From: an uncultured Opitutaceae bacterium
GTDB taxonomy: Bacteria; Verrucomicrobiota; Verrucomicrobiia; Opitutales; Opitutaceae
DNA length: 64,000 nt
Direction of reading: 5' to 3'
NCBI GenBank assembly: GCA_903890485.1
Contig: CAITBM010000116.1
Span: forward strand, 124,001 to 188,000
Position numbers and translations under genes: made by a program. Below are positions 1 to 64,000 of this stretch, piece after piece. Numbering within the stretch: position 1 is the first letter of the stretch; each line of letters starts with the position of its first letter. The notes under the pieces are model-generated. The model ran no database searches. It worked only from the letters and a program-made list of their open reading frames with translations, and had not been told where the DNA came from.

Positions 1-178
1 GTCGGCCACTTCCCCGGGGCTTGCCATTATAGCTCCCACCTTCCCTTCTTGTTGGCTTGTGGCGACTTATTCCATATCCGGGCGCATCAGAACCCAAACG
101 GAAATCTTCTCGAATCGTTGAGCCAGATGGCCGCAAAACTGCTATGGAGATGTCCCCCTTGCATCCTGCCCTAAAGAA
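1..178. other. Non-coding lead-in upstream of kup
   Basis: I see no convincing gene here. A short minus-strand open frame overlaps the kup start and looks like a shadow. I looked for a ydaO-type (c-di-AMP) riboswitch because such elements often precede potassium transporters, but did not recognise its conserved core. The stretch presumably holds the kup promoter, though no clear -35/-10 pair stands out. Confidence 0.4.
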
Positions 179-2086
179 ATGACGTCACCCCAGCCCGAGG
201 GCCTGAGTTCATCAGCCAAATACGCGCTTTGCCTTGGAGCCTTGGGGGTTGTCTTTGGCGATATAGGTACGAGCCCGCTATACACGATGCACGAGTGCAT
301 CACGCACCTTCCCGCGGGCTCGGGGACGGACGGTATGCTAGGCATCCTCTCCTTGATATTCTGGTCTCTGGTTCTCGTCGTGAGCGTGAAGTACCTGGGC
401 TTCATCACCAAGGCCGACAATCACGGCGAAGGGGGTATTTTTGCCCTCCTTGCCCTCATCCACGCCCACAGGGAGGCCGAGCCGCACAAGCGCGAGGTCC
501 GGCATGGTCTCGGGGTCGCCGTGGTGATAATCCTCATCGGAGCGGCACTGCTCTTCGGGGACGGCATCATCACGCCGGCCATCTCGGTGCTCGGGGCGGC
601 CGAGGGCCTAAACGCGATTAGCCCGGGCTTTGGACCCTATGTGCCCTGGATCGCTTGCGTGGTTCTCGCTGGCCTCTTCTGGTTCCAGAAGAACGGCACC
701 ATGAGGATCGGCGCCATCTTCGGACCCGTCATGCTCGTGTGGTTCATCACCCTCGGCGGACTGGGTGCATGGTATGTTATCAAGGCCCCCGGGGTTTTCA
801 AAGCGATCAATCCGGCCTACGGCATCGCTCTTTTGCACAATGCGCCTTCGGAGGTAGCGACGTTGCTCGGCTCGATCGTCCTGGCGATCACCGGCGCCGA
901 GGCACTCTATGCCGACATGGGCCATTTTGGAAAGCGCTCGATCTCGATCGCCTGGTACGCGGTCGCCTTTCCCGGCCTAATTCTCAATTATTTCGGACAG
1001 GTCGCGTTCCTGATGCTGAATCCAAGATCGAGCGAGAACCCCTTCTTCGCGATGGCGCCCGGGGGTTTCGCTCAGGCGGCCTTGACGGGGCTTTCGATAG
1101 TGGCCGCCATCATCGCCAGCCAGGCTCTGATCTCTGGCGCGTATTCGCTTTCCCGGCAGGCAATCCAGCTTGGATACTTCCCTCGCCTGAAGATTAACCA
1201 CACCAGCGCAGGGCATTCGGGACAGATTTATGTCCCGTTCGTCAACACGCTGCTGGCCATAGGCTGCATCCTGACCGTGCTATTCTTCGGCTCCACGAGT
1301 CGCCTGGCCTCGGCATACGGAATCGCCGTCACCGGAACCATGGCCATCACGACTGGCGCCTATTACCTGGTCGCGCGAAAGAACTGGAACTGGCCTCTGT
1401 GGAAGGCCGGAGCTGTCTGCGCCGTGTTCCTGTTGATCGATGTGAGCTTCTTTGGTGCAAACGCGCGAAAGCTGACCGACGGGGGCTGGTTTCCCCTCGT
1501 GATTGCCGCCGCCGTGCTGGCTGTCATGCACACCTGGAAGACGGGCAGAAATGTCGTTTTCGAGAGGGTCTACGGTGGAAACGTTACGGAGGAGGAATTG
1601 GTCACCATCGCGCGAAGCCAGTATGTGTTTAGGGTACCGGGTGCCGCGGTGTTCATGGTGGGCTCGCCCCGGGGCACCCCGTTGGCGCTTCTCCACCATG
1701 TGAAGGCTAACCGCTGCCTCCATAAGACCGTGGTCCTGTTGAGTATCATGACTGAGGATCAACCAACTGTTGCAGCCGTGAACCGCCTCCGCCTGCGCGA
1801 GATCGGCGAAGGCGTATGGCGTGCAACAGGCCACTACGGGTACATGGAGTCGCCCGATGTCAGCAACCTGGTTGAGCTGATCAAACTGGCCGGTTTGACC
1901 ATCAAGGCGCAGTCGGCCACCTACTTCTTCAGCCGCGAAATGGTCATGACGGGCGGCAACACCGGGATGTGGGAATGGGAGAAGAGCTTTTACAGCTTCC
2001 TGATCAGGAATGCACGTCCTGCTAAGGACTACTACAACATCACGCCATCCCAGATCATTGAGATTGGCCTTCCGGTGCAGCTTTGA
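179..2086 (+). CDS. kup: Potassium uptake protein Kup (KUP/HAK/KT family)
   Basis: This is a 635-residue inner-membrane potassium transporter of the KUP family, thought to work as a K+/H+ symporter. The diagnostic GDIGTSPLY motif lies at residues 27-35 in the first membrane segment, and NHGEGG at about 81-86 is the conserved loop after the second. About twelve hydrophobic segments fill the first 450 residues, followed by a soluble C-terminal domain of about 180 residues, the usual family arrangement and length. The ATG at 179 is used because the family motif follows about 26 residues later; no strong ribosome binding site precedes it. The gene stands alone and is followed by a terminator-like hairpin. 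The family assignment is secure; direction and coupling ion are inferred from relatives. Confidence 0.96.
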   Translation: MTSPQPEGLSSSAKYALCLGALGVVFGDIGTSPLYTMHECITHLPAGSGTDGMLGILSLIFWSLVLVVSVKYLGFITKADNHGEGGIFALLALIHAHREAEPHKREVRHGLGVAVVIILIGAALLFGDGIITPAISVLGAAEGLNAISPGFGPYVPWIACVVLAGLFWFQKNGTMRIGAIFGPVMLVWFITLGGLGAWYVIKAPGVFKAINPAYGIALLHNAPSEVATLLGSIVLAITGAEALYADMGHFGKRSISIAWYAVAFPGLILNYFGQVAFLMLNPRSSENPFFAMAPGGFAQAALTGLSIVAAIIASQALISGAYSLSRQAIQLGYFPRLKINHTSAGHSGQIYVPFVNTLLAIGCILTVLFFGSTSRLASAYGIAVTGTMAITTGAYYLVARKNWNWPLWKAGAVCAVFLLIDVSFFGANARKLTDGGWFPLVIAAAVLAVMHTWKTGRNVVFERVYGGNVTEEELVTIARSQYVFRVPGAAVFMVGSPRGTPLALLHHVKANRCLHKTVVLLSIMTEDQPTVAAVNRLRLREIGEGVWRATGHYGYMESPDVSNLVELIKLAGLTIKAQSATYFFSREMVMTGGNTGMWEWEKSFYSFLIRNARPAKDYYNITPSQIIEIGLPVQL

Positions 2087-2102
2087 ACGTGCCCTGGCCT
2101 TG

Positions 2103-2121
2103 CCCCGCGGTTCGGGGTTTT
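2103..2121 (+). terminator. Likely Rho-independent terminator of kup
   Basis: Seventeen bases after the kup stop, CCCCG pairs with CGGGG around a 5-base loop and is followed by four T residues. The stem is short, so this is a modest terminator. It fits the boundary between kup and the separate sigma/anti-sigma unit. Confidence 0.45.
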
Positions 2122-2273
2122 CTCTCGCCAACACCTGTCGTTCTGCATCCTCTTTGCACCCACGAGCGTATGGATAAGACCGACCCATGTCCCTCGCCCT
2201 CCCCTCTTCGCGTGGCCCCGTCCTCTGGGCGGGTTTCGGGCTCCCGCTTGAGGGCCGGAAGCCCTCCGCGTGG

Positions 2274-2861
2274 ATGATGAAGGAGGACTCCTCCATTTCA
2301 GCCGATGAGCGGGCTCGGTCCAATGCCGCGCTGATGCGCCGCATGGCCGACGGAGACAAGGATGCGCTCGCCGAGCTCTACGACAGCCTTTCAAAGCCGC
2401 TTTTTGCGACCGCTCGCCACATCCTCAACGATTCCGCCGAAGCCCAGGACGTTGTCCATGATGTCTTCCTTTCCCTTTGGGAGAATGCGGCCTCTTTCGA
2501 CGTCCGCCGCGGTGCGGCCTTTTCCTGGGCCGTAACGCTCACGCGAAATCGCGCCATCGACCGCTTGCGCACGCGCGCAAATCGGGCGCGGCTCCTCGGG
2601 GATTCGTTCCCCGGGGATCTGGGATACGGCGACGAGGCGCCGGCTGGTGAGGCAGCGGACCTGGGTTCGCGCGCCGAAATCGTCCGCTCGGCAATCGCCG
2701 AGCTTCCGGCAGAACAGAAGAACGCCCTTGAATTGGCTTTCTTTTCGGGGCTCACGCAGAGGGAAATCGCACAAAAGCTGAGCGAGCCCATAGGCACCAT
2801 CAAGGCGAGGATTCGCCGCGGGCTGATCAAACTTCGCGACGCTCTCGCGAGCAGGCTATGA
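2274..2861 (+). CDS. ECF-type RNA polymerase sigma factor
   Basis: This is an extracytoplasmic-function sigma factor of about 195 residues. Region 2 is visible in the stretch with DVVHDVFLSLW and the following NRAIDRLR. Region 4 carries the helix-turn-helix GLTQREIAQKLSEPIGTIKARI, ending RRGLIKLRDAL. The frame stays open upstream to an ATG at 2187, but those residues are Pro/Arg-rich and unlike a sigma factor, so the ATG at 2274 is preferred, with moderate certainty. The stop overlaps the start of the next gene by 4 bp, so the two are translationally coupled. The partner is an RskA-type anti-sigma protein, so this sigma factor is probably held inactive at the membrane until a signal. Its targets cannot be read from the window. 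Confidence 0.9.
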   Translation: MMKEDSSISADERARSNAALMRRMADGDKDALAELYDSLSKPLFATARHILNDSAEAQDVVHDVFLSLWENAASFDVRRGAAFSWAVTLTRNRAIDRLRTRANRARLLGDSFPGDLGYGDEAPAGEAADLGSRAEIVRSAIAELPAEQKNALELAFFSGLTQREIAQKLSEPIGTIKARIRRGLIKLRDALASRL

Positions 2862-3697
2862 TCGACGAACGCACAGAGGAACTCGCGAGCCTGCACGCCC
2901 TCGACCTCCTGGACCGGAGTGAGAGGGACGAGTTCGTTGCCGCACTTTCAAAGGACCCGGAACTGCGGGCCCGCGTCCGTGACCTCAGGCAGGCCAGTGT
3001 CTCCCTCGCCTATTGCGCTCCCGAGGCGACGCCGCCCGAGGAACTCAAGGCGAGGATCCTTGATTCCGTGGATCGTCGCCGGGCGCCTGTCGTGGCCCCA
3101 GGCTCGGCCCGGATCGTGCGGATCCCTGCATGGGCCCCCTGGTTGCTTGCGGCCAGCATTGCCTTGGCTGCTGCATGGGCCCAGGAGCGCTACACCCGCG
3201 CCCGGGAAGCCAACGCGTCGCTCGGCGCCCAGCGACAGGCTGCCGAGCGGGCCCTGGCGGAGGCCCGGGAGCAGCTGGACGAGGCGAAGCGCCAGCTCTC
3301 CTCCTCATCGGCCCAAGTCGCCGCACTTTCAGAGAAACTTAAGGACGAAGGGGATCTTGCTCACTACAAGATCGCCGCGCTTGCCTCGATGCTTGGCAAT
3401 TCCCCCGAGGCTCTGGCCGTTGCGGTTTGGGACCCCTCCCGCCAACAGGGCGTCCTCACTGTCCAGAAACTGCCCGCCCTTGCCCCTGAGAAGGACTATC
3501 AGCTCTGGGTGATCGACAAACAGTACCCCAACCCCGTGAACGGAGGGGTATTCGTCGTAGATCCCGTCTCCGGCGAAGCCCATATTGTATTCAAGGCAGA
3601 TAAGCACGTCGACTCGATCGCCAAGTTTGCAGTGAGCCTCGAGCGAAAGGGCGGAGTCCCGAAGGCAGAAGGCCCAATCGTGCTGCTCAGCCGCTAG
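2858..3697 (+). CDS. RskA-like transmembrane anti-sigma factor
   Basis: This 279-residue membrane protein is the cognate anti-sigma factor of the upstream ECF sigma. The N-terminal part (about 1-75) has an ALDLLDRSERDEF motif typical of the cytosolic sigma-binding helices of the RskA family. A single membrane segment lies near residues 90-107 (WAPWLLAASIALAAAWA). A coiled-coil stretch rich in Ala, Glu and Gln follows (about 115-160), then a C-terminal RskA domain of about 100 residues with the YQLWVID and GGVFVVDP signatures. The ATG overlaps the sigma stop (ATGA), as is usual for sigma/anti-sigma pairs. The coiled-coil spacer between membrane and C-terminal domain is typical of verrucomicrobial members. 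Regulated proteolysis is expected from the family but not shown here. Confidence 0.88.
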   Translation: MIDERTEELASLHALDLLDRSERDEFVAALSKDPELRARVRDLRQASVSLAYCAPEATPPEELKARILDSVDRRRAPVVAPGSARIVRIPAWAPWLLAASIALAAAWAQERYTRAREANASLGAQRQAAERALAEAREQLDEAKRQLSSSSAQVAALSEKLKDEGDLAHYKIAALASMLGNSPEALAVAVWDPSRQQGVLTVQKLPALAPEKDYQLWVIDKQYPNPVNGGVFVVDPVSGEAHIVFKADKHVDSIAKFAVSLERKGGVPKAEGPIVLLSR

Positions 3698-3774
3698 GCC
3701 CAAGGGCAGGGCATTGGCCCCAGCGGCCCCCGGGACGGCTTGACTCACCGCTTCCGATCAAAAACGGTCTCAGG

Positions 3775-6066
3775 ATGCATTGGCGCCATGGCGCAGTTAT
3801 TGCCCTGATAGCGGTAGCCCCGACCCTTCTGACGCCGCTGCGCGCCCAATCGGTCCACGAGAATCCGACTGCTGGCTCCATCCTTGCCACGATGGAACGC
3901 GTCGCCGACTGGCAGCTTCGTAACCCGAGCACCCATGCCCCAACCGACTGGACCCAGGCCGCGGGCTACACGGGGCTGATGGCGCTCGTGGACATCTCGG
4001 GAAGTGACAAGTACCGGGAGGCGATGCTGGCCATGGCATCGAGCAACAAGTGGCAACTGGGTCCGCGCGCCTACCACGCCGACGACCACTGCGTGGGCCA
4101 AACCTATGCCGAGCTTTACCTCACCTACCGGGAGCCGCGGATGATCGCGGACCTGCGCGGCCGGTTCGACGCGATCCTCGAAAAACCGTCTTCCGTCGGT
4201 AGCCTGGATTTCGGCCAACGCAACGGCCTGGCCCTCGAGCGCTGGTCCTGGTGTGACGCGCTCTTCATGGCGCCCCCAACTTGGATTCGCCTCTACGCTT
4301 CGACGGGCGACAAGCGTTATCTGGACTTTGCCGTTTCAAACTGGTGGACGACTTCCGACTACCTGTATGACAAGGACGAACACCTATACTTCCGGGACAG
4401 CAGCTATTTCTCACGCCGAGAACCCAATGGACAAAAGATATTCTGGAGCCGCGGGAATGGATGGGTGATGGCGGGCCTAGTGCGAATGCTCGAATTCCTT
4501 CCCACGAACAACCCGGATCGGCCGCGCTTTGAAAGGCAGTTCACCGAGATGGCTGCAAAGGTCCTTTCCTGCCAGCAACCCGACGGCCTGTGGCGAGCCA
4601 GCCTTCTCGACCCCGAGGATTACCCGATGCAGGAGACGAGCGGGTCCGGGTTCTATACCTATGCGCTCACCTGGGGTGTCAACCAGGGGCTCCTGGACCG
4701 CGAGGTCTATTCCCCGGCCGTGCACCGGGCATGGGCCACACTCGCGTCAATGGTCGATCCCGACGGGAAACTCACCCATGTGCAGCCTATCGGGGCGGAT
4801 CCCAAGAAATTCTCGGAAAACGCGACGGAAATCTACGGCGTCGGCGCCTTTCTCCTCGCGGGCAGCGAGGCCTACCGGATGGCCCTGCTCGAAGGGGGAT
4901 CCAAGGTCGCGGAGGTCCACGTGTCGAATAAGGCTCCATTCTTCAGAACGCAGGAGACCGTCGAGGTTGATCTCGAGAATGCCCACCTTGGCACCAGCCT
5001 GGTGGTCATGGACGCGCTCTCGGCCCGCATTTTGGATAGCCAGGTGTACGGGTCGGAAGGCGCGGCAGCAGGCCGCAAGCTTCTCTTCCAGGTCGACCTT
5101 TCCCCGGGCGAGACGCGCGATTATCTTGTCCTCGATAAGAGCCGGGGTGTCCCCGCGGAACCCAAGCCGGTGACAAAGACCTATGTCCGGCAGGTTGCCG
5201 AGCGGTACAATGACATTGCATGGGAGAGCGACCGGATAGCTCACCGCATGTACAGCCAGGACCTCATCAAGGGCGAAGGGACGATCAGCAGCGGTGTCGA
5301 CATCTGGGCGAAGAGCACGCGCGCCTTGGTTGTCGACGGATTCTACGCCCGTAAGAATTACCATGAGGACGCGGGAGTGGGACTTGACGACTACCAGGTC
5401 GGGCGAAGCAGAGGATGCGGGGGCCTCGGCATCTGGGCGGGCGGCCAGCTCCATTCGCCGATCAATTTCAGGTCAGCGCGGATCCTGGCAAGCGGCCCGA
5501 TCCGTTCTGAATTCGAGCTCACGTTCGACGCATGGGACGCCGCCGGGCGGCAAGTATCCGAGGTGCGTAGGGTGTCGATTGACGCCGGCTCGAACATGAG
5601 CCGGGTCGTGACCACTTTTTCAAGCCCCGACCCCAAGCCCCTCGATCTTGCCGTCGGCCTCGCTGAAAGAGCCGACCCCCGAGGGGTTCTCGTGAAGAAG
5701 TCAACGGGCGGATGGATGACCTATTGGCAGGCCCCCGACAGGGACCGGGGAAGCATCGGCTGCGCGGTTGTCTTAGGCCAGGGCCGCGTCACATCGTTCG
5801 CCGAGGAATCCGCGAGCGTGCCGCAGCCGCCGGCGGACAAGCGCATGACGCCAAACATCGAGGGCCTTCCTCCAGTGGCCAATGCGCTCATGTTGACCCA
5901 GGTGCAGGTCGGGGCTCCCTTCACCTATTATCTTGGGGCCGGGTGGAGCAAGAGCGGTGACTTTGCCGACGCAAACGCCTGGAGCGACTACGTCGAACGT
6001 TTCGCCGCGGCAAAGGCGGCACCGATCACTCACACGGTCGACGCCTTCCCTCCCAAGGCTCCGTAG
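3775..6066 (+). CDS. Secreted GH105-like unsaturated glucuronyl/rhamnogalacturonyl hydrolase fused to DUF4861
   Basis: This 763-residue exported enzyme has two halves. A signal peptide (about 1-25, ending LRAQS) is followed by a GH88/GH105-type alpha-barrel over about 30-370. DDH at 103-105 and WCDALFMAPP with Asp161 match the conserved acid residues of the YteR/YesR family, and SRGNGW at 225-230 is a family signature. The second half (about 370-760) resembles DUF4861, with DDYQVGRSRG and GIWAGGQ motifs. Relatives remove unsaturated uronic acids left by pectate or rhamnogalacturonan lyases, and DUF4861 proteins often sit in polysaccharide loci. No lyase or transporter is adjacent, so the substrate is inferred. 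The ATG at 3775 is supported by the signal peptide. Confidence 0.87.
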   Translation: MHWRHGAVIALIAVAPTLLTPLRAQSVHENPTAGSILATMERVADWQLRNPSTHAPTDWTQAAGYTGLMALVDISGSDKYREAMLAMASSNKWQLGPRAYHADDHCVGQTYAELYLTYREPRMIADLRGRFDAILEKPSSVGSLDFGQRNGLALERWSWCDALFMAPPTWIRLYASTGDKRYLDFAVSNWWTTSDYLYDKDEHLYFRDSSYFSRREPNGQKIFWSRGNGWVMAGLVRMLEFLPTNNPDRPRFERQFTEMAAKVLSCQQPDGLWRASLLDPEDYPMQETSGSGFYTYALTWGVNQGLLDREVYSPAVHRAWATLASMVDPDGKLTHVQPIGADPKKFSENATEIYGVGAFLLAGSEAYRMALLEGGSKVAEVHVSNKAPFFRTQETVEVDLENAHLGTSLVVMDALSARILDSQVYGSEGAAAGRKLLFQVDLSPGETRDYLVLDKSRGVPAEPKPVTKTYVRQVAERYNDIAWESDRIAHRMYSQDLIKGEGTISSGVDIWAKSTRALVVDGFYARKNYHEDAGVGLDDYQVGRSRGCGGLGIWAGGQLHSPINFRSARILASGPIRSEFELTFDAWDAAGRQVSEVRRVSIDAGSNMSRVVTTFSSPDPKPLDLAVGLAERADPRGVLVKKSTGGWMTYWQAPDRDRGSIGCAVVLGQGRVTSFAEESASVPQPPADKRMTPNIEGLPPVANALMLTQVQVGAPFTYYLGAGWSKSGDFADANAWSDYVERFAAAKAAPITHTVDAFPPKAP

Positions 6067-6080
6067 TCCGGGGAACAGGG

Positions 6081-6473
6081 CTAAGGGAGCCTTTGGGATT
6101 CGCCGATGCCCTCATTAAGCCAGGCAACCGCATCAGCCTTCCTGTTAAATGTGCGGATGTTGAGGGCCTCTGCGGGGCTTGAATAGGCAGTGAGGTAGGC
6201 GACGACCTGGGTCTCAGGCCCTCCGCGCACCACGTACGCCCGCCTCGAGGTGACCGAGAACCGGCTGTTGGCCACCTCGTAGGCGATTCCGACCTGGGTG
6301 ACCTTAGACTGCGTGACCTCGCTCCAGTCGCACAGGAGCCTCATCTGCGGCCCAAACAGGGGGTCGCTGGAGACTTGGTGCGCGAGACGGATCAGGTCCT
6401 CGTCCGTGACCAGACCTTCGCCTGCCACCCAGACCATGCCGTGCGCCGGGTCAATGCTATGGGAAAAAGGCAT
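6081..6473 (-). CDS. Small SpoIIAA/STAS-like protein of unknown function
   Basis: This 130-residue soluble protein has the beta-alpha alternation of SpoIIAA-like (STAS-related) domains: an N-terminal strand (GMVWVAGEGLVTDEDLIRLA), a central LLCDWSEVT strand and a C-terminal helix (ADAVAWLNEGIG). It has no signal peptide or membrane segment. Proteins of this type in environmental bacteria are usually unassigned. It runs convergent to the hydrolase gene and downstream of tRNA-Leu on the same strand. The fold suggestion rests on pattern only and the function is unknown. Confidence 0.7.
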   Translation of the reverse strand: MPFSHSIDPAHGMVWVAGEGLVTDEDLIRLAHQVSSDPLFGPQMRLLCDWSEVTQSKVTQVGIAYEVANSRFSVTSRRAYVVRGGPETQVVAYLTAYSSPAEALNIRTFNRKADAVAWLNEGIGESQRLP

Positions 6474-6628
6474 AATCCTGGCCGATCATCCGTTGGCACT
6501 GTCCGGCGGGGCCGGAATCGAGCAGCAAACACAGGTTTCCATGCCCCAATGCACAACATAAGTCCGTGCATATCAAAGGCGATAACTACGTACGCCAATC
6601 CGGTGTCGCTCCGGCCTTAACGAGATAA

Positions 6629-6713
6629 TGGTGCTCGGGACAGGACTCGAACCTGCACGCCTTACGGCACACGCCCCTCAAACGTGTGTGTCTACCAATT
6701 CCACCACCCGAGC
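6629..6713 (-). tRNA. tRNA-Leu (anticodon GAG)
   Basis: The minus strand reads as a complete leucine tRNA of 85 nt. The acceptor arm GCTCGGG pairs with CCCGAGC, followed by discriminator A and an encoded CCA. The D-arm contains GGTAGAC, the anticodon loop TTGAGGG gives GAG (reading CUC/CUU), a long variable arm typical of class II tRNAs is present, and the T-arm has GGTTCGAGTCC. Upstream, a weak -10 (GATTAT, complement of 6734-6739) and a possible -35 (TGGACA, complement of 6759-6764) lie at the right distance, though the 19-bp spacer is long. Confidence 0.95.
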
Positions 6714-6827
6714 ACGAGAAAGCTGAGGAGGGGATAATCAGGGCCAACGGCGGGGAGTTGTCCAGCCCTGAAATTGGGTTTTGACCCATCGGGCTCCCTG
6801 GTGGACCTTGCGCGCGGCCGTCCCCCC

Positions 6828-7745
6828 ATGAAACTCGACGAAATCAAAGCCGCGCTGCTCGCCTCCTACGAAACGGACGGGGGCATCAACCACCTTGATG
6901 GCGTTAATCTGCCGTCCCAGGAGTCGGTCAACGAGATCGCCCGCGACTGCATGCACCTGCTCTTCCCGGGATATTTCGAGGAGCGCAATCTGTCGAAGAG
7001 CGAGGTGCCCGCCTTGGTCGAGACCATGCTCGCCCGGATTGGCGGCCGCCTCCAGGTGGAGATCGAGAAAAGCCTGCGTTTCGCCCGCCACCAGGACCCG
7101 CAAGACCGCGCGCGCTCGCTCGCCATGGCCGCCCTCGGCAAGATCCCCGAGCTTAGGAAGGCGATTCGCACCGATGTCGAGGCGGCCTACCAGGGCGATC
7201 CCGCCGCACTCAGCTATGAGGAGATCATCCTCGCCTACCCCTGCGTGCTGGCGATCTCGCTCCAGCGATTCGCCCATGTCCTCTACGACCTGGCAATACC
7301 GCTATTGCCCCGGATGATCACCGAGTTCGCCCACGAGCGAACGGGCATTGACATCCATCCCGGTGCTCGCATCGGCACCCATTTCTTCATCGACCACGGG
7401 ACAGGGGTCGTGATCGGCGAGACGGCCACCATCGGGGCTCACGTAAAGCTCTACCAGGGCGTGACACTTGGCGCCAAGTCGTTCGAGGTGGATGCCAAGG
7501 GGAACCCCGTGAAGGGCGTGAAGCGCCACCCCGACATCGGCGACCATGTCACCATCTACGCCCATGCAACGATCCTTGGCGGGGACACCCACATCGGCAC
7601 AAATTCGGTGGTCGGAGGCAACGTGTGGCTCCTCGAATCGGTGCCCCCGAACAGTATCGCCTATTTCAAAGCCGACGACCTCGTTATCCGGCCCCGCCAG
7701 AAGAAGGAGGCCCTGGTCGGCTACGTCGAGGACTGGGTGATCTGA
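6828..7745 (+). CDS. cysE: Serine O-acetyltransferase
   Basis: This 305-residue enzyme transfers acetyl from acetyl-CoA to L-serine, the first step of cysteine synthesis. An N-terminal helical domain (about 1-170) precedes a left-handed beta-helix built of hexapeptide repeats. DHGTGVVIGETATIG and HPDIGDHVTIYAHATILGG are strong CysE signatures, including the catalytic Asp-His pair in DHGTG. The open frame extends to a TTG at 6774, but the ATG at 6828 gives the expected N-terminus. The length matches the longer EpsC/SAT type. It converges on pyrD with only four bases between the stops. The function call is secure. Confidence 0.94.
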   Translation: MKLDEIKAALLASYETDGGINHLDGVNLPSQESVNEIARDCMHLLFPGYFEERNLSKSEVPALVETMLARIGGRLQVEIEKSLRFARHQDPQDRARSLAMAALGKIPELRKAIRTDVEAAYQGDPAALSYEEIILAYPCVLAISLQRFAHVLYDLAIPLLPRMITEFAHERTGIDIHPGARIGTHFFIDHGTGVVIGETATIGAHVKLYQGVTLGAKSFEVDAKGNPVKGVKRHPDIGDHVTIYAHATILGGDTHIGTNSVVGGNVWLLESVPPNSIAYFKADDLVIRPRQKKEALVGYVEDWVI

Positions 7746-7749
7746 TCAG

Positions 7750-8814
7750 CTAGCGCCTCTGCCTGTCCGAAAGCGCTCCGGCGAGCGTCGCCCCGAAGAA
7801 TGGCCCCCGGTATATCATGCCGGAATAAACCTGTACAAGGGTGGCGCCGGCATCGAGCTTCTCGGCCGCGCTCGCCCCGTCGGTGATTCCCCCGACTCCG
7901 ATGATGGGGAGCCTGCCCCTCGTTGCCCGGGAGATGTAGCCGATGACCTGGGTCGAGCGCCTTCGAAGCGGGGCGCCGCTCAGACCCCCGGACTCGGAAA
8001 CCCGGGCTAATGCGCCGGGCCTATCGAGGGTTGTGTTGGTTGCGATCACCCCGTCCAGCTTGAAGTCGGCGATGACACCCAGGACGTCGTCGATCTGGGA
8101 AAACCCAAGGTCGGGCGAAATCTTAAGAAGTATCGGAACCCTGCCCGTCCCTTTGGCAGCGGCCCTTTGGGCGTTGGCTCCCGTCACCGCTGAGAGGAGT
8201 TCCCGGAGCCGAGACTCGTCCTGGAGCTGGCGCAGGTTCGGCGTGTTGGGGCTCGAGACATTGAGGACCAGGTAGTCGGCCAGATCCGCAAGGCAGCGGA
8301 AGCTTGAGAGATAGTCCTCGGCGGCCCGGTCGATGTCGGCGACTTTTGATTTTCCGATATTGACCCCGAGCGGGATCCGGCGGTGGCCCGGTCCGGGGTA
8401 CTTTGAAAGTCTCGCGGCGACCGCCTGGGCACCCTGGTTATTGAAGCCCATTCGGTTAATGACGGCCTCCTGAGATGGGTAGCGGAAAACACGGGGCTTC
8501 GGGTTGCCGGGCTGAGCGAGCGCTGTGACCGTTCCAATTTCCACGTGCCCGAACCCAAGGGCGGCGGCGGCCGGCCACGCGCTCCCATTCTTGTCAAATC
8601 CCGCAGCCAGACCCACGGCGTTAGGGAACTTCAGGCCAAAGGCCTCGACGGGCCTAAACTGCCCGGTGGGCAGACCGACCAGGGCCTCGAGCAGCCTGCA
8701 GGCCGGCGCAACCCGGCCCAAAAACATCATCGAATGCACCGCAACTTCGTGCGCCTTCTCCGACTCAAGACGGAACAAAAAGGGCCGAATGACTTTTTCG
8801 TAGATCGCTCCCAT
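7750..8814 (-). CDS. pyrD: Dihydroorotate dehydrogenase (quinone), class 2
   Basis: This 354-residue FMN enzyme oxidises dihydroorotate to orotate in pyrimidine synthesis, passing electrons to quinone at the membrane. The N-terminal IYEKVIRPFLFRLESEKAHE is the amphipathic membrane-associating helix of class 2 enzymes. NAVGLAAGFDKNG and the NVSSPNTP motif, with the catalytic Ser region, are standard, and IIGVGGITDG near the end is the phosphate-binding loop. The frame is open upstream to a TTG at 8850, but the ATG at 8814 gives the family-typical MGAIYEK start. It is a lone gene on the minus strand. Confidence 0.95.
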   Translation of the reverse strand: MGAIYEKVIRPFLFRLESEKAHEVAVHSMMFLGRVAPACRLLEALVGLPTGQFRPVEAFGLKFPNAVGLAAGFDKNGSAWPAAAALGFGHVEIGTVTALAQPGNPKPRVFRYPSQEAVINRMGFNNQGAQAVAARLSKYPGPGHRRIPLGVNIGKSKVADIDRAAEDYLSSFRCLADLADYLVLNVSSPNTPNLRQLQDESRLRELLSAVTGANAQRAAAKGTGRVPILLKISPDLGFSQIDDVLGVIADFKLDGVIATNTTLDRPGALARVSESGGLSGAPLRRRSTQVIGYISRATRGRLPIIGVGGITDGASAAEKLDAGATLVQVYSGMIYRGPFFGATLAGALSDRQRR

Positions 8815-8987
8815 GTGACGCCAGCGTGAAATCCGCGGGCCAAAACGCAAGTGCGGCTATCGAAACCATCGACAGGTCAATATGTTCCATTCCTATGCCG
8901 ACCAGTGAAATACATATTGTTTTTGTGCTTGTTATTTACCCCCCCCCTCGCACGCTGCGCTAAAATTTCCTGTAATCATCTGAATCC

Positions 8988-9758
8988 ATGGCAAAACCGA
9001 CTTCCACGCTCGACTGGTGCATCGTAAGACTGGGTGAAGACCACAATTGGTGGGTCGGTGAAACCAGTGACCCGGTCCGCTGGGACGTCGACGGACTGAG
9101 CATCGTGGACCCCCGCCAGGTGGCCCATTTGGTGGAGCTGGTGGACGCGCTTCGCGACTACGGTTTCCAGCAGGACCTCTTCGAGGCGGCGTTCATTCCC
9201 TTCCGGATCGAGAAGGACCTTGGCGCTGGCAAGGTGCGCCTGAAGCGCGTGAAGGAATCGATCTTTGAGTCCGACGAGAAGCTCTTTGCGCTGCCGGACA
9301 TTCTCGACGAGGAGAACGGGCCGTATGCCGATCTCCTGGATCACCTGACACGCTGCCGCGTGAAGCTCCTGAACGACCTGTTCGCGTTCGAGAGCAAGCT
9401 CACGGTCGACGAGGTGGAGGACGAGATCCGCGAGGAGCAGAACACCCATTTCATTGAGGGCAAGGCCGTGCACACCTTCTCGGAGCTGTGCGCCATCCTC
9501 GACTACATGCCCGACGGCATCGACCTCGACGAAGAGCAGCCCTCTAAGGCCGCAGAGGAGGAGGAGGATGACCTCCCCACGCTCGACGCCGAGGAAGAGG
9601 AGAAGCTGAAGAACGACGAGTCCCTCAAATGGGACGAGGACGGCGACGACGAGAAGGAGGACGAGAAAGACGGCGAGGAGAAGAAGGAAGGCGACGAGGA
9701 AGGGGCCGGGGAGGAAGAGGCTGAGAAACCGCGGCGCAAGTCGCGGGGCAAGCGCTAG
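8988..9758 (+). CDS. Conserved-looking unknown protein with acidic C-terminal tail
   Basis: I do not recognise this 256-residue protein. The first 180 residues are well mixed and likely folded, starting with STLDWCIVRLGEDHNWWVGE and containing helix-rich segments. The last 75 residues are almost pure Glu/Asp/Lys and end in a basic cap (PRRKSRGKR). It has no signal peptide or membrane segment. The acidic tail with a basic end resembles chaperone, ribosome-associated or nucleoid-associated proteins, but that is only an analogy. It lies 19 bp upstream of a polysaccharide-export lipoprotein gene on the same strand and may be cotranscribed with it. A run of nine C lies about 40 bp upstream of the ATG. 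Confidence 0.75.
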   Translation: MAKPTSTLDWCIVRLGEDHNWWVGETSDPVRWDVDGLSIVDPRQVAHLVELVDALRDYGFQQDLFEAAFIPFRIEKDLGAGKVRLKRVKESIFESDEKLFALPDILDEENGPYADLLDHLTRCRVKLLNDLFAFESKLTVDEVEDEIREEQNTHFIEGKAVHTFSELCAILDYMPDGIDLDEEQPSKAAEEEEDDLPTLDAEEEEKLKNDESLKWDEDGDDEKEDEKDGEEKKEGDEEGAGEEEAEKPRRKSRGKR

Positions 9759-9777
9759 GCCGGGTCTCCCCCCAAGT

Positions 9778-10359
9778 ATGCGCATCCTCGGTCCAGCGAC
9801 GATTGCCCTGGCGGTGATCCTCGGGGGTTGCCAGACGGCGGAGGCCCCGACCGGGCGCAACCCGACTATCCCCTCGGCAGCCTCCTCAAGCCAGCTTCGT
9901 CCGGGCGACAGCCTGACAGTTGCGATCATCGGCGTCCCCGACCCTTCGACCAATGCCGTCCAAATCGATGACATGGGGATCATAAGCCTTCCCTACATCG
10001 GAACCCTAAAGGCCGCCGGGGAAACCACGGGCGGCCTGACCCAGCGCATCCGCGAGGCCTACGTGTCGAAGAAGATCTACACCTCCGTCGACATCTCCGT
10101 CAGCGTTACCGAGCGTTACGTCTACGTCGGTGGGGAGGTCGAGAAGCCCGGCCGCATCATCTGGACCCCCGACCTGACCGCGGCCAAGGCCGTCCAGGCG
10201 GCCGGGGGATTCACTCTCTACGCCAAGGAGGACAAGGTGAGCGTCGTGCGCAACCAGGTCCTCTACGAGCTCGATATCAAGCTGGCCCAGAAGAGCCCCT
10301 CCCAGGACCCGAAGCTTGAGCCGGGAGATTCCATCCAGGTCTCGCGCACGGCGTTCTAG
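9778..10359 (+). CDS. Polysaccharide export lipoprotein (Wza/OtnA-like, with SLBB domain)
   Basis: This 193-residue protein starts with a lipoprotein signal; the lipobox (VILGGC) places Cys17 as the lipidated residue. A polysaccharide-export N-terminal domain follows at about 39-115 (LRPGDSLTV through ISVSVTERYVYVGG), then one SLBB domain at about 120-185. The family forms outer-membrane or periplasmic exit channels for capsule and exopolysaccharide. It is shorter than E. coli Wza (about 380 residues), which has extra domains, so it may be a minimal member. No chain-length regulator or glycosyltransferase is adjacent, so it is an orphan here. Confidence 0.86.
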   Translation: MRILGPATIALAVILGGCQTAEAPTGRNPTIPSAASSSQLRPGDSLTVAIIGVPDPSTNAVQIDDMGIISLPYIGTLKAAGETTGGLTQRIREAYVSKKIYTSVDISVSVTERYVYVGGEVEKPGRIIWTPDLTAAKAVQAAGGFTLYAKEDKVSVVRNQVLYELDIKLAQKSPSQDPKLEPGDSIQVSRTAF

Positions 10360-10366
10360 GCAGGCT

Positions 10367-11380
10367 CTAGGCGTTCAGTTCCCTCGCCACTTCCTTGGCG
10401 AAATAAGTGAGGATCATGTCGGCGCCAGCCCGCTTTATTGCGACGAGGGACTCGAGCCGGCACCGCTCCAGGTCCAGCCAACCCAGCCGCGCGGCGGCGT
10501 GGATCTGAGAATACTCCCCCGAAACCTGGTAGGCCGCGATCGACTTGCGCGTCGACTGCCTGAGCTCACGGATAATGTCCAGGTAGATGCCCGCGGGCTT
10601 CACCATGACGATGTCGGCGCCCTCTGCCTCGTCGAGCCGCAGTTCGATCAGCGCCTCCCTGCGGTTGGCCGGATTCAACTGATAGGTGCTCTTGTCAATG
10701 CCCGGGGCCCCGGGCGCCTTTGATGTGCCGACGGCGTCCCTGAAGGGTCCGTAGTAGGCTGAGGCGTATTTTGCCGTATAGGCCATGATCGCGGTGCCCT
10801 CGTGCCCGGAGCTGTCGAGGGCCTTTCGAATCGCCCCCACCCTGCCGTCCATCATGTCACTCGGGGCCACCATGTCCACGCCGGCAGCGGCGTGGAGCAC
10901 CGCCATCTTGGCCAGGATCTCGACGGTCCGGTCATTGTCGACGTCGCTGCCGTCCGGGACCAGCACTCCATCATGCCCATGGGTCGTGTAGGGATCTAGC
11001 GCGATGTCGGTCATCACCGTGATCCCGGGCACGGCCGATTTGACGGCTGAGACGGCGCGCAGGATAAGGGCATCCTGCCGTAGTGCCGCACTACCCTCCT
11101 CGTCCTTCAGGCGGGAGCTCAGCTTCGGAAAGAGAGCCACTGCCGGCACGCCGAGTTTGTTGAGCTCCCGGCATTCCTTCACCAGGTCGGCGATGTTCAG
11201 ACGGAACACGCCGGGCATGGAGAGTATCGGCTCGGGACGCCCCTTCCCGTCGACCACAAAGAGGGGGGCGATAAGGTTCTTCGGCAGAAGCACCGTATCC
11301 GACACCATGGCGCGAAGGGATGCCGTGCGTCTTAGGCGCCTGGGGCGTTGAACGAGATTGAGCTTGAATGAGTTGGGCAT
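10367..11380 (-). CDS. hemB: Porphobilinogen synthase (delta-aminolevulinic acid dehydratase)
   Basis: This 337-residue enzyme condenses two 5-aminolevulinate molecules into porphobilinogen in heme synthesis. The Schiff-base lysine region MVKPAGIYLD and the earlier AYTAKYASAYYGPFRDA motif are canonical. At the metal site the sequence reads ALDPYTTHGHDG. The zinc-binding cysteines of the E. coli type are replaced by Asp, so this is the Mg/non-zinc type. It is convergent with the export lipoprotein gene (7-bp gap) and divergent from cysS. hemH, from the same pathway, lies about 8 kb away. Confidence 0.96.
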   Translation of the reverse strand: MPNSFKLNLVQRPRRLRRTASLRAMVSDTVLLPKNLIAPLFVVDGKGRPEPILSMPGVFRLNIADLVKECRELNKLGVPAVALFPKLSSRLKDEEGSAALRQDALILRAVSAVKSAVPGITVMTDIALDPYTTHGHDGVLVPDGSDVDNDRTVEILAKMAVLHAAAGVDMVAPSDMMDGRVGAIRKALDSSGHEGTAIMAYTAKYASAYYGPFRDAVGTSKAPGAPGIDKSTYQLNPANRREALIELRLDEAEGADIVMVKPAGIYLDIIRELRQSTRKSIAAYQVSGEYSQIHAAARLGWLDLERCRLESLVAIKRAGADMILTYFAKEVARELNA

Positions 11381-11537
11381 GTCTTCGGGGGTAATTTGAG
11401 TGAAGCATGCCGTTCCCCGGGTCGCGACAAGAAATTTGCCGGGAGGGTCGGCGGCCCGGGGCGGCAGGGGTGAAAAAAAGAGCGTTTCGATGCGCCTTGA
11501 TTTAATTCAGCAACCCTCCTCCTCTTTTCCCACGTTC

Positions 11538-12935
11538 ATGGCTATCAAGCTGTTTGAGTCACTATCCCGGGAAGTCCGCGAGCTCCGCCCATCGGAGCCG
11601 GACGGCGTCTTCCGGTTCTACAACTGCGGACCGACGGTCTATGCCCCCGCCCATATCGGCAACTTCCGGACCTTCGTGATCAATGACGTGATCCGCCGGC
11701 TCCTTGAGCTAGAATTCCCCGGGAAGGTGCGCCATGTGCGCAACCTGACCGACGTCGACGACCGCACGATCGGCCAGGCGAGGACCGAGAAGCGCCCGCT
11801 TGCGGAAATCACGCGCAAGTGGACTGAACTCTTCCATGCCGATTGCGCGGCGCTTAACTGCCTCCCTCCCCACGTCGAGCCCACGGCTACCGGCTCCATC
11901 AAGGAGCAGGTCGACATGATCGACGTGCTCATGCGCAAGGGTAACGCCTACCGCTCAGCCGACGGTTCCGTGTATTTCAAGATCAGCTCTTTTCCGGGCT
12001 ACGGGGCCCTTTCCCGGATTCGGGAGAGGGAGCTCAAGGTGACGAACAGCGTATTCGACGCCGACCACAAGGACGACATTGGCGACTTCGCGCTCTGGAA
12101 AGCCTACAAGTCCGAGGACGACGGGGATGTCAAATGGGCGGGCCCGAGCGGGGCCGCCGAGGGGCGCCCGGGGTGGCATATCGAGTGCAGCGCGATGATC
12201 AAGAAGCACCTTGGGGAGACGATCGACCTTCACACCGGCGGTGTCGACCTGCTGTTCCCGCACCACGAGAACGAGATCGCCCAAAGCCAGTGCTGCAATG
12301 GCACGACGTTCGCGCGCCACTGGTACCACTCGGAGCACCTGCTTGTGGACGGGACCACCATGAGCAAGAGCAAGGGCAACTACTACACCCTGAGCGACCT
12401 GGTCGCGAAGGGGTATTCCCCCATGGCCCTGCGCTACGCGCTCCTCTCGGGACACCCACGCAAGCAGCTCAACTTCACCCTCGACTCACTGCACGCGGCC
12501 GAGAGCGCCCTTAAGGCCCTCGCCAGGTTTTCGGAGGGTGTTGCCGCAGGGGCAAAGGCCCTGGAAGAAGGGGCATCAACTGTTTTTGACGGGGTATTTC
12601 GGGCCCTGGGTGACGACCTCAACACTCCGGCGGCCCTGGGCGCCCTCTTCACCGCGGTGAACGCGACCGACCCCCGGGGCGCGACCCTGGCCGACAAGGC
12701 GGCGTTCAACCGGGTGATCTACGCCCTGGGCCTTGACCTCTCCACAACCTCCGCGAATGCGTCCAAGCCGTCCGTACCCGAGGCGGTGGAGCACCTTGCC
12801 AAGCTCCGCTGGGAGGCGAAGAAATCGAAGGATTTTGCCGCAGCCGACCGCCTCCGCGCCGAAATAGCAGCCTCGGGCTATTCGATGCTCGACGGCAAGG
12901 ACGGCTACAAGCTGGAGGCCCTGAGGAAAGCCTGA
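11538..12935 (+). CDS. cysS: Cysteine--tRNA ligase
   Basis: This 465-residue class I aminoacyl-tRNA synthetase attaches cysteine to tRNA-Cys. It shows NCGPTVYAPAHIGNFR (first zinc Cys and HIGH-type motif), the HIECSAM and HHENEIAQS zinc-ligand segments, and TMSKSKGN as the KMSKS loop. The frame extends 46 residues upstream to 11400, but that segment is low-complexity and not conserved-looking. The ATG at 11538 gives MAIKLFESLS, a normal synthetase start. It is followed by thrS in the same direction with a 42-bp gap, suggesting cotranscription of two synthetases. Confidence 0.95.
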   Translation: MAIKLFESLSREVRELRPSEPDGVFRFYNCGPTVYAPAHIGNFRTFVINDVIRRLLELEFPGKVRHVRNLTDVDDRTIGQARTEKRPLAEITRKWTELFHADCAALNCLPPHVEPTATGSIKEQVDMIDVLMRKGNAYRSADGSVYFKISSFPGYGALSRIRERELKVTNSVFDADHKDDIGDFALWKAYKSEDDGDVKWAGPSGAAEGRPGWHIECSAMIKKHLGETIDLHTGGVDLLFPHHENEIAQSQCCNGTTFARHWYHSEHLLVDGTTMSKSKGNYYTLSDLVAKGYSPMALRYALLSGHPRKQLNFTLDSLHAAESALKALARFSEGVAAGAKALEEGASTVFDGVFRALGDDLNTPAALGALFTAVNATDPRGATLADKAAFNRVIYALGLDLSTTSANASKPSVPEAVEHLAKLRWEAKKSKDFAAADRLRAEIAASGYSMLDGKDGYKLEALRKA

Positions 12936-12977
12936 CTTGGCTTTCGCCCAACACCCTTCATCGTAGACGCTCCCGTG

Positions 12978-14888
12978 ATGACTCCCCTTGAAGAACTCCG
13001 CCACTCGGCGTCGCACATCCTGGCAACCGCCCTATTGCGCATCTACCCCGACGCAAAGCTGGACATCGGCCCGCCGACGGACACCGGCTTCTACTACGAC
13101 GTAGACCTGGACCACAAGCTGACGGCCGAGGACCTGGCTAAGATCGAGGCCGAGATGAAGAAGGTCGCCGAGGAGAACCAGCCGTTCCTGCGCAAGGAAG
13201 TCTCCCGCGAGGAAGCGGTCGAGATCATCAAGTCGCGCGGTCAGGAGCGCTACAAGCTCGGCCGCCTCGCCGACATCCCCGAGGGGGAAAAGATCTCCTT
13301 CTACCAGAACGGGGAGTTCATGGACCTTTGCGCCGGCACCCACGTGCGGTACAGCTCGAAGGTCAAGGCGTTCAAGCTCCTCTCGATCGCCGGCGCCTAT
13401 CACAGGGGCAGCGAGAAGAACAAGCAGCTGCAGAGGATCTACGGCACCGCCTTCGCCACGAAGGACGAGCTAGCCGGCTACCTCGAGCAGATGGAGCAGG
13501 CCAAGCACCGGGACCACCGCAAGCTCGGCAAGGATCTCCGCCTCTTCGTGATCGACGAGGACGTTGGGCAGGGCCTCATCCTGTGGACCCCGAACGGCTC
13601 GGTCATCCGCCAGGAGCTCCAGACCTTCATCAGCGAGGAGCTGCGCAAACAGGGATACTCCCAGGTCTTCACTCCCCACATCGGCAAGCTCGAGCTCTAC
13701 AAGATCTCGGGACACTTCCCCTACTACAAGGAGTCCCAGTTCACGCCCGTCGTGGAGAACGAGTCCCTGGCGAGGATCCTGCGCGAGGGATGCTCGTGCG
13801 CCGAGATGGTGGTCAGGCTTGACGCCGTCTCATCGCACCTGGCCGCGCAGGTGAACGCCCGCACGGGAACCGAGACGATCACGGCGGACCGGGTGAAGCC
13901 CGACGATCAGCTCCTGGACGGCTTCATGCTGAAGCCCATGAACTGCCCGCACCACATCAAAATCTTCTCCTCGCAGCCCCATTCCTACAGGGACCTGCCG
14001 GTGCGGCTCGCGGAGTTCGGAACCGTTTACCGCTGGGAGCAGTCCGGCGAACTCAACGGAATGACCCGCGTGCGCGGGTTCACCCAGGATGACGCCCACC
14101 TCTTCTGCACGGAGGACCAGGTTGCGGGGGAGCTCCTGGGATGCCTTTCCCTGGTTAAGATTGTCCTTAACACGCTCGGCATGAGTGACTACCGTGTTCG
14201 GGTTGGCCTTCGCGACCCCGACTCCAACAAGTACACGGGCGCCAAGGAGAATTGGGACAAGGCGGAGTCGGCATGCCGCGAGGCGGCCAAGACCCTGGGT
14301 GTGGCCTTCACCGAGGAGCCTGGGGAGGCGGCGTTCTATGGGCCAAAGATCGATTTCGTCGTAAAAGACGTGATTGGGCGCGAGTGGCAGCTCGGGACCG
14401 TCCAGGTGGACTACAACCTGCCCATTCGTTTCGACCTGACCTACAGCGGTGCGGACAACCAGCCGCATAGGCCGGTGATGATCCACCGTGCGCCCTTTGG
14501 CTCCATGGAGCGCTTCTGCGGCGTCCTGATTGAGCATTTTGGCGGCGACTTCCCGGTCTGGCTCTCGCCCGAGCAGGTCCGCCTCGTGCCGATCAGCGAG
14601 AGGACGATCGACTACGGTCGCGACGTCCTTTCCCGCCTCAAGGCCGCCGGCGTTCGCGCAACGCTCGACGAGCACAATGACAAGCTCGGGGCCAAGATCC
14701 GGCGGGCCGAAATCGAAAAGGTCCCTTACACGCTTGTCCTCGGGGCCAAGGAGGCCGAGGCCCAAAGCGTCAGCGTCCGGAGCCGGGCCCGCGGGGACGA
14801 GGGGATCGTGCCCGTCGACCAGTTCCTCGCGAAGATCCTCGAGGATATTCGCCTCAGGAGCCTATCCGAGAAGAAGAAGCCCGCCTAG
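12978..14888 (+). CDS. thrS: Threonine--tRNA ligase lacking the TGS domain
   Basis: This 636-residue class II synthetase has a fused editing domain. It begins directly in the editing domain: HSASH (HxxxH) near residue 10 and CAGTH are the editing-site His/Cys. The catalytic core has KPMNCPHH, DDAHLF and MIHRAPFG, giving the zinc ligands Cys, His and His, and the anticodon-binding domain ends the protein. The usual N-terminal TGS domain of about 60 residues is absent, and only 42 bp separate the gene from cysS, so it cannot lie upstream. About 45 extra residues, including CSCAEMVVRLDAVSSH, are inserted between the FTP strand (about residue 256) and the KPMNC motif (about residue 318). A GTG at 12975 is an alternative start. 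Confidence 0.95.
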   Translation: MTPLEELRHSASHILATALLRIYPDAKLDIGPPTDTGFYYDVDLDHKLTAEDLAKIEAEMKKVAEENQPFLRKEVSREEAVEIIKSRGQERYKLGRLADIPEGEKISFYQNGEFMDLCAGTHVRYSSKVKAFKLLSIAGAYHRGSEKNKQLQRIYGTAFATKDELAGYLEQMEQAKHRDHRKLGKDLRLFVIDEDVGQGLILWTPNGSVIRQELQTFISEELRKQGYSQVFTPHIGKLELYKISGHFPYYKESQFTPVVENESLARILREGCSCAEMVVRLDAVSSHLAAQVNARTGTETITADRVKPDDQLLDGFMLKPMNCPHHIKIFSSQPHSYRDLPVRLAEFGTVYRWEQSGELNGMTRVRGFTQDDAHLFCTEDQVAGELLGCLSLVKIVLNTLGMSDYRVRVGLRDPDSNKYTGAKENWDKAESACREAAKTLGVAFTEEPGEAAFYGPKIDFVVKDVIGREWQLGTVQVDYNLPIRFDLTYSGADNQPHRPVMIHRAPFGSMERFCGVLIEHFGGDFPVWLSPEQVRLVPISERTIDYGRDVLSRLKAAGVRATLDEHNDKLGAKIRRAEIEKVPYTLVLGAKEAEAQSVSVRSRARGDEGIVPVDQFLAKILEDIRLRSLSEKKKPA

Positions 14889-14902
14889 GGCGTCGGGTCA
14901 GC

Positions 14903-15241
<339 letters not shown>

Positions 15242-15384
15242 TCAGATGGGGATTGGAAATACCGATTCAACGGCTGGAGAGTAAAGTTGCGGCTCGGGTC
15301 GCGCAAGCTCGGGTTCCGAACGGCCGGGGCCGCGCCGCGCGATTCGGAATTGGCTCCAAGCCATCGCATTGCTTTAAGCACGCA

Positions 15385-17184
15385 CTATGCCAAGGGAGGC
15401 TCGACCGCAACGGTCGCAATATGGAGCTCCTTGAGCTGGCGCGCGGTCACCGGGGTCGGGCTGCCGGCCATCAGGTCCTGTCCCTTCTGGGTCTTCGGGA
15501 AGGCAATCACGTCCCGGATGCTGGTGGTTCCGCAGAGGAGTGCCGCGATCCGGTCCAGGCCGAAGGCTATGCCCCCGTGGGGGGGGGCCCCGTAGGTGAA
15601 GGCCCGGAGCATGTACCCGAAGCGGTTCTCGACAATATCGGCCGGGATCTTGAGCACCTCCTCGAAGATCTTCTTCTGGAGGGCAGGTTGGTGGATGCGG
15701 ATCGAGCCGCCGCCCAGTTCCATCCCGTTCAGCACAATGTCGTAGTGCTGTCCGCGAACGGCCTTGGGATCGGTGTCGATCAAGGCCGCGTCCTCAGGCA
15801 CGGGAGCGGTGAACGGGTGATGCGTGGCGACATAGGACTTCTGCTCCTCGTCGTAGGTCATGAGCGGGAAGTTGACGACCCAGAGGAATTTCCAGTCATC
15901 GGGCCTGAGGGTGAGCTTGCCGCGCTTCTGGAGCAGGAGCGCCGCCTCAAGGCGGATGCGGCCGAGGATCGCGCAGGCCTTCTCCCAGGGAGCGGCGGCG
16001 AAGAAGACCATGTCCCCATCGGCCACCTCGAGCGTCGCCTGGAGCGCCGACTTCTCGGCCTCCGAGAGGAATTTGACGATAGGCGACTTCCACTCGCCAC
16101 CCTCGACCTTGATGAAGGCGAGGCCCTTCGCCCCGAGGCTCTTGGCAATCTCCTCGAGAGCCTTGAGCTCTCCCTGGGTCATATCCGCGAGTCCCTTTGC
16201 GTTGAGGGCCTTCACGGCCCCGCCCGAAGCAACCGTTCCCTGGAAGACCTTAAAGGACGAGGCCCTGAAGGTTTCCGAAAAATCCTTGAGCTCGATGCCG
16301 AAACGCAGGTCGGGCTTGTCGACCCCGTAGCGGTTCATCGCGTCGATATACTGCATCCTGGGGAACGGGGTCGGGATTTCGGTGCCAAGGACGTCCGCCC
16401 AGATCTTCTTCAGCATTCCCTCGAAGAGCGTGTAGATGTCCTCACGGTCCACGAACGAGGCCTCGACGTCCACCTGGGTGAACTCCATCTGGCGGTCCGC
16501 CCGGAGATCCTCGTCGCGGAAGCAGCGGGCAATCTGGAAATACCGCTCGACGCCCGCCACCATCAGGATCTGCTTGAACTGCTGGGGTGACTGGGAAAGC
16601 GCGTAGAATTGCCCGGCATGGATACGGGAGGGAACCAGGTACTCGCGCGCCCCCTCGGGTGTGCTCTTGAACAGAGCCGGGGTCTCCACCTCGATGAAGT
16701 CCTGCGAATCGAAGTAATCGCGGATCGACTTGGCCGTGCGGTGCCGCACCTCGAGGTTCTTGCGCATCTTCGGCCTTCGAAGGTCGAGGTAGCGGTACGT
16801 GAGGCGCAGGTCCTCGTTCACCTTGTCGCCGCCTGCGTCGTCCAGGGGGAACGGGGGAGTCTCGGATAGGTTGAGCACCTCCAGCACGGAGGCCTCGATC
16901 TCCACGGCCCCCGTCGGCAGGGCCGGGTTCACCGTGCCCTCGGGACGAGGAACCACCTTGCCCGCGACGCTGATCACCGACTCGGGCTTCAGCTGCGAGG
17001 CCCGGGCGCTCAATTCGGGGCTTCCAATGGGGTCGAACTTGACCTGGCTGACGCCCTTGCGGTCGCGCAGGTCAATGAAGATGATCCCGCCGTGGTCCCG
17101 GATGGAGTCGACCCAGCCTGACAGGGAAACGGCGGCGCCGATGTCGGCTTCCTTCAACTGGGCGCAATGGTGGGTCCGTTTCAT
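15385..17184 (-). CDS. aspS: Aspartate--tRNA ligase (bacterial type, possibly non-discriminating)
   Basis: This 599-residue class II synthetase has an OB-fold anticodon-binding domain (about 1-110), the class II core and the bacterial GAD insertion (about 290-420). Motif 2 (FRDEDLRADRQ) and motif 3 (GIAFGLDRI) are clear. In the anticodon domain the sequence is SIRDHGGIIFIDLRD. The His before GG matches the residue linked to non-discriminating AspRS in Pseudomonas, whereas E. coli has Leu. It could therefore also charge tRNA-Asn for later amidation; this is an inference. A run of nine G (plus strand, near 15580) lies inside the gene without breaking the frame. gpmI follows upstream on the same strand. 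Confidence 0.95.
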   Translation of the reverse strand: MKRTHHCAQLKEADIGAAVSLSGWVDSIRDHGGIIFIDLRDRKGVSQVKFDPIGSPELSARASQLKPESVISVAGKVVPRPEGTVNPALPTGAVEIEASVLEVLNLSETPPFPLDDAGGDKVNEDLRLTYRYLDLRRPKMRKNLEVRHRTAKSIRDYFDSQDFIEVETPALFKSTPEGAREYLVPSRIHAGQFYALSQSPQQFKQILMVAGVERYFQIARCFRDEDLRADRQMEFTQVDVEASFVDREDIYTLFEGMLKKIWADVLGTEIPTPFPRMQYIDAMNRYGVDKPDLRFGIELKDFSETFRASSFKVFQGTVASGGAVKALNAKGLADMTQGELKALEEIAKSLGAKGLAFIKVEGGEWKSPIVKFLSEAEKSALQATLEVADGDMVFFAAAPWEKACAILGRIRLEAALLLQKRGKLTLRPDDWKFLWVVNFPLMTYDEEQKSYVATHHPFTAPVPEDAALIDTDPKAVRGQHYDIVLNGMELGGGSIRIHQPALQKKIFEEVLKIPADIVENRFGYMLRAFTYGAPPHGGIAFGLDRIAALLCGTTSIRDVIAFPKTQKGQDLMAGSPTPVTARQLKELHIATVAVEPPLA

Positions 17185-17265
17185 GGTGCGAGCTTCACGT
17201 GTAAACGGGAGATGAAGCCCCCATGGCCGGCCGGGGGCAACCCGATTTTTGAGCCGATAGGGATC

Positions 17266-18855
17266 TCAGGAAATGACGAGTGATTCCCCGGTCATCTCGA
17301 CGGGTTTGGGGATGCCCATAAGGTGCAGGACCGTCGGGGCCACGTCCGCCAACCGTCCACCCTGGCTCATGAGGGTCTTGCCGGCGGCATATCCCTCCCC
17401 AACCACGAAGAATTCGACCAGGTTTAGGGTGTGGGAGGTGTGGGGGATGTTGTTGACCGGGTCCCACATCTGCTCGCAGTTGCCGTGGTCGGCCCCGATG
17501 AGGGCGCTGCCCCCCATTGTCGCCAAGGCCTCCAGGAGCTCGCCCACCGACTTGTCCGTCGTCTCAACGGCCTTCACGGCGGCCTCCAGGGAGCCGGTGT
17601 GTCCCACCATGTCGGGATTTGCAAAGTTGACGACGATCAGGGCGTACTTGCCCGACAGGATCGCCTGCTTCGCCTCGCGGGTCACGTCGGCGGCCGACAT
17701 CTCGGGCTTCAAGTCGTAGGTGGCCACCTTGGGGCTCTGCGGGCACGCCCGGTCCTCCCCGGGGAAGGGATCCTTCCGGTAGTTGTTAAAGAAGAACGTG
17801 ACGTGGGGGTTCTTCTCGGTCTCGGCGCATCGGAACTGGGCGAGGCCAAGTTTCGAGACGACCTCGCCTAGGATATTCTTCAGCTTCTCGGGCTTCGGCA
17901 GGATAACATGCACCGGGAGCCCAGACTCGTACTCGGTCATCGTGGCGTAGAAAAGGTCGAGCTTGGGTCCGCGGTCGAAATCCTTGAACCCGTCGATGAC
18001 GAACGCCTTGGTGATCTCGCGCGGGCGATCGCCGCGGTAATTGTAGAAAATGACGCTGTCGCCGTCGGCGATTACGGCCAGGGGCTTGCCGTCACTGCCC
18101 ACCACGGCCGTGGGCGCCACAAACTCGTCGCCCGTCTGGGTGGCCGTGAGAGGCTTGTCGTAGTAGGCCTGGATCGCCGCCTCCGCGCTGGCGGCGGTGG
18201 CTTCAATCTTGCGGCCTGTCAGGAGCCCGTAGGCCCGCGCAACGCGGTCCCAGCGGTTGTCCCGGTCCATGGCCCAGAACCTGCCGCACACGGAGGCGAT
18301 CCTGCCGATGCCCAGCTCGCGGCATTTCTGATCGACCTGCCGCACATAGCCGATGCCGCTGGAGGGAGGGGTGTCCCGTCCGTCGGTAAATGCGTGGATG
18401 AAGACCCGGTCCGGTGCGAGGCCGTCAGCCTTGGCCTGGGCCAGGAGGCCATAGAGGTGCTCCAGCATTCCATGGACGCCGGCGTCCGAAACGATTCCCA
18501 TCAGGTGGAGCCGGGAGGAACGGGACTTTACCCGGTCTATGGCACCCCGCCACACCGGGTTCGACGCCAAGAGACCGTCCGTGAACAGCTTGTTAATCCT
18601 GACAAGTTCCTGGTTCACGATTCGACCCGCACCAATGTTCTCGTGCCCGACCTCGCTGTTGCCCATGACCCCGTCAGGGAGCCCCACGTCGAGGCCGCTG
18701 GCCTTGACCAGAGCCACCGGGTAGCGGGCGTGGAGCATGTCGTCGCAGGGCTTTTTCGCCAGGACGGTCGCATTGGTGGAATCCTGCTCGGGATGGGGAC
18801 TCTTGCCCCAGCCATCGCGGATAATGAGCAGTACAGGCTTGCGCGGTGAATTCAT
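17266..18855 (-). CDS. gpmI: 2,3-bisphosphoglycerate-independent phosphoglycerate mutase
   Basis: This 529-residue manganese-dependent glycolytic enzyme interconverts 3- and 2-phosphoglycerate. It shows IIRDGWG at the N-terminus (relatives more often have LDGWG), GNSEVGHENIGAGR with the phosphorylated Ser, TDGRDTPP, and the metal site GADHGNCEQM near the C-terminus. The frame is open to 18903, but the ATG at 18855 gives the normal MNSPRKPVLLIIRDGWG start. It lies upstream of aspS on the same strand with an 81-bp gap and is divergent from the small gene at 18963. Confidence 0.95.
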   Translation of the reverse strand: MNSPRKPVLLIIRDGWGKSPHPEQDSTNATVLAKKPCDDMLHARYPVALVKASGLDVGLPDGVMGNSEVGHENIGAGRIVNQELVRINKLFTDGLLASNPVWRGAIDRVKSRSSRLHLMGIVSDAGVHGMLEHLYGLLAQAKADGLAPDRVFIHAFTDGRDTPPSSGIGYVRQVDQKCRELGIGRIASVCGRFWAMDRDNRWDRVARAYGLLTGRKIEATAASAEAAIQAYYDKPLTATQTGDEFVAPTAVVGSDGKPLAVIADGDSVIFYNYRGDRPREITKAFVIDGFKDFDRGPKLDLFYATMTEYESGLPVHVILPKPEKLKNILGEVVSKLGLAQFRCAETEKNPHVTFFFNNYRKDPFPGEDRACPQSPKVATYDLKPEMSAADVTREAKQAILSGKYALIVVNFANPDMVGHTGSLEAAVKAVETTDKSVGELLEALATMGGSALIGADHGNCEQMWDPVNNIPHTSHTLNLVEFFVVGEGYAAGKTLMSQGGRLADVAPTVLHLMGIPKPVEMTGESLVIS

Positions 18856-18962
18856 GTCGGTTTGTGACGTTACTAGCGGTGTGCAGCCTGTCGACTGCCG
18901 CAACGCGAAAAACGATACTCCCTGACGGTATTAGGCACAAATCCAGCATACGAGGATTGCGA

Positions 18963-19280
18963 ATGACACTGATCATCCGTGACCAGCTCGTGAACCCGCC
19001 CACGTGGTTCACCTCCTTCCGCGACCTGACGCTCTATTGCAACGTGTTCATGAAGGACGATGTGGTGATCGAATCGGAGGATCCGGACCCGTACTACCGC
19101 TGGATGCGGCCCAGGGGGGGAATGGACTTTGTCGAGGACTTTGTTCGGCCGGGGGCCGAGGACGGGGTGCACCTCGACGTCGAGCACAACTACCCTAGGA
19201 CCGTGGTGACCGACCGGATCGCCCCTGAGAACCTCCATAGCCTCATCAGGCTGATACGATTCTGCAGAGGCGCGGCTTGA
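18963..19280 (+). CDS. Small unknown protein upstream of hemH
   Basis: This 105-residue soluble protein begins MTLIIRDQLVNPPTWFTSFRD. It is rich in aromatic and acidic residues (DPDPYYRWMRPRGGMDF) with a single YPRTVVTDRI segment near the middle. I do not recognise the family. The ATG at 18963 is chosen over the longer frame from 18846 because the extra N-terminus overlaps the gpmI start. The stop lies 32 bp before the hemH start on the same strand, so it may be cotranscribed with hemH. No heme-binding motif is obvious. Confidence 0.6.
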   Translation: MTLIIRDQLVNPPTWFTSFRDLTLYCNVFMKDDVVIESEDPDPYYRWMRPRGGMDFVEDFVRPGAEDGVHLDVEHNYPRTVVTDRIAPENLHSLIRLIRFCRGAA

Positions 19281-19312
19281 CGTTCGCTCGTCGGGCCGGG
19301 TCAAATCAGGCC

Positions 19313-20347
19313 ATGTCAAAGCGTGCCGTGCTGATTGCCAACCTCGGGTCCCCGGACTCGACCTCGATTCCCGACGTGAGGCGCTACCTCAGGGAATTCC
19401 TCGGGGACGAGCGGGTTATCGACCTGCCAGCACCGCTCAGGTTCCTGCTGCTTGAGGCGATCATCCTGCCCACGCGGCCCAAGAAGACCGCCCATGCCTA
19501 TTCAAAGGTGTGGACTCCCGAGGGATCCCCCCTGGTCGCCACGTCGGAGAGCGTTCGCAAGAAGCTCGCCGTGAAACTGGGCGCCGAGGTGCCGGTCCAT
19601 ATCACGATGCGCTACGGAAACCCGTCGATCGCATCGACCGTGAAGGCCCTGGTCGACCAGGGTTGCGATGAGGTGCTTCTTTTCCCCCAGTACCCCCACT
19701 ATGCGATGGCGTCGTGGGAGACGGTCGTGGTGCGCATCTACGAAGAGGCGGCAAAGCAGGCACCCCAGATGAAGATTGTCTGCGTGCAGCCCTTCTACGG
19801 CGACGCTGACTATATCGACATGATGCTAGCGGTGGCCGCTCCGGCGCTCGAAAAGCCCTACGACCACCTCCTTTTCAGCTACCACGGCATCCCCGAGCGC
19901 CACCTGCGCAAGGCGGACTCCTCGCACGGCCACTGCACGGTTGTCGCCGACTGCTGCAACACCTGCTCGCCGGCGCATGCGACCTGTTACCGGGCCCAAT
20001 GCGTGCGAACGACCGCCGAGTTTGGCCGGCGCGGAAGACTTGATCCGGCGAAGTATTCCATGTCGTACCAGTCGCGCCTGGCCGGTGAGCCGTGGCTGCA
20101 GCCGTTCACGGATTTCGAATTGGTCCGGCTACCCAAGGCAGGGGTAAAACGCCTCCTGGTCATTTGCCCGAGCTTTCTCGCAGATTGCCTGGAGACGTTA
20201 GAAGAGATCGCGATGGCCGGCAAAGAAACGTTCTTAGAGGCTGGAGGTGAGAGCTTTGAGAAAATAATTTGCCCGAATGACCACCCAGCATATATCGATT
20301 TTCTCGCAAATCGTGTGCAAAAGTGGCTAAATACCGGCCAATTGTGA
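19313..20347 (+). CDS. hemH: Ferrochelatase with internal cysteine cluster
   Basis: This 344-residue enzyme inserts ferrous iron into protoporphyrin IX, the last step of protoheme synthesis. It starts RAVLIANLGSPDS, and the catalytic His is His191 in SYHGIPERHL. Immediately after, six cysteines fall within 23 residues (208, 214, 215, 218, 225, 230; motif CCNTCSPAHATC). This matches the known class of bacterial ferrochelatases with an internal [2Fe-2S] cluster, as opposed to C-terminal cluster ligands. The ATG at 19313 is preferred over the extended frame from 19277. The last 4 bp overlap the GTG start of the sensor kinase gene, implying translational coupling. Confidence 0.95.
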   Translation: MSKRAVLIANLGSPDSTSIPDVRRYLREFLGDERVIDLPAPLRFLLLEAIILPTRPKKTAHAYSKVWTPEGSPLVATSESVRKKLAVKLGAEVPVHITMRYGNPSIASTVKALVDQGCDEVLLFPQYPHYAMASWETVVVRIYEEAAKQAPQMKIVCVQPFYGDADYIDMMLAVAAPALEKPYDHLLFSYHGIPERHLRKADSSHGHCTVVADCCNTCSPAHATCYRAQCVRTTAEFGRRGRLDPAKYSMSYQSRLAGEPWLQPFTDFELVRLPKAGVKRLLVICPSFLADCLETLEEIAMAGKETFLEAGGESFEKIICPNDHPAYIDFLANRVQKWLNTGQL

Positions 20348-23052
20348 GCGATACGTCGACGACGCCTCCACTGACCATCCCCAACGCCGGCCTCAGGACT
20401 GCCCGGGTTGCCGTCTTGGTGCTTGATGGTTCGGGCAAGGTCACCTCGGCCAACCAGGAGGCCAGGATCCTCTGGCAGTCTGGAGCCGGAGAGTTGATCG
20501 GTGAGTTCTTCCCCGACCTTTTCGCCCTGGACATCGTCAGCGACGAGCCGGAAATGCAGGAGGCCCAGTGGGACATCCTCCTCGCCGCGCTGTTGGAGAA
20601 ACGGGCCATCCTGTCGGTTCAGCCCCGGGAGGGTGCTCCGCATCCCATGGCCGTTCGTGCCGAGAAGGCTTTAGGGCCCGCGGGAGGCTACATTGTCGTC
20701 ATCGAGCCCCCCCTGGAGACGTCCGCCCTGGCTCCAGCCCCGTCCGACGAACAGGCGGCCGCCCTCCAACTCTTTGCCGAAAAAGGCCCGGTGGGTTTCT
20801 TCGACCTGAAGCTCAAGGACCGCAAAGTCCTCTACTCGCCTGCATGGAAGCGAATGCTGGGCTACCTAGACAGCGAGTTGGCCGACACCTATGACGCCTG
20901 GCTCGGTCTCCTCCATCCCGAGGACACGGCTGCGGCCCCGGACAAGGCGGGCAGGAAGCTCAAGGTCGGCGCACGCCCCTTTTCGGTCGAGTTCCGGATG
21001 AAGCACAAGGCCGGGCATTGGGCCTGGGTCCACTGCGTCGGCCTCCAGCTCGTCAACTCCGCAGGGGAACTTGAACGGGTGATTGGGATCCACGTGGACG
21101 CCACCGAGCGCAAGGAAACAGAGGAGTCGGCAATCGCCGGCGAGTCCCGCCTCATGGCGCTTACCGACGACGGATCGCTGGCCGCATTTGAAGTGGACTA
21201 CGCCGGGGAGTCTTCCTGGTTCTCGGGGGCGTGGCTGAGGCTACTCGGTGGGCTCCCCGAGCCGTCCAATGGGCCGGCTGCCCTAACCGACGCGTTCAGC
21301 CCTGAGGAATGCCCAGAGGGTGTCGAGGCCTGGCTCCTTTCCCAGGCCCCGGGCCAGTCGTCTTTCTCAAGGACCGTGCACCTCCGGACGAGAGACAACC
21401 GCTCGGTCCCGTGCCTGCTTGGCATCACCCGCACGGTCACCCGCAAGCGGACACTGTCCCGCGTGGTCGGCTTCGCCCATCCCCTGGCCGATGCCTCCGC
21501 GCCCGCGCCAATTCCCGCCCAGAAGGAAGTCGCCCCCCAGGCTCAGCCACCGGCCAACTCCGATGTCCTTGAGGAGATCCTGGCCACGATCGCCGAGGGC
21601 GTGATCGCAACCGACGGCCAGGGGAGCGTCCTTTTTGCAAACGCAACAGCGGCACGCATCCTGGGGCAGCCAGCCGAGGCCATCGCGGGGCGACCGCTTG
21701 ACCAAGTTTTCGCCCTAGTTGACCGTCAGAGCGGAAAGGCCGGGGACAACCCGGCCGACCGAGCGCTCTCCGCGAGCGGCCCCCTGCCCCTCATCGGCGA
21801 CCAGGCCGTGGTCGGAGCCAACGGCCAAGCCATCCCCGTCGTTTGGACGGCCCGGGCCACCTTCGGTGCCGACGCCAAGCCGCGCGGAATCGTCATCGTT
21901 TTCAGGAATCCCGACGAAATGAGCCTGACTCCCGAGGAGCTCATCAAGGCCAATCGGTTCGAGTCGCTCGGCCTGCTGGCCGGCGGAATCTCCCACGATT
22001 TCAACAACCTGCTGACGACCATCCTTGGTGGTCTCTCCCTCGCAAAGGACAACCGTGACCTTTCCAAGCTGGGCGATGCCGAGCGCGCGTGCATCGCGGC
22101 CAAGGGCCTCACTAAGCAGCTCCTCGCGTTCACCAAGGGCGGCTCCGGCGTTAAGACCGTGTGCGCCTCGAAGGATATCCTGGAGGATGCCGTGAAGATT
22201 GCCTCTGCAGGATCTACCGCCGTGATTACGGTCCACGCCGAGGACGGCATCGGGGCGGTTCAGGTCGACCGCCCGCAAATCCTGCAGGTCTTCCAGAATC
22301 TGATCGTCAACGCTCTCCAGGCGATGCCGCCCTCGCCGCACCAGGCTCGCGTGCAGCTGCGGGCCGCCAACGCCACAATCCGCGAGGGCCAGATTGCATC
22401 CCTGCCGGCCGGGTCCTACGTGGAGTTTGAGGTCCGCGACAACGGCAGCGGGATCAAGCCCGAGCACCTCGAGAAGATATGGGACCCGTTCTTCACGACC
22501 AAGAAGCACGGCACCGGGTTAGGCCTGGCGACGGTGCTTTCAATTGTTCGCAAGCTCGGGGGAGAGATCGGCCTCCAGTCAACCATCGGGGAAGGCACCG
22601 TCTTTAGTATCTTCCTGCCCATGGCCGACCAGCCCGTCGAGGTCCAGGCCAGGCCCGCGCCCTCCCTGAGGTTTGGCACCGGACGGGTGCTGTTCATGGA
22701 TGACGACGAGCACATCTGCAATCTGACCGCCTCGATGCTCCAGAGCCTCGACTACAAGTTCGACATCGCCAAGAGGGGCGAGGAGGCGATCACGCTCTAC
22801 AAGCGCTACCAGAACATCGGGCGTCCCTACGATGCGGTCATCATGGATCTCACCGTCGTGGGCGGGCTTGGCGGCGAAGAGACCTTCAGGGCCCTCCACG
22901 AGCTCGATCCGGATGTCAGGGCCATTGTCTCGAGCGGCTACGACAACGAGGACATGGCCAAGCAGTACCTCGACATGGGTTTCTGCGGTTACCTGACGAA
23001 GCCCTACCGAGTGACCGACCTGGGCAAGGTGCTGAAGGCGGTCCTCGGCTAG
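20344..23052 (+). CDS. CckA-like hybrid sensor histidine kinase with PAS domains
   Basis: This 902-residue soluble hybrid kinase has no membrane segments. Two to four PAS-like units cover about 15-510; the clearest are about 125-250 (ending in a PAC-type GIHVDATERKETEE) and about 410-520. The dimerisation domain has GGISHDFNNLL with phosphoacceptor His551, as in CckA-type kinases. The ATPase domain follows (RDNGSGI, DPFFTTKKHGTGLGL). A receiver domain starts at about 785 (VLFMDDDEH) with phosphoacceptor Asp835 (VIMDLT) and KPY near the end. The GTG at 20344 forms a GTGA overlap with the hemH stop and is preferred over a GTG seven codons upstream. No phosphotransferase or response-regulator partner is nearby. 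Confidence 0.9.
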   Translation: MSDTSTTPPLTIPNAGLRTARVAVLVLDGSGKVTSANQEARILWQSGAGELIGEFFPDLFALDIVSDEPEMQEAQWDILLAALLEKRAILSVQPREGAPHPMAVRAEKALGPAGGYIVVIEPPLETSALAPAPSDEQAAALQLFAEKGPVGFFDLKLKDRKVLYSPAWKRMLGYLDSELADTYDAWLGLLHPEDTAAAPDKAGRKLKVGARPFSVEFRMKHKAGHWAWVHCVGLQLVNSAGELERVIGIHVDATERKETEESAIAGESRLMALTDDGSLAAFEVDYAGESSWFSGAWLRLLGGLPEPSNGPAALTDAFSPEECPEGVEAWLLSQAPGQSSFSRTVHLRTRDNRSVPCLLGITRTVTRKRTLSRVVGFAHPLADASAPAPIPAQKEVAPQAQPPANSDVLEEILATIAEGVIATDGQGSVLFANATAARILGQPAEAIAGRPLDQVFALVDRQSGKAGDNPADRALSASGPLPLIGDQAVVGANGQAIPVVWTARATFGADAKPRGIVIVFRNPDEMSLTPEELIKANRFESLGLLAGGISHDFNNLLTTILGGLSLAKDNRDLSKLGDAERACIAAKGLTKQLLAFTKGGSGVKTVCASKDILEDAVKIASAGSTAVITVHAEDGIGAVQVDRPQILQVFQNLIVNALQAMPPSPHQARVQLRAANATIREGQIASLPAGSYVEFEVRDNGSGIKPEHLEKIWDPFFTTKKHGTGLGLATVLSIVRKLGGEIGLQSTIGEGTVFSIFLPMADQPVEVQARPAPSLRFGTGRVLFMDDDEHICNLTASMLQSLDYKFDIAKRGEEAITLYKRYQNIGRPYDAVIMDLTVVGGLGGEETFRALHELDPDVRAIVSSGYDNEDMAKQYLDMGFCGYLTKPYRVTDLGKVLKAVLG

Positions 23053-23058
23053 ACTCGC

Positions 23059-23670
23059 CTAGGCCCCTTCCTGCCAGGTGAAGGCGTGGCAGAGTGCGAC
23101 GCCGGCGGCATCGGATTCGTCGAGGTCCAAGGTTCGGCCATGGCCGAGCATCGCCTTAACCGTGCGGGCAAGCTGTTCCTTGCTGGCCTTGCCCGACCCG
23201 GACACCGCCCGCTTCACCCGGAGCGGCGCATATTCAAAGACCGGGAGATCCCGCAGGGCCGCAGCTGCCATGGCTGTTCCCCGTGCTGCCCCTAGGATCT
23301 GCGCCGTCTGGAAGTTCTGGACGTAGATGGTCTGCTCAAGGGCCACGTGGCGGACGCCCTCCGAGGTATCGATAAAATCAGCCACCGCGCGGTGGATTTC
23401 GGCCAGAGCGGCCGCCATGCTCCTGCTGGCCGGGACCCGCACCGTCCGGCAGCGAAGGAGAACGGGTTGGCGGCCCGGAGCGAACTCCAGGAGCGCCAGG
23501 CCGGTGCCTCGAAGCGAGGGGTCGATCCCCAGCACCAGGCCCACAAATGGCTTCTTGTGGCCGTGTTCGCTAACATGGGCGGACCCTCCCTTTGACGCCG
23601 CCACCTTCCCGGCCACTGGCCGCCCCTCGAGCTTTGCCGTCCACATCTGCCTGGAAGTCATGCGGGCCAT
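23059..23670 (-). CDS. ruvC: Crossover junction endodeoxyribonuclease RuvC
   Basis: This Holliday-junction resolvase is about 203 residues long. Four acidic catalytic positions are visible: the first Asp in [14 protein letters not shown], Glu in [12 protein letters not shown], and the C-terminal acidic pair in [16 protein letters not shown]. Residues 1-45 before the first strand are basic and longer than in E. coli RuvC (173 residues). A second ATG at 23661 could shorten this slightly. The open frame continues further upstream into the TauE gene, but that part is out-of-frame shadow sequence. ruvA and ruvB are not in the window. It converges on the hybrid kinase with a 6-bp gap. Confidence 0.92.
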
Positions 23671-23693
23671 GGTCGTGGGAGATTCTTGGGCTC

Positions 23694-24428
23694 TTAGATA
23701 AACATTCTCACGCCGGCCGCAATCGTGAGCACGATGGCAATGTTCTCGAACAGGCGCTGGTTTATCCTGCCCAGGAGCCACCGCCCCACGATTGTTCCTG
23801 CGATCACGGCCGGGGCCAGCAGCAGGTTTTGGATCAGGCTCTCCCGGGTGACCAGCCCCAGCCCGATCATGAACGGCAACTTGAACAGATTGAGTATCAG
23901 GAAAAAGGCGGCTCCGGTGCCCATGTATTCCATCTTGGGCAATCGCATCGCGAGGAGATAGATCACCATGAGCGGGCCTGCGGCGTTGGAAACGATGGTC
24001 GTGAAGCCCGCCATGATCCCAAAGAGCGGCGCAAACCACGCCGGGTGATCCTGCTCGGCCACAGGCGGCCTTGCCCGCCGGATGAGATGAAGTGCAGCCA
24101 GGCCGATGACGATCGCCCCCATAGCCAACCGGGTTGCGTGCTCGTCCATGCGCCCCATGGCGACGGCGCCCACGACGACTCCCAAGGCGGCCCAGGGGAG
24201 CATCCTCCACACGTGCCTCCACTGGGCATGCCTGCGGTAGGAGGCGAAGGCCACCCAGTCGCCCACGATGAGGAGCGGGAGCACCAGTCCGGTCGAGCTC
24301 CGTGCGGGCATGATCGAAGCAAACAGCGCGACAAAAAGGAGGCTAAGGCCGGTTATCCCGGTTTTGGCGATCCCGACCAGTATCGCGCCCAGGACGGCAA
24401 CGAACCACTCCCAGGCATGAAAGTTCAA
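23694..24428 (-). CDS. TauE/SafE family permease
   Basis: This 244-residue integral membrane protein has about eight hydrophobic segments and the two-fold repeat of the TauE/SafE (DUF81) family. [16 protein letters not shown] lies in the first half and [19 protein letters not shown] in the second. The family exports or imports sulfonates, sulfite and related organic anions; the substrate here is unknown. Its start overlaps the recF stop by 4 bp, and ruvC follows 23 bp downstream, so a transporter sits between two DNA-repair genes in one minus-strand unit. Confidence 0.9.
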
Positions 24429-25528
24429 TCCGAGGCCCCCATTGGCTTAGGCTCGGGCGTGAACTCACCCTCGGCAACCTTGAATACCTGCCAGGTGCCG
24501 AGCGCGGCCTCGGGAAGCGCCGTGCCGGTGGCGACAACCTGGGACTCCGGGTCGAGCGCCGACCAGAAACGCAAGCGTCGCTCGGAATCGAGCTCGCCCA
24601 GGACGTCGTCGGCCAGGAGCACGGGGCGCACCCCGCAGCGCGCGTGAAACCAGGCCGCCTGGGCCAGGCGCAGCGCCAGGGTGACTGATCGCTGCTGACC
24701 CTCCGAGGCAAAGTCCCTGGCATCGGAACCCCGGACCTCAAAGCTCAGGTCGTCTCGGTGGGGACCCACGAGGGTCGTGCCCATGCGAAGGTCCCGGTCG
24801 CGCCCAGCCTCAAGTTGGGCGAGGAGGGCCTCGCCCGTGGCGCCGATCAGGGGGGAGAGGTACGCTATCCGGGCGGCCTCGGCCCCCCCGGTCAGGCGCT
24901 GGTAGGCTTTCCCAGCCTCGTCGGCCAATTCGCTTAGCCAGCGGGTCCTTAGCGCCACGATGGCAGCCCCGTGAGTCGCCAACACCCTGTCGAAGGCCGC
25001 AATCTGCGCCACAGCCTGACCGTCGCCCCTCCTGAGGAGACTGTTTCGCTCGGACAGGGCCCGGGTGTACGACTGGAGGGACCCAAGATAGTCGGGATCC
25101 ATCGCCGAGAGCGTCAGGTCGAGCCAGCGTCTCCTCAGGGCCGGAACCCCTCGGATCAACTGGAGATCCTGCGAGGAAAAGACTACGGTCGGATACCTCC
25201 CGACGTGGTCAGCCAACCTTGCGACCCGGGTATCTCCGTACCAAAGCTCCTTGCCGTCCCTGCGAAACTTTATGGTCACCCGCTCCTCTCCCCTGCCCTC
25301 GCTCTCCACCTGGCAAGCCATGCCCGCCTCCATCTGGCCGCTCATGACCAGCACCTTGCTGTCTGCCGTTCGGAACGAGCGAAGCGCAGTCAGGCAACCG
25401 AGCGCCTCAAGAAGGTTGGACTTTCCCTGGCCGTTCGGGCCAACGAAGAATTGGCGCCTTCCCGAGAATTCCAGCGAGGCCAATGGCACGTTTCTAAAGT
25501 GCCTCAGCGTGAGCTTTTTTATTACCAT
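24425..25528 (-). CDS. recF: DNA replication and repair protein RecF
   Basis: This 367-residue SMC-like ATPase loads RecA at single-strand gaps. The N-terminal LTLRHFRNV strand, Walker [15 protein letters not shown], the signature region FASEGQQRS and Walker [12 protein letters not shown] are all present at normal spacing. The length is typical. It is not beside dnaN or dnaA as in many genomes. It leads a minus-strand run recF-tauE-ruvC and is divergent from gmhA. Confidence 0.95.
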
Positions 25529-25623
25529 CGAGGTCCGGGGGCCTTATGTGAATACAAGGGAATCGCTCCAAAACGTCGAAAATTTCTGTCGCGGGCAAGT
25601 CCACAGGCCACTTTGATGCCCAA

Positions 25624-26181
25624 ATGACCTTCGAAAAGGCCCTCTCTGACACCGTCCGGACCCTGGAATCGCTCTCGGCGATCCGGCCGGCCGTGGACAC
25701 GGCTTCGGAGCTCATCCTGGGCACCCTTCGCTCGGGTGGGAAGCTCCTGGTCTGCGGCAACGGCGGGAGCGCGGCCGAGGCGGCCCACTTCGCGACGGAG
25801 CTGGTCGGCCGCTACCATGCAAAGCGGAGGTCGCTGCCAGCCGTGTCCCTTTCGTCGGACGGCTCCCTGGTGAGCTGCATTGGCAACGACTACGGCTTTG
25901 AACAGGTATTTGCCCGGCAGATTGCGGGCCTGGCCAAGCCAGGCGACCTGGTTGTCGCCATCACCTCGAGCGGAAACTCGCCAAACATCGTCGCTGCCCT
26001 CCAGGAAGCCAACCGACTCGGGTTAAAATCCATCGCCTTCCTGGGTAAATCCGGCGGCAAGGCCAAGGGCCTGGCCACGTGCGAGCTGATCATACCGGGC
26101 GAACGCGGGGCTTCGGCCCAGGAGTGCCATCTTTTCCTGATCCATTACTTCTGCGAGCAGATCGACATCCATTTTACATGA
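25624..26181 (+). CDS. gmhA: Phosphoheptose (sedoheptulose 7-phosphate) isomerase
   Basis: This 185-residue SIS-domain enzyme makes D-glycero-D-manno-heptose 7-phosphate for the lipopolysaccharide core. Motifs are CGNGGSAAEAAHFATELVGRY, AITSSGNSPN and the C-terminal CHLFLIHYFCEQID helix. DiaA-like SIS proteins are close relatives, but the length and AEAAHFATEL motif favour GmhA. Its stop overlaps the ATG of the cyclophilin gene (ATGA). No other heptose genes are in the window. Confidence 0.9.
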   Translation: MTFEKALSDTVRTLESLSAIRPAVDTASELILGTLRSGGKLLVCGNGGSAAEAAHFATELVGRYHAKRRSLPAVSLSSDGSLVSCIGNDYGFEQVFARQIAGLAKPGDLVVAITSSGNSPNIVAALQEANRLGLKSIAFLGKSGGKAKGLATCELIIPGERGASAQECHLFLIHYFCEQIDIHFT

Positions 26182-26693
26182 GCCAAAACAAAACTCCTAG
26201 CGAACAGGCCGTCATCAAGACGTCCTACGGCGAAATGACGGTGGCCTTCTGGCCCGACGTCGCACCCAAAACGGTCGAGAACTTCAAGAAGCTCGCCCGC
26301 GAGGGATTCTACGATGGGACGGCGTTTCACCGGATCATTAAGGGTTTCATGATCCAGGGTGGATGCCCGAACACAAAGGCCGGCCAGAAGGGCATGCCGG
26401 GCACAGGCGGCCCGGGCTACATGATCAAGGCCGAGTTCAACACCAAATCCCACGTGAAGGGCGTCCTTTCAATGGCCCGCTCTTCGAACCCCGACTCGGC
26501 CGGAAGCCAGTTCTTCATCTGCCACGGCGACGCGCGGTTCCTCGACCGCCAATACACCGCTTTCGGCGAGCTTGTTGCAGGCGAGGAAGTGCTTGAGCAG
26601 ATCGCCAATGTCCCCACGGCGGGCCCCGAGCGGAGCACGCCCATCGAGCGCGTTGCGCTCGAGAGCGTGAAGCTCGTAACGCCCGCGGCCTAG
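26178..26693 (+). CDS. Peptidyl-prolyl cis-trans isomerase, cyclophilin type
   Basis: This 171-residue cytosolic cyclophilin, without signal peptide, catalyses proline isomerisation. Signatures are YDGTAFHRIIKGFMIQGG, SMARSSNPDSAGSQFFIC and LDRQYTAFGEL. The open frame runs upstream inside gmhA, but the ATG at 26178 gives the normal start and a 4-bp ATGA overlap with gmhA. Its stop overlaps the alanine dehydrogenase stop on the other strand by a few bases. Confidence 0.94.
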   Translation: MSQNKTPSEQAVIKTSYGEMTVAFWPDVAPKTVENFKKLAREGFYDGTAFHRIIKGFMIQGGCPNTKAGQKGMPGTGGPGYMIKAEFNTKSHVKGVLSMARSSNPDSAGSQFFICHGDARFLDRQYTAFGELVAGEEVLEQIANVPTAGPERSTPIERVALESVKLVTPAA

Positions 26694-27778
26694 GTAAGGC
26701 CTAGGTCCCTCGCAACGGCCTCGTTGGTGATCCTGCCGTCCCGGGTATTGACGCCCCTCGAAAGCCCCTTGTGGGCTGCCAGGGCGGCGTTGATGCCCCT
26801 CTGGACGATCATGGCGACATAGGGCTCCGTAGCCTGGGTCAGTCCCAGCGTGGAAGTCCTACCCACCAACGCGGGCATGTTCGGCACGGCGTAGTGCACG
26901 ACGCCGTGCTGCTTGTAGACGGGCTCCTTGTGCGAGGTGGGCCGGATGGTCTCGATGCACCCGCCTTGGTCGATGGCGATGTCCACGATTACGCTGCCCG
27001 GGCGCATTTTCGCCACCATCTTCCTGGATACCACGATGGGGGCCTTCGCGGCGGGAATGAGGACTGCGCCGACCAGAAGGTCCGCGTCGGCCACGCTGGC
27101 CTCGACGTTTGCGGGGTTTGACATGAGGGTAACCACCCTCCCGCGGTACTCGGAATCGAGCGCCTCGAGCTTGCGCGTATCCAAGTCGAGAACAGTTACC
27201 CGAGCGCCCATGCCCGCCGCCATTTGCACGGCGTGAGCTCCCGAGTTGCCGGCACCGACCACCACGACGTGGCCAGGCAGGGTTCCCGGTATTCCGCCCA
27301 AGAGGACGCCTGAGCCGCCGTGCTGTGACTGGAGGAAGTAAGCGCCAATCTGGATGGCAAGGCGCCCTGCAATCTGCGACATCGGTTTGAGCAGCGGAAA
27401 CGACCCATCGCCCCCTTCCACGGTCTCATAGGCTATCCCAAGAATCTTCTTCTTGAGCAGCACTTTCGCCAGGCTCGGTCCAGCTGCCAGGTGAAGGTAG
27501 GTGAAGAGTGCCTGGCCTTCCCTCAGGAGATCATACTCCGCAGGAAGGGGCTCCTTGACCTTAAGGATCAAGTCCGCCGCCTTCCACACGCTTGCGCCGT
27601 CCGCCACCAAGGTGGCTCCGGCACCGCGGTATTCCGCATCGGTGAATCCGGCGCTGTCACCGGCTGATTTTTGAATGATGACTTTGGCTCCTAGGGAAAC
27701 GCAGCGCCTGCAAAGACTGGGGGTCATTGACACCCGCGTTTCCCCGATTTTGATCTCCTTCGGGACTCCGATTTTCAT
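26690..27778 (-). CDS. ald: Alanine dehydrogenase
   Basis: This 362-residue enzyme interconverts L-alanine and pyruvate with NAD. It starts MKIGVPKEIKIGETRVSMTP and carries LFTYLHLA, the Rossmann motif VVGAGNSGAHAVQMAAGMGA and VDIAIDQGGCIET. The ATG at 27778 is preferred over a frame 12 codons longer. The upstream region contains a run of nine G (plus strand) near 27792-27800 and is shared with the divergent folA gene. Confidence 0.94.
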   Translation of the reverse strand: MKIGVPKEIKIGETRVSMTPSLCRRCVSLGAKVIIQKSAGDSAGFTDAEYRGAGATLVADGASVWKAADLILKVKEPLPAEYDLLREGQALFTYLHLAAGPSLAKVLLKKKILGIAYETVEGGDGSFPLLKPMSQIAGRLAIQIGAYFLQSQHGGSGVLLGGIPGTLPGHVVVVGAGNSGAHAVQMAAGMGARVTVLDLDTRKLEALDSEYRGRVVTLMSNPANVEASVADADLLVGAVLIPAAKAPIVVSRKMVAKMRPGSVIVDIAIDQGGCIETIRPTSHKEPVYKQHGVVHYAVPNMPALVGRTSTLGLTQATEPYVAMIVQRGINAALAAHKGLSRGVNTRDGRITNEAVARDLGLT

Positions 27779-27887
27779 TGGTCCAGCATGCAGGGGGGGG
27801 GCCGTTCGTGACAAGTGGCAACAGTCCCGGTTGGCCCGCGGAAGCGGGCTTGGAATACTCCCGAAGTTGCCTCATGCAAGGGCCTAG

Positions 27888-28421
27888 ATGCCTAAGATGA
27901 TCAACCTGATGGTGGCGTGTGCCGAGAACCGGGTCATGGGCCGGGGAACAAAGCTCCCTTGGCATATCCCCGAGGACCAGAAGTTCTTCCACGACGAGAC
28001 CGCGGGAAAATCGATCATCCTGGGTCGCATCTGCTACCAGACCTGGCCCCGCGCTCGGGAGGATGGGCGGCGCCTGGTGGTGATCACGAGCAATCCCTCG
28101 CTGGCTACAGACGGGGTCCAGGTTGCCCGCTCCGTGCCCGAGGCGCTGGCACTGGCGGAGGAATTGCCCGGTGAAATCTACGTAAATGGCGGCGAGCGCA
28201 TCTTCGAGGAGGTCTTGGCGCTCGATCGCCCGATGCGCCTCCACTTGACGCAGGTTCACGCCGTGGTCGAGGGGGACGTGTTCTTCCCCGAATGGCGCCA
28301 CATTGCCTGGCGCGAGGTCTCTCGCCGGGAGGGTTCCGATGCCAACTTCAGCTACACTTTTCTCGCGCTCGAGCGCGTTGTCGCGTCGGACAAAGATGAG
28401 GTGCGGAGGGGGCCCGTCTAA
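27888..28421 (+). CDS. folA: Dihydrofolate reductase
   Basis: This 177-residue enzyme reduces dihydrofolate with NADPH. It has INLMVACAENRVMG, the Trp loop KLPWHIPEDQKFF, GRICYQTW (relatives usually GRxTWxS), and IYVNGGERIFEEVL for NADPH. thyA is not adjacent. It converges on the gamma-carbonic anhydrase gene with a 4-bp stop overlap. Confidence 0.94.
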   Translation: MPKMINLMVACAENRVMGRGTKLPWHIPEDQKFFHDETAGKSIILGRICYQTWPRAREDGRRLVVITSNPSLATDGVQVARSVPEALALAEELPGEIYVNGGERIFEEVLALDRPMRLHLTQVHAVVEGDVFFPEWRHIAWREVSRREGSDANFSYTFLALERVVASDKDEVRRGPV

Positions 28422-28957
28422 CGCCTGCGCTTCGGGCGCTTGGAGGCGTGCGCGGAGGCAACGGCGACGTATTTCTCAGCCCAGCCTCGAAGTCCGGACT
28501 GCTCCTGCGCTGACAGGGCCCGGACCACGCGCGCTGGGGAACCAAAGACAAGGGATCCCGGGGGGCATTTGAAACGCTGGGGAACCAACGAGTTAGCCCC
28601 AACGATCGAACGGGCGCCAATCTCGGCACCGTCGAGGAGCGTCGCTCCCATGCCAATGAGGCACTCGTCGCCCACCGTGCATGCATGCACGATAGCGCCG
28701 TGTCCTATGGTGCACCAGGCGCCGATGTGGACCCCGAAGTCGTCAGCAAGGTGCACGACGGCGTTATCCTGAATATTCGTCCCCTCCCCCACCCGGATTA
28801 CGTTGATGTCGCCCCTGATCACGGCGCCGTAGAAGACACTGGATTTTGGCCCGAGCACGACGTCACCCACGACCGTGGCATTTGGCGCGATGAACAGGGC
28901 ACCCCGGGTCTTGGGCTTCCTTCCCAGATGCCGCTTGAGTCGTCCTGCAATCGTCAT
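28418..28957 (-). CDS. Gamma-carbonic anhydrase-like protein (YrdA/PaaY family)
   Basis: This 179-residue left-handed beta-helix protein is built of hexapeptide repeats. The metal-binding His pattern is visible in AVVHLADDFGVHIG and GHGAIVHACTVGD, as in the gamma-carbonic anhydrase family. An N-terminal basic stretch (RLKRHLGRKPKTRG) and a Lys/Arg-rich C-terminus (HASKRPKRRR) flank the domain. Whether it hydrates CO2 or is a CoA-metabolising relative cannot be decided from sequence alone. Confidence 0.87.
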   Translation of the reverse strand: MTIAGRLKRHLGRKPKTRGALFIAPNATVVGDVVLGPKSSVFYGAVIRGDINVIRVGEGTNIQDNAVVHLADDFGVHIGAWCTIGHGAIVHACTVGDECLIGMGATLLDGAEIGARSIVGANSLVPQRFKCPPGSLVFGSPARVVRALSAQEQSGLRGWAEKYVAVASAHASKRPKRRR

Positions 28958-29025
28958 GGTTTGAACCTATCCCATCGCCCACCCGAGGCCCAGCCATTGT
29001 TTCATTGATCTCGAGGCAAACACGG

Positions 29026-29051
29026 CCGGACCCGCACATGCAGCGGGCCGG
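29026..29051 (-). terminator. Possible terminator hairpin after the MFS transporter gene
   Basis: CCGG-A-CCCGC pairs with GCGGG-CCGG around a 7-base loop just downstream of the MFS stop on the minus strand. The stem is GC-rich with one bulge. Only a weak T-rich stretch (GTTTG) follows, so function is uncertain. Confidence 0.3.
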
Positions 29052-29069
29052 TGCGCGCGTGCACGGCGC

Positions 29070-30329
29070 CTATACTGTCGGGAGATCGCCTTCCAGGTCA
29101 GCGGGCACCCCTTTCGCCTTATGTCTGTATTTGAAGGCAAACGGGAAAACCAGCGCGAGAATGAGCGCATATCCCGCAAAGACGAACCAGATGCTGCGCC
29201 AGTCCTTCACGCCGTTCACGGTAAAGAAATCGACAACCCTGCCGCTCGCCAGCCCGCCCAAAAGGGCACCCAGGCCGTTCGTCATGATCATGAACAGCCC
29301 CTGCGCGCTGGCGCGGATACGGGGCTCGGCCTCGAGTTCGACAAACAGCGACCCCGAAATGTTATAAAAGTCGAAGGCCATCCCGTAGATGATCATCGAT
29401 AGGACCAGCAGAATCAGCCCGCTGCCCGGGTTGCCAATCCCGAAAAGGCCGAACCTTAGGACCCAGGCGCAGATGCTGACCATCATGATCTTCTTGATGC
29501 CAAACCGGCCCAAGAAGAAGGGAATGCTAAGGATGAAAAGGGTCTCCGAAATCTGCGACACCGACATGAGGAGGCCCGGGTGCGCCACGGCGAAGGAATT
29601 GGCGTAGGCACCCTTGAAGTCATGCAGGAAGGCCTCGCCAAACGTGTTGGTGATCTGAAGCGCCGCCCCTATGCCGGCTGCAAAAGTGAAGAACACGGCC
29701 ATCTGGCGATCCTTGAAGAGCACGAATGCGTCGAGCCCGATCGCCGAGGCAAACGACGCTGACTTCTTCGTGTTTGTCGGGGGGCACGAGGGCAACGTGA
29801 ACGCGTAGACGCCCAGGGCGAACGCTGAAATCGAGGCGACGTAGAGCTGCATGGGGCTCACGGACCATCCCACAATGTCGACCACCCACATTGCGGCGAT
29901 GAATCCGACTGTTCCCCAGACGCGGATGGGCGGGAAATGCTTCACGACATCGTGGCCCCCGGAAGAAAGGATGCCGTAGCTCACGGTGTTGTTGAGCGCG
30001 ATGGTCGGCATGTAGACCATCGAATTAACGAGCATCACCCAGTACATCAGCGTGGGGTCCTTTATCGTCGAGGCCAGGAAGAGCATGAGCCCGCCGGCCA
30101 CGTGGCAGAAACCGAGCACGCGCTCGGCGTTCACCCACCGGTCGGCTACGATACCGACGAGTCCCGGCATGAATAGTGACGCCAGTCCCATCGTCGAGTA
30201 GATGGCGCCGACCTGGCCCCCCGTGAACTTGAGCGTGGCGATCATGTATCCACCCAGCGAAATGAGCCATGCTCCCCAAATGAAGAACTGGGTGAAATTG
30301 AGTGCGATGAGGCGGTTCTTGATGCTCAT
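29070..30329 (-). CDS. MFS transporter, nucleoside/H+ symporter-like (NUP family)
   Basis: This 419-residue inner-membrane transporter has about twelve hydrophobic segments. LNFTQFFIWGAWLISLGGYM at the N-terminus and YMPTIALNNTVSYG resemble NupG/XapB-type nucleoside permeases common in Bacteroidota and Verrucomicrobiota. The ATG at 30329 (MSIKNRLIALNF) is preferred; the frame extends 31 codons upstream through Pro/Ser-rich sequence. The substrate is inferred from the family only. It lies 162 bp downstream of glgP on the same strand. Confidence 0.87.
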   Translation of the reverse strand: MSIKNRLIALNFTQFFIWGAWLISLGGYMIATLKFTGGQVGAIYSTMGLASLFMPGLVGIVADRWVNAERVLGFCHVAGGLMLFLASTIKDPTLMYWVMLVNSMVYMPTIALNNTVSYGILSSGGHDVVKHFPPIRVWGTVGFIAAMWVVDIVGWSVSPMQLYVASISAFALGVYAFTLPSCPPTNTKKSASFASAIGLDAFVLFKDRQMAVFFTFAAGIGAALQITNTFGEAFLHDFKGAYANSFAVAHPGLLMSVSQISETLFILSIPFFLGRFGIKKIMMVSICAWVLRFGLFGIGNPGSGLILLVLSMIIYGMAFDFYNISGSLFVELEAEPRIRASAQGLFMIMTNGLGALLGGLASGRVVDFFTVNGVKDWRSIWFVFAGYALILALVFPFAFKYRHKAKGVPADLEGDLPTV

Positions 30330-30491
30330 GGACGGACTTGAGGGGGTTGATGGGGGGATGCGATCGCCTGGAGCCAAAGGGTGCGCCGCCTGAGGATCCC
30401 TGCTGCGTGCTTCGCCGTCCATCGGCGATCTCCAGGTTCAAAGGGAGCATTTCCCATGGGCAAACTCACACTGATTTCTGGTCGGGCGCCA

Positions 30492-32966
30492 TCACGGAAT
30501 CGGAAGAGGAGAAAGCGCCCAGATGTCGTTTGCGTACTCCCGGATAGTCCGGTCGCTCGAGAACTTTCCCATGCGTGCCGTGTTCAGGATCGCCTTTCGC
30601 GCCCAACCGTCCCGATCCTTGTACGCCGCATCAACCTTGTCCTGGCAGTCGCTGAACGAGCGGAAGTCGGCGAGAACCATGTAGGGGTCTCCGCCGTCGA
30701 GCAGGGTGTTGTGAATCGGCGCAAACGGAGCCTTCTCCCCCGGAACCCAATAGTCGCTGCCAAGCCAGTCCACGACGGCCCTCAACTCCTCGTCGCTACG
30801 ATGCAAGTCCCAGGGGTTGTAGCCCTTTACGCGGCGCTCCTCCACCTCCTCGACGGTCATGCCAAATATAAAGATATTGTCGTCCCCCACCTCCTCGCGG
30901 ATTTCGACGTTTGCCCCATCAAGCGTGCCGATGGTGAGGGCGCCGTTGAGGGCCAGCTTCATGTTGCCTGTTCCAGAGGCCTCTTTACCCGCCGTTGAAA
31001 TCTGTTCCGAGATGTCCACGGCCGGGATAATCTTCTCGGCAAGGGACACCCTGTAATTGGGGAGGAATGCCACCTTGATCTTGTCCCTGATCCTCGTGTC
31101 CGTATTTATCCGCATCCCGATTATGTTGATCGCCCGGATGAGGTTCTTGGCGACGTCGTAGCCCGGCGCGGCCTTCGCCGCGAAGATGAACACCCGCGGC
31201 TCGATGTTCAGCTCGGGGTTGTGAAGCAGCCGGCGGTAGAGCGCCAGGATGTAGAGCAGGTTGAGGTGCTGGCGCTTGTATTCATGCAGCCGCTTGATCT
31301 GGGCGTCGAAGATGGCATACGGGGACACCTCGATGCCGCACTCCGTCCGGATCACTTGGGCGAGGTCCACCTTGTTCGCGAATTTGACCTCCATGAATTC
31401 CCGCCTGAACGCCGCATCATCGATGTGCTTCTCCAGCCCGCGAAGCTGGTCCAGGTCACGAATCCAGTGGTCGCTGCCCAGCGTCCTCGTCACAAGAGAC
31501 GCGAGACGGCGATTGCACTCGAGCAGCCAGCGCCGGGGAGTGATTCCGTTGGTCTTGTTCTGGAATTTTCCCGGGTAGAGCGCGTCGAACTCCGGAAAGA
31601 GGTTCTTGCGAAGGAGAGCCGTGTGCAGGGCCGCGACCCCGTTGACAGCGTGGGTCCCGACGACCGCGATATGGGCCATCCTCACCATCTTGTGCCCGTT
31701 CTCCTCGATCAGGCTGCACGCACGCTTCTTGTCGTTATCGCCCGGCCACTTCGCCTCGCACAGGGCGAGGACCTTGAGGTTGATCTCGTAGATGATCTGA
31801 AGGTGGCGAGGGAGAACGCGCTCAAAGAGGGGAACCCCCCAGCGCTCGAGTGCCTCCGGCAGGAGCGTGTGGTTCGTGTAGGCAAGCGTCCGGGTTGTGA
31901 TGTCCCAGGCCTTGTCCCAGGCGATATCGTACTCGTCGAGCATGATCCGCATGAGCTCGACAACCGTTATCGCAGGGTGGGTGTCATTGAGCTGGATGGC
32001 CACCTTGTCGGCGAAATTATTCCAGGAGTTTCCCGTCGTGCGAAGATGCCTCCTGACGAGGTCCCGAATCGAGCACGACACAAAGAAATACTGCTGCACG
32101 AGGCGCAGCTCCTTGCCGTTCTCAGTCTTGTCATTTGGGTAAAGGACCTTGGAGACCGTTTCGCCCACGGCCTTTTCACGGACCGCCTCGACGTAGCCCC
32201 CTGAGTTAAAGGCGGCCAAATCGAAGTCATCCGACGAGCGCGAGGCCCAAAGCCTAAGGAGGTTCACGGTCTTTGTCCCGTACCCTGCGATCGGGATGTC
32301 GTGCGGCACACCAAGAATGGTCCGGGTGTCGACCCATTTGGGCTTCGAGTTCCCTTGGTCGTCGAATGCGTTCACGACACGCCCGTAAAGTTTGACCTCC
32401 TGGGTGTAGTCCGCGCGGATCACCTCCCAGGGGCTTCCGAAGATCATCCACCTGTCGGGATGCTCAACCTGGCTCCCGTTTACGATCTGCTGCTGGAACA
32501 GTCCGAATTCATAATGGATCCCGTAGCCGAGCGCCGGATAGTCCATGGTCGCCATCGAATCGAGGAAGCAGGCGGCAAGGCGCCCGAGGCCGCCGTTGCC
32601 CAGGCCCATGTCGACCTCGTTCTCCATCACTTCGTCAAAATTGACACCCAAGGATGCCAATGCCGCGCGCACAGCGTCGTTTAACCCCGTAGCCTGAAGG
32701 TTGCTCTCGAAGAGGCGCCCCATCAGGTATTCCATCGAGAAATAGTACAATCTCCTGGCATTCTTGGCGTTATGAACCTCTTGGGTCGCAATCAGCCGTT
32801 CATGGATCGTATCCCGCACCGCGAGCGACGAGGCCACCCACCAATCTCGATTGGTCGCCATGGGCGCATAGCGGGCAAGAGTGGAGGTCAAGTGCCTCTG
32901 GATCAGCGACTTCATGACCACCTCCGTTGAATCGTGTTTCTTGTGATCCTTGGATGAGCTCGGCAT
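30492..32966 (-). CDS. glgP: Glycogen/starch phosphorylase
   Basis: This 824-residue PLP-dependent enzyme releases glucose 1-phosphate from glycogen. It is nearly standard in length. The PLP lysine lies in the [20 protein letters not shown] segment. The N-terminal part has [19 protein letters not shown] and [18 protein letters not shown], and [12 protein letters not shown] lies mid-protein. No glycogen synthase or branching enzyme is adjacent. The ATG at 32966 is followed by a hydrophilic lead ([10 protein letters not shown]). Confidence 0.96.
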
Positions 32967-33041
32967 GGGAAGAGTTACCCGACCAATGCAAGACTCGCGC
33001 CGACCTCAATGAGGGTCACGCAAAAACGAGGTCTGAATGGT

Positions 33042-34778
33042 CTATTTCTGAAAGCGCCTAGCCAACTCGCCGTGGTTGAGCTCGACGTAGGTCGGGTGAC
33101 CCCGGGGGTCGACGACGGGGGCAGAGGTGGCAAAAAGCTCTCTGAGGAGCGCCATGGCATCGGTCTCCTCAAGTATCGGCGAAATGCGAACGGCACGAGC
33201 GGCGGCAAGGCGCGAAAACTCGTCCCGGGCGCCCTCAACATCGGCAGTCGGGATCCTCCCGTCACGGAAAGCTCCCACCAAGTCACGGATGAAGGTTTCC
33301 GCATCGCCCGGTTCCATCCATGACGGCAGGGCCTCAACCCTGAAGAAATTGCGGCCAAACTCCGTGATCTCGAATCCGTGGTGCCTGAAAAATGACAGGT
33401 TGTCGGTGAGCATGGCCGCGGCGACGGGGTCCAGGTCCAGCGACAGGGCGAGGAGAAGGTGCTGCACGGACACGCCGCCCGTTGCGGACAGGGCCCTAAG
33501 GCGCTCATACCAAACACGCTCCTGGGCCGCGCGCCGGTCAAGCAGCACCAGTCCCTGTCCAGTCTCGAACAGGGCATAGTTCTCGTGTGCGGTTCCGACA
33601 AACCGCCAGTTCGGCACAAGCGCGCCAATCCCCTGCGCCCGACCGGTCTGCCGGGGCGCCAGGGGCTCTTCCACGGGCCAGGATCTTGGCACCGGCTCCC
33701 CGACCGACCCTGAACCAAAGGGAGCAGGCAGGTCGGCAGCGGGCCCCAATCCCGACGACGGAGCCGGTCCTGCCGGAGCCTGTTTTGCGCCCCAATCCCG
33801 TATCGTGGAGAGGATCGCCCGGATGACAAAGCTCCTCACGACGGCCTCGCTGCGGAATCTCACCTCGCGTTTCGCAGGGTGCACGTTCACGTCGACGTCC
33901 ACGGGACGGCATTGGAGAAAGACAAACGCCACCGGGTAGCGGCCCTCAGGCAGAGACTCCCGGTAACTCTCGATGAGGGCTCCGTTGATCGCCCTGCTGT
34001 CGACCGGTCGGGTATTGACGAAGGCCACCATTCCGTGTCGGTTGCCGCGCCCCACTCCCGGTCGTCCTATAAGCCCGGTGAGGCCGAGCCCCTCCTCGCG
34101 GATGTCGATTTCCAGAAGCCCTTCAGTGGCCTGCGGGCCGTAAATCTCCGCCACACGGTCAGCGAGACGCGTGCACTCGGGGGACCTGAATATCTGCTTC
34201 CCGTCTTCCACAAGCGTGAAGGAGGTGGAAGGGCAGGCCAGCGCATAGAGCCTAACGCAATCCACTATGTGCCCCGCCTCGGTGCGGTCGCTTTTCAGGA
34301 ACTTGCGACGGGCCGGAACGGGTTCAAAGAGATGTTCGACGTCGATCCTTGTTCCCACCGGCCGACCGCAGGAGCGCTCGTGGAGCAGGCGTCCCGAATG
34401 GACCGCGATTTCTGTCCCAGAATCCTCCTCCGAGGGTCGGGTCCAGAGTGTGAACTTAGAGACGCTGGCAATCGAGGGGAGCGCCTCCCCCCGAAATCCG
34501 AAGGTCGCCAACTTATCCAAGTCGGCCGCATCGCCTATCTTGCTAGTGGCATGGCGCTGCAAGGCGGTCCGCGCATCTTCAGGGGACATTCCCTGGCCAT
34601 TGTCCTCAACCCGGATTAGCGAACGGCCCGCGTGCGCAAACTCCACAGAAATGCGCGTTGCCCCCGCATCGAGGGCGTTCTCAACGAGCTCTTTGACTAC
34701 GGCAGCAGGCCTCTCGATAACCTCGCCTGCGGCGATCTGGTTGGCAACGCGGTCCGGAAGAATGCGTACCTTGGCCAT
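33042..34778 (-). CDS. mutL: DNA mismatch repair protein MutL with eroded endonuclease motifs
   Basis: This 578-residue GHKL ATPase coordinates mismatch repair. The N-terminal domain is intact: ELVENALDAGAT, DNGQGM, ATSKIGDAADLDKLATFGFRGEAL. The C-terminal dimerisation domain is present, but the nuclease motif normally DQHA(X2)E(X4)E reads DRRA-AQ-E-RVWY-E at 414-425, losing Gln and His. The later Cys/His motif (usually CPHGRP) reads DPRGHP at 557-562. The metal-ligand residues are therefore gone, and the protein probably cannot nick DNA itself. It lies 21 bp after argH on the same strand. Confidence 0.95.
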   Translation of the reverse strand: MAKVRILPDRVANQIAAGEVIERPAAVVKELVENALDAGATRISVEFAHAGRSLIRVEDNGQGMSPEDARTALQRHATSKIGDAADLDKLATFGFRGEALPSIASVSKFTLWTRPSEEDSGTEIAVHSGRLLHERSCGRPVGTRIDVEHLFEPVPARRKFLKSDRTEAGHIVDCVRLYALACPSTSFTLVEDGKQIFRSPECTRLADRVAEIYGPQATEGLLEIDIREEGLGLTGLIGRPGVGRGNRHGMVAFVNTRPVDSRAINGALIESYRESLPEGRYPVAFVFLQCRPVDVDVNVHPAKREVRFRSEAVVRSFVIRAILSTIRDWGAKQAPAGPAPSSGLGPAADLPAPFGSGSVGEPVPRSWPVEEPLAPRQTGRAQGIGALVPNWRFVGTAHENYALFETGQGLVLLDRRAAQERVWYERLRALSATGGVSVQHLLLALSLDLDPVAAAMLTDNLSFFRHHGFEITEFGRNFFRVEALPSWMEPGDAETFIRDLVGAFRDGRIPTADVEGARDEFSRLAAARAVRISPILEETDAMALLRELFATSAPVVDPRGHPTYVELNHGELARRFQK

Positions 34779-34799
34779 TCCTAGGAGGCGTGGCAGACG

Positions 34800-36209
34800 C
34801 TATCCCCTGACTCCAAGGATCTTCTTCCAGCGCGCAAACTGCCGGCTCAACTGTCCGGGGCCCGGCATGCCGGTCCCCTTTCTCATCGCCAGGGCCCGCC
34901 CTAGGTCGAACACCTTCGCCCAATCCTCACCAAACCCTGCGTGGATGCGCTGCACGGCGTCAGTGGGGAGCTCGGGGATAGGGCAGCCACGCTTCTCTGC
35001 TAGCGCCACGACGGCACCCACTGCGTGGTGCGCGGCCCGGAAGGGCACGCCCCTGTCCACCAGGTAATCGGCAAGGTCTGTGGCGAGCAGGGCCGGGTCG
35101 CTCGCAGCGGCGGCACACCGATCGGCGATAAATGAAAGTCCCTTGACCGTGGCCGCAAGGACGTCGGCGCAGACCGATGCCTGGTCGAAGCTGTCGAACA
35201 CCGGGGACTTATCCTCCTGGAGGTCGCGATTGTAGGTCATCGGCAGTCCCTTCACGAGTGTGAGAAGCGTGTGGAGGTTTCCCTGGAGCCGCGCGGACTT
35301 TCCCCGAAGGAGCTCGCAGGAATCCGGGTTTTTCTTCTGCGGCATGAGCGAGCTTCCCGTGCAGAACTCGTCGGGCAGCGAAACGAACTTAAACTCCGCG
35401 CTGCTCCACAGTATCAGGTCCTCGGCAATCCTCGAGATATGGACGCCAAATAGCGCGCAGGCCGACGCAAACTCGATATGGGTGTCCCGGTCAGCCACGG
35501 CATCCATCGAGTTCTGGGTTACCCGCGCCCTGCCCTTCTTGTCCACGAAGCCCAAAAGCTTCGCGACATACTCCCGGTCGATGGAGAGCGTGGTTCCGGC
35601 GATCGCGCCCGAACCGAGTGGGCACTCGTTTGCCTTTTCGGCAACCTCAAGAAAGCGGGCGCGGTCGCGCTCAAGCATCTCCATCCACGCGAAAACATGG
35701 TGAGCCGCAAACACGGGCTGCGCCCGCTGGAGGTGCGTGTATCCGGGAATCAGCACCGAGCGCCCTGCGGCGGCCGCCGAAAGAAGCGAGGACTGGGCGT
35801 TTTTCACCTTTTCCGCGAGGACCGCGCAGGCGTGCCGGAAAAAGAGCCTCATGTCTGTCGCAACCTGGTCATTGCGGCTCCGGGCAGTGTGAAGCTTGGC
35901 TGCCGCGGGCACGCGAAGCGTGAGCGCGTGCTCAATGTTCATGTGCACGTCCTCAAGCCGCTCGTCCCAGGTGAAGGTTCCCTCCTCGATCTCGGCAAGG
36001 ATCCGGTCTAGGCCCGCGTGGATCGCATCGCGCTCCCGGGCCGTCAAAAGGCCAATCCGTGCGAGCATGGCCGAATGGGCCTTGCTGCCGGCGACGTCAA
36101 AGGGGGCAAGGCGGCGGTCAAACGAAGCCGATTCACTGAACTTGAGCATCAGTGCCGCAGGGCCCGATTGGAAGCGCCCGCCCCAGGTGGCTTGTGTTTT
36201 CTTGGCCAT
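34800..36209 (-). CDS. argH: Argininosuccinate lyase
   Basis: This 469-residue enzyme splits argininosuccinate into arginine and fumarate. The fumarase/aspartase superfamily signature [16 protein letters not shown] is present, along with [14 protein letters not shown] and [11 protein letters not shown]. It starts [17 protein letters not shown], as is typical. It is cotranscribed with mutL (21-bp gap), probably without functional connection. No argG is nearby. Confidence 0.96.
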
Positions 36210-36315
36210 GAATGACTGCTGAAGAGATCACCCGCGGCAGACGACAGGCGCAACGCGAAAGATTGCCCCTGTTTTTCCAGTTTGCCCGCCGCGGCCTTAG
36301 GTTCAGATTTGAGGG

Positions 36316-36801
36316 GTGCGGCACGCCTTCGCCCTCATATCGCTAATCGCCCTGGTCCCGCTCCAGCCCATCCGGGGAGCCACGGACCCGCTTGCCCGCT
36401 ACAGCGTCGTGGCAATCAAGCCATCCAGCACCTCAATCTACATCGGTACGATCAGCATGACGATGCCGCCCTTCTTGCGGAAGAACAGCGTCTACTCGTC
36501 CACCTACTCGGCCAAGGTTTTCCCCTACTTCTTCTACAACGAGACCGGCCGGATATGGATCGTCATTCCCGACCCGGACCTCGGGAGGATAGAACAGGGG
36601 GCTACGATTGACTTCACGGGGAGCGCCTTGAGTGACTCGGGTGAGAAACGCCGGGTGGAAGGGCGGGCGACGCCCACGGGCCCCACAAGCGGGAAAATAC
36701 GCGTCCGGGTGTTCGTAACCCGCAGAATCGCCCTCACCTACGATACAACCTACGAGCTCAAGGGAACCCCAAGGCAGGCGAGCGGGCTCACTCCCAAATA
36801 A
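36316..36801 (+). CDS. Small exported protein of unknown function
   Basis: This 161-residue protein has an N-terminal signal peptide (ALISLIALVPLQPIRGA). The mature part is beta-rich (YSVVAIKPSSTSIYIGTISM; GRIWIVIPDPDLG; GKIRVRVFVTRRIALTYDTTYEL), suggesting a small secreted beta-sandwich. The start is a GTG at 36316 with GAGGG directly before it, perhaps too close to be an ideal ribosome binding site. It is convergent with the OsmC gene and the two coding regions overlap by 14 bp. I do not recognise the family. Confidence 0.65.
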   Translation: MRHAFALISLIALVPLQPIRGATDPLARYSVVAIKPSSTSIYIGTISMTMPPFLRKNSVYSSTYSAKVFPYFFYNETGRIWIVIPDPDLGRIEQGATIDFTGSALSDSGEKRRVEGRATPTGPTSGKIRVRVFVTRRIALTYDTTYELKGTPRQASGLTPK

Positions 36802-37195
36802 GCTCGATCACCTTCTCGACCGACGGTGCAAGGCTCTGGTGCACGGGACACGTGTTCGCCGCTTTCTCCAGGATTCCCGCAGGCACCTTTTTCGCCTCAG
36901 CCGGCAACCAGACCCGGGCGCTCAGCCGGGAGATCCTACGGGGTGCGTCCGCCGACATCTCCTTGGTGACCTCGTAGCGGATGCCCTTAAGTTCCACCCC
37001 GTGTCTGCGCGCGAAGATGGCCATTGTGGTGGCGATGCAGGTGGCGAACCCGGTGGCGACTAGGTCCGTGGGTGAAAATGCCTCCCCTCGGCCCTGGTTG
37101 TCCTTGGGGGCATCAGTGGCCAGGACATTGCCCGACGGGCCGTGAACGGCCGAGCAATGGAGTTCTCCCTGATATTCCCCAGTTATGGTTACCAT
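36788..37195 (-). CDS. OsmC/Ohr family protein
   Basis: This 135-residue protein has the fold of peroxide-reducing OsmC/YhfA proteins. The two redox Cys are in FSPTDLVATGFATCIATTM and in the C-terminal EKAANTCPVHQSL, at normal spacing. The AANTCPVHQSL form is closest to the YhfA/OsmC-like group rather than Ohr. It probably detoxifies hydroperoxides. It lies upstream of the small secreted gene on the opposite strand with an overlap of the 3' ends. Confidence 0.9.
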   Translation of the reverse strand: MVTITGEYQGELHCSAVHGPSGNVLATDAPKDNQGRGEAFSPTDLVATGFATCIATTMAIFARRHGVELKGIRYEVTKEMSADAPRRISRLSARVWLPAEAKKVPAGILEKAANTCPVHQSLAPSVEKVIELIWE

Positions 37196-37234
37196 GAGTC
37201 TATATCCCCTCTACCCCAATGAATGGCAAACCTC

Positions 37235-38569
37235 TCATGGCTCAGGAACGATGAACGAAGGATCGATCACCTTGCGGGCCTGCCTCACGAATGCGGGCAA
37301 TGGTGCCCCGTACCCCGGTGCCGAGCTGCTGCATCCCGGAACGAAGACCGGAGCCACGACCGGCGGGGACTCCAGCGTGAGGGGGGTCACATCCCTCATC
37401 TGGTCGAGCGTTTGCGCCACGTAGCTGACCTGCACATAGCATGTGCCCTGAGGGCCCGGGCGCTTCCAAAGCTCGAAGAGGAGCGAGCCCCCGGGAAAGG
37501 TTGGGTTCATCTGGCTCCCGCCGATGTACCAATTCAAACCAAAGAGGCCCCCGATGTTCGCGATGTTCGAATCATGGCCCACAAGCAGAACCACCCGCTC
37601 CTCGGGCGTACCGAAGGCCCCCGGGACAGGTTCCCCCGTTGCAGCCTGCTCAAGCGTGTCCACGATATGGCTCGCGAGATTCGACGCATAGACTTGCGCG
37701 GGATAGAACGTGCGGTCGGCCAGGTCGAAGAAGAGCTCATGGAGTGAAAGCAGGTCCGTCAGCGTCTTGCTGTCGAGTCGCCCCCAACCCACCTCGGAGG
37801 CCGGCTTCCCGTCGGTATACTCCAGGAGGAGGGCATCCGTGCACGAAAGCGCCGCTGTTAGCGGGCCGGTGATCTCCACCACGTAGTTCTTCTTGCCCTG
37901 GGCCACCACTGTTGGGGCATTGAACGGCGAGTCCGGCCCTGGGTTCCCGTTCGGCCCGTAAAGGACGCCCTTTAGTTCGTCAAACTGGCGGGCATAGGCA
38001 CGCTCCAGATTCCTTGCATCGCCACCCATCCGCCCCAGGACGGCGGAAACGGCCAAGGCGGTGTCGGGGTGCCCCACGTGCGCCTTAAAAGTCCTAAAAA
38101 GGGGGTCGGCCGTTCCGGCGGGCAGCGGGTGCACGTCAGGTTCGCCCAGCTGCTGGAGCGCCTTGCCAAGGATCCTACCCGTTTCGATCGTTCTCTGGTC
38201 ATTGTCCGCCCTCACGAACACCCTGTTCGCATCCTGCGAAGGATCGCCGGTGAGCGCGCCCTCGTGGATGAAGCGAGCCCGGTAATAGTCGCCCATTAGA
38301 CCCATGAGCTCGTTTCCGCGCGGCGTCTGGATACCCGTGCCGACCTCCCATTTGGGCCAGGCCTGAGCGGAGAAAGCGGCCAATTGCTCGTTGGTGAGAA
38401 GCGGAGACCTGACCCCATGGCGGGTGAGCACGATCGCCAGCCTAAGCTCGTCCCCCGAGGACTCGGGCGCCGCCACCAGGTGCGGGTTCGCCACAAAGCC
38501 CAGAGAGAACACGGCAAGCAGCAACGCTGCTCGTCCCTGGAATCTCACCAACGCCAATGAAGGGTACAT
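37235..38569 (-). CDS. Secreted histidine acid phosphatase (AppA/phytase-like)
   Basis: This is a periplasmic or secreted branch-2 histidine acid phosphatase of 444 residues. A signal peptide (ALLLAVFSLGFVANPHLVAA) precedes the catalytic RHGVRSP at 50-56, where His51 would form the phospho-intermediate. The acid/base pair is His332-Asp333 in GHDSNIAN. These are the hallmarks of AppA phytase and glucose-1-phosphatase. The ATG at 38569 is chosen over an upstream TTG. It is the last gene of a three-gene run with a GH2 beta-mannosidase and a CocE-like hydrolase. The substrate (phytate or sugar phosphates) is unknown. Confidence 0.9.
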   Translation of the reverse strand: MYPSLALVRFQGRAALLLAVFSLGFVANPHLVAAPESSGDELRLAIVLTRHGVRSPLLTNEQLAAFSAQAWPKWEVGTGIQTPRGNELMGLMGDYYRARFIHEGALTGDPSQDANRVFVRADNDQRTIETGRILGKALQQLGEPDVHPLPAGTADPLFRTFKAHVGHPDTALAVSAVLGRMGGDARNLERAYARQFDELKGVLYGPNGNPGPDSPFNAPTVVAQGKKNYVVEITGPLTAALSCTDALLLEYTDGKPASEVGWGRLDSKTLTDLLSLHELFFDLADRTFYPAQVYASNLASHIVDTLEQAATGEPVPGAFGTPEERVVLLVGHDSNIANIGGLFGLNWYIGGSQMNPTFPGGSLLFELWKRPGPQGTCYVQVSYVAQTLDQMRDVTPLTLESPPVVAPVFVPGCSSSAPGYGAPLPAFVRQARKVIDPSFIVPEP

Positions 38570-38599
38570 GCCCCACAAAACCCGCGGGCGCGGGCACCG

Positions 38600-40810
38600 T
38601 CAAGGCGCCGCAGGGGGCTCCATCGGGCCGGTCCCGCGAAGGCTCAGCCGGTACGAACTCGACAACCCGCTCCTGCCAGCCACCGAGAGATCCAGGACGA
38701 AGGAACCTTCCGGCGTGGAGGGCAAGAGCCCTGAGACCTGAGGGCCCGCACAATTCTCAAATGGAGCGACCTCAGGGAAGGCCCAATCCAGGAGGACGGT
38801 CCTCGACGAACCCACGACCAGCTCCGCCCGCAGGATCCCGGAAGGGCATGGCCGGGCGCTATCGTTTAGGATCCAGAGCTGCGCAACAAAGGTCTCACCC
38901 CGTGCCCACTGGAACTTCGGAATCCTAGCCGAGGCGAGAATCGGGCGGCACGCTTCGCCAACGAACTTGGCCGCGGGCTTCGGCTTGGCCGGCCAATTGA
39001 CCAGGCTGTTGTTGGCCGCCGTAGGCCACGGCTCGTTAAAGCACCAGTTGAGCGCCATGGAGCACTTCGGCTTCTGGCGCCGGGCTTCCTCGAAGATGGA
39101 GCGGTATCCCTCGCATTGGAGCCAGTTGCTCTTCTGGACCACGTCCTCAAGCGATTGGGGTTCTCCAAAAAAATGTCTGAGTGTGTTCGTGCAAAGCCAT
39201 GTCGTGGGATCGGCTTCCCAGGCATCAAGCCCGTGGTGCACGGTCCAGCTCGTCCCAGGGCGGGCGGGCCACAGCTCATCGTCCGGGATGATCGCCTTCA
39301 GGTAATCGACGGGCGAGGTCGATGGACATCCAAATTCCGAATAGCCCGTGCAGGCTGAGGACTGAAAGAGCTCGAAGACATCTCGTCCCGCGTTCCAAAA
39401 CCGGTAGTCGCCGTGTCCCATTCCCTCAACAGGGGCCGTCGGAAGGAACGGCGTGCCCCGATCCTCCTCGTAGCAGACCTTGTTCAGGAGCCTCAAGGGC
39501 AGCGCTTGGTCGGTCATCCGCGACCACGAGTTGAAGAGCTCATTGCCGCCGACCCAGAGCGCGAGGCAGGGATGCTGGCGCACCCGCCTTACGAGGGAAC
39601 GCGCCTCCCTGCCCAGGAGCTCAAGATAGGCCGCATCGTCGGGGTAGAGATTGCAAGCCAGCGGGAATTCCTGCCACACGAGGAGGCCAAGCCTGTCGCA
39701 CTCCGCAAAGAAAGCCTCCTTGGCCGCAGGCGCCCCGCCCCAGCAGCGTATCAGGTTCAAATTGGCATTCCGGGCAATGCCAAGGAGCGGACGGTAGGTT
39801 AGCATGTCCACCCGGCCATGAAAGATGTCGGGGTTCACCCAGTTCGATCCCTTGATGAATATCCGCCGTCCGTTCAGCTCCAGCGTAACCGGAGGATTCT
39901 CGCGTGATTTCGGAAAAACCACCGCACCCTCCCATGCCCCCTCGTGCATCACCATCCGCACCCTACGAAACCCTACGCGGCGCCGAAGGAGGTCACCTCC
40001 CTCCAGTTCCACCTCTAGGGTGTAGAGGACGGCCGCCCCGTGATCGTGGCTCCACCAGAGCCTTGGGCCGTGGAGCCGAGCCTTGGGCCCCACGCCCTCA
40101 AGGACCTGCACTCCAGAGTCGTCGCGAAGGCGCCAGGTGTACCTCGGGTTTGGGACCGTGCTCTCGATGGACAAGGAGACGTCCGCGACGGAGAAGTCGT
40201 CCGAGAGCTCATAGGAAAAGTTGACGTATTTGAGATGGGCGAGCGGCCTCACTTCAAATCCGGTTTCCTCGCACAGCCCAAGCGGGATGAGCCGGGGATG
40301 CCAGTCCCAGCCGTAGCTGACTGCGGGCTTCGTCACGTTGCTGGCCTGGGTGCGGTCATCCGGACAGCCCGCGCGCTTGGGCGCAGGCTTCAGGAGGATC
40401 TCCAGGGGCGCACCCGCCTTCGCCGCGGACACGTCCAGGTCAAAGCCCGTGAGCATCCCGCGTGCTCGGTGAACAACCGAGCCCCCCATGCGGACCTCGC
40501 ATTCAAAATCAACGCCACCGCAGAAAAAAAAGAGACCCTGACCTGCCTTCAGTTCCACCTTGGGAACGGTCGTCCGGTAGAGCCAATGGAAGTCCTCGAG
40601 CCCTGCGTAGAGGGTGACGTTGGAGCCATGGGCGAAGTCAGGAAGGCCTCTGGCCTTGGCCCAATCGAGCTGCACGGCACCGGGTACGCTTGCAGGGACC
40701 CAATCGGAAGGCCCCGGGGAAGCGTCGGGTGCTTCCAGCCGCGCCAGCTCCCACAGCGCCGGGACGAGTTTTCTCGCTAAAAAGGCGGAGCCGGTGTCGT
40801 CCATGCTCAT
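38600..40810 (-). CDS. Glycoside hydrolase family 2 protein, beta-mannosidase-like
   Basis: This 736-residue GH2 enzyme has no evident signal peptide. It has an N-terminal sugar-binding jelly roll with GGVDFECEVRMGG, an immunoglobulin-like middle, and a barrel carrying the acid/base Glu424 in WVGGNE and the nucleophile Glu492 in YSEFG. The FIKGSNWVNPD motif is typical of beta-mannosidases. The start overlaps the stop of the CocE-like gene by 4 bp, and the phosphatase gene follows 30 bp downstream, so the three are one operon. Beta-mannosidase is the best call, but other exo-beta specificities within GH2 remain possible. Confidence 0.9.
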   Translation of the reverse strand: MSMDDTGSAFLARKLVPALWELARLEAPDASPGPSDWVPASVPGAVQLDWAKARGLPDFAHGSNVTLYAGLEDFHWLYRTTVPKVELKAGQGLFFFCGGVDFECEVRMGGSVVHRARGMLTGFDLDVSAAKAGAPLEILLKPAPKRAGCPDDRTQASNVTKPAVSYGWDWHPRLIPLGLCEETGFEVRPLAHLKYVNFSYELSDDFSVADVSLSIESTVPNPRYTWRLRDDSGVQVLEGVGPKARLHGPRLWWSHDHGAAVLYTLEVELEGGDLLRRRVGFRRVRMVMHEGAWEGAVVFPKSRENPPVTLELNGRRIFIKGSNWVNPDIFHGRVDMLTYRPLLGIARNANLNLIRCWGGAPAAKEAFFAECDRLGLLVWQEFPLACNLYPDDAAYLELLGREARSLVRRVRQHPCLALWVGGNELFNSWSRMTDQALPLRLLNKVCYEEDRGTPFLPTAPVEGMGHGDYRFWNAGRDVFELFQSSACTGYSEFGCPSTSPVDYLKAIIPDDELWPARPGTSWTVHHGLDAWEADPTTWLCTNTLRHFFGEPQSLEDVVQKSNWLQCEGYRSIFEEARRQKPKCSMALNWCFNEPWPTAANNSLVNWPAKPKPAAKFVGEACRPILASARIPKFQWARGETFVAQLWILNDSARPCPSGILRAELVVGSSRTVLLDWAFPEVAPFENCAGPQVSGLLPSTPEGSFVLDLSVAGRSGLSSSYRLSLRGTGPMEPPAAP

Positions 40811-42573
40811 TCCAGCGGCAAAACCTCAACGCAAAGCGCAGAGGGGTGCCCCGCGTCGTGGAGCACCGAATTCGTTGCACTCAGATAGGCCGTGGCCGGG
40901 CTTCCCGAATCGGTTCCCGTGTTCAGGTTGCGGTCGAAGCGGGGAAAGTTGCTGCTCGATACCTCAAGGCGGATCTGATGTCCGGCAAGGAACGCCTGAG
41001 CTGTCGAACCCACTTCGACCGAGACCCGGTAGACCTTTCCCGGCTCCATGACGACCGCCTTCTCACGGGACTGGCGGTAACGAACCCTCAGTATCCCCTC
41101 CGCCACGTTGCGGGCCACGCCGTCGGGGCTTACGTCCACGAGCTTGCCCGTAAAATCGGTATCCACAGCCGAGGAGCTCACGAACAGGTCGAGCGTCACC
41201 GGACCGACCAGGGTGACCGCGCGCTCAAATGCCGGCGTCGTGTAGACAAGGACGTCCCCCCTCTTTTCAATTTCACGTTGGTCGAACGGACCCTGTTTTA
41301 AATGCACGTCACCAAATGCGGGCCCGCCCAAGGTGGAAACAGGATCCGCCGGGTTGTACACAAACCGGTCTGCCGGCTCCGCAAGCGGCGGAGAAAGGCT
41401 TAGGGATCCGTCCCCCTTTAGCGAATTGGCGCCGCTGGAGGAATGTAGGAAATACCGGGCCTGCTTTGCCCGGGTCACGGGCCAGGCGTTTTCCTCGTCC
41501 CAGGCATTTAGGCCCATGACGAAAAGGCGGATCGGCTTTTCCTTTCCCATTCCGTTGTCCACCCCCTTCATGACGTAATCGTACCAACGAAGCGCGAGGG
41601 CGCCCCAATCCACGACACATCCCTGCCCGTAGTCCACCTCACCGACCTTCGGTCCTGGCCCCGCGTGGCCCCCTACCATCATGACCAGGCGCTGCCCGTT
41701 GCGCGCGGCCACACTGCCGCCTTGGCGGGTAATGCCCGTGAAGTTGCGAATCGTGCCCTCTTGAAAGATGTCGTACCAGCCTCCCAGGTGCAGCCCGGGC
41801 ACCTTGATTTGACTGAAGTGCTCCTCGATGGACCACGCCTTCCAGAATTCATCGTAGTCGGGGTGCTTGAGCCAATCGAAGTAGTAGTCGGCAAGGCCCG
41901 CCGCGGTGCCCAGGTCCAGAAGGGGATAGCTCACGGGGGGCCGCTTCATCTCCCAGTGCGAAGGTTGCGCCGAGCCTCCAACACGGCGCTCGAGAACATT
42001 GATCGCAAGCGACGAGGACCAGCCCTGGTTGAGCGCCTGCGAAAACGCGCCGCCCTGGTAAACCCACTGTTCGTGGATGTTTGAGGGCGCCACGATCGGC
42101 ATGATGCAGGCCAAATGGGGCGGCGAGGCCATGGCGGCGAACATCTGGGTGACCGCGACGTACGAAGCCCCATACATGCCGACCTTGCCGTTGGCATACG
42201 GCAGACCGGCTGCCCATTCCACGGAGTCAAAGCCGTCGTCGGCCTCGTGCCTCAGCGGATACCATTCACCCTCGGAGGCGTTGCGCCCGCGCACGTCCTG
42301 GACAATCATCACGTATCCGTTAGCAACCAGCTTCGGCCCGAAGGTCTCGATCCGCTTGTCATAGGGGGTGCGCTCAAGGATGACCGGGTATTTCCCATCG
42401 GCTTTCGGGCGGAACACGTCCGAGCGAAGCGTGACCCCGTCACGAGTGGTCATCGGAACGTTCCTCTCCACGACGACCTGGGTGTTTCCCTCAAGGAGGA
42501 TCTCCTCGGAACGACCCGACGAAACAAAGAATGCCGCGAGGGTGAGGAACAAGAAAAAGCCTGCGCGCGGCAT
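40807..42573 (-). CDS. Secreted CocE/NonD family hydrolase (X-Pro dipeptidyl-peptidase S15-like)
   Basis: This alpha/beta-hydrolase of about 588 residues has a signal peptide (RAGFFLFLTLAAFFVSSGRSEE). The N-terminal TTRDGVTLRSDVFRP motif and DVRGRNASEGEW are typical of the CocE/X-Pro dipeptidase family. The nucleophile is Ser137 in GASYVAV, and the C-terminal jelly-roll domain follows (VTLVGPVTLDLFVSSSAVDTDF). The substrate could be an acyl or ester compound, a beta-lactam-like amide, or a peptide. The frame is open to 42774, but the ATG at 42573 gives a proper signal peptide. First gene of the operon with the GH2 and phosphatase genes. Confidence 0.9.
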   Translation of the reverse strand: MPRAGFFLFLTLAAFFVSSGRSEEILLEGNTQVVVERNVPMTTRDGVTLRSDVFRPKADGKYPVILERTPYDKRIETFGPKLVANGYVMIVQDVRGRNASEGEWYPLRHEADDGFDSVEWAAGLPYANGKVGMYGASYVAVTQMFAAMASPPHLACIMPIVAPSNIHEQWVYQGGAFSQALNQGWSSSLAINVLERRVGGSAQPSHWEMKRPPVSYPLLDLGTAAGLADYYFDWLKHPDYDEFWKAWSIEEHFSQIKVPGLHLGGWYDIFQEGTIRNFTGITRQGGSVAARNGQRLVMMVGGHAGPGPKVGEVDYGQGCVVDWGALALRWYDYVMKGVDNGMGKEKPIRLFVMGLNAWDEENAWPVTRAKQARYFLHSSSGANSLKGDGSLSLSPPLAEPADRFVYNPADPVSTLGGPAFGDVHLKQGPFDQREIEKRGDVLVYTTPAFERAVTLVGPVTLDLFVSSSAVDTDFTGKLVDVSPDGVARNVAEGILRVRYRQSREKAVVMEPGKVYRVSVEVGSTAQAFLAGHQIRLEVSSSNFPRFDRNLNTGTDSGSPATAYLSATNSVLHDAGHPSALCVEVLPLE

Positions 42574-42933
42574 GGCCAAGTAGCGGTGATGATCGCGAAA
42601 TGCTCCGACCTCGCGGCCTGAGCTGCAAACGTGGCGGGGAGTCATAGGGTAAAGGGGTCTCCGAGCTACTAGGTCACGTTGACCGAGGAGCGTGCGCAAG
42701 AAGGATATCAGCAACATCCCGGAAATGCTGTGGGTGCCATCTCCCCCCAATGACACCAAGATGTTGGGAGCCATCGCGCCGCGTCGACCCGGCGCTTAGA
42801 GCATCAACGCTCGTCGCCGTTTGGGAGGGAGCCGCTGGGGTCACCCCTGGTAAATCGTGGCGGGTCACATAAAGAACCTCGGCGAAAACGATACGGCTTT
42901 GATTTTCCCATTTATGTGTCCATATATGGCCAT
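42574..42933. other. Gene-free interval between the CocE operon and the toxin-antitoxin pair
   Basis: These 360 bp separate two divergent units. The open frame of the CocE gene continues through part of it, but without protein-like composition. AT-rich sequence near 42895-42933 contains the toxin-antitoxin operator/promoter region. I see no further gene or RNA here. Confidence 0.4.
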
Positions 42934-42935
42934 AT
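42924..42935. promoter_or_regulatory. Perfect 12-bp palindrome over the antitoxin start
   Basis: ATATGGCCATAT is a perfect palindrome that ends inside the antitoxin ATG (42934). Antitoxins of the Phd/VapB type bind palindromes near their own start, so this is a likely autoregulatory operator. That role is inferred from family practice. Confidence 0.5.
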
Positions 42936-43263
42936 GAAAAAGAAGCCACGCATCCGCTCCACCTACCCCGAGGCAAAGGCGCATGTGCTAGCCGTCAAGG
43001 AAGCCGCCGCTGCCTACGGCATTGCCGTCGACGTTGTCACGGTACGGGAAGCCAAGGACCAGTTATCAGGCCTCCTCGACCGCGTCGAACAGGGCCGGAC
43101 TGTCGTGATCACGAGCGATGGCAGACCCAAGGCAATGATCGTTCGGTACAAGGCAATGATCACCGGCACCGGCTGGACCTCGCACCGTGAACTTCGTGCA
43201 AAAACCCTGATCGTCGAGGATTCGACCCCTCTTATTAGGGCCGAACGGGAAAGCAGCTTCTAG
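42934..43263 (+). CDS. Type II antitoxin, Phd/YefM-like
   Basis: This 109-residue protein carries a Phd/YefM-type segment in the middle: VTVREAKDQLSGLLDRVEQGRTVVITSDGRPKAMIV. That is the usual DNA-binding/dimerisation core of such antitoxins. It has about 36 extra N-terminal residues, basic at first (MKKKPRIR). Right after the core, KAMIVRY is followed by KAMITGT, reflecting a 21-bp tandem repeat with a 12-bp identical core. The C-terminal region would neutralise the toxin encoded 4 bp downstream. The ATG at 42934 is preferred over a GTG at 42916 because it sits in the operator-like palindrome. Confidence 0.8.
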   Translation: MKKKPRIRSTYPEAKAHVLAVKEAAAAYGIAVDVVTVREAKDQLSGLLDRVEQGRTVVITSDGRPKAMIVRYKAMITGTGWTSHRELRAKTLIVEDSTPLIRAERESSF

Positions 43264-43267
43264 GGCC

Positions 43268-43687
43268 GTGTACATCGACACCTCGGCATTCGTGAAGCTC
43301 TACGTGAGTGAGCCCGACTCGGAGGCCTGCGAGTCTGTGGTTGCCGGCCAGACGCTGGTGTCCTCGCGACTGCTCTCGTGCGAGTTTCGGTCGGCGCTCC
43401 TGAACAAGGAGTCCAGGGCAGTGATCTCAAGAGAAACGCGGGATGAAACATGGCTTAGGTTCCAACAGGATCTTGCCCGTGAAATGGTCGTCCTCGTGCC
43501 GTTGGACGACCGAATCGTTGCCGAGGCACAGGAAATCATGGATTCGCTCTTTCCGGACGTGCCCCTACGCACCCTCGACGCCCTCCACCTTTCCACGTAT
43601 GTCGGAATTGAATCGGGCCCGTTCTTCTCGAACGACCAAAGAATCCTCAGGGCCGCGAGAATGCTTGGGCTCAACCTGGCGAATTAG
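43268..43687 (+). CDS. PIN-domain toxin, VapC-like
   Basis: This 139-residue ribonuclease toxin starts at a GTG. The PIN-domain acidic residues are visible: Asp in YIDTSAFVKLY, Glu in the SCEFRSALLN segment, and Asp in RTLDALHL, with SNDQRILRAA near the end. Such toxins cut RNA, often initiator tRNA or rRNA. The gene starts 4 bp after the antitoxin stop, the standard operon order. It converges on nrdA with a 56-bp gap containing a long hairpin. Confidence 0.87.
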   Translation: MYIDTSAFVKLYVSEPDSEACESVVAGQTLVSSRLLSCEFRSALLNKESRAVISRETRDETWLRFQQDLAREMVVLVPLDDRIVAEAQEIMDSLFPDVPLRTLDALHLSTYVGIESGPFFSNDQRILRAARMLGLNLAN

Positions 43688-43692
43688 GAGTT

Positions 43693-43722
43693 CCAGCGGG
43701 CCCGGCCTCCGGGCCACGCTGG
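43693..43722. terminator. Bidirectional hairpin between the PIN toxin and nrdA 3' ends
   Basis: CCAGCG-GGCCCGG pairs with CCGGGCC-A-CGCTGG around a 3-base loop, a 13-bp GC-rich stem with one bulged A. No long T tract follows on either side, so it may act as a transcription or mRNA 3'-end barrier rather than a strict intrinsic terminator. Confidence 0.5.
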
Positions 43723-43743
43723 ATTACCTTCCGCCACCCCTCG

Positions 43744-46700
43744 CTACTGGCAGGCCTCGCAGGTTCCGCCGTTGCGCATCGCCTCGATCGAACAGGCGGT
43801 CTTCTCCTCGGCGGTGTATTCCTTGGCGGGTGCGGTACCGGCCCCAAAAGGAGACGTTGTAAGGTTTGCCGCGTCGCGGGTCGCCGTCTCGGCCTTGGTC
43901 TCGCCCGCCGCACCGCGCATCTCCTTCTTCACCTGCACGGTAGCCTTCTCGATGTTGGAGGCGCCGAGGCCCCGGAGATAGTACGTCGTCTTTAGGCCCG
44001 TGTGCCACGCGTGGCGGTACATGTGGGAGAGCGTCTTCAGGTCCGGAGTCTTGATCCAGAGGTTCACCGACTGCGACTGGTCGATCCACTTCTGGCGACG
44101 CGCCGCCGCGTCGATGACCCACTTGTGGTCGATGTCGAAGGCCGTGAGGTACTTCTGCTTCAGGTCGGCGGGTATCCGCTCGATGTCCTTAAGCTCGCCG
44201 TCAAAATATTTCAGGTTGTCCATCATGTCCTGGTCCCAGAGGCCGCGGGCCTTCAGGTCCTTCACGAGGAAGGGATTCAGGACGATGAACTCACCGGAGA
44301 GGTTCGATTTGACGAACAAGTTCTTGTAGGTCGGCTCGATGCAGGGGGATGTGTTCGTGATGTTGGAGATCGTCGCCGTGGGCGCGATCGCGAGCACGTT
44401 GCTGTTGCGCATGCCCTGTGCAGCGATCTTCGCCCGGAGCGGCTCCCAGTTCATCCGCGAGGTACGCGGGACCTGGATCGGCAGGCCGCGCTCCTTCTCG
44501 AGGAGATCTACGGTATCGGGCGGCAGGAGCCCCCTGTCCCATTTGGATCCCTTGTAGGAGGAGTACGTTCCGCGCTCGGCCGCCAGGTCGGAGCTCGCCT
44601 CGTAGGCATAGAAGGCAATCGCCTCCATGGCCTCGTCGTTGAACTCAACGGCCTCGGGCGAGGCAAAAGCGACGCCCTTCATGTAGAGCGTGTTCGCAAG
44701 GCCCATCACCCCGAGCCCGATCGGCCGGTGGCGCTTGTTGGAGCGCTGGGCCGCCTCGGTCGGGTAGAAGTTGATGTCGATGACGTTGTCCAGCGCACGG
44801 ACCGCCATGCGGATCGTCTCCCGGAGCTTGCGATGGTCGAGGGCACCATCGGGCAAGAGGTGCGTCTCGAGGATCACGGAGCCGAGGTTGCAGACGGCCG
44901 TCTCGTCCTTGGACGTGTTGAGCGTTATCTCCGTGTTCTTGGTCACCAGGCCGTTGACCGTCCAGCTGTGCTCGTCGGTGAAGACCTGCAGGCAGTACGC
45001 GTCCTCGTTCGGGAGCTGCTCAAGAGCCTCGAAGGTCGCATGCATCTTCTGGACGTAACCGGGCTTCTCGAGGTTCGAGAGGAACCGGGCGTTGCCCCGG
45101 AGACGACCGATGCCGGTGAGGTTCTCCAGGATGCGGCAGCCGCGGATCGAGGAGACGTGCAGACTCCAGAGCTCGTTCTGGTAGTATTCCCTGGTCCCGC
45201 CATTTCCGTCCGGAAGCTCGGCAAGGCCCCCCGTGCGCATGCGTGTGAGCGAGGATTTGATTCCGAAATTGGCCAGGAGCAGCTGAACCTCGCCCAGGAA
45301 GTCGCGGCTAACCGATGCGAGGGCGCAGGTGGTCACCTCGCCGCTTGATTCGACCGTTGCATTCGCGGCGTAGAGGCCTCGGAGGTAGGCTGCAGCCGTT
45401 TCCCGGCTGCCGGTCCACACGAATTCCGGAACCTTGAGCTTCGACCCGGCCGTGAACCCGAGCCGCGAGAGAACACGGGCCAAGGGAGCGGAACAGAGGC
45501 GCTTCTTGTACTCGTCGCCACGGAACTTGGGCTCCAGCGAGGAGGTGGTCACAGCAGTTTCACCTGCGGCGTCCAGAATTCGGGACACGGCAAGCTCCAC
45601 ATCCTCAATGAGTGAGAACTCGTTGGCCCAAAGGTCGATGCATACCGAGGTGGAGTCGCCACCATGCTTCATGAACGTGCCGTCACCAGCAACGAAGCCC
45701 GCCACGAGAGCCAGGTCTGAGGAATCCTCTGTTCCCCAAAGTCCCTCGGACTGCTGGATCTCGATAAGGTCTCCGCGCTTGAGCTCCTGGGCCTCGACCC
45801 AGCCGCTTCCCACAACCCAAACCTTGTGGTCCGGGGTGACTTTGTGCGTGTAGCCCTCCTTGGTCCAGATGCGGACAATGGGGGCGTCAGGACGAGGAAG
45901 GAGCATCGGACCGGCCGGAACAGCACCGGACCGACCGAAAACCGTATTCACGGGTTCATCGGTGAGAAGGGTGTTCCCCGCTCCTCCGACGAGTGCCAGG
46001 CTTCTGGCCTTCTCGTAAAGATAGCCGATCGTTACCAGCCCCTCCGAAGTCACAACGCGCTGGTCGGCCGTGATGCAGCAGAGATTGGATGAATGCACGA
46101 CGCCCACGTGATCCTGCGGCGAGCGCACGTTGCAGGGGTCCTTGAAGGTGATCCAGGGGTGCCCGGTCTCGAAGATCATCGAGAGCATCTTCTTCCAGAG
46201 ATCCAGGGCCTCGACCTTGTGGCCGTGGATCTTCCCCTCTTCGGACAGTTTCTCGTAGTTGAGGTAAAGCTCCTCGAACTTGCGCCCATAGGCGTCGTGC
46301 AGATCCGGGACCTCGTTCGCGCGGAAGAGGGTCCAGGGGGCGCGGGCCTCCATGCGCTTCATGAACAGGTCGGGAATCCAATTCGCCGTGTTCATGTCGT
46401 GGGTGCGGCGGCGGTCATCTCCCGTGTTCTTGCGGAGCTCAAGGAACTCGAAGATGTCGTTGTGCCAGCTTTCCAGGTAGGCGCAGCCGGAACCCTTGCG
46501 CTTGCCGCCCTGGTTGACGGCCACGAGCTGGTCGTTGTGGAGCTTAAGGAACGGGATAACGCCCTGGGACTCGCCGTTGGTGCCGCCGATGTAGGCGCCC
46601 GTGCCACGGACCGCGGTCCATGAGCCGCCCAGGCCACCCGCCCACTTGGACAGATAGGCGTTCTCGGCGATTCCCCGCTGGAAGATACCCTCGATCGAGT

Positions 46701-48210
46701 CGTCGACGTAGTAGAGGTAGCAGCTCGAGAGCTGGCTGTGGAGCGTGCCGCTGTTGAAGAGCGTCGGGGTTGACGAGCAGAACCGGCGCGTCTTGTAGAG
46801 GTCGTAGAGGCCGACGGCCTTGGACTCGCGGTCGCCCTTCTCGTCAAGGAACAGGCCCATGGTGACCCGCATCCAGAAGACCTGGGGCGTCTCGATCCGG
46901 CGCGAGGGCTTCGAGACCTTGTCGACGATCAGGTAGCGATCATAGAGCGTCTGGACGCCCAGAAAGTCGAATTCCAGGTCGGAAGAGGGATCCAGTGCGC
47001 TCGCCATTCGGGAAAGGTCAAATTCCAAGAGCCGTGGATTGAGGCGCTTGATCGCGATCCCGTGCTCCACGTACTTCTTGAAGACCTTTTGGTGGCACTC
47101 CTTTAGCTTCGCGATCCCGTCGCGCATGATGTCCCAGCCTAGGACCTCCTCGTAAATGTAGGTCAGCTGGATGCGGCCGGCGAACTTGGCGAAGTCCGCG
47201 TCTTTCTCGATCAGGGTCTTCGAATTGAGGATGATCGTGGCATCCAGGTCCTTCTGGGATATCTGATCGTAGACGGCACGGCGGAGCTCTACCTCGATCT
47301 CGTCGGCCGAGAGGCACAGGTCGAGACCGGTCATCGCGAAATCGATCCTCTTGCGCAGGTCCGCCCCATCCCAAAGGACGGTCTCGCCGCTCACCTTCTT
47401 GACGACAACCAGGGTTTCCTGGCCCGCTGCGGCCTTATCCGCCGCCGGGACCGGCGTCTCGGCCTCGCCCCTGTCGCGGGCGGCGGCGCGCTCGGCCCTG
47501 AAGAGGATGTAGGCCTCGGCCACCTTGAAGTGCCCGGCCTTCATGAGCTCCTCCTGGACCATGTCCTGGACCTCCTCGATGCGAACAAAGGCCTGGTTGG
47601 ACCCGTTCACGCGGTCGGAGACCGCCTTGGAGATCGCCACGGCCGGGGCCGAATCACGCGCAAGCGACAGGAAGGTCTTCCGAACCGCGATCTCGACCTT
47701 CTGGTCGTTCCACGGAACCACCTGGCCATTGCGGCGGATCATGCGAACGGCGCTCTGCGCGGCCGACTCGCGGCTCACGGAGAGCTTGCGGGACCGGTTC
47801 AGCAGCAGGCTCTTCGCCACCATGTAGGCGTTGTTGTCCACGAGCGTCTTCTCGATCAGCTCGTAGAGGGCGTTCAGGGTCAGGCGGAGCGGGTTCTGCT
47901 TGCGCGACATCTCGACCAGGTTGCCGCCGAGCTCTCGGCAGATCTGGGAGACCCAGGCGCGGTTCTTGTCGTTGAAGATGTCCTTCTCGCCCTGGGAAAT
48001 CAGGACGTTGGTCAGTGCCTTCCCCAGGGTATCGGCAACCTCGGTCATGTCGAAGCGCTCCTCGCCGTGCGGGCACAGCAGGACGATCGGGGGCAGCGAG
48101 ATCTCAACGGCCGCGATGACGTCGCGCCAGGCGTAGATGGGTTTCTGCTCGGTGGGGGCATGGACCGTCCGCTTGAGGGCCAGGTCGTGTGCCAAAGGTG
48201 TGTTGTTCAT
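43744..48210 (-). CDS. nrdA: Class I ribonucleotide reductase alpha subunit interrupted by an intein
   Basis: The 1488-residue precursor reduces to about 1107 residues after removal of the intein at 712-1092. The mature enzyme reduces ribonucleoside diphosphates. The N-terminus holds two clear ATP-cones (about 155-242 and 265-350, e.g. RRNGQVVPWNDQKVEIAVRKTF) and a degenerate cone at about 50-140. Cys497 (LSSCYLYY) and Cys1107 (TAVCNLGS) match the redox pair equivalent to E. coli Cys225 and Cys462. Cys711 in SSNLC matches the thiyl Cys439, and the following Glu is in TEIT after the intein. The C-terminus ends CEACQ, the redox-shuttle CxxC. A ribosome binding site (AGGA) lies 10 bp upstream. 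nrdB is 149 bp upstream on the same strand. Confidence 0.95.
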   Translation of the reverse strand: MNNTPLAHDLALKRTVHAPTEQKPIYAWRDVIAAVEISLPPIVLLCPHGEERFDMTEVADTLGKALTNVLISQGEKDIFNDKNRAWVSQICRELGGNLVEMSRKQNPLRLTLNALYELIEKTLVDNNAYMVAKSLLLNRSRKLSVSRESAAQSAVRMIRRNGQVVPWNDQKVEIAVRKTFLSLARDSAPAVAISKAVSDRVNGSNQAFVRIEEVQDMVQEELMKAGHFKVAEAYILFRAERAAARDRGEAETPVPAADKAAAGQETLVVVKKVSGETVLWDGADLRKRIDFAMTGLDLCLSADEIEVELRRAVYDQISQKDLDATIILNSKTLIEKDADFAKFAGRIQLTYIYEEVLGWDIMRDGIAKLKECHQKVFKKYVEHGIAIKRLNPRLLEFDLSRMASALDPSSDLEFDFLGVQTLYDRYLIVDKVSKPSRRIETPQVFWMRVTMGLFLDEKGDRESKAVGLYDLYKTRRFCSSTPTLFNSGTLHSQLSSCYLYYVDDSIEGIFQRGIAENAYLSKWAGGLGGSWTAVRGTGAYIGGTNGESQGVIPFLKLHNDQLVAVNQGGKRKGSGCAYLESWHNDIFEFLELRKNTGDDRRRTHDMNTANWIPDLFMKRMEARAPWTLFRANEVPDLHDAYGRKFEELYLNYEKLSEEGKIHGHKVEALDLWKKMLSMIFETGHPWITFKDPCNVRSPQDHVGVVHSSNLCCITADQRVVTSEGLVTIGYLYEKARSLALVGGAGNTLLTDEPVNTVFGRSGAVPAGPMLLPRPDAPIVRIWTKEGYTHKVTPDHKVWVVGSGWVEAQELKRGDLIEIQQSEGLWGTEDSSDLALVAGFVAGDGTFMKHGGDSTSVCIDLWANEFSLIEDVELAVSRILDAAGETAVTTSSLEPKFRGDEYKKRLCSAPLARVLSRLGFTAGSKLKVPEFVWTGSRETAAAYLRGLYAANATVESSGEVTTCALASVSRDFLGEVQLLLANFGIKSSLTRMRTGGLAELPDGNGGTREYYQNELWSLHVSSIRGCRILENLTGIGRLRGNARFLSNLEKPGYVQKMHATFEALEQLPNEDAYCLQVFTDEHSWTVNGLVTKNTEITLNTSKDETAVCNLGSVILETHLLPDGALDHRKLRETIRMAVRALDNVIDINFYPTEAAQRSNKRHRPIGLGVMGLANTLYMKGVAFASPEAVEFNDEAMEAIAFYAYEASSDLAAERGTYSSYKGSKWDRGLLPPDTVDLLEKERGLPIQVPRTSRMNWEPLRAKIAAQGMRNSNVLAIAPTATISNITNTSPCIEPTYKNLFVKSNLSGEFIVLNPFLVKDLKARGLWDQDMMDNLKYFDGELKDIERIPADLKQKYLTAFDIDHKWVIDAAARRQKWIDQSQSVNLWIKTPDLKTLSHMYRHAWHTGLKTTYYLRGLGASNIEKATVQVKKEMRGAAGETKAETATRDAANLTTSPFGAGTAPAKEYTAEEKTACSIEAMRNGGTCEACQ
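44935..46077 (-). other. Intein within nrdA (381 residues, LAGLIDADG type, endonuclease degenerate)
   Basis: The insert begins at Cys712 (CITADQRV, splicing block A) and ends at Asn1092 (VNGLVTKN). Joining the flanks restores SSNLC-TEITLNTS, the normal reductase sequence. Block B is TPDH at intein residues 81-84. A first LAGLIDADG motif is LVAGFVAGDGTF (Asp132 kept). The second reads LRGLYAANATV at 232-242, where the usual DADG is AANA and the catalytic Asp is Asn, so homing activity is probably lost. The penultimate residue is Lys380 rather than the usual His, and the +1 extein residue is Thr. The host gene is intact around it, so splicing is presumably still required. Confidence 0.93.
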
Positions 48211-48359
48211 TGTCTAGATTCCTAATGATAAGAGACTTGAAATAAGTGGGAAATTAACGGCGCGATAAGATGCCCACACGCCATAAACGGCAGATCACAG
48301 GCAACGGAAGCGTTGGAGGGAGGTCGGCTTTAGGGACTCGAGGGGAGACGGCTCGTTAA

Positions 48360-49445
48360 TCAGAGCTCGTCGTCCGATGCGACTTTCAGGGATGAGGACT
48401 TCTGGTACTCGGTGACTCGGCCCTCGAAGAAGTTCTGCTCCTTCGCTATGTCCATCATCTCAGCGAGCCACGGAAGCGGATTCTTGATGCCGCCTGAGAG
48501 CGGCGCCAAACCACAGCCCTCGAGGCGGCGATCGGCGATATAGTCGATGTAGGTCTGGAAATCCTCGAGACGCAGGCCCACGGCGTTCACGGGCAGGCAG
48601 TCGCGGATAAAGTCCTTCTCCAGAGCAATGGCCTCCCGCATCAGGCCGCGGAGCTCCTCCTTGTATTCCGGGGTCCAGATCTCTCGATTCTCCTCAATCA
48701 AGTCCATGAATAGGTTACGGAACACCTCGATGTGATTGGACTCGTCGCGAAGCGTGTAGCGGAACATCTGGCCGATGCCCGGGAACTTGTTCTGCCGGTA
48801 GAGGGAAAGAATCATCCCGAACAGCCCGTAGAACTGGGTTCCCTCCATGCATTGACCGAAGACAAAGATGTTAGACGCCAGGAGGCGCTTGTTCTCCAAC
48901 TTAGTGAGGTCCAGATCCCTGCGCAATTCCTTCGAGATCCTGGTGACGAATTCATTCTTCCGGACGATGGTCGGTACGTCCTCGAACATTGCTTCGCATT
49001 CGTGGGGATTAATGCCCAGGGATGCGATCATGTAGAGGAGCGAGTCGGCGTGGATGTTCTCCTCGTGGGCGTGGCGCCCCAAGACGAGCTTGAGCTCCGG
49101 GGCGGTCACCAGTTCACGGACCACGTGCTGGATGTTATCTCCCACAATGCCTTCTGCTGCCGAGAAATACCCAATTCCCATGCGGATGATCCACCGCTCG
49201 ACGTCCGACACCGCCTTGGTGTCGCGCCACTGCTCGATGTCCTTGCCCATCGGGATGTCCTCCGGCTCCCAGTGGTTGGCCTTCATCGTGCGGTAAAGGT
49301 CGTACGACCACTGGTACTTCAACGGCAGGAGGTTGAAGGTCATCGTCTCGCGGCCGTTGATGACCCGCTTGGCTGCGAACGCGGCTTCAGCCTTCGCCTG
49401 GTCGAGGACGAAGGTTTTGGTGCCGACTTGGAAGATTTTCTGCAT
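48360..49445 (-). CDS. nrdB: Ribonucleotide reductase beta subunit, class Ic-like (no radical Tyr)
   Basis: This 361-residue ferritin-like protein provides the radical-generating metal site. Predicted ligands are Glu98 (SAAEGIVG), Glu129 and His132 (EENIH), Glu201 (CMEGTQF), Glu235 and His238 (RDESNH). The radical Tyr of classical proteins should be four residues after His132; here it is Leu136. The first ligand is Glu, not Asp. Both features match the class Ic (Mn/Fe) group known from Chlamydia trachomatis, which has Phe at this position. Segments such as IMEG/CMEG, LSLYRQNK and IGLK/GLAPL near the C-terminus also resemble the chlamydial protein. nrdA follows 149 bp downstream. Confidence 0.95.
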   Translation of the reverse strand: MQKIFQVGTKTFVLDQAKAEAAFAAKRVINGRETMTFNLLPLKYQWSYDLYRTMKANHWEPEDIPMGKDIEQWRDTKAVSDVERWIIRMGIGYFSAAEGIVGDNIQHVVRELVTAPELKLVLGRHAHEENIHADSLLYMIASLGINPHECEAMFEDVPTIVRKNEFVTRISKELRRDLDLTKLENKRLLASNIFVFGQCMEGTQFYGLFGMILSLYRQNKFPGIGQMFRYTLRDESNHIEVFRNLFMDLIEENREIWTPEYKEELRGLMREAIALEKDFIRDCLPVNAVGLRLEDFQTYIDYIADRRLEGCGLAPLSGGIKNPLPWLAEMMDIAKEQNFFEGRVTEYQKSSSLKVASDDEL

Positions 49446-49775
49446 GGCTGCTGGCGCGAAAAGAGTGAGTTGCGGGGTAGTAACGGGCTATTTCCAACGC
49501 GAAATAAGGCTAAGCGACCAAAAGTTGCTGGAACTTATTTACGCGTTGTTGACCACAACAGGATGTGGTCCCCGGCCCGAACAACCACAACCTATTGAGC
49601 TTTGATTTTCGGCCGTCAATAGGTTTGTGCACCCCTATTGTTAAATTTGTCCAATATTTTTGGGTTGACAACAAAACGGCCCAAACTTGGCGGGAGGGGC
49701 CGCGGGCCCTGCTTTCTAGGGCACCCCGAGCGTCCTTGCAGACCCCCAGTGACAATAGGGGTATCCAGTCCTTAA
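49446..49775. promoter_or_regulatory. nrdB upstream / dinB downstream region with repeated operator-like motifs
   Basis: This 330-bp gene-free stretch must hold the nrdBA promoter on the minus strand. It contains four copies of CCTATTG in alternating orientation (49591-49597, 49617-49623, 49634-49640, 49753-49759). Two perfect inverted repeats use them: AACCTATTG/CAATAGGTT (49589-49625) and ACCCCTATTGT/ACAATAGGGGT (49631-49762, wide spacing). Two NrdR-box-like dyads lie nearer nrdB (separate entry). A possible -35 TTGACG is seen on the minus strand, but no convincing -10 pairs with it. Confidence 0.55.
49553..49600 (-). promoter_or_regulatory. Pair of NrdR-box-like dyads upstream of nrdB
   Basis: CCACAACAGGATGTGG (49553-49568) is the core of a perfect dyad GACCACA/TGTGGTC. 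A second site, CCACAACCTATTGAGC, lies at 49585-49600. Against the NrdR consensus as I recall it (ACACWATATATWGTGT) they match at about 10 and 11 of 16 positions. The 32-bp centre spacing (three helical turns, 16 bp between boxes) is the arrangement known for NrdR. They lie about 108 to 155 bp upstream of the nrdB ATG. Confidence 0.5.
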
Positions 49776-50966
49776 TTACCTATCCCCTCCCCCGCCGAGC
49801 TGGTGACCGCGGATGACCACCGATTCCCGGCCTCCCCGGTTAAGTTTGTCCATCACATCGGCGAGCTTCCTGCGCTTCTCATCGTTCTCCGCGAACATCT
49901 GCAGCTGCTCGGGTCCGTCCTCGACGCTTGAGAGGCGCACGCCGACCAGGCGCAGCGGGAGCTTCTTGCTCCACGCGGCCCGCAGGAGTGGGGTGACAAG
50001 GGGATAGAACGGCGCCTCCAGGTCGGTCGGCGCCTCAAGGCTCTGTCCGTGCGACTCGTGTGAGAAATCTGGATACCTCACCTTGACCGTGATCGTCCGC
50101 ACCTTGACGCCGTCGGAGCGAACCTTCGGGAGAAGTTCGTCCACCATGCGCTTGGCGACCTGCTCTACCTTGGCAAATTCCCTCTCGTCCTCCCCGAAGG
50201 TCTCCTGTTTCGAGTAGCTCTTCGCGTCGTCGTGCTCCACCTCGACCCGGCTTTCATCCCTTCCCCTAGCCATCTCGATGACCTGCCGCCAGCCCCGGCC
50301 AAAAAGGGACGCGAGTTCGCCCTCGCTCCTCGCGAACAGGTCGCGGATCTCGCGGATGCCAGCCTTGGCAAGGCCTGCCTCTGTCTTGGCACCTATTCCC
50401 GGGAGTTTCCCGACCGAAAGTCCCTCGAGGAACAAGGCCTCCTCCCCTGGCCGGACCACCACGAACCCCCGCGGCTTGCGGAGCTTGGAGGCGATCTGCG
50501 CCACCAGCTTGTTCGAGGCGATGCCCATGGAGACGGGGATCCGAAGCTCTTCCCAGATGCGTCCCTGGAGGCCGCGCACGGCGCCCTCGACGGCTGCCTG
50601 ATCCGGGAACCGGCAGGGACCCAGGTCCAGGTAACCTTCGTCGATCGAATTGCGCTGAACCTCGGGGGTGAGCGTCTCGCAGAGGTCAAACATGCTGCGG
50701 GAAACCTTCCCGTAGAGGCCCGCGGTATGGGGGATCATGACCAGGCCCGGGCACACGCGCAGGGCCCGCACCGTCGGCATCGGCGTGTACACCCCGCAGG
50801 CCCGGGCCTCGTAGCTGGCCGAGGAGATGATCCCGCGCTCGCGGCCGCCAACGGCGCACTTCTTGCCGACAAGCGAGGGGTCGCGCGCCTGCTCGCAGGA
50901 CACGAAGAACGCGTCGGCGTCCAGGTGCACGATGGTTAGGGGGCCCGACATGGCCATGCGCCTCAC
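49776..50966 (-). CDS. dinB: DNA polymerase IV (Y family)
   Basis: This 396-residue error-prone lesion-bypass polymerase has DADAFFVSCEQ (first catalytic Asp and Y-family FF), SASYEARACGV, and SIDEGYLDL with the catalytic Asp-Glu. The helix-hairpin-helix region reads VGKLPGIGAKT. Near the C-terminus EQLQMF is a good beta-clamp binding motif. The GTG at 50966 overlaps the stop of the upstream TPR protein gene (GTGA); ATGs at 50957 and 50951 are alternatives. It is the last gene of an operon of three TMTC-like proteins, an unusual setting. Confidence 0.95.
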   Translation of the reverse strand: MRRMAMSGPLTIVHLDADAFFVSCEQARDPSLVGKKCAVGGRERGIISSASYEARACGVYTPMPTVRALRVCPGLVMIPHTAGLYGKVSRSMFDLCETLTPEVQRNSIDEGYLDLGPCRFPDQAAVEGAVRGLQGRIWEELRIPVSMGIASNKLVAQIASKLRKPRGFVVVRPGEEALFLEGLSVGKLPGIGAKTEAGLAKAGIREIRDLFARSEGELASLFGRGWRQVIEMARGRDESRVEVEHDDAKSYSKQETFGEDEREFAKVEQVAKRMVDELLPKVRSDGVKVRTITVKVRYPDFSHESHGQSLEAPTDLEAPFYPLVTPLLRAAWSKKLPLRLVGVRLSSVEDGPEQLQMFAENDEKRRKLADVMDKLNRGGRESVVIRGHQLGGGGDR

Positions 50967-52909
50967 CGTCCGGCCCCAGCCCCTGCTGATTCGAGGCGCC
51001 GCGCCAGGGCGAACTGAACCTGGGCTTCGGCCTGGCGGCCCAATTTTCCCAGGACCATGCCCATTTGATAGTGGATATCCGCGCTATCCGGGCCGCGCCT
51101 CAGGGCCTCCTCGTATTCGGAAAGCGCCCGCTCCGGGAGCCCGGATCCGGAAAGTGCCAAACCATAATAGGCATGGGCTTCCGCGTATTCCGGTCGAATC
51201 CTTATCGCCTCCTCTATCTCGGGAATTGCCTCCTGGAATTGCCCTTGTTCGGCAAGGGCCAAACCCAAGTTGGCGTGCGCCTCGGCAAAATCCGGCTTCA
51301 TCGCCAGCGCTTGGCGGTATTCGAGCACCGCCTCGGGAAGCCGCCCCGAGTTGGCGAGCGCATTGGCGAGCCCGTAATGGACCCCGGCATGATTGGCCCC
51401 CAGACGAAACGCGTTCCTGAAATGAGCCTCCGCCAGGGAATACCGGCCAGCCTGGTTAAGCGCATATCCCCAATTGTACTCCGCGGCCGCGAACGAGGGT
51501 CGGGCCCGGAGGGCGCCGGCATAGGCCTCCTCGGCCTCCGCAAAACGCCCTGCCTTGGCGAGAAGATTGCCCAGGTTATTGTAGGCCTCCGGGTAGGTCG
51601 GGTTAAGACGGATCGCCTCACGGTAATGGGCGACGGCCTCCTGGGGCATCCCCTTCTGAACGAGCACCACGCCCAGGTTGTCATGCGCAAGCCAACTGTC
51701 GGGATTTCGAGCCAGGACCGAACGGTAGAGGGTTTCCACGTCCCGGTAATTGCCACACTGGCGCCACGAGAGGAAGGCCAGGAGCCCGACAAGGACGACA
51801 CCTCCAGCAAAGGCGGCGGGATACATGCGCGGAGCCAAGCGCGCCACGGCGGAGGCCAGCGCTGCTGCTATGGCTCCAATTGCGATGGCCGCCGCCAGAT
51901 ACTGAAAATGGTCGGCGACAAAGGAGAACACGAACGGGTACACGTCCACGAAACCAAGGGCCGGAAACAGGGTTCCCACATAGAGGAGGGCGGCCGCAAG
52001 GGTGCCCCGGCTCCTTCCGCGGAGCAGGAAGAGACCCCCGAGAAGGGCAACGGCGCCGAGCGGGAAGAGGTACTGCCCGGGGTCGTGGCGGTCCAGGGTC
52101 CAGCGCGGGTAGATGAAGACCAGGTCAGTCGGCCAGACCAGTTTCCCGAGGTAAAACCAGGAGGCCCGTCCCGCTACAAGGAGCCGCTCTGGGGCCCCGA
52201 GGCTGAACGCCGCGCCGCGGGCCCCAACGAAAGTCCGCTCGACCCAGGCCGTTAGTGCTCCCCCACCCGCACCCATTGCAAACCAGGGCAATAGCGGAAA
52301 CACGTCCGCTTTAAGCGACAGCCGGCCGCGTTTCCACCAGAGAACCACCAGGATCGCCGCCGGCAGCGTTGCGGTGACACTCTTGCTCAGGAGTGCCAGG
52401 GCGAAAAGGCCCAGGCCTGCCAGGTACCACCGCACCCGCCTTTGCGAGTCGAACCTCAGGTACGCGAGCGCAGCGGAGAAATAGAAGACCGCCGAAAGGG
52501 TGTTCTTCTGCTCCGACACCCAGGCCACCGACTCGACGCACACCGGGTGGACGGCAAAGACCGACGCCGCAAGCAGCGCCCCGGGCAAGGCCAAGCGCCT
52601 CATCAGGAGATAGAGGAGGCCGCACGCGGAAAGGTGCAGGACAACGTTCACCAGGTGGTAGCCGAGCGCTCCGTCGCCCCACATGCGGTGCTCGAGCCAG
52701 AAGGCGCTGTGGAGGACGGGATAGTACTGCTGGGTCGCGCCGACCTCGGTCCATATTCTCCACAGCCCTTGGACCGAGCGCAGCTCGGGCCGGGTCACGT
52801 GCGCATCGTCATCCCAGATAAACCCGCCGCCCAGGGCCGATGCATAGGCCGCCAGGACAAGCGCGGGGAGCAGGAGGGCGACCCCCAAGTGGTATCCAAA
52901 GCGGCGCAT
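50963..52909 (-). CDS. TMTC-like membrane protein with C-terminal TPR repeats (third of three)
   Basis: This protein of about 648 residues has about ten to twelve membrane segments in the first 390 residues and about seven tetratricopeptide repeats in the rest (e.g. YPEAYNNLGNLLAKAGRF). An acidic pair in the first periplasmic loop (GGFIWDDDAHVTRPEL, Asp33-35) and AVHPVCVESVAWVSEQKNTLS are the signatures of GT-C-fold protein O-mannosyltransferases of the TMTC/PMT type. It may transfer a polyprenyl-linked sugar to a protein. The ATG at 52909 is preferred over an upstream TTG. Its stop overlaps the dinB start (GTGA). The enzyme activity is inferred by family resemblance. Confidence 0.83.
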   Translation of the reverse strand: MRRFGYHLGVALLLPALVLAAYASALGGGFIWDDDAHVTRPELRSVQGLWRIWTEVGATQQYYPVLHSAFWLEHRMWGDGALGYHLVNVVLHLSACGLLYLLMRRLALPGALLAASVFAVHPVCVESVAWVSEQKNTLSAVFYFSAALAYLRFDSQRRVRWYLAGLGLFALALLSKSVTATLPAAILVVLWWKRGRLSLKADVFPLLPWFAMGAGGGALTAWVERTFVGARGAAFSLGAPERLLVAGRASWFYLGKLVWPTDLVFIYPRWTLDRHDPGQYLFPLGAVALLGGLFLLRGRSRGTLAAALLYVGTLFPALGFVDVYPFVFSFVADHFQYLAAAIAIGAIAAALASAVARLAPRMYPAAFAGGVVLVGLLAFLSWRQCGNYRDVETLYRSVLARNPDSWLAHDNLGVVLVQKGMPQEAVAHYREAIRLNPTYPEAYNNLGNLLAKAGRFAEAEEAYAGALRARPSFAAAEYNWGYALNQAGRYSLAEAHFRNAFRLGANHAGVHYGLANALANSGRLPEAVLEYRQALAMKPDFAEAHANLGLALAEQGQFQEAIPEIEEAIRIRPEYAEAHAYYGLALSGSGLPERALSEYEEALRRGPDSADIHYQMGMVLGKLGRQAEAQVQFALARRLESAGAGAGR

Positions 52910-52941
52910 TGGCTTCAAACCTCAGGGGTTCGCACCCGGAG

Positions 52942-54762
52942 TCAACGATTAGGCGGGTGGCGGGCGGCGCCAAACTCGGCTGCCGCCTCCGACTCCCGTC
53001 CCAGCCGCGAGAGCGCCTGGCCCAGGTTGTAGTGGGCGCCGGCATAGCCCGGGTCGATCCGGAGGGCCTGGCGGTACTGGGCCACGGCCTCGTCCAGGTG
53101 TCCCTGGCGGAACAGCGCGTTTCCCAGGTTCAGGCGAGCCTCCTTCAAGTCGGGGTCGAGCGAGACCGCCTTCCTGTATTCAGCCTCGGCCTGGTCCGGC
53201 AATCCCAAAGCCGCAAGTGAGAGGCCGAGACCGTTCCGTGCGGGGGCGCGGCCTGGCTCGAGGGCAAGCGCCGCACGGAACTGTCCGGAGGCCTCCGAGG
53301 CCCGGCCGGCCTTCAACAGCGAAAGCCCAAAATTGAAGTGGGCGCCCGCGAACGACGGGTCGAGCGCCACCGATGCCCGGTAGGTCTCGAGGGCCTTGTC
53401 CGTATCGCCCAGCTGCTCCTGGGCGTTTCCCAGGTTCGCCAGGGCTTCCGCGGAATCCGGGCGGAGCCGGACCGCCTCAAGGAGCTCCGTCCGGGCCAGC
53501 TCGGCGCGGCCCTCCTGGAGGAGGACTCTCCCGAGATTGCTGTAGGCGAGCCAGGAGCCGGGATTGCGGCGAACAGCCTCCGACCACAGCGAGCTCTCGT
53601 CCCGGAACGTGCCCGCATAGGCGTGCGACTCCCGTGCCAGGAGCGCCACCAAAGCCGCGGCCACAAGGGCGAAGGCGGCACGAGTGGCCCCTCCTTTTCC
53701 CCAGGCTCTCTCAGTCCAATCCTGGGCCGCACCGAATGCCACCGCGGCCAGGGCAACCACGCCCACCAGCGAAACGTAGGCGAAATGGTCCGCACGCGGT
53801 GAGATCCGCGAGTAGGCCATGGGAACGAGCCCCAGGACCGGGACCAGGTTCAAAAAGAACCACCCAAGGCCGAGGAGCGCGTGCCGACCGAAGCCTTCGC
53901 GCCTCCACCAAAGAACCCCGAGAAGCGCGGCGAGGGCAACCCATGGCAGCCACCCGGGCAAGGGTCCGGCAGCCGGGGGATAGATCGGAGCCAAATCAAA
54001 AGGCCAGACTGCCTGCCCCAGGTACGCGAGAAGGCTAAACCCCGCCTGGCAGGCCCGCTCAGCCAACGGATCATGGGGCCCCTTTAAACCGATGGCCCGG
54101 GTCGATTGGAACCAGACGGTGGCCGCGCCCATCGCTAGGGACGCGGCAAAGAACGGGGCCGCCTTCGCCAAGTCGCGCAGAGAGACGCGGCCCCGGCGCC
54201 ACCAGACGAACAACAGGATGGCGAACGGGAACATCACAACCGAGGTCTTGCAGGCGAGGGCCGCCGCGAAGCAGGCGAGCGCCCAGAGCCAGACGGCCCT
54301 GCTCCCCGAGCGGTTGAATGCGACGATGGCAATCGAGGCGAGAAGCAGTGGGGGGAGCGAAAGCGTGTTCTTGAGCTCGGAGATCCAGGCCACCGATTCG
54401 ACGGCGACCGGATGCACGGCAAAGAGAAGTCCGCCAAGGAAGGCGCCGCCAACCTCGAGGGCCGCTAGGAGCCGCCAGACCAGGAGTGCCGACAGCACGT
54501 GGAGCCCAAGGTTCACCAGGTGGTAGCCCAGAGGATTGGATCCCCAGACCTGCCACTCGGCCCACTGCACGCTGGCCTTGAGCGGGAAATAATCCATGCC
54601 CTCGGGGTGGACCCAGGCCCTCCACCAGCCGCCCGGCTCCCGGAGGGCGGCGTTCTGCGCCACTTCCAGTCCGTCGTCCCAGACCCAGGTGCCGTGCAGG
54701 CAAGGGCCGTAGACCCAGCCGGCCACCAGAACTATCAGGAGAGAGCGCAGGAGGGTCCTCAT
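52942..54762 (-). CDS. TMTC-like membrane protein with C-terminal TPR repeats (second of three)
   Basis: This protein of about 606 residues has the same architecture: a multi-spanning N-terminal half and about six TPRs after about residue 400. The first-loop acidic pair is HGTWVWDDGLEV (Asp29-30), and AVHPVAVESVAWISELKNTLSLP is the second signature. The ATG at 54762 overlaps the stop of the preceding gene (ATGA), so it is preferred over the longer start at 54798. It is clearly paralogous to its two neighbours but diverged from them, suggesting tandem duplication and specialisation rather than recent copying. Confidence 0.83.
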   Translation of the reverse strand: MRTLLRSLLIVLVAGWVYGPCLHGTWVWDDGLEVAQNAALREPGGWWRAWVHPEGMDYFPLKASVQWAEWQVWGSNPLGYHLVNLGLHVLSALLVWRLLAALEVGGAFLGGLLFAVHPVAVESVAWISELKNTLSLPPLLLASIAIVAFNRSGSRAVWLWALACFAAALACKTSVVMFPFAILLFVWWRRGRVSLRDLAKAAPFFAASLAMGAATVWFQSTRAIGLKGPHDPLAERACQAGFSLLAYLGQAVWPFDLAPIYPPAAGPLPGWLPWVALAALLGVLWWRREGFGRHALLGLGWFFLNLVPVLGLVPMAYSRISPRADHFAYVSLVGVVALAAVAFGAAQDWTERAWGKGGATRAAFALVAAALVALLARESHAYAGTFRDESSLWSEAVRRNPGSWLAYSNLGRVLLQEGRAELARTELLEAVRLRPDSAEALANLGNAQEQLGDTDKALETYRASVALDPSFAGAHFNFGLSLLKAGRASEASGQFRAALALEPGRAPARNGLGLSLAALGLPDQAEAEYRKAVSLDPDLKEARLNLGNALFRQGHLDEAVAQYRQALRIDPGYAGAHYNLGQALSRLGRESEAAAEFGAARHPPNR

Positions 54763-56705
54763 TTTTGCCCTCCCCGGGCCTCGATCGCGCGAAGCCACTC
54801 AAGGTTGTCGCTGGCGTCCTTGTAGCCCGGCTTCAGGGCGAGTGCGCGCCCGAACTCCGCCCTCGCCTCTGCCAGTCTCCCGGCCTCGGCCAGCAGGCCG
54901 CCCAGGTTGTTGTGGGCCTCGGCTGCCCCGGGATCGATGCGGATCGCCTCCCGGTACTCGGCCATCGCCTCGGCCGGTCGGCCGAGTTGGACCAGCACGT
55001 TTCCGTGGGCGGCGTGGGCCTCGGCGTAGCCGGGGCTCAGCCGGACAGCCGCTTGGTAGGCCTCGTCGGCCCCTCGCAACTCCCCTAGCTCCACCAGGCA
55101 CCCACCCAGGTCGAAACAGGCGTCCGCCCGGCCGGGATCGAGCTTCAGCGCCACGCGGTACTCGTCCGCAGCGTCGGCGTGTCGGCCAACCAGGTCGAGC
55201 GCCTCGCCGAGCCGGCAGTGGACGGACGGGTCATTGGGCAGGGAGACCAGCGCCGCCCTGAACTCCTCGACCGCCTCGCCCGGGCGTCCGCCCGCCGCAA
55301 GGGCCTTTCCGAGGTTGTAATGCGCCGTGGCGAACGCAGGAACAAGGTGAAGGGCCCGCCTGAAGTCCGCGATGGCGGCGTCGCCCCTCCCTCGGTCCGC
55401 CTCGATGACCCCCAGGTTGTTCCAGGCCCCCGCATTGGCAGGGACCTTGGCCGCCACGTCGCTCCAGAACTCAAGGGGCCCCTGGTAGACCTTGCAGCGC
55501 TCGACCGTGAGCGCGGCCAGGGCCATTGCCGCAACGAAGACCACTCCGGTGAACCCGCGGCCCGGGCCCAAGCGCCTTTCCAGGGCCACGCAAGCAAGCA
55601 CGGCAAGGCTCGCGAGCGGCAGGTACATGCGGTGCTCGGCCATGATCTCCGTGGCCACCGGAATGAAGCTCGACGACGGCGCCAGGGTCACCAGGAACCA
55701 GGCGCCCAGGAAACCCAGTGCCGGGGAGCGAACGAGACCGATCCCCGTCACCACTCCAATCAGGACGGCCGCACAGGCTCCCAGGGCCACAGCCACGGGT
55801 GATCCTGCCAGGAGCCGGCCGTAGTCACCCACGAGCGGGTACGGCCAGACCGACAGCTTCAAGTAATGAAGGACCGCCTCAAACTGGGTGAGCAGGTAAG
55901 CCCACCAGGACACTCCCGCGCCAAATCCCGCAGTCCCGGAGCGTCCTCCCGTGCCCGCAACGAGCAGGGCGAGCGGGATCCAGCTGGCCATTAGACCCAC
56001 CAGGACCGACCGGTGGCGACGCCACGACTCCCCGAACGATCCCGAAACAAAACAGCGGTCGTAGAGGAGCACCAGGAGGGGGGCGGTCGCCATCGACTCC
56101 TTGGTCCCCACGCCCAGGAGGCAGGAGAGGAAGGCCACGCCCGACCACAGGGCCTTGCGGGGGCCTCCCTCGGCGTGCCGAATGAACGCATAGAGGGTCA
56201 GCAGGTAGAGGAACCCCATCAAGGACTCCGCGCGCTGGATGACATAGGCCACCGACTCGGTCTGGAGCGGGTGAAGCGCCCAAAGGAGGGAGGAGGCGAA
56301 CGCGATCGCCAGGGCCCTCGCGGGCGAGAGGGCGCCGGCTGCAGGCATCGCAAGGGTCCTGCGGACGATGCCAAAGAGGACAAGGGAGGCGGCCACATGG
56401 ATCGCGATGCTCACGGCGTGGTAGCCCCAGGGGTTCACGCCTCCGAGCGCATAATTGAGGGCCAGGGAGACGTTCAACACCGGCCGCCCAGTCACCGTTG
56501 CGCCCCCCCTCGGGAAGAGGGCGTCAAACAGGTGCCGGATCGTCGGGTTGCCCGGGACCGAATCAATGTCGTCAAAGAGGAACGCCCCGCCGAGTGACCC
56601 GAGGTAGGCACATCCCACCGCAACCCCGATGGCCACCGCGCAAAGAGCGAGCGCCCGCCGCGGGTCGCGCGCCTGGGCCGGGCGGGGCTTCTTGGGGGCC
56701 ATCAT
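54759..56705 (-). CDS. TMTC-like membrane protein with C-terminal TPR repeats (first of three)
   Basis: This 648-residue protein starts the TMTC-like operon. The acidic pair is GGAFLFDDIDSVPGNPTIRH (Asp45-46), and LHPLQTESVAYVIQRAESLMG matches the conserved second loop of TMTC proteins, which usually carries ...TEAV...RAELL. About six TPRs form the C-terminal third (AWNNLGVIEADRGR onward). It follows a strong terminator that isolates it from the TonB receptor gene. The next gene overlaps its stop. The most likely role is glycosylation of exported proteins; no polyprenyl-sugar synthase is nearby. Confidence 0.83.
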   Translation of the reverse strand: MMAPKKPRPAQARDPRRALALCAVAIGVAVGCAYLGSLGGAFLFDDIDSVPGNPTIRHLFDALFPRGGATVTGRPVLNVSLALNYALGGVNPWGYHAVSIAIHVAASLVLFGIVRRTLAMPAAGALSPARALAIAFASSLLWALHPLQTESVAYVIQRAESLMGFLYLLTLYAFIRHAEGGPRKALWSGVAFLSCLLGVGTKESMATAPLLVLLYDRCFVSGSFGESWRRHRSVLVGLMASWIPLALLVAGTGGRSGTAGFGAGVSWWAYLLTQFEAVLHYLKLSVWPYPLVGDYGRLLAGSPVAVALGACAAVLIGVVTGIGLVRSPALGFLGAWFLVTLAPSSSFIPVATEIMAEHRMYLPLASLAVLACVALERRLGPGRGFTGVVFVAAMALAALTVERCKVYQGPLEFWSDVAAKVPANAGAWNNLGVIEADRGRGDAAIADFRRALHLVPAFATAHYNLGKALAAGGRPGEAVEEFRAALVSLPNDPSVHCRLGEALDLVGRHADAADEYRVALKLDPGRADACFDLGGCLVELGELRGADEAYQAAVRLSPGYAEAHAAHGNVLVQLGRPAEAMAEYREAIRIDPGAAEAHNNLGGLLAEAGRLAEARAEFGRALALKPGYKDASDNLEWLRAIEARGGQK

Positions 56706-56759
56706 GGATTTGGGATCCTATGGGGAGAGCGGGGCCCGCGACAAGCCGCGCGGGGAGTC

Positions 56760-56796
56760 AAAAAAGGAACGGCCGCCCCTCTCGGGGCGGCCGTTC
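56760..56796 (-). terminator. Strong intrinsic terminator of the TonB receptor gene
   Basis: On the minus strand GAACGGCCGCCCC pairs perfectly with GGGGCGGCCGTTC over 13 bp with a 4-base loop, followed by CC and six T residues. It lies about 40 bp after the receptor stop and before the TMTC-like operon, so the two are separate transcripts. Confidence 0.88.
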
Positions 56797-56833
56797 GCAT
56801 TCGGGTCGTTAAACCCGCCTGTCGTCGCGATTC

Positions 56834-59800
56834 TTAGAACTCGACGCGGGCGCCGACCTGCAGCTGCCAGCGCGAGAGATCCGAGTAGATCGTCGAGAAC
56901 CCGAGGGTGCCCGGGTTGAACGTGTAGATGTACTGGTTCTTCACGGGATCGTAGCCGGTGCCGGCGACCGTCTTCGTGATGAACGAGTTGTTATAGTTGT
57001 TCACGATACCGTACTTGCTGTTGATCAGGTTCGCGAAGTTGAAGCAGTCGGCGAAGAGCACCATGCGCACATCGCCGTGGATCGGGATCTGCTGCTCCAG
57101 GTGGAGGTTGAGCGTCGACTGCTCCCCGGCGTTGGCCGAGTTGCGGGGGACGATCTTGCCCGACCACTTGGCGAGCTCGGGCGTGCCTGCGAGGTAGGTG
57201 AAGAATTTCGCCTCCTCCGTCGCGCTCAGCCAGCGGACATTCGGGTCGCTCGGGCCGGTCGGGACGTAGAAGAGACCTTCACCGGTGATGCCGGCGCCGC
57301 TCGGGTCGCCCTTGAACACGAAGCTGTAGGCAGATCCGGTCTGGGTGATGAACTGAGCCGAGATCGCGGTCGCCGCGTTCGGGCCCTTCATGAAGTGGAA
57401 CTCACGGGTGCCCGTGATCACCAGCTTGTTCGGGACCGAGTAGTTCGAACGGTAGGCGATGTTGTCGTTCGGGTTGATGTACGGCTGTGAGGTGAAGCCC
57501 GAACCGGCAACGGAGGAGGTGAACGGCGCCACCTGCGTGGCGTGCGTGTACGTGTAGCCGATGCTGAGCGCCCAGTCGTCGATCAGGGGACGGGAGAGCA
57601 TGAGCGTATACTCCTGGCTTCCACCCTTGCTGGTGTTCGTGAGGTCATAGACCGCGCCCAGCGTCTTATGCTGGAAGAGGACAAGGGGGCTGTTCGAGAC
57701 CGAGTTGTAGTAGCCCGCCGGGGCGGAGGCCTGGACGTAGGCGTTGCCGATGCTGCTCGCCGTGCCTGGCGTGATGTTGCCGGCATAGCGGATACGGCCA
57801 TCGGGAAGCGTGAGGGGGCCGGAAGCCGGGAGCGCGTACGGGTTGATCTGCTGGTAGAACACGTCCTTGTTGACCTGGGTCATGTCGACCTCGGCGGTCG
57901 CCACCATGTGCAGGAACGGCAGCTCGCGATCAACGGCCAGGTTCTCCTTCCACGTGGAGGGCCAGTGGAAGTTCTTGTCCGTGATGTCGATCGAAGGCGC
58001 GGCCGTGGAGGCCACGCCGTTGATGATGCTGTTCACCTGGCCGGCGTTGTTGAACGCGTTCTCAACCCAGACGACCGGGTTTTGGCCGAGGAAGAGCCCG
58101 ACGCCACCGCGAAGCTGTGTCTTCAGCTTCGTGCCGAATTGGTAGTTGAAGCCGATGCGCGGGGAGACCGTGTAGTTGCCGCTCATCGTGGTCGAATTCG
58201 AATACCCGAAGGCGTTCGAGAAGAGCAGGCTGTTGATCGGCTTCTGCGGCTCGTAGGGGTAGTCCATGCGGAGGCCGCCGACCACCGTCAGCTGCGAGTT
58301 TGGCTTCCAGGTGTCCTGGATCAGCGGGGCGATATCGAGCAGGTAGTAGTGCGAGACCGCCTGGCTGAAGGAGGTGAAATACGGGGTCGCCGGGGTCGCC
58401 ACTGTGGACTGGAAGACCTTGCCAGCCAGGAAGTCGCTCACGCTGTTGAACGTAAAGCTTCCAATCGCGTTCGGGATGAACGTGTCGGTGTAGCCCGTGC
58501 GGTCAAACTGGGCGCCAAACTTGAACGTATGGTTGCCGTAGGCGTAGGTGCCGTAGGCGTGCTCCTCCTGCTCCCACGTGTAGATGTTGTTGTCCTGGTA
58601 GGCCCAGTAGGTGCCGGTGAACACCGTTCCCGTGGTGATTTCCTTGGCCTGGGTGACCTGATAGCCGTCGACGCCATTGATCGTGATAGCCGGAAGCTTC
58701 GGGCCATCGAGCGTCGCGGTGCCGTTGTACCTCTTGTAGGTGCCCTCGATTTCCGTGTGGAAGTCGGGGATGAAGTGGCTCCAGTCGCTGTTCAGCTGAG
58801 CCGTGTACGACTGGTCGGAACGGTTGGAGTTGTACCAGGACGTCTCGAAGTCGGTCGTCGTGGACCCGGTGTAGTTGTAGAACACCGGCGCGTCGCCCTT
58901 CGTGTGGCGGAAGGTGAAGGCGAACTTCTGGGTGTCGGAGATGTTCCAGTCGATCTTGCCGACGAAGTTCTGCTCCCAGGTGTGGTTGATCGCCGACATT
59001 GGGCCCGGGTCATAGGTGTAGGTGTGGCCGCCGACCGTGTAGCCGTTCTTCAGGGCATTGACGATCTGGCCGACCTGCGTCGTCCCCAGGGTGGTACCAA
59101 GCGGGATGAAATTCTGCGGAGGGGCGGCGGCGAGCTGACGGAAGGCGTCATAGCCGACGAAGAAGAAGAGCTTATCCTTGATGATCGGGCCGCCGATCGT
59201 GGCTCCCGTCGTGTGCTGCTGGGTGGGCTCGTGCTTGCCGAGGATGCCGACCACCGGGTCGGGTCCGCGGAAGTTCGTGCCGGTGTAGATGGCGTAGACC
59301 GAGCCGTGGTACTGGTTGGTGCCGGACTTCAGGTTCACGTCGAGGACGCCGCCCAGGAAGCCGCTGTACACCACGTCAAACGGGTTGATCGAAAGCGCGG
59401 CCGAGCTGATCCACTCCGGCGGGATCGGGTTGCGAAGGCCGGCGTAGCCGTTGGAGTTGAGGCCGAAGTTGTCGGCCGCCGAGACGCCGTCCACTAGGAT
59501 CGCGTTCTCACGGGGATTCTGCCCCGAGACGCTGAACGTGTAGGCCGGGTCCGACGGGGAAACCTGCTGCACGACCGCGCGGGGGTCGACATTCTCGAAG
59601 TCCTGTAGGTCGCGCCGGATCGTGGTGATCTGGCTGATCGTCTTCGGGGTGTAGCTTGAGCCCGTGCCGATGACGCTCGAGTCGAACTGGGACGTGCTCG
59701 CACTCTCGCTAACCTTGAAGGCCTCGAGGCGAACGACCTCCGTGCCGAGCACGAGGTCCACCGAGTCCGTCACGCCGAGGTGGAGGTACACATCGGGCTT

Positions 59801-60091
59801 CTCCCCCGGGGGCTGGCCCGCGGCGGTCGCGGTGACAGTATAGGGGCCGCCGGGCGTGAGGCCCTGGAGGCTGTATTGGCCCGTCGAGCGGGTGACTGCG
59901 GAATATTTGGAGCCGGTGTTGACCTGAACCACCGTGACGGTGGCTCCCACCACGGGTTTTCCCGTGGAATCGCTCACGAAACCGGAGAGGCCGGACGTCG
60001 TAACGCCTTGGCCGAACATTGTTGCGGTGGTCAGGACCAGGGCGAGAACCCCAGACCAAATCCAACTTACGGAACGGATCGTCTTTTTCAT
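56834..60091 (-). CDS. TonB-dependent outer-membrane receptor, Oar-like
   Basis: This 1085-residue outer-membrane protein has an N-terminal signal peptide (WIWSGVLALVLTTATMFGQ) and then a carboxypeptidase-regulatory-like beta domain (about 30-115; GLSGFVSDSTGKPVVGATVTVV). A plug domain follows with SGQNPRENAILVDGVSAADN, then a long barrel rich in Tyr, Asn and Thr. The last residues LQVGARVEF end in Phe, a barrel-assembly signal. Oar-like receptors import large or unknown substrates in TonB-dependent bacteria and often have no known ligand. The ATG at 60091 (MKKTIRSV) is preferred over a start nine codons upstream. It is divergent from an ECF sigma gene 339 bp away; no FecR anti-sigma is present. 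Confidence 0.92.
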   Translation of the reverse strand: MKKTIRSVSWIWSGVLALVLTTATMFGQGVTTSGLSGFVSDSTGKPVVGATVTVVQVNTGSKYSAVTRSTGQYSLQGLTPGGPYTVTATAAGQPPGEKPDVYLHLGVTDSVDLVLGTEVVRLEAFKVSESASTSQFDSSVIGTGSSYTPKTISQITTIRRDLQDFENVDPRAVVQQVSPSDPAYTFSVSGQNPRENAILVDGVSAADNFGLNSNGYAGLRNPIPPEWISSAALSINPFDVVYSGFLGGVLDVNLKSGTNQYHGSVYAIYTGTNFRGPDPVVGILGKHEPTQQHTTGATIGGPIIKDKLFFFVGYDAFRQLAAAPPQNFIPLGTTLGTTQVGQIVNALKNGYTVGGHTYTYDPGPMSAINHTWEQNFVGKIDWNISDTQKFAFTFRHTKGDAPVFYNYTGSTTTDFETSWYNSNRSDQSYTAQLNSDWSHFIPDFHTEIEGTYKRYNGTATLDGPKLPAITINGVDGYQVTQAKEITTGTVFTGTYWAYQDNNIYTWEQEEHAYGTYAYGNHTFKFGAQFDRTGYTDTFIPNAIGSFTFNSVSDFLAGKVFQSTVATPATPYFTSFSQAVSHYYLLDIAPLIQDTWKPNSQLTVVGGLRMDYPYEPQKPINSLLFSNAFGYSNSTTMSGNYTVSPRIGFNYQFGTKLKTQLRGGVGLFLGQNPVVWVENAFNNAGQVNSIINGVASTAAPSIDITDKNFHWPSTWKENLAVDRELPFLHMVATAEVDMTQVNKDVFYQQINPYALPASGPLTLPDGRIRYAGNITPGTASSIGNAYVQASAPAGYYNSVSNSPLVLFQHKTLGAVYDLTNTSKGGSQEYTLMLSRPLIDDWALSIGYTYTHATQVAPFTSSVAGSGFTSQPYINPNDNIAYRSNYSVPNKLVITGTREFHFMKGPNAATAISAQFITQTGSAYSFVFKGDPSGAGITGEGLFYVPTGPSDPNVRWLSATEEAKFFTYLAGTPELAKWSGKIVPRNSANAGEQSTLNLHLEQQIPIHGDVRMVLFADCFNFANLINSKYGIVNNYNNSFITKTVAGTGYDPVKNQYIYTFNPGTLGFSTIYSDLSRWQLQVGARVEF

Positions 60092-60430
60092 TTTTAGGTA
60101 GCTTATAGCGGAAGCCAAAGGGATCCCTAGGTGAGGGTCCTTTTGTGTTAGCGAAAACGTGAATCTAAGCCGATAGCCACATCGGCGACTCCCCCCCAGT
60201 CAAGCATCGAAGTTCAGGGGGAACCAACGTCGCAAAAACGTAACTAGATGGCGCTACGCTGGGGCCGTGCCGAATGCCCTGTTTTTACAAAAATCCTAGT
60301 GCAATGTGCACGATTTTGGCTCGGTTCATCGAAAGCCAATGTTACACAATACGAGCTAATATACTACACTGCAGTTTCTTACGAATAACTTACAAAGATT
60401 GGCATAAGCTAAGGTACATAAGCGGCGCGA
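60092..60430. promoter_or_regulatory. Divergent intergenic region between the TonB receptor and ECF sigma genes
   Basis: These 339 bp hold no gene. They must carry both divergent promoters. A dyad TTGGCT (60316-60321) / AGCCAA (60334-60339) with a 12-bp spacer and an AT-rich block with TATACT around 60360 lie on the sigma side. A C-run and G-run (CCCCC ... CAGGGGG) near 60187-60220 could form a stem. None of these is proven as a promoter. Confidence 0.4.
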
Positions 60431-61108
60431 ATGAATCCAGAAGCCCTTATTGATGCAGAACTCGTGCGGAAATTTAACGGCGGAGACGCGTCCGCCTTTA
60501 GCGAAATCATGAACCGCCACAAGTCGCGGATTTTCTCCGCGGCCATGGCACTTTTGCGCAACCATGCCGATGCCGAAGAGATCACCCAGGACACCTTCGT
60601 GAGAGCCCACCGCGGGCTCTCCACTTTCCGGGGAGAATCCTCCCTGGCGACCTGGCTTCACCGGATCGCCGTCAACCTCGCCCGGAACCGTTATTGGTAC
60701 TTCTTCCGCAGGCGCCGACACGTCACCCTCTCCCTTGACGCCGCGATAGGACCCGACGGCGATGCGACCTTCTCCGAGCTTCTCTCCGCCGCATCGCCCG
60801 ACCCCTCCCAGGAGAGCTCCCGGAACGAATTCGTGGACAAGGTGGAATCGTGCATGGACGGGCTCGAGGCCTCCCACCGCGACATCCTGGCGATGCGCAG
60901 TGTCCTCGACCAGTCCTACGAGGATATTGCCCAGACCCTCGGGATCAACGTCGGCACGGTCAAGAGCCGCATCGCCCGGGCCCGGGAGCGCCTCCGCCAG
61001 CGTCTTGCCGAGGAATGCCCCGAATTCTCCCGAGACAGCGACCCTGCAGGCTGGTTTGAGCCGGCCCGCGGCGAGGGCCAGATGGCGGCCTACGGCGCCC
61101 TGGTCTAG
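60431..61108 (+). CDS. RpoE-like ECF sigma factor
   Basis: This 225-residue sigma factor has region 2 at about 20-90 (ADAEEITQDTFVRAHRGLSTFRGES, LATWLHRIAVNLARNRYWYFFRRRRH) and region 4 at about 145-195 (YEDIAQTLGINVGTVKSRIARARERLRQRL). The conserved cores are complete. A C-terminal tail of about 30 residues (FSRDSDPAGWFEPARGEGQ) is extra. No anti-sigma gene is adjacent, since the next gene is convergent. Its control is therefore not visible; its position opposite the TonB receptor suggests a link, though this may be coincidence. Confidence 0.9.
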   Translation: MNPEALIDAELVRKFNGGDASAFSEIMNRHKSRIFSAAMALLRNHADAEEITQDTFVRAHRGLSTFRGESSLATWLHRIAVNLARNRYWYFFRRRRHVTLSLDAAIGPDGDATFSELLSAASPDPSQESSRNEFVDKVESCMDGLEASHRDILAMRSVLDQSYEDIAQTLGINVGTVKSRIARARERLRQRLAEECPEFSRDSDPAGWFEPARGEGQMAAYGALV

Positions 61109-62223
61109 CGCGCCTCTAGCCCCAGGAATCGCTCAAGGCGGCCGACGGCGTCCATAGAGGCGTGGCCGCGCCGCACTTTGCGCGAGACCACCGAGAGGCG
61201 ACCCTGGCTCCGGTCAGCCTTCAGGTCCACGTGGCCCACGATCTCGGTCCCTGAAAGGACGGGAAGCGCGTAGTAACCCCGCTTTCGCAGGCGCTCGGGG
61301 GTGTAGGCCTCCCAGATGTAGTCGAACGCCCATACCCTGCGGGTCATCGGCCTATCGTAGATCATGGGATCAAGCGGAGCCAGGAGCTGGACATCGGTGG
61401 GGCGCTCCCCCGCCCCTGCTGCGTCCAGGAGGGCGGCATCCTCCTTCAGGATGTGGACTACGGGCCCCCGATCGACGCGGACGGGCTCCACCAGGCCTTC
61501 CACGAGCTCGAGTTCCCGCTTATTTAGGGAAACGAGCCGCAATTGCTTCAGACGGAGCGTGGCCAGCCACCGGCACGTCTCCTTCTCGCTGGCTTCGGGG
61601 AGCGCAAGCGCAGAGGACGGGAGCACGCGCTCGGGAAGGTCGTAGATCCTCCGGTTCTTCTCGCGGCCCGAGATAAGGAGCCGGCCCTGGAAAAAGAGCT
61701 TCTGGAGGGTCGCCTTGCCCAGCGTCGCCGCGCCCCAGACTTTCCGCCCCTTCCTGGTGTCGGCGAACGCCTCGCTCGACTTGGGGCCCTCCGCGGCAAT
61801 GCGCTCAAGGACGTGACCTGCCATCTCCTTCTCCCGGGGCGTCAGTTTGCCGGACCAGGCGCCCGGCGTCCGGGACCTCCGGCGCATCTCCTTGTGCAGG
61901 TGGGGCCACGCCTCAAGAGGAAACGCGACCAGTATCCCCCGGTTCGGGACCGGCAGATGGTGCTCAAAGGCCCTCCTGGATTCGGGCCCAAGTGCGGTGC
62001 CGTCACCGTGGAGGTACCTGAAAAGGTCCCCTTCCCGGTAGTCCTCCACCCGCAAACGTAGGATGTGGTCGTGCATTCTTCCGCAAACGTTGATCGGATC
62101 GATCTGGACGTACCCGAGGTGCCGCAGCGCGGCATCGACGCCCGCCAGCCTGCGGTCGATCCGATGCGCCCTCCGCAAGAAGGCGCGGGCCTCTTCGAGG
62201 GTGAGCTCTCTCACTCGACTCAC
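61105..62223 (-). CDS. YcaQ/AlkZ-like winged-helix DNA glycosylase family protein
   Basis: This 372-residue protein belongs to the winged-helix family (HTH_42) that includes E. coli YcaQ, an interstrand-crosslink DNA glycosylase. The N-terminal AHRIDRRLAGVDAALRHLGYVQIDPINV and the later LLAPLDPMIYDRPMTRRVWAFDY are the family signatures. The C-terminal wing reads GTEIVGHVDLKADR. The family's catalytic QxQ/QxD motif is probably the QID in YVQIDPINV; this assignment is tentative. It converges on the sigma gene with a 4-bp stop overlap, and its start lies just after the amidase stop, which overlaps it by 4 bp on the same strand. Confidence 0.86.
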   Translation of the reverse strand: MSRVRELTLEEARAFLRRAHRIDRRLAGVDAALRHLGYVQIDPINVCGRMHDHILRLRVEDYREGDLFRYLHGDGTALGPESRRAFEHHLPVPNRGILVAFPLEAWPHLHKEMRRRSRTPGAWSGKLTPREKEMAGHVLERIAAEGPKSSEAFADTRKGRKVWGAATLGKATLQKLFFQGRLLISGREKNRRIYDLPERVLPSSALALPEASEKETCRWLATLRLKQLRLVSLNKRELELVEGLVEPVRVDRGPVVHILKEDAALLDAAGAGERPTDVQLLAPLDPMIYDRPMTRRVWAFDYIWEAYTPERLRKRGYYALPVLSGTEIVGHVDLKADRSQGRLSVVSRKVRRGHASMDAVGRLERFLGLEAR

Positions 62224-63311
62224 GGACCGGGTGAGGGGCGCGTGGGCTGGGACCGAACGGGAGCACCCGTGGCCGACGGCGGGACGGAGGGTGCCGCAGC
62301 CGGCGCAACCGAGGCTGGGCTCGCCCGCCTGACAAGCTCCGCGTAGTCCTGGATCCCCGAAAGGATCGCCGAGGCGATCGTGTCCCGGTAGGCGGCCGTG
62401 GCCAGCCGGACGCTCTCCGACTCGCTAGATAGAAAAGCAGGCTCAACCAGGACACCGGGGCACTTGAGCATGCGCAGGACCCCCAGGTGCTCGAATTTCT
62501 CGCCGCGGTCGCCCGTCTTAAGGGCGTCCAGGAGCCGCCGGTGCATGACCCCGGACAAGACGGTGTTCCACCGGTTGAAATCGTTGATGGGGGCCTCCCT
62601 CGACTCGGAGTCGTCCTTCTCCCCCGGGCTCCACGAATTCGTCGAGCGCTGGGACCTGGGAGGAAAAGAGAGAATCTCGACGCCCGTCGTCTTCGTATTC
62701 GGGTAAAGGGAATTGAAGTGAATGCTCACGAAGAGGTCCGCCCGTGCCTGGTTGGCTATTTCCGAGCGGATCTGCTTTGCCACGTCGACATCGGTCTCGC
62801 GGGTCATGACGACCACGTAGCCCGCCGCCTCCAGGAGCCGCTTGAGCCGGAGCGCCACGTCGAGCGTGTAGGTCTTCTCCATCGTTCCGAGGGCCCGGTT
62901 CTCGGTGCCGTGGTCGAGGCCCCCGTGTCCCGGGTCGACCGCGATCACATGCGGGACCCTGGGCGGGGCGCCGCACAACTCGGGCCTGAGGCGCGGCAGA
63001 AGGTGCGCCTCGAAGTCGGTGCGGCTCAGGTAGAAGGTTCCCCCTCGGTCCACGACGGGGTCCCCGAAGAACACCCGAAGGCCCTTCACGTCGGTCTCGC
63101 GGCTCTGGTCGGCGAACCGGGCCACGGGCTGGGCGCCGTCCTTCACCATTACGGTCGATGGCGGAATCGAGCGCTCGACGCGCATCCCCAGGCGCGCGAC
63201 AGAGTCGTCAAGGCTCACATACTCCAGCCCGTTGTAGCGGATCGACGCGGGCTCCGCCCGCACCAGGCACGCGGCCAGCACGAAGAGCAGGAGTAACGGC
63301 GCCGGGCGCAT
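62220..63311 (-). CDS. N-acetylmuramoyl-L-alanine amidase (Amidase_3)
   Basis: This exported zinc amidase of about 363 residues cleaves the lactyl-amide bond of peptidoglycan stem peptides. A signal peptide (LLLLFVLAACLVRAEPA) is followed by a region of about 100 residues resembling the copper-amine-oxidase-like N-domain. The amidase domain follows with HVIAVDPGHGGLDHG (first zinc His), FVSIHFNSL (third ligand) and PGVLVEPAFLSS with the catalytic Glu. A Pro/Ala-rich tail ends the protein. The ATG at 63311 lies 13 bp after the infC stop, so the two are probably cotranscribed. The longer frame to 63392 overlaps infC. Confidence 0.92.
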   Translation of the reverse strand: MRPAPLLLLFVLAACLVRAEPASIRYNGLEYVSLDDSVARLGMRVERSIPPSTVMVKDGAQPVARFADQSRETDVKGLRVFFGDPVVDRGGTFYLSRTDFEAHLLPRLRPELCGAPPRVPHVIAVDPGHGGLDHGTENRALGTMEKTYTLDVALRLKRLLEAAGYVVVMTRETDVDVAKQIRSEIANQARADLFVSIHFNSLYPNTKTTGVEILSFPPRSQRSTNSWSPGEKDDSESREAPINDFNRWNTVLSGVMHRRLLDALKTGDRGEKFEHLGVLRMLKCPGVLVEPAFLSSESESVRLATAAYRDTIASAILSGIQDYAELVRRASPASVAPAAAPSVPPSATGAPVRSQPTRPSPGP

Positions 63312-63324
63312 GGCCGCGGCGCTC

Positions 63325-64000
63325 TCAGGCCTCAGCGGCGTGCGGGTCGGAAGAGCCGGAATCATCCTCTTGCTCGTCCCCACCCTCGCCATCCTCAGCG
63401 TGGAACTTGGCCTTCCGCTTGTTGGCGGGAAGGGGCGTGAGCATCACGTGAATGTTCCGGCCGATCAGCTTGGGGTCCGCGTCGGGGTGGCCCATGCCGG
63501 CCAGGTCGACCACGGCCTTCTTCATGACCTCGAACCCGAGCTCCGTGTGGGCCATCTCGCGGCCGCGGAACTTGAGCCTCAGCTTGACCTTGTTGCCGTG
63601 GTCCAGGAACTCCTCGGCGTGGCGCAGCTTCGTGTTGAAATCGTTCGGCGCGATGCGCGCCGTGAACTCGATCTCCTTGATCTTGCTGGCCGTGGACTTG
63701 GAGTGGGAATGCTTCTTCTGCTCCTCGTAGACGTACTTGCCGAAGTCCATGATGCGGCAGACCGGAGGCGTGGCATTGGGAGCCACCTCGACCAGGTCAA
63801 GGCCGACCTCAAGGGCGAGGTTCACGGCCTTGGGCGTGTCCAATATGCCGAGCTGCTTACCCTCGGGCGAGATCACGCGCACCTGCGGGACCTTGATTCG
63901 GTGGTTGCGGCGTATGCTCGCGAACGGATCGTTGTTGCGGCGCTGGAATTGCCCGTTCGGGCGATTGCCGCCTGGGGCGGCCGGAGGAGTCGGTATGGCC
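63325..64000 (-). CDS. infC: Translation initiation factor IF-3, 5' end outside the window
   Basis: IF-3 binds the 30S subunit and polices start-codon choice. The core from NHRIKVPQVRVISPEGKQLGILDT through IMDFGKYVYEEQKK to RNIHVMLTPLP is complete. The frame is open to the window edge, and before the core it encodes a Pro/Gly/Asn/Arg-rich stretch (NRPNGQFQRRNNDPFASIRR). Internal GTGs (63882) give a shorter protein that would lack the first strand. The start is unknown; E. coli infC begins with AUU. The C-terminus has an acidic tail of about 30 residues (EDGEGGDEQEDD). Confidence 0.93.
   Translation of the reverse strand, partial: AIPTPPAAPGGNRPNGQFQRRNNDPFASIRRNHRIKVPQVRVISPEGKQLGILDTPKAVNLALEVGLDLVEVAPNATPPVCRIMDFGKYVYEEQKKHSHSKSTASKIKEIEFTARIAPNDFNTKLRHAEEFLDHGNKVKLRLKFRGREMAHTELGFEVMKKAVVDLAGMGHPDADPKLIGRNIHVMLTPLPANKRKAKFHAEDGEGGDEQEDDSGSSDPHAAEA

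Follow-up and report, generated by a model that had tools for sequence, protein, structure and literature searches.

A class Ic-type ribonucleotide reductase small subunit with leucine at the radical position, from a Verrucomicrobiota-centred clade

Class Ic ribonucleotide reductase (RNR) chemistry is known above all from Chlamydia trachomatis (Ct), with Phe at the radical site. The available passages of PMC8463856 describe a Mn(IV)/Fe(III) site in place of the tyrosyl radical in the Ct enzyme, together with a Phe/Glu pairing, and they too place Phe at the class Ic radical site, whilst an excerpt of PMC4118035 proposes that Ct W51/Y222 deliver the activation electron, and gives the Mn(IV)/Fe(III) state as EPR-silent (S=1). 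According to part of PMC3824934, which cites Högbom 2010 on this point, documented R2c proteins (small subunits of this class) include ones with Leu, Ile and Val instead of Phe; the same part treats class Ic proteins as one clade and mentions another study where they were polyphyletic, and a section of PMC4390871 has the proteins without the Tyr clustering tightly. Here we analyse the small subunit (NrdB, or R2) encoded in a 64,000-nucleotide stretch of an uncultured Opitutaceae genome (hereafter the window), which has Leu at this position. We found no study of the Leu clade as such in the open-licence PMC literature, which is not a claim of its absence from print. Our analysis adds the pairing of the first metal ligand with the radical site over 246 NrdB stretches, and the size of the Leu clade, its coherence and its distance from the chlamydial branch.

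The nrdB gene, its ligands and its partner

The nrdB gene (48360..49445, minus strand) is an ATG-to-stop open-reading frame encoding a class I RNR small subunit of 361 aa, identified by phmmer and by profile matches to NCBIfam NF005550 (320 bits, curated cut-off 309) and Pfam PF00268 (218.5 bits, cut-off 33.6). Its best phmmer matches amongst PDB chains are to Ct R2 (1syy, 3.6e-78; 4d8f, 3.7e-78; 2ani, 5.1e-78), followed by 6y2n (E 2.2e-66) and 6zjk (E 1.2e-38). The single PF00268 match in the whole 3.1-Mb assembly (144 contigs, 97% complete) is nrdB itself, and the window NrdB is the small subunit of the sole class I RNR found in this genome. L060, among the 80 nearest named loci, encodes an NrdB 98% identical to it.

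Multiple alignment gives the metal ligands as E98, E129, H132, E201, E235 and H238, aligned with Ct E89, E120, H123, E193, E227 and H230. Their codons all lie on the minus strand, at 49152..49154 (Glu98, the first ligand, which is Asp in Tyr-type proteins), 49059..49061 (Glu129), 49050..49052 (His132), 48843..48845 (Glu201), 48741..48743 (Glu235) and 48732..48734 (His238). The Leu136 codon (CTC on the minus strand, 49038..49040) aligns with Ct Phe127, Tyr138 aligns with Ct Tyr129, and the whole Glu129-Tyr138 segment aligns to 1syy without gaps. An earlier note, made from the letters alone, had named these six ligands, with Glu and not Asp as the first of them as in the chlamydial enzyme, and had put Leu at the radical position four residues after His132; every one of these positions was correct when aligned with Ct R2. 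It had also raised the chance that re-registration might bring a Tyr, such as Tyr138, onto the radical position. This was checked, and the ungapped alignment and the match to Ct Tyr129 rule Tyr138 out as the radical site; a Tyr matching Ct Tyr129 is present in 25 of 25 Phe-type rows of the multiple alignment. Leu136 is no sequencing error or annotation artefact either, because it is conserved across loci (Glu98 and Leu136 occur together in 80 of 80 loci, L060-L139 in the genome_contigs collection, the best 80 of 583 confirmed) and across stretches (160 of 246, see below).

The residues of the electron and radical relay are likewise in place, with W59, F205, Y230, D234 and Y347 aligned with Ct W51, F197, Y222, D226 and Y338; Tyr347 (48405..48407, minus strand) is the C-terminal radical-relay Tyr. 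All 35 Leu-type rows of the tree alignment have W59, F205, D234 and Y347; Y230 is shared by 33 of them and Y138 by 32. Four loci (L052, L057, L176 and L177, from genomes G148 and G239) carry a second nrdB in tandem to the normal one and 58-61% identical, which keeps all ligands and Leu136. The Tyr residues that match Ct Tyr129 and Tyr222 are both missing from it, position 138 being His and position 230 Asn; a more distant relative (L178, 49%) also has His138.

The partner gene nrdA (43744..48210, minus strand; NF005544, 1234 bits) begins 149 bp downstream of nrdB and encodes a catalytic subunit with an ATP-cone, 1488 aa long before splicing. It holds an in-frame intein of 381 aa (residues 712-1092; 44935..46077, minus strand) with a LAGLIDADG domain; the intein sits right after Cys711, the Cys of the NLC motif and, by E. 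coli numbering, the thiyl-radical Cys439. The intein site is crossed by a single NrdA match in 91 loci, with no more than 7 inserted residues; outside the window's own genome the intein recurs in L092, L101, L105 and L122 (73-75% identity), and the other loci stop short of the site or are not resolved there. Inteins usually have a penultimate His; that of nrdA ends in VTKN, with Lys at the penultimate position. Just downstream of nrdA, on the opposite strand, two small adjacent open-reading frames (42916-43687, plus strand) resemble by eye a Phd/YefM-type antitoxin and a PIN-domain VapC-type toxin.

Upstream of nrdB lie two possible tandem NrdR boxes, 32 bp apart (49553..49600, minus strand): GCTCAATAGGTTGTGG (49600-49585), found by eye only, and CCACATCCTGTTGTGG (49568-49553), both assigned on what we take to be the NrdR consensus. 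The palindromic one of the two was present in 16 of 23 upstream regions searched (the window and 22 chosen loci), and an inverted repeat, CCTATTGA...TCAATAGG, overlaps the first possible box, its core pattern recurring in three of the 23. The genome has an NrdR gene on contig C63 (TIGR00244, 167.6 bits, cut-off 124.65). Upstream of nrdB and its promoter region, also on the minus strand, an open-reading frame at 49776-50966 resembles by eye Y-family DNA polymerase IV, and three consecutive ones of 618-651 aa (50963-56705, minus strand) resemble by eye membrane proteins with C-terminal TPR repeats; the Rfam scan of the window gave one match, a tRNA at 6632-6713. As for other reductases, PF13597 (NrdD) had no match in the genome's contigs, whilst contig C13 encodes an 834-aa protein (L273:1137-3641, minus strand) with an ATP-cone, a TIGR02505 RTPR match of 187.8 bits, below the cut-off of 340.05, and distant similarity to monomeric class II RTPR (PDB 1l1l, E 6.8e-27). 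By these matches it is probably a divergent adenosylcobalamin-dependent RNR, and it could carry part of dNTP synthesis.

Pairing of the two sites and phylogeny of the Leu clade

To type relatives, the window NrdB was used as a tblastn query against the collected loci and stretches spanning at least 250 query residues were kept, shorter ones being dropped, which left 265 stretches, 246 of them distinct. The set was gathered by similarity to a Leu-type query, so its proportions are not those of nature: 160 stretches paired Glu as first ligand with Leu at the radical site, 23 paired Glu with Phe, 63 Asp with Tyr, and any other pairing was absent, with neither Ile nor Val at the radical site among the 246. 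No row of a 92-row alignment contradicted this typing. Counted in this way the coupling of the two sites refers to sequences and not to events, and as the three states need about three changes on the tree (the least possible being two) it rests on few events.

Genome sampling for the census covered three phyla: that of the window, that of genome G321 (Planctomycetota, if L119 is rightly labelled) and that of genome G320 (Pseudomonadota, if L078 is rightly labelled). In the window's own phylum 90 of 288 sampled genomes had a match, of which 60 were Glu+Leu, 11 Glu+Phe and 12 Asp+Tyr, seven being low-identity matches that were not read. The G321 phylum gave matches in 35 of 246 sampled genomes, and the 30 read comprised 3 Glu+Leu, 10 Glu+Phe and 17 Asp+Tyr; for the G320 phylum the figure was 108 of 349 (1e-20), and the best 30, which were read, comprised 1 Glu+Leu, 2 Glu+Phe and 27 Asp+Tyr. 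Two of the four Glu+Leu cases from these latter phyla (L203 from G321 and L242 from G320) look like binning errors, sharing 87-88% identity with the window NrdB and sitting on 6.7- and 3.1-kb contigs; the other two (L204 and L205) are 78% identical. Opitutaceae-like nrdB genes of 85-88% identity recur in records labelled as a Rubrivivax MAG (L078/L242), a Planctomycetaceae MAG (L119/L203) and Akkermansia muciniphila (L135), all probably binning or labelling errors.

Matches on plasmids (337 records) and phages (1875 records) were all below 60% identity, and among the nine that we chose to read (seven plasmid, two phage) three were Glu+Phe, six Asp+Tyr and none Glu+Leu. Viral contigs yielded no relative in a first scan and one in a second, L272 (IMG/VR contig 3300020008_000002; 39% identical). 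By alignment, its NrdB, from a contig classed as viral, combines a Glu first ligand with a radical-site Phe, and it is a possible viral class Ic R2.

Trees were built from sets of 92 and 41 rows with both signature columns left out. The Leu rows form one clade in both, supported at 98/96 (92 rows) and 100/99 (41 rows). The Phe rows do not form one group and are placed among the Asp+Tyr rows from the G321 and G320 phyla that we presume to be NrdBz-like (97/92 and 88/85, respectively). The 41-row tree also places the outgroup rows L194 and L196 within the Phe/NrdBz-like group, with a branch length of 9.26. Both trees come with a warning that the Leu clade is joined by long outgroup branches; the deep order is unsure, and the place of this clade outside the Phe/NrdBz-like group may be a long-branch artefact. 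Constraining Leu and Phe rows as one clade cost 7.03 log-likelihood units in the 41-row set, under the same warning, and was not rejected (AU p 0.171). The phylogenetic placement proposed in the earlier note thus gave one well-supported Leu clade, with the Phe rows sitting beside Tyr-type NrdBz-like rows. On this evidence the Leu proteins are a clade of their own, sampled almost only in Verrucomicrobiota, and not a point variant of the chlamydial protein. The free trees do not nest the Leu clade among the chlamydial-type Phe proteins, but the long branches leave its depth unsure and the joint Leu and Phe clade was not rejected. The Glu/non-Tyr state may thus have had either a single origin, with a return to Asp/Tyr in the NrdBz-like proteins, or separate origins.

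The oxidant and its rivals

The Leu-type NrdB probably works like a class Ic R2, with a metal-held oxidant that a relay would pass to Cys711 of NrdA. O2 would react with the reduced dimetal site held by E98, E129, H132, E201, E235 and H238, whilst the extra (activation) electron would enter via W59/Y230. Because the radical position lacks an oxidisable Tyr, the oxidising equivalent would stay on the metals, most likely as Mn(IV)/Fe(III), and be relayed by H132, D234, W59 and Y347 to NrdA, where Cys711, after splicing of the intein, would become a thiyl radical. We infer both the storage on metal and the path of the electrons, as well as the metals themselves. Leu is as redox-inert as Phe, so a metal-centred oxidant is the most likely reading, and the consistent pairing of first ligand and radical-site residue in 246 of 246 stretches lends it support, though from few changes on the tree. 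The coupling is not universal, since class Id combines Glu with Tyr (PMC8463856, in the passages available).

How far the chlamydial metals apply to the Leu clade depends on the surroundings of the site, which we compared in 25 Phe rows, 19 NrdBz-like rows and 32 Leu rows, the 35 of the tree alignment minus three divergent ones. Up to 7 residues from a ligand, 47 columns are conserved in both Leu and Phe rows, and the two groups differ at 22 of them, amongst these positions Y93, H125, H127, N130, D134, C199, Q204, E240 and R243; between the Phe rows and the NrdBz-like Tyr rows the corresponding figure is only 3 of 45 (E98D, T135A and F136Y). Away from the ligands 35 of 109 columns distinguish Leu from Phe rows, and a concentration of the divergence at the metal site is not supported (Fisher p 0.10 against 22/47); from these counts, the near-ligand difference is part of a general divergence, no proof of remodelled chemistry. 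Given these differing residues, the chlamydial cofactor cannot simply be read across: Mn/Fe, the most likely metal pair, is an extrapolation from Ct, and the chlamydial chemistry may not carry over to the Leu clade. The class Ic-type label given in the earlier note therefore holds for its Glu first ligand, the lack of a radical-site Tyr, the relay Tyr and the adjacent NrdA, whilst its Mn(IV)/Fe(III) oxidant has the standing of that extrapolation.

It is rather unlikely, but worth stating, that the Leu clade represents a distinct cofactor type, which would combine an origin separate from the chlamydial Phe type, a metal-centred oxidant with a metal or form other than Mn(IV)/Fe(III) and a second sphere remodelled at Tyr93, His125, His127, Asn130, Asp134, Gln204, Cys199, Glu240 and Arg243; were it true, much of a phylum would have this as its usual class I RNR. 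The narrower proposal that the oxidant is metal-centred yet differs from Mn/Fe (a di-iron species, say, or the Mn2(IV,III) of class Id) we consider unlikely. Glu98 and the absent Tyr would fit any metal-based oxidant, the near-ligand residue set of the Leu clade is distinct, and class Id, which pairs Glu with Tyr, also keeps its oxidant on the metals according to part of PMC8463856, but the class Id-type Tyr is absent from the site and the closest sequence match is the Mn/Fe enzyme of Ct, all of these being indirect points.

An amino-acid radical displaced to another side chain of the Leu clade, such as Tyr93, Tyr48 or Cys199, is an improbable reading that takes its appeal from conservation. 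Tyr93 and Tyr48 are invariant in the 32 Leu-type rows (Tyr93 also in the three left-out rows) and Cys199 is present in 31 of them, whilst the 44 Phe-type and NrdBz-like Tyr-type rows all have Phe at 93 and have Trp (42) or Arg (2) at 48. Cys199 is found in 3 of 13 outgroup rows as well, however, and the structure of NrdB predicted from 20 close sequences is a poor model (mean pLDDT 53.4, pTM 0.57), too poor to place the three residues near the metals. Least probable is that the missing canonical Tyr marks a degenerate or inactive subunit, or an R2lox-like oxidase with no RNR function: the gene is the sole nrdB found in its genome and adjoins nrdA, Tyr347, F205 and the relay residues are kept, the Leu type occurs widely in the phylum (in 60 of 90 genomes that gave a match), and R2lox, as described in portions of PMC3824934 and PMC4118035, has no C-terminal Tyr and carries Ala where Ct has F197. 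The class Ic-like reading, with the oxidant on the metals, implies that this bacterium makes its DNA building blocks with a Leu-type subunit whose oxidising power is probably stored on metal ions. The Verrucomicrobiota-centred Leu clade is large, with Glu as first ligand in all Leu stretches read, and allows a harmless test of whether the choice of metal is set by Phe itself or by Glu and the missing Tyr; the Phe and Tyr NrdBz-like proteins form the natural comparison set, as two of their three near-ligand differences fall at the signature sites.

Comparison with known small subunits

Like the class Ic R2 of Ct (1syy, 4d8f, 4m1h, 4m1i), the window NrdB has six ligands with Glu first and no radical-site Tyr, and equivalents of W51, Y222, D226, Y338, F197 and Y129 are all present; unlike it, the window NrdB has Leu for Phe, belongs to a separate clade in the free trees and differs near the ligands as described above. 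Several features of a class Ic R2 are thus found here, namely the E,E,H,E,E,H ligands, a redox-inert radical-site residue, the relay Y347/W59/Y230 and the partner NrdA, although a class read strictly as Phe/Glu would not cover Leu136. The NrdBz-like Tyr-type proteins of the G321 and G320 phyla fall in the same larger tree group at about 34-40% identity, but have an Asp first ligand and a radical-site Tyr, as in class Ia. Class Ia/Ib R2 have Tyr at the radical site, where this protein has Leu136, and class Ie R2 have lost carboxylate metal ligands, whereas all six ligands are present here. R2lox is set apart by Y347 and F205, both present in the window NrdB. The class Id R2 of Flavobacterium johnsoniae resembles it in having Glu at the metal site, and its oxidant is metal-based in the passages of PMC8463856 available, but class Id keeps the Tyr and the window NrdB pairs Glu98 with Leu136. 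Class O ferritin-like proteins also have Phe or Leu at the radical site, and are described as a separate class in the accessible part of PMC9531940, whilst the partner of the window NrdB is a class I NrdA with an ATP-cone.

R2c proteins in which Leu, Ile or Val replaces Phe (credited to Högbom 2010 in the part of PMC3824934 cited above) match it in both the kind and the site of the substitution. The earlier note had singled out Leu at a position held by Tyr or Phe elsewhere; the substitution is real, but of a sort already documented in class Ic R2. Since such replacements are documented, the window NrdB belongs to a large branch of an already known kind, class Ic-type R2 with Leu.
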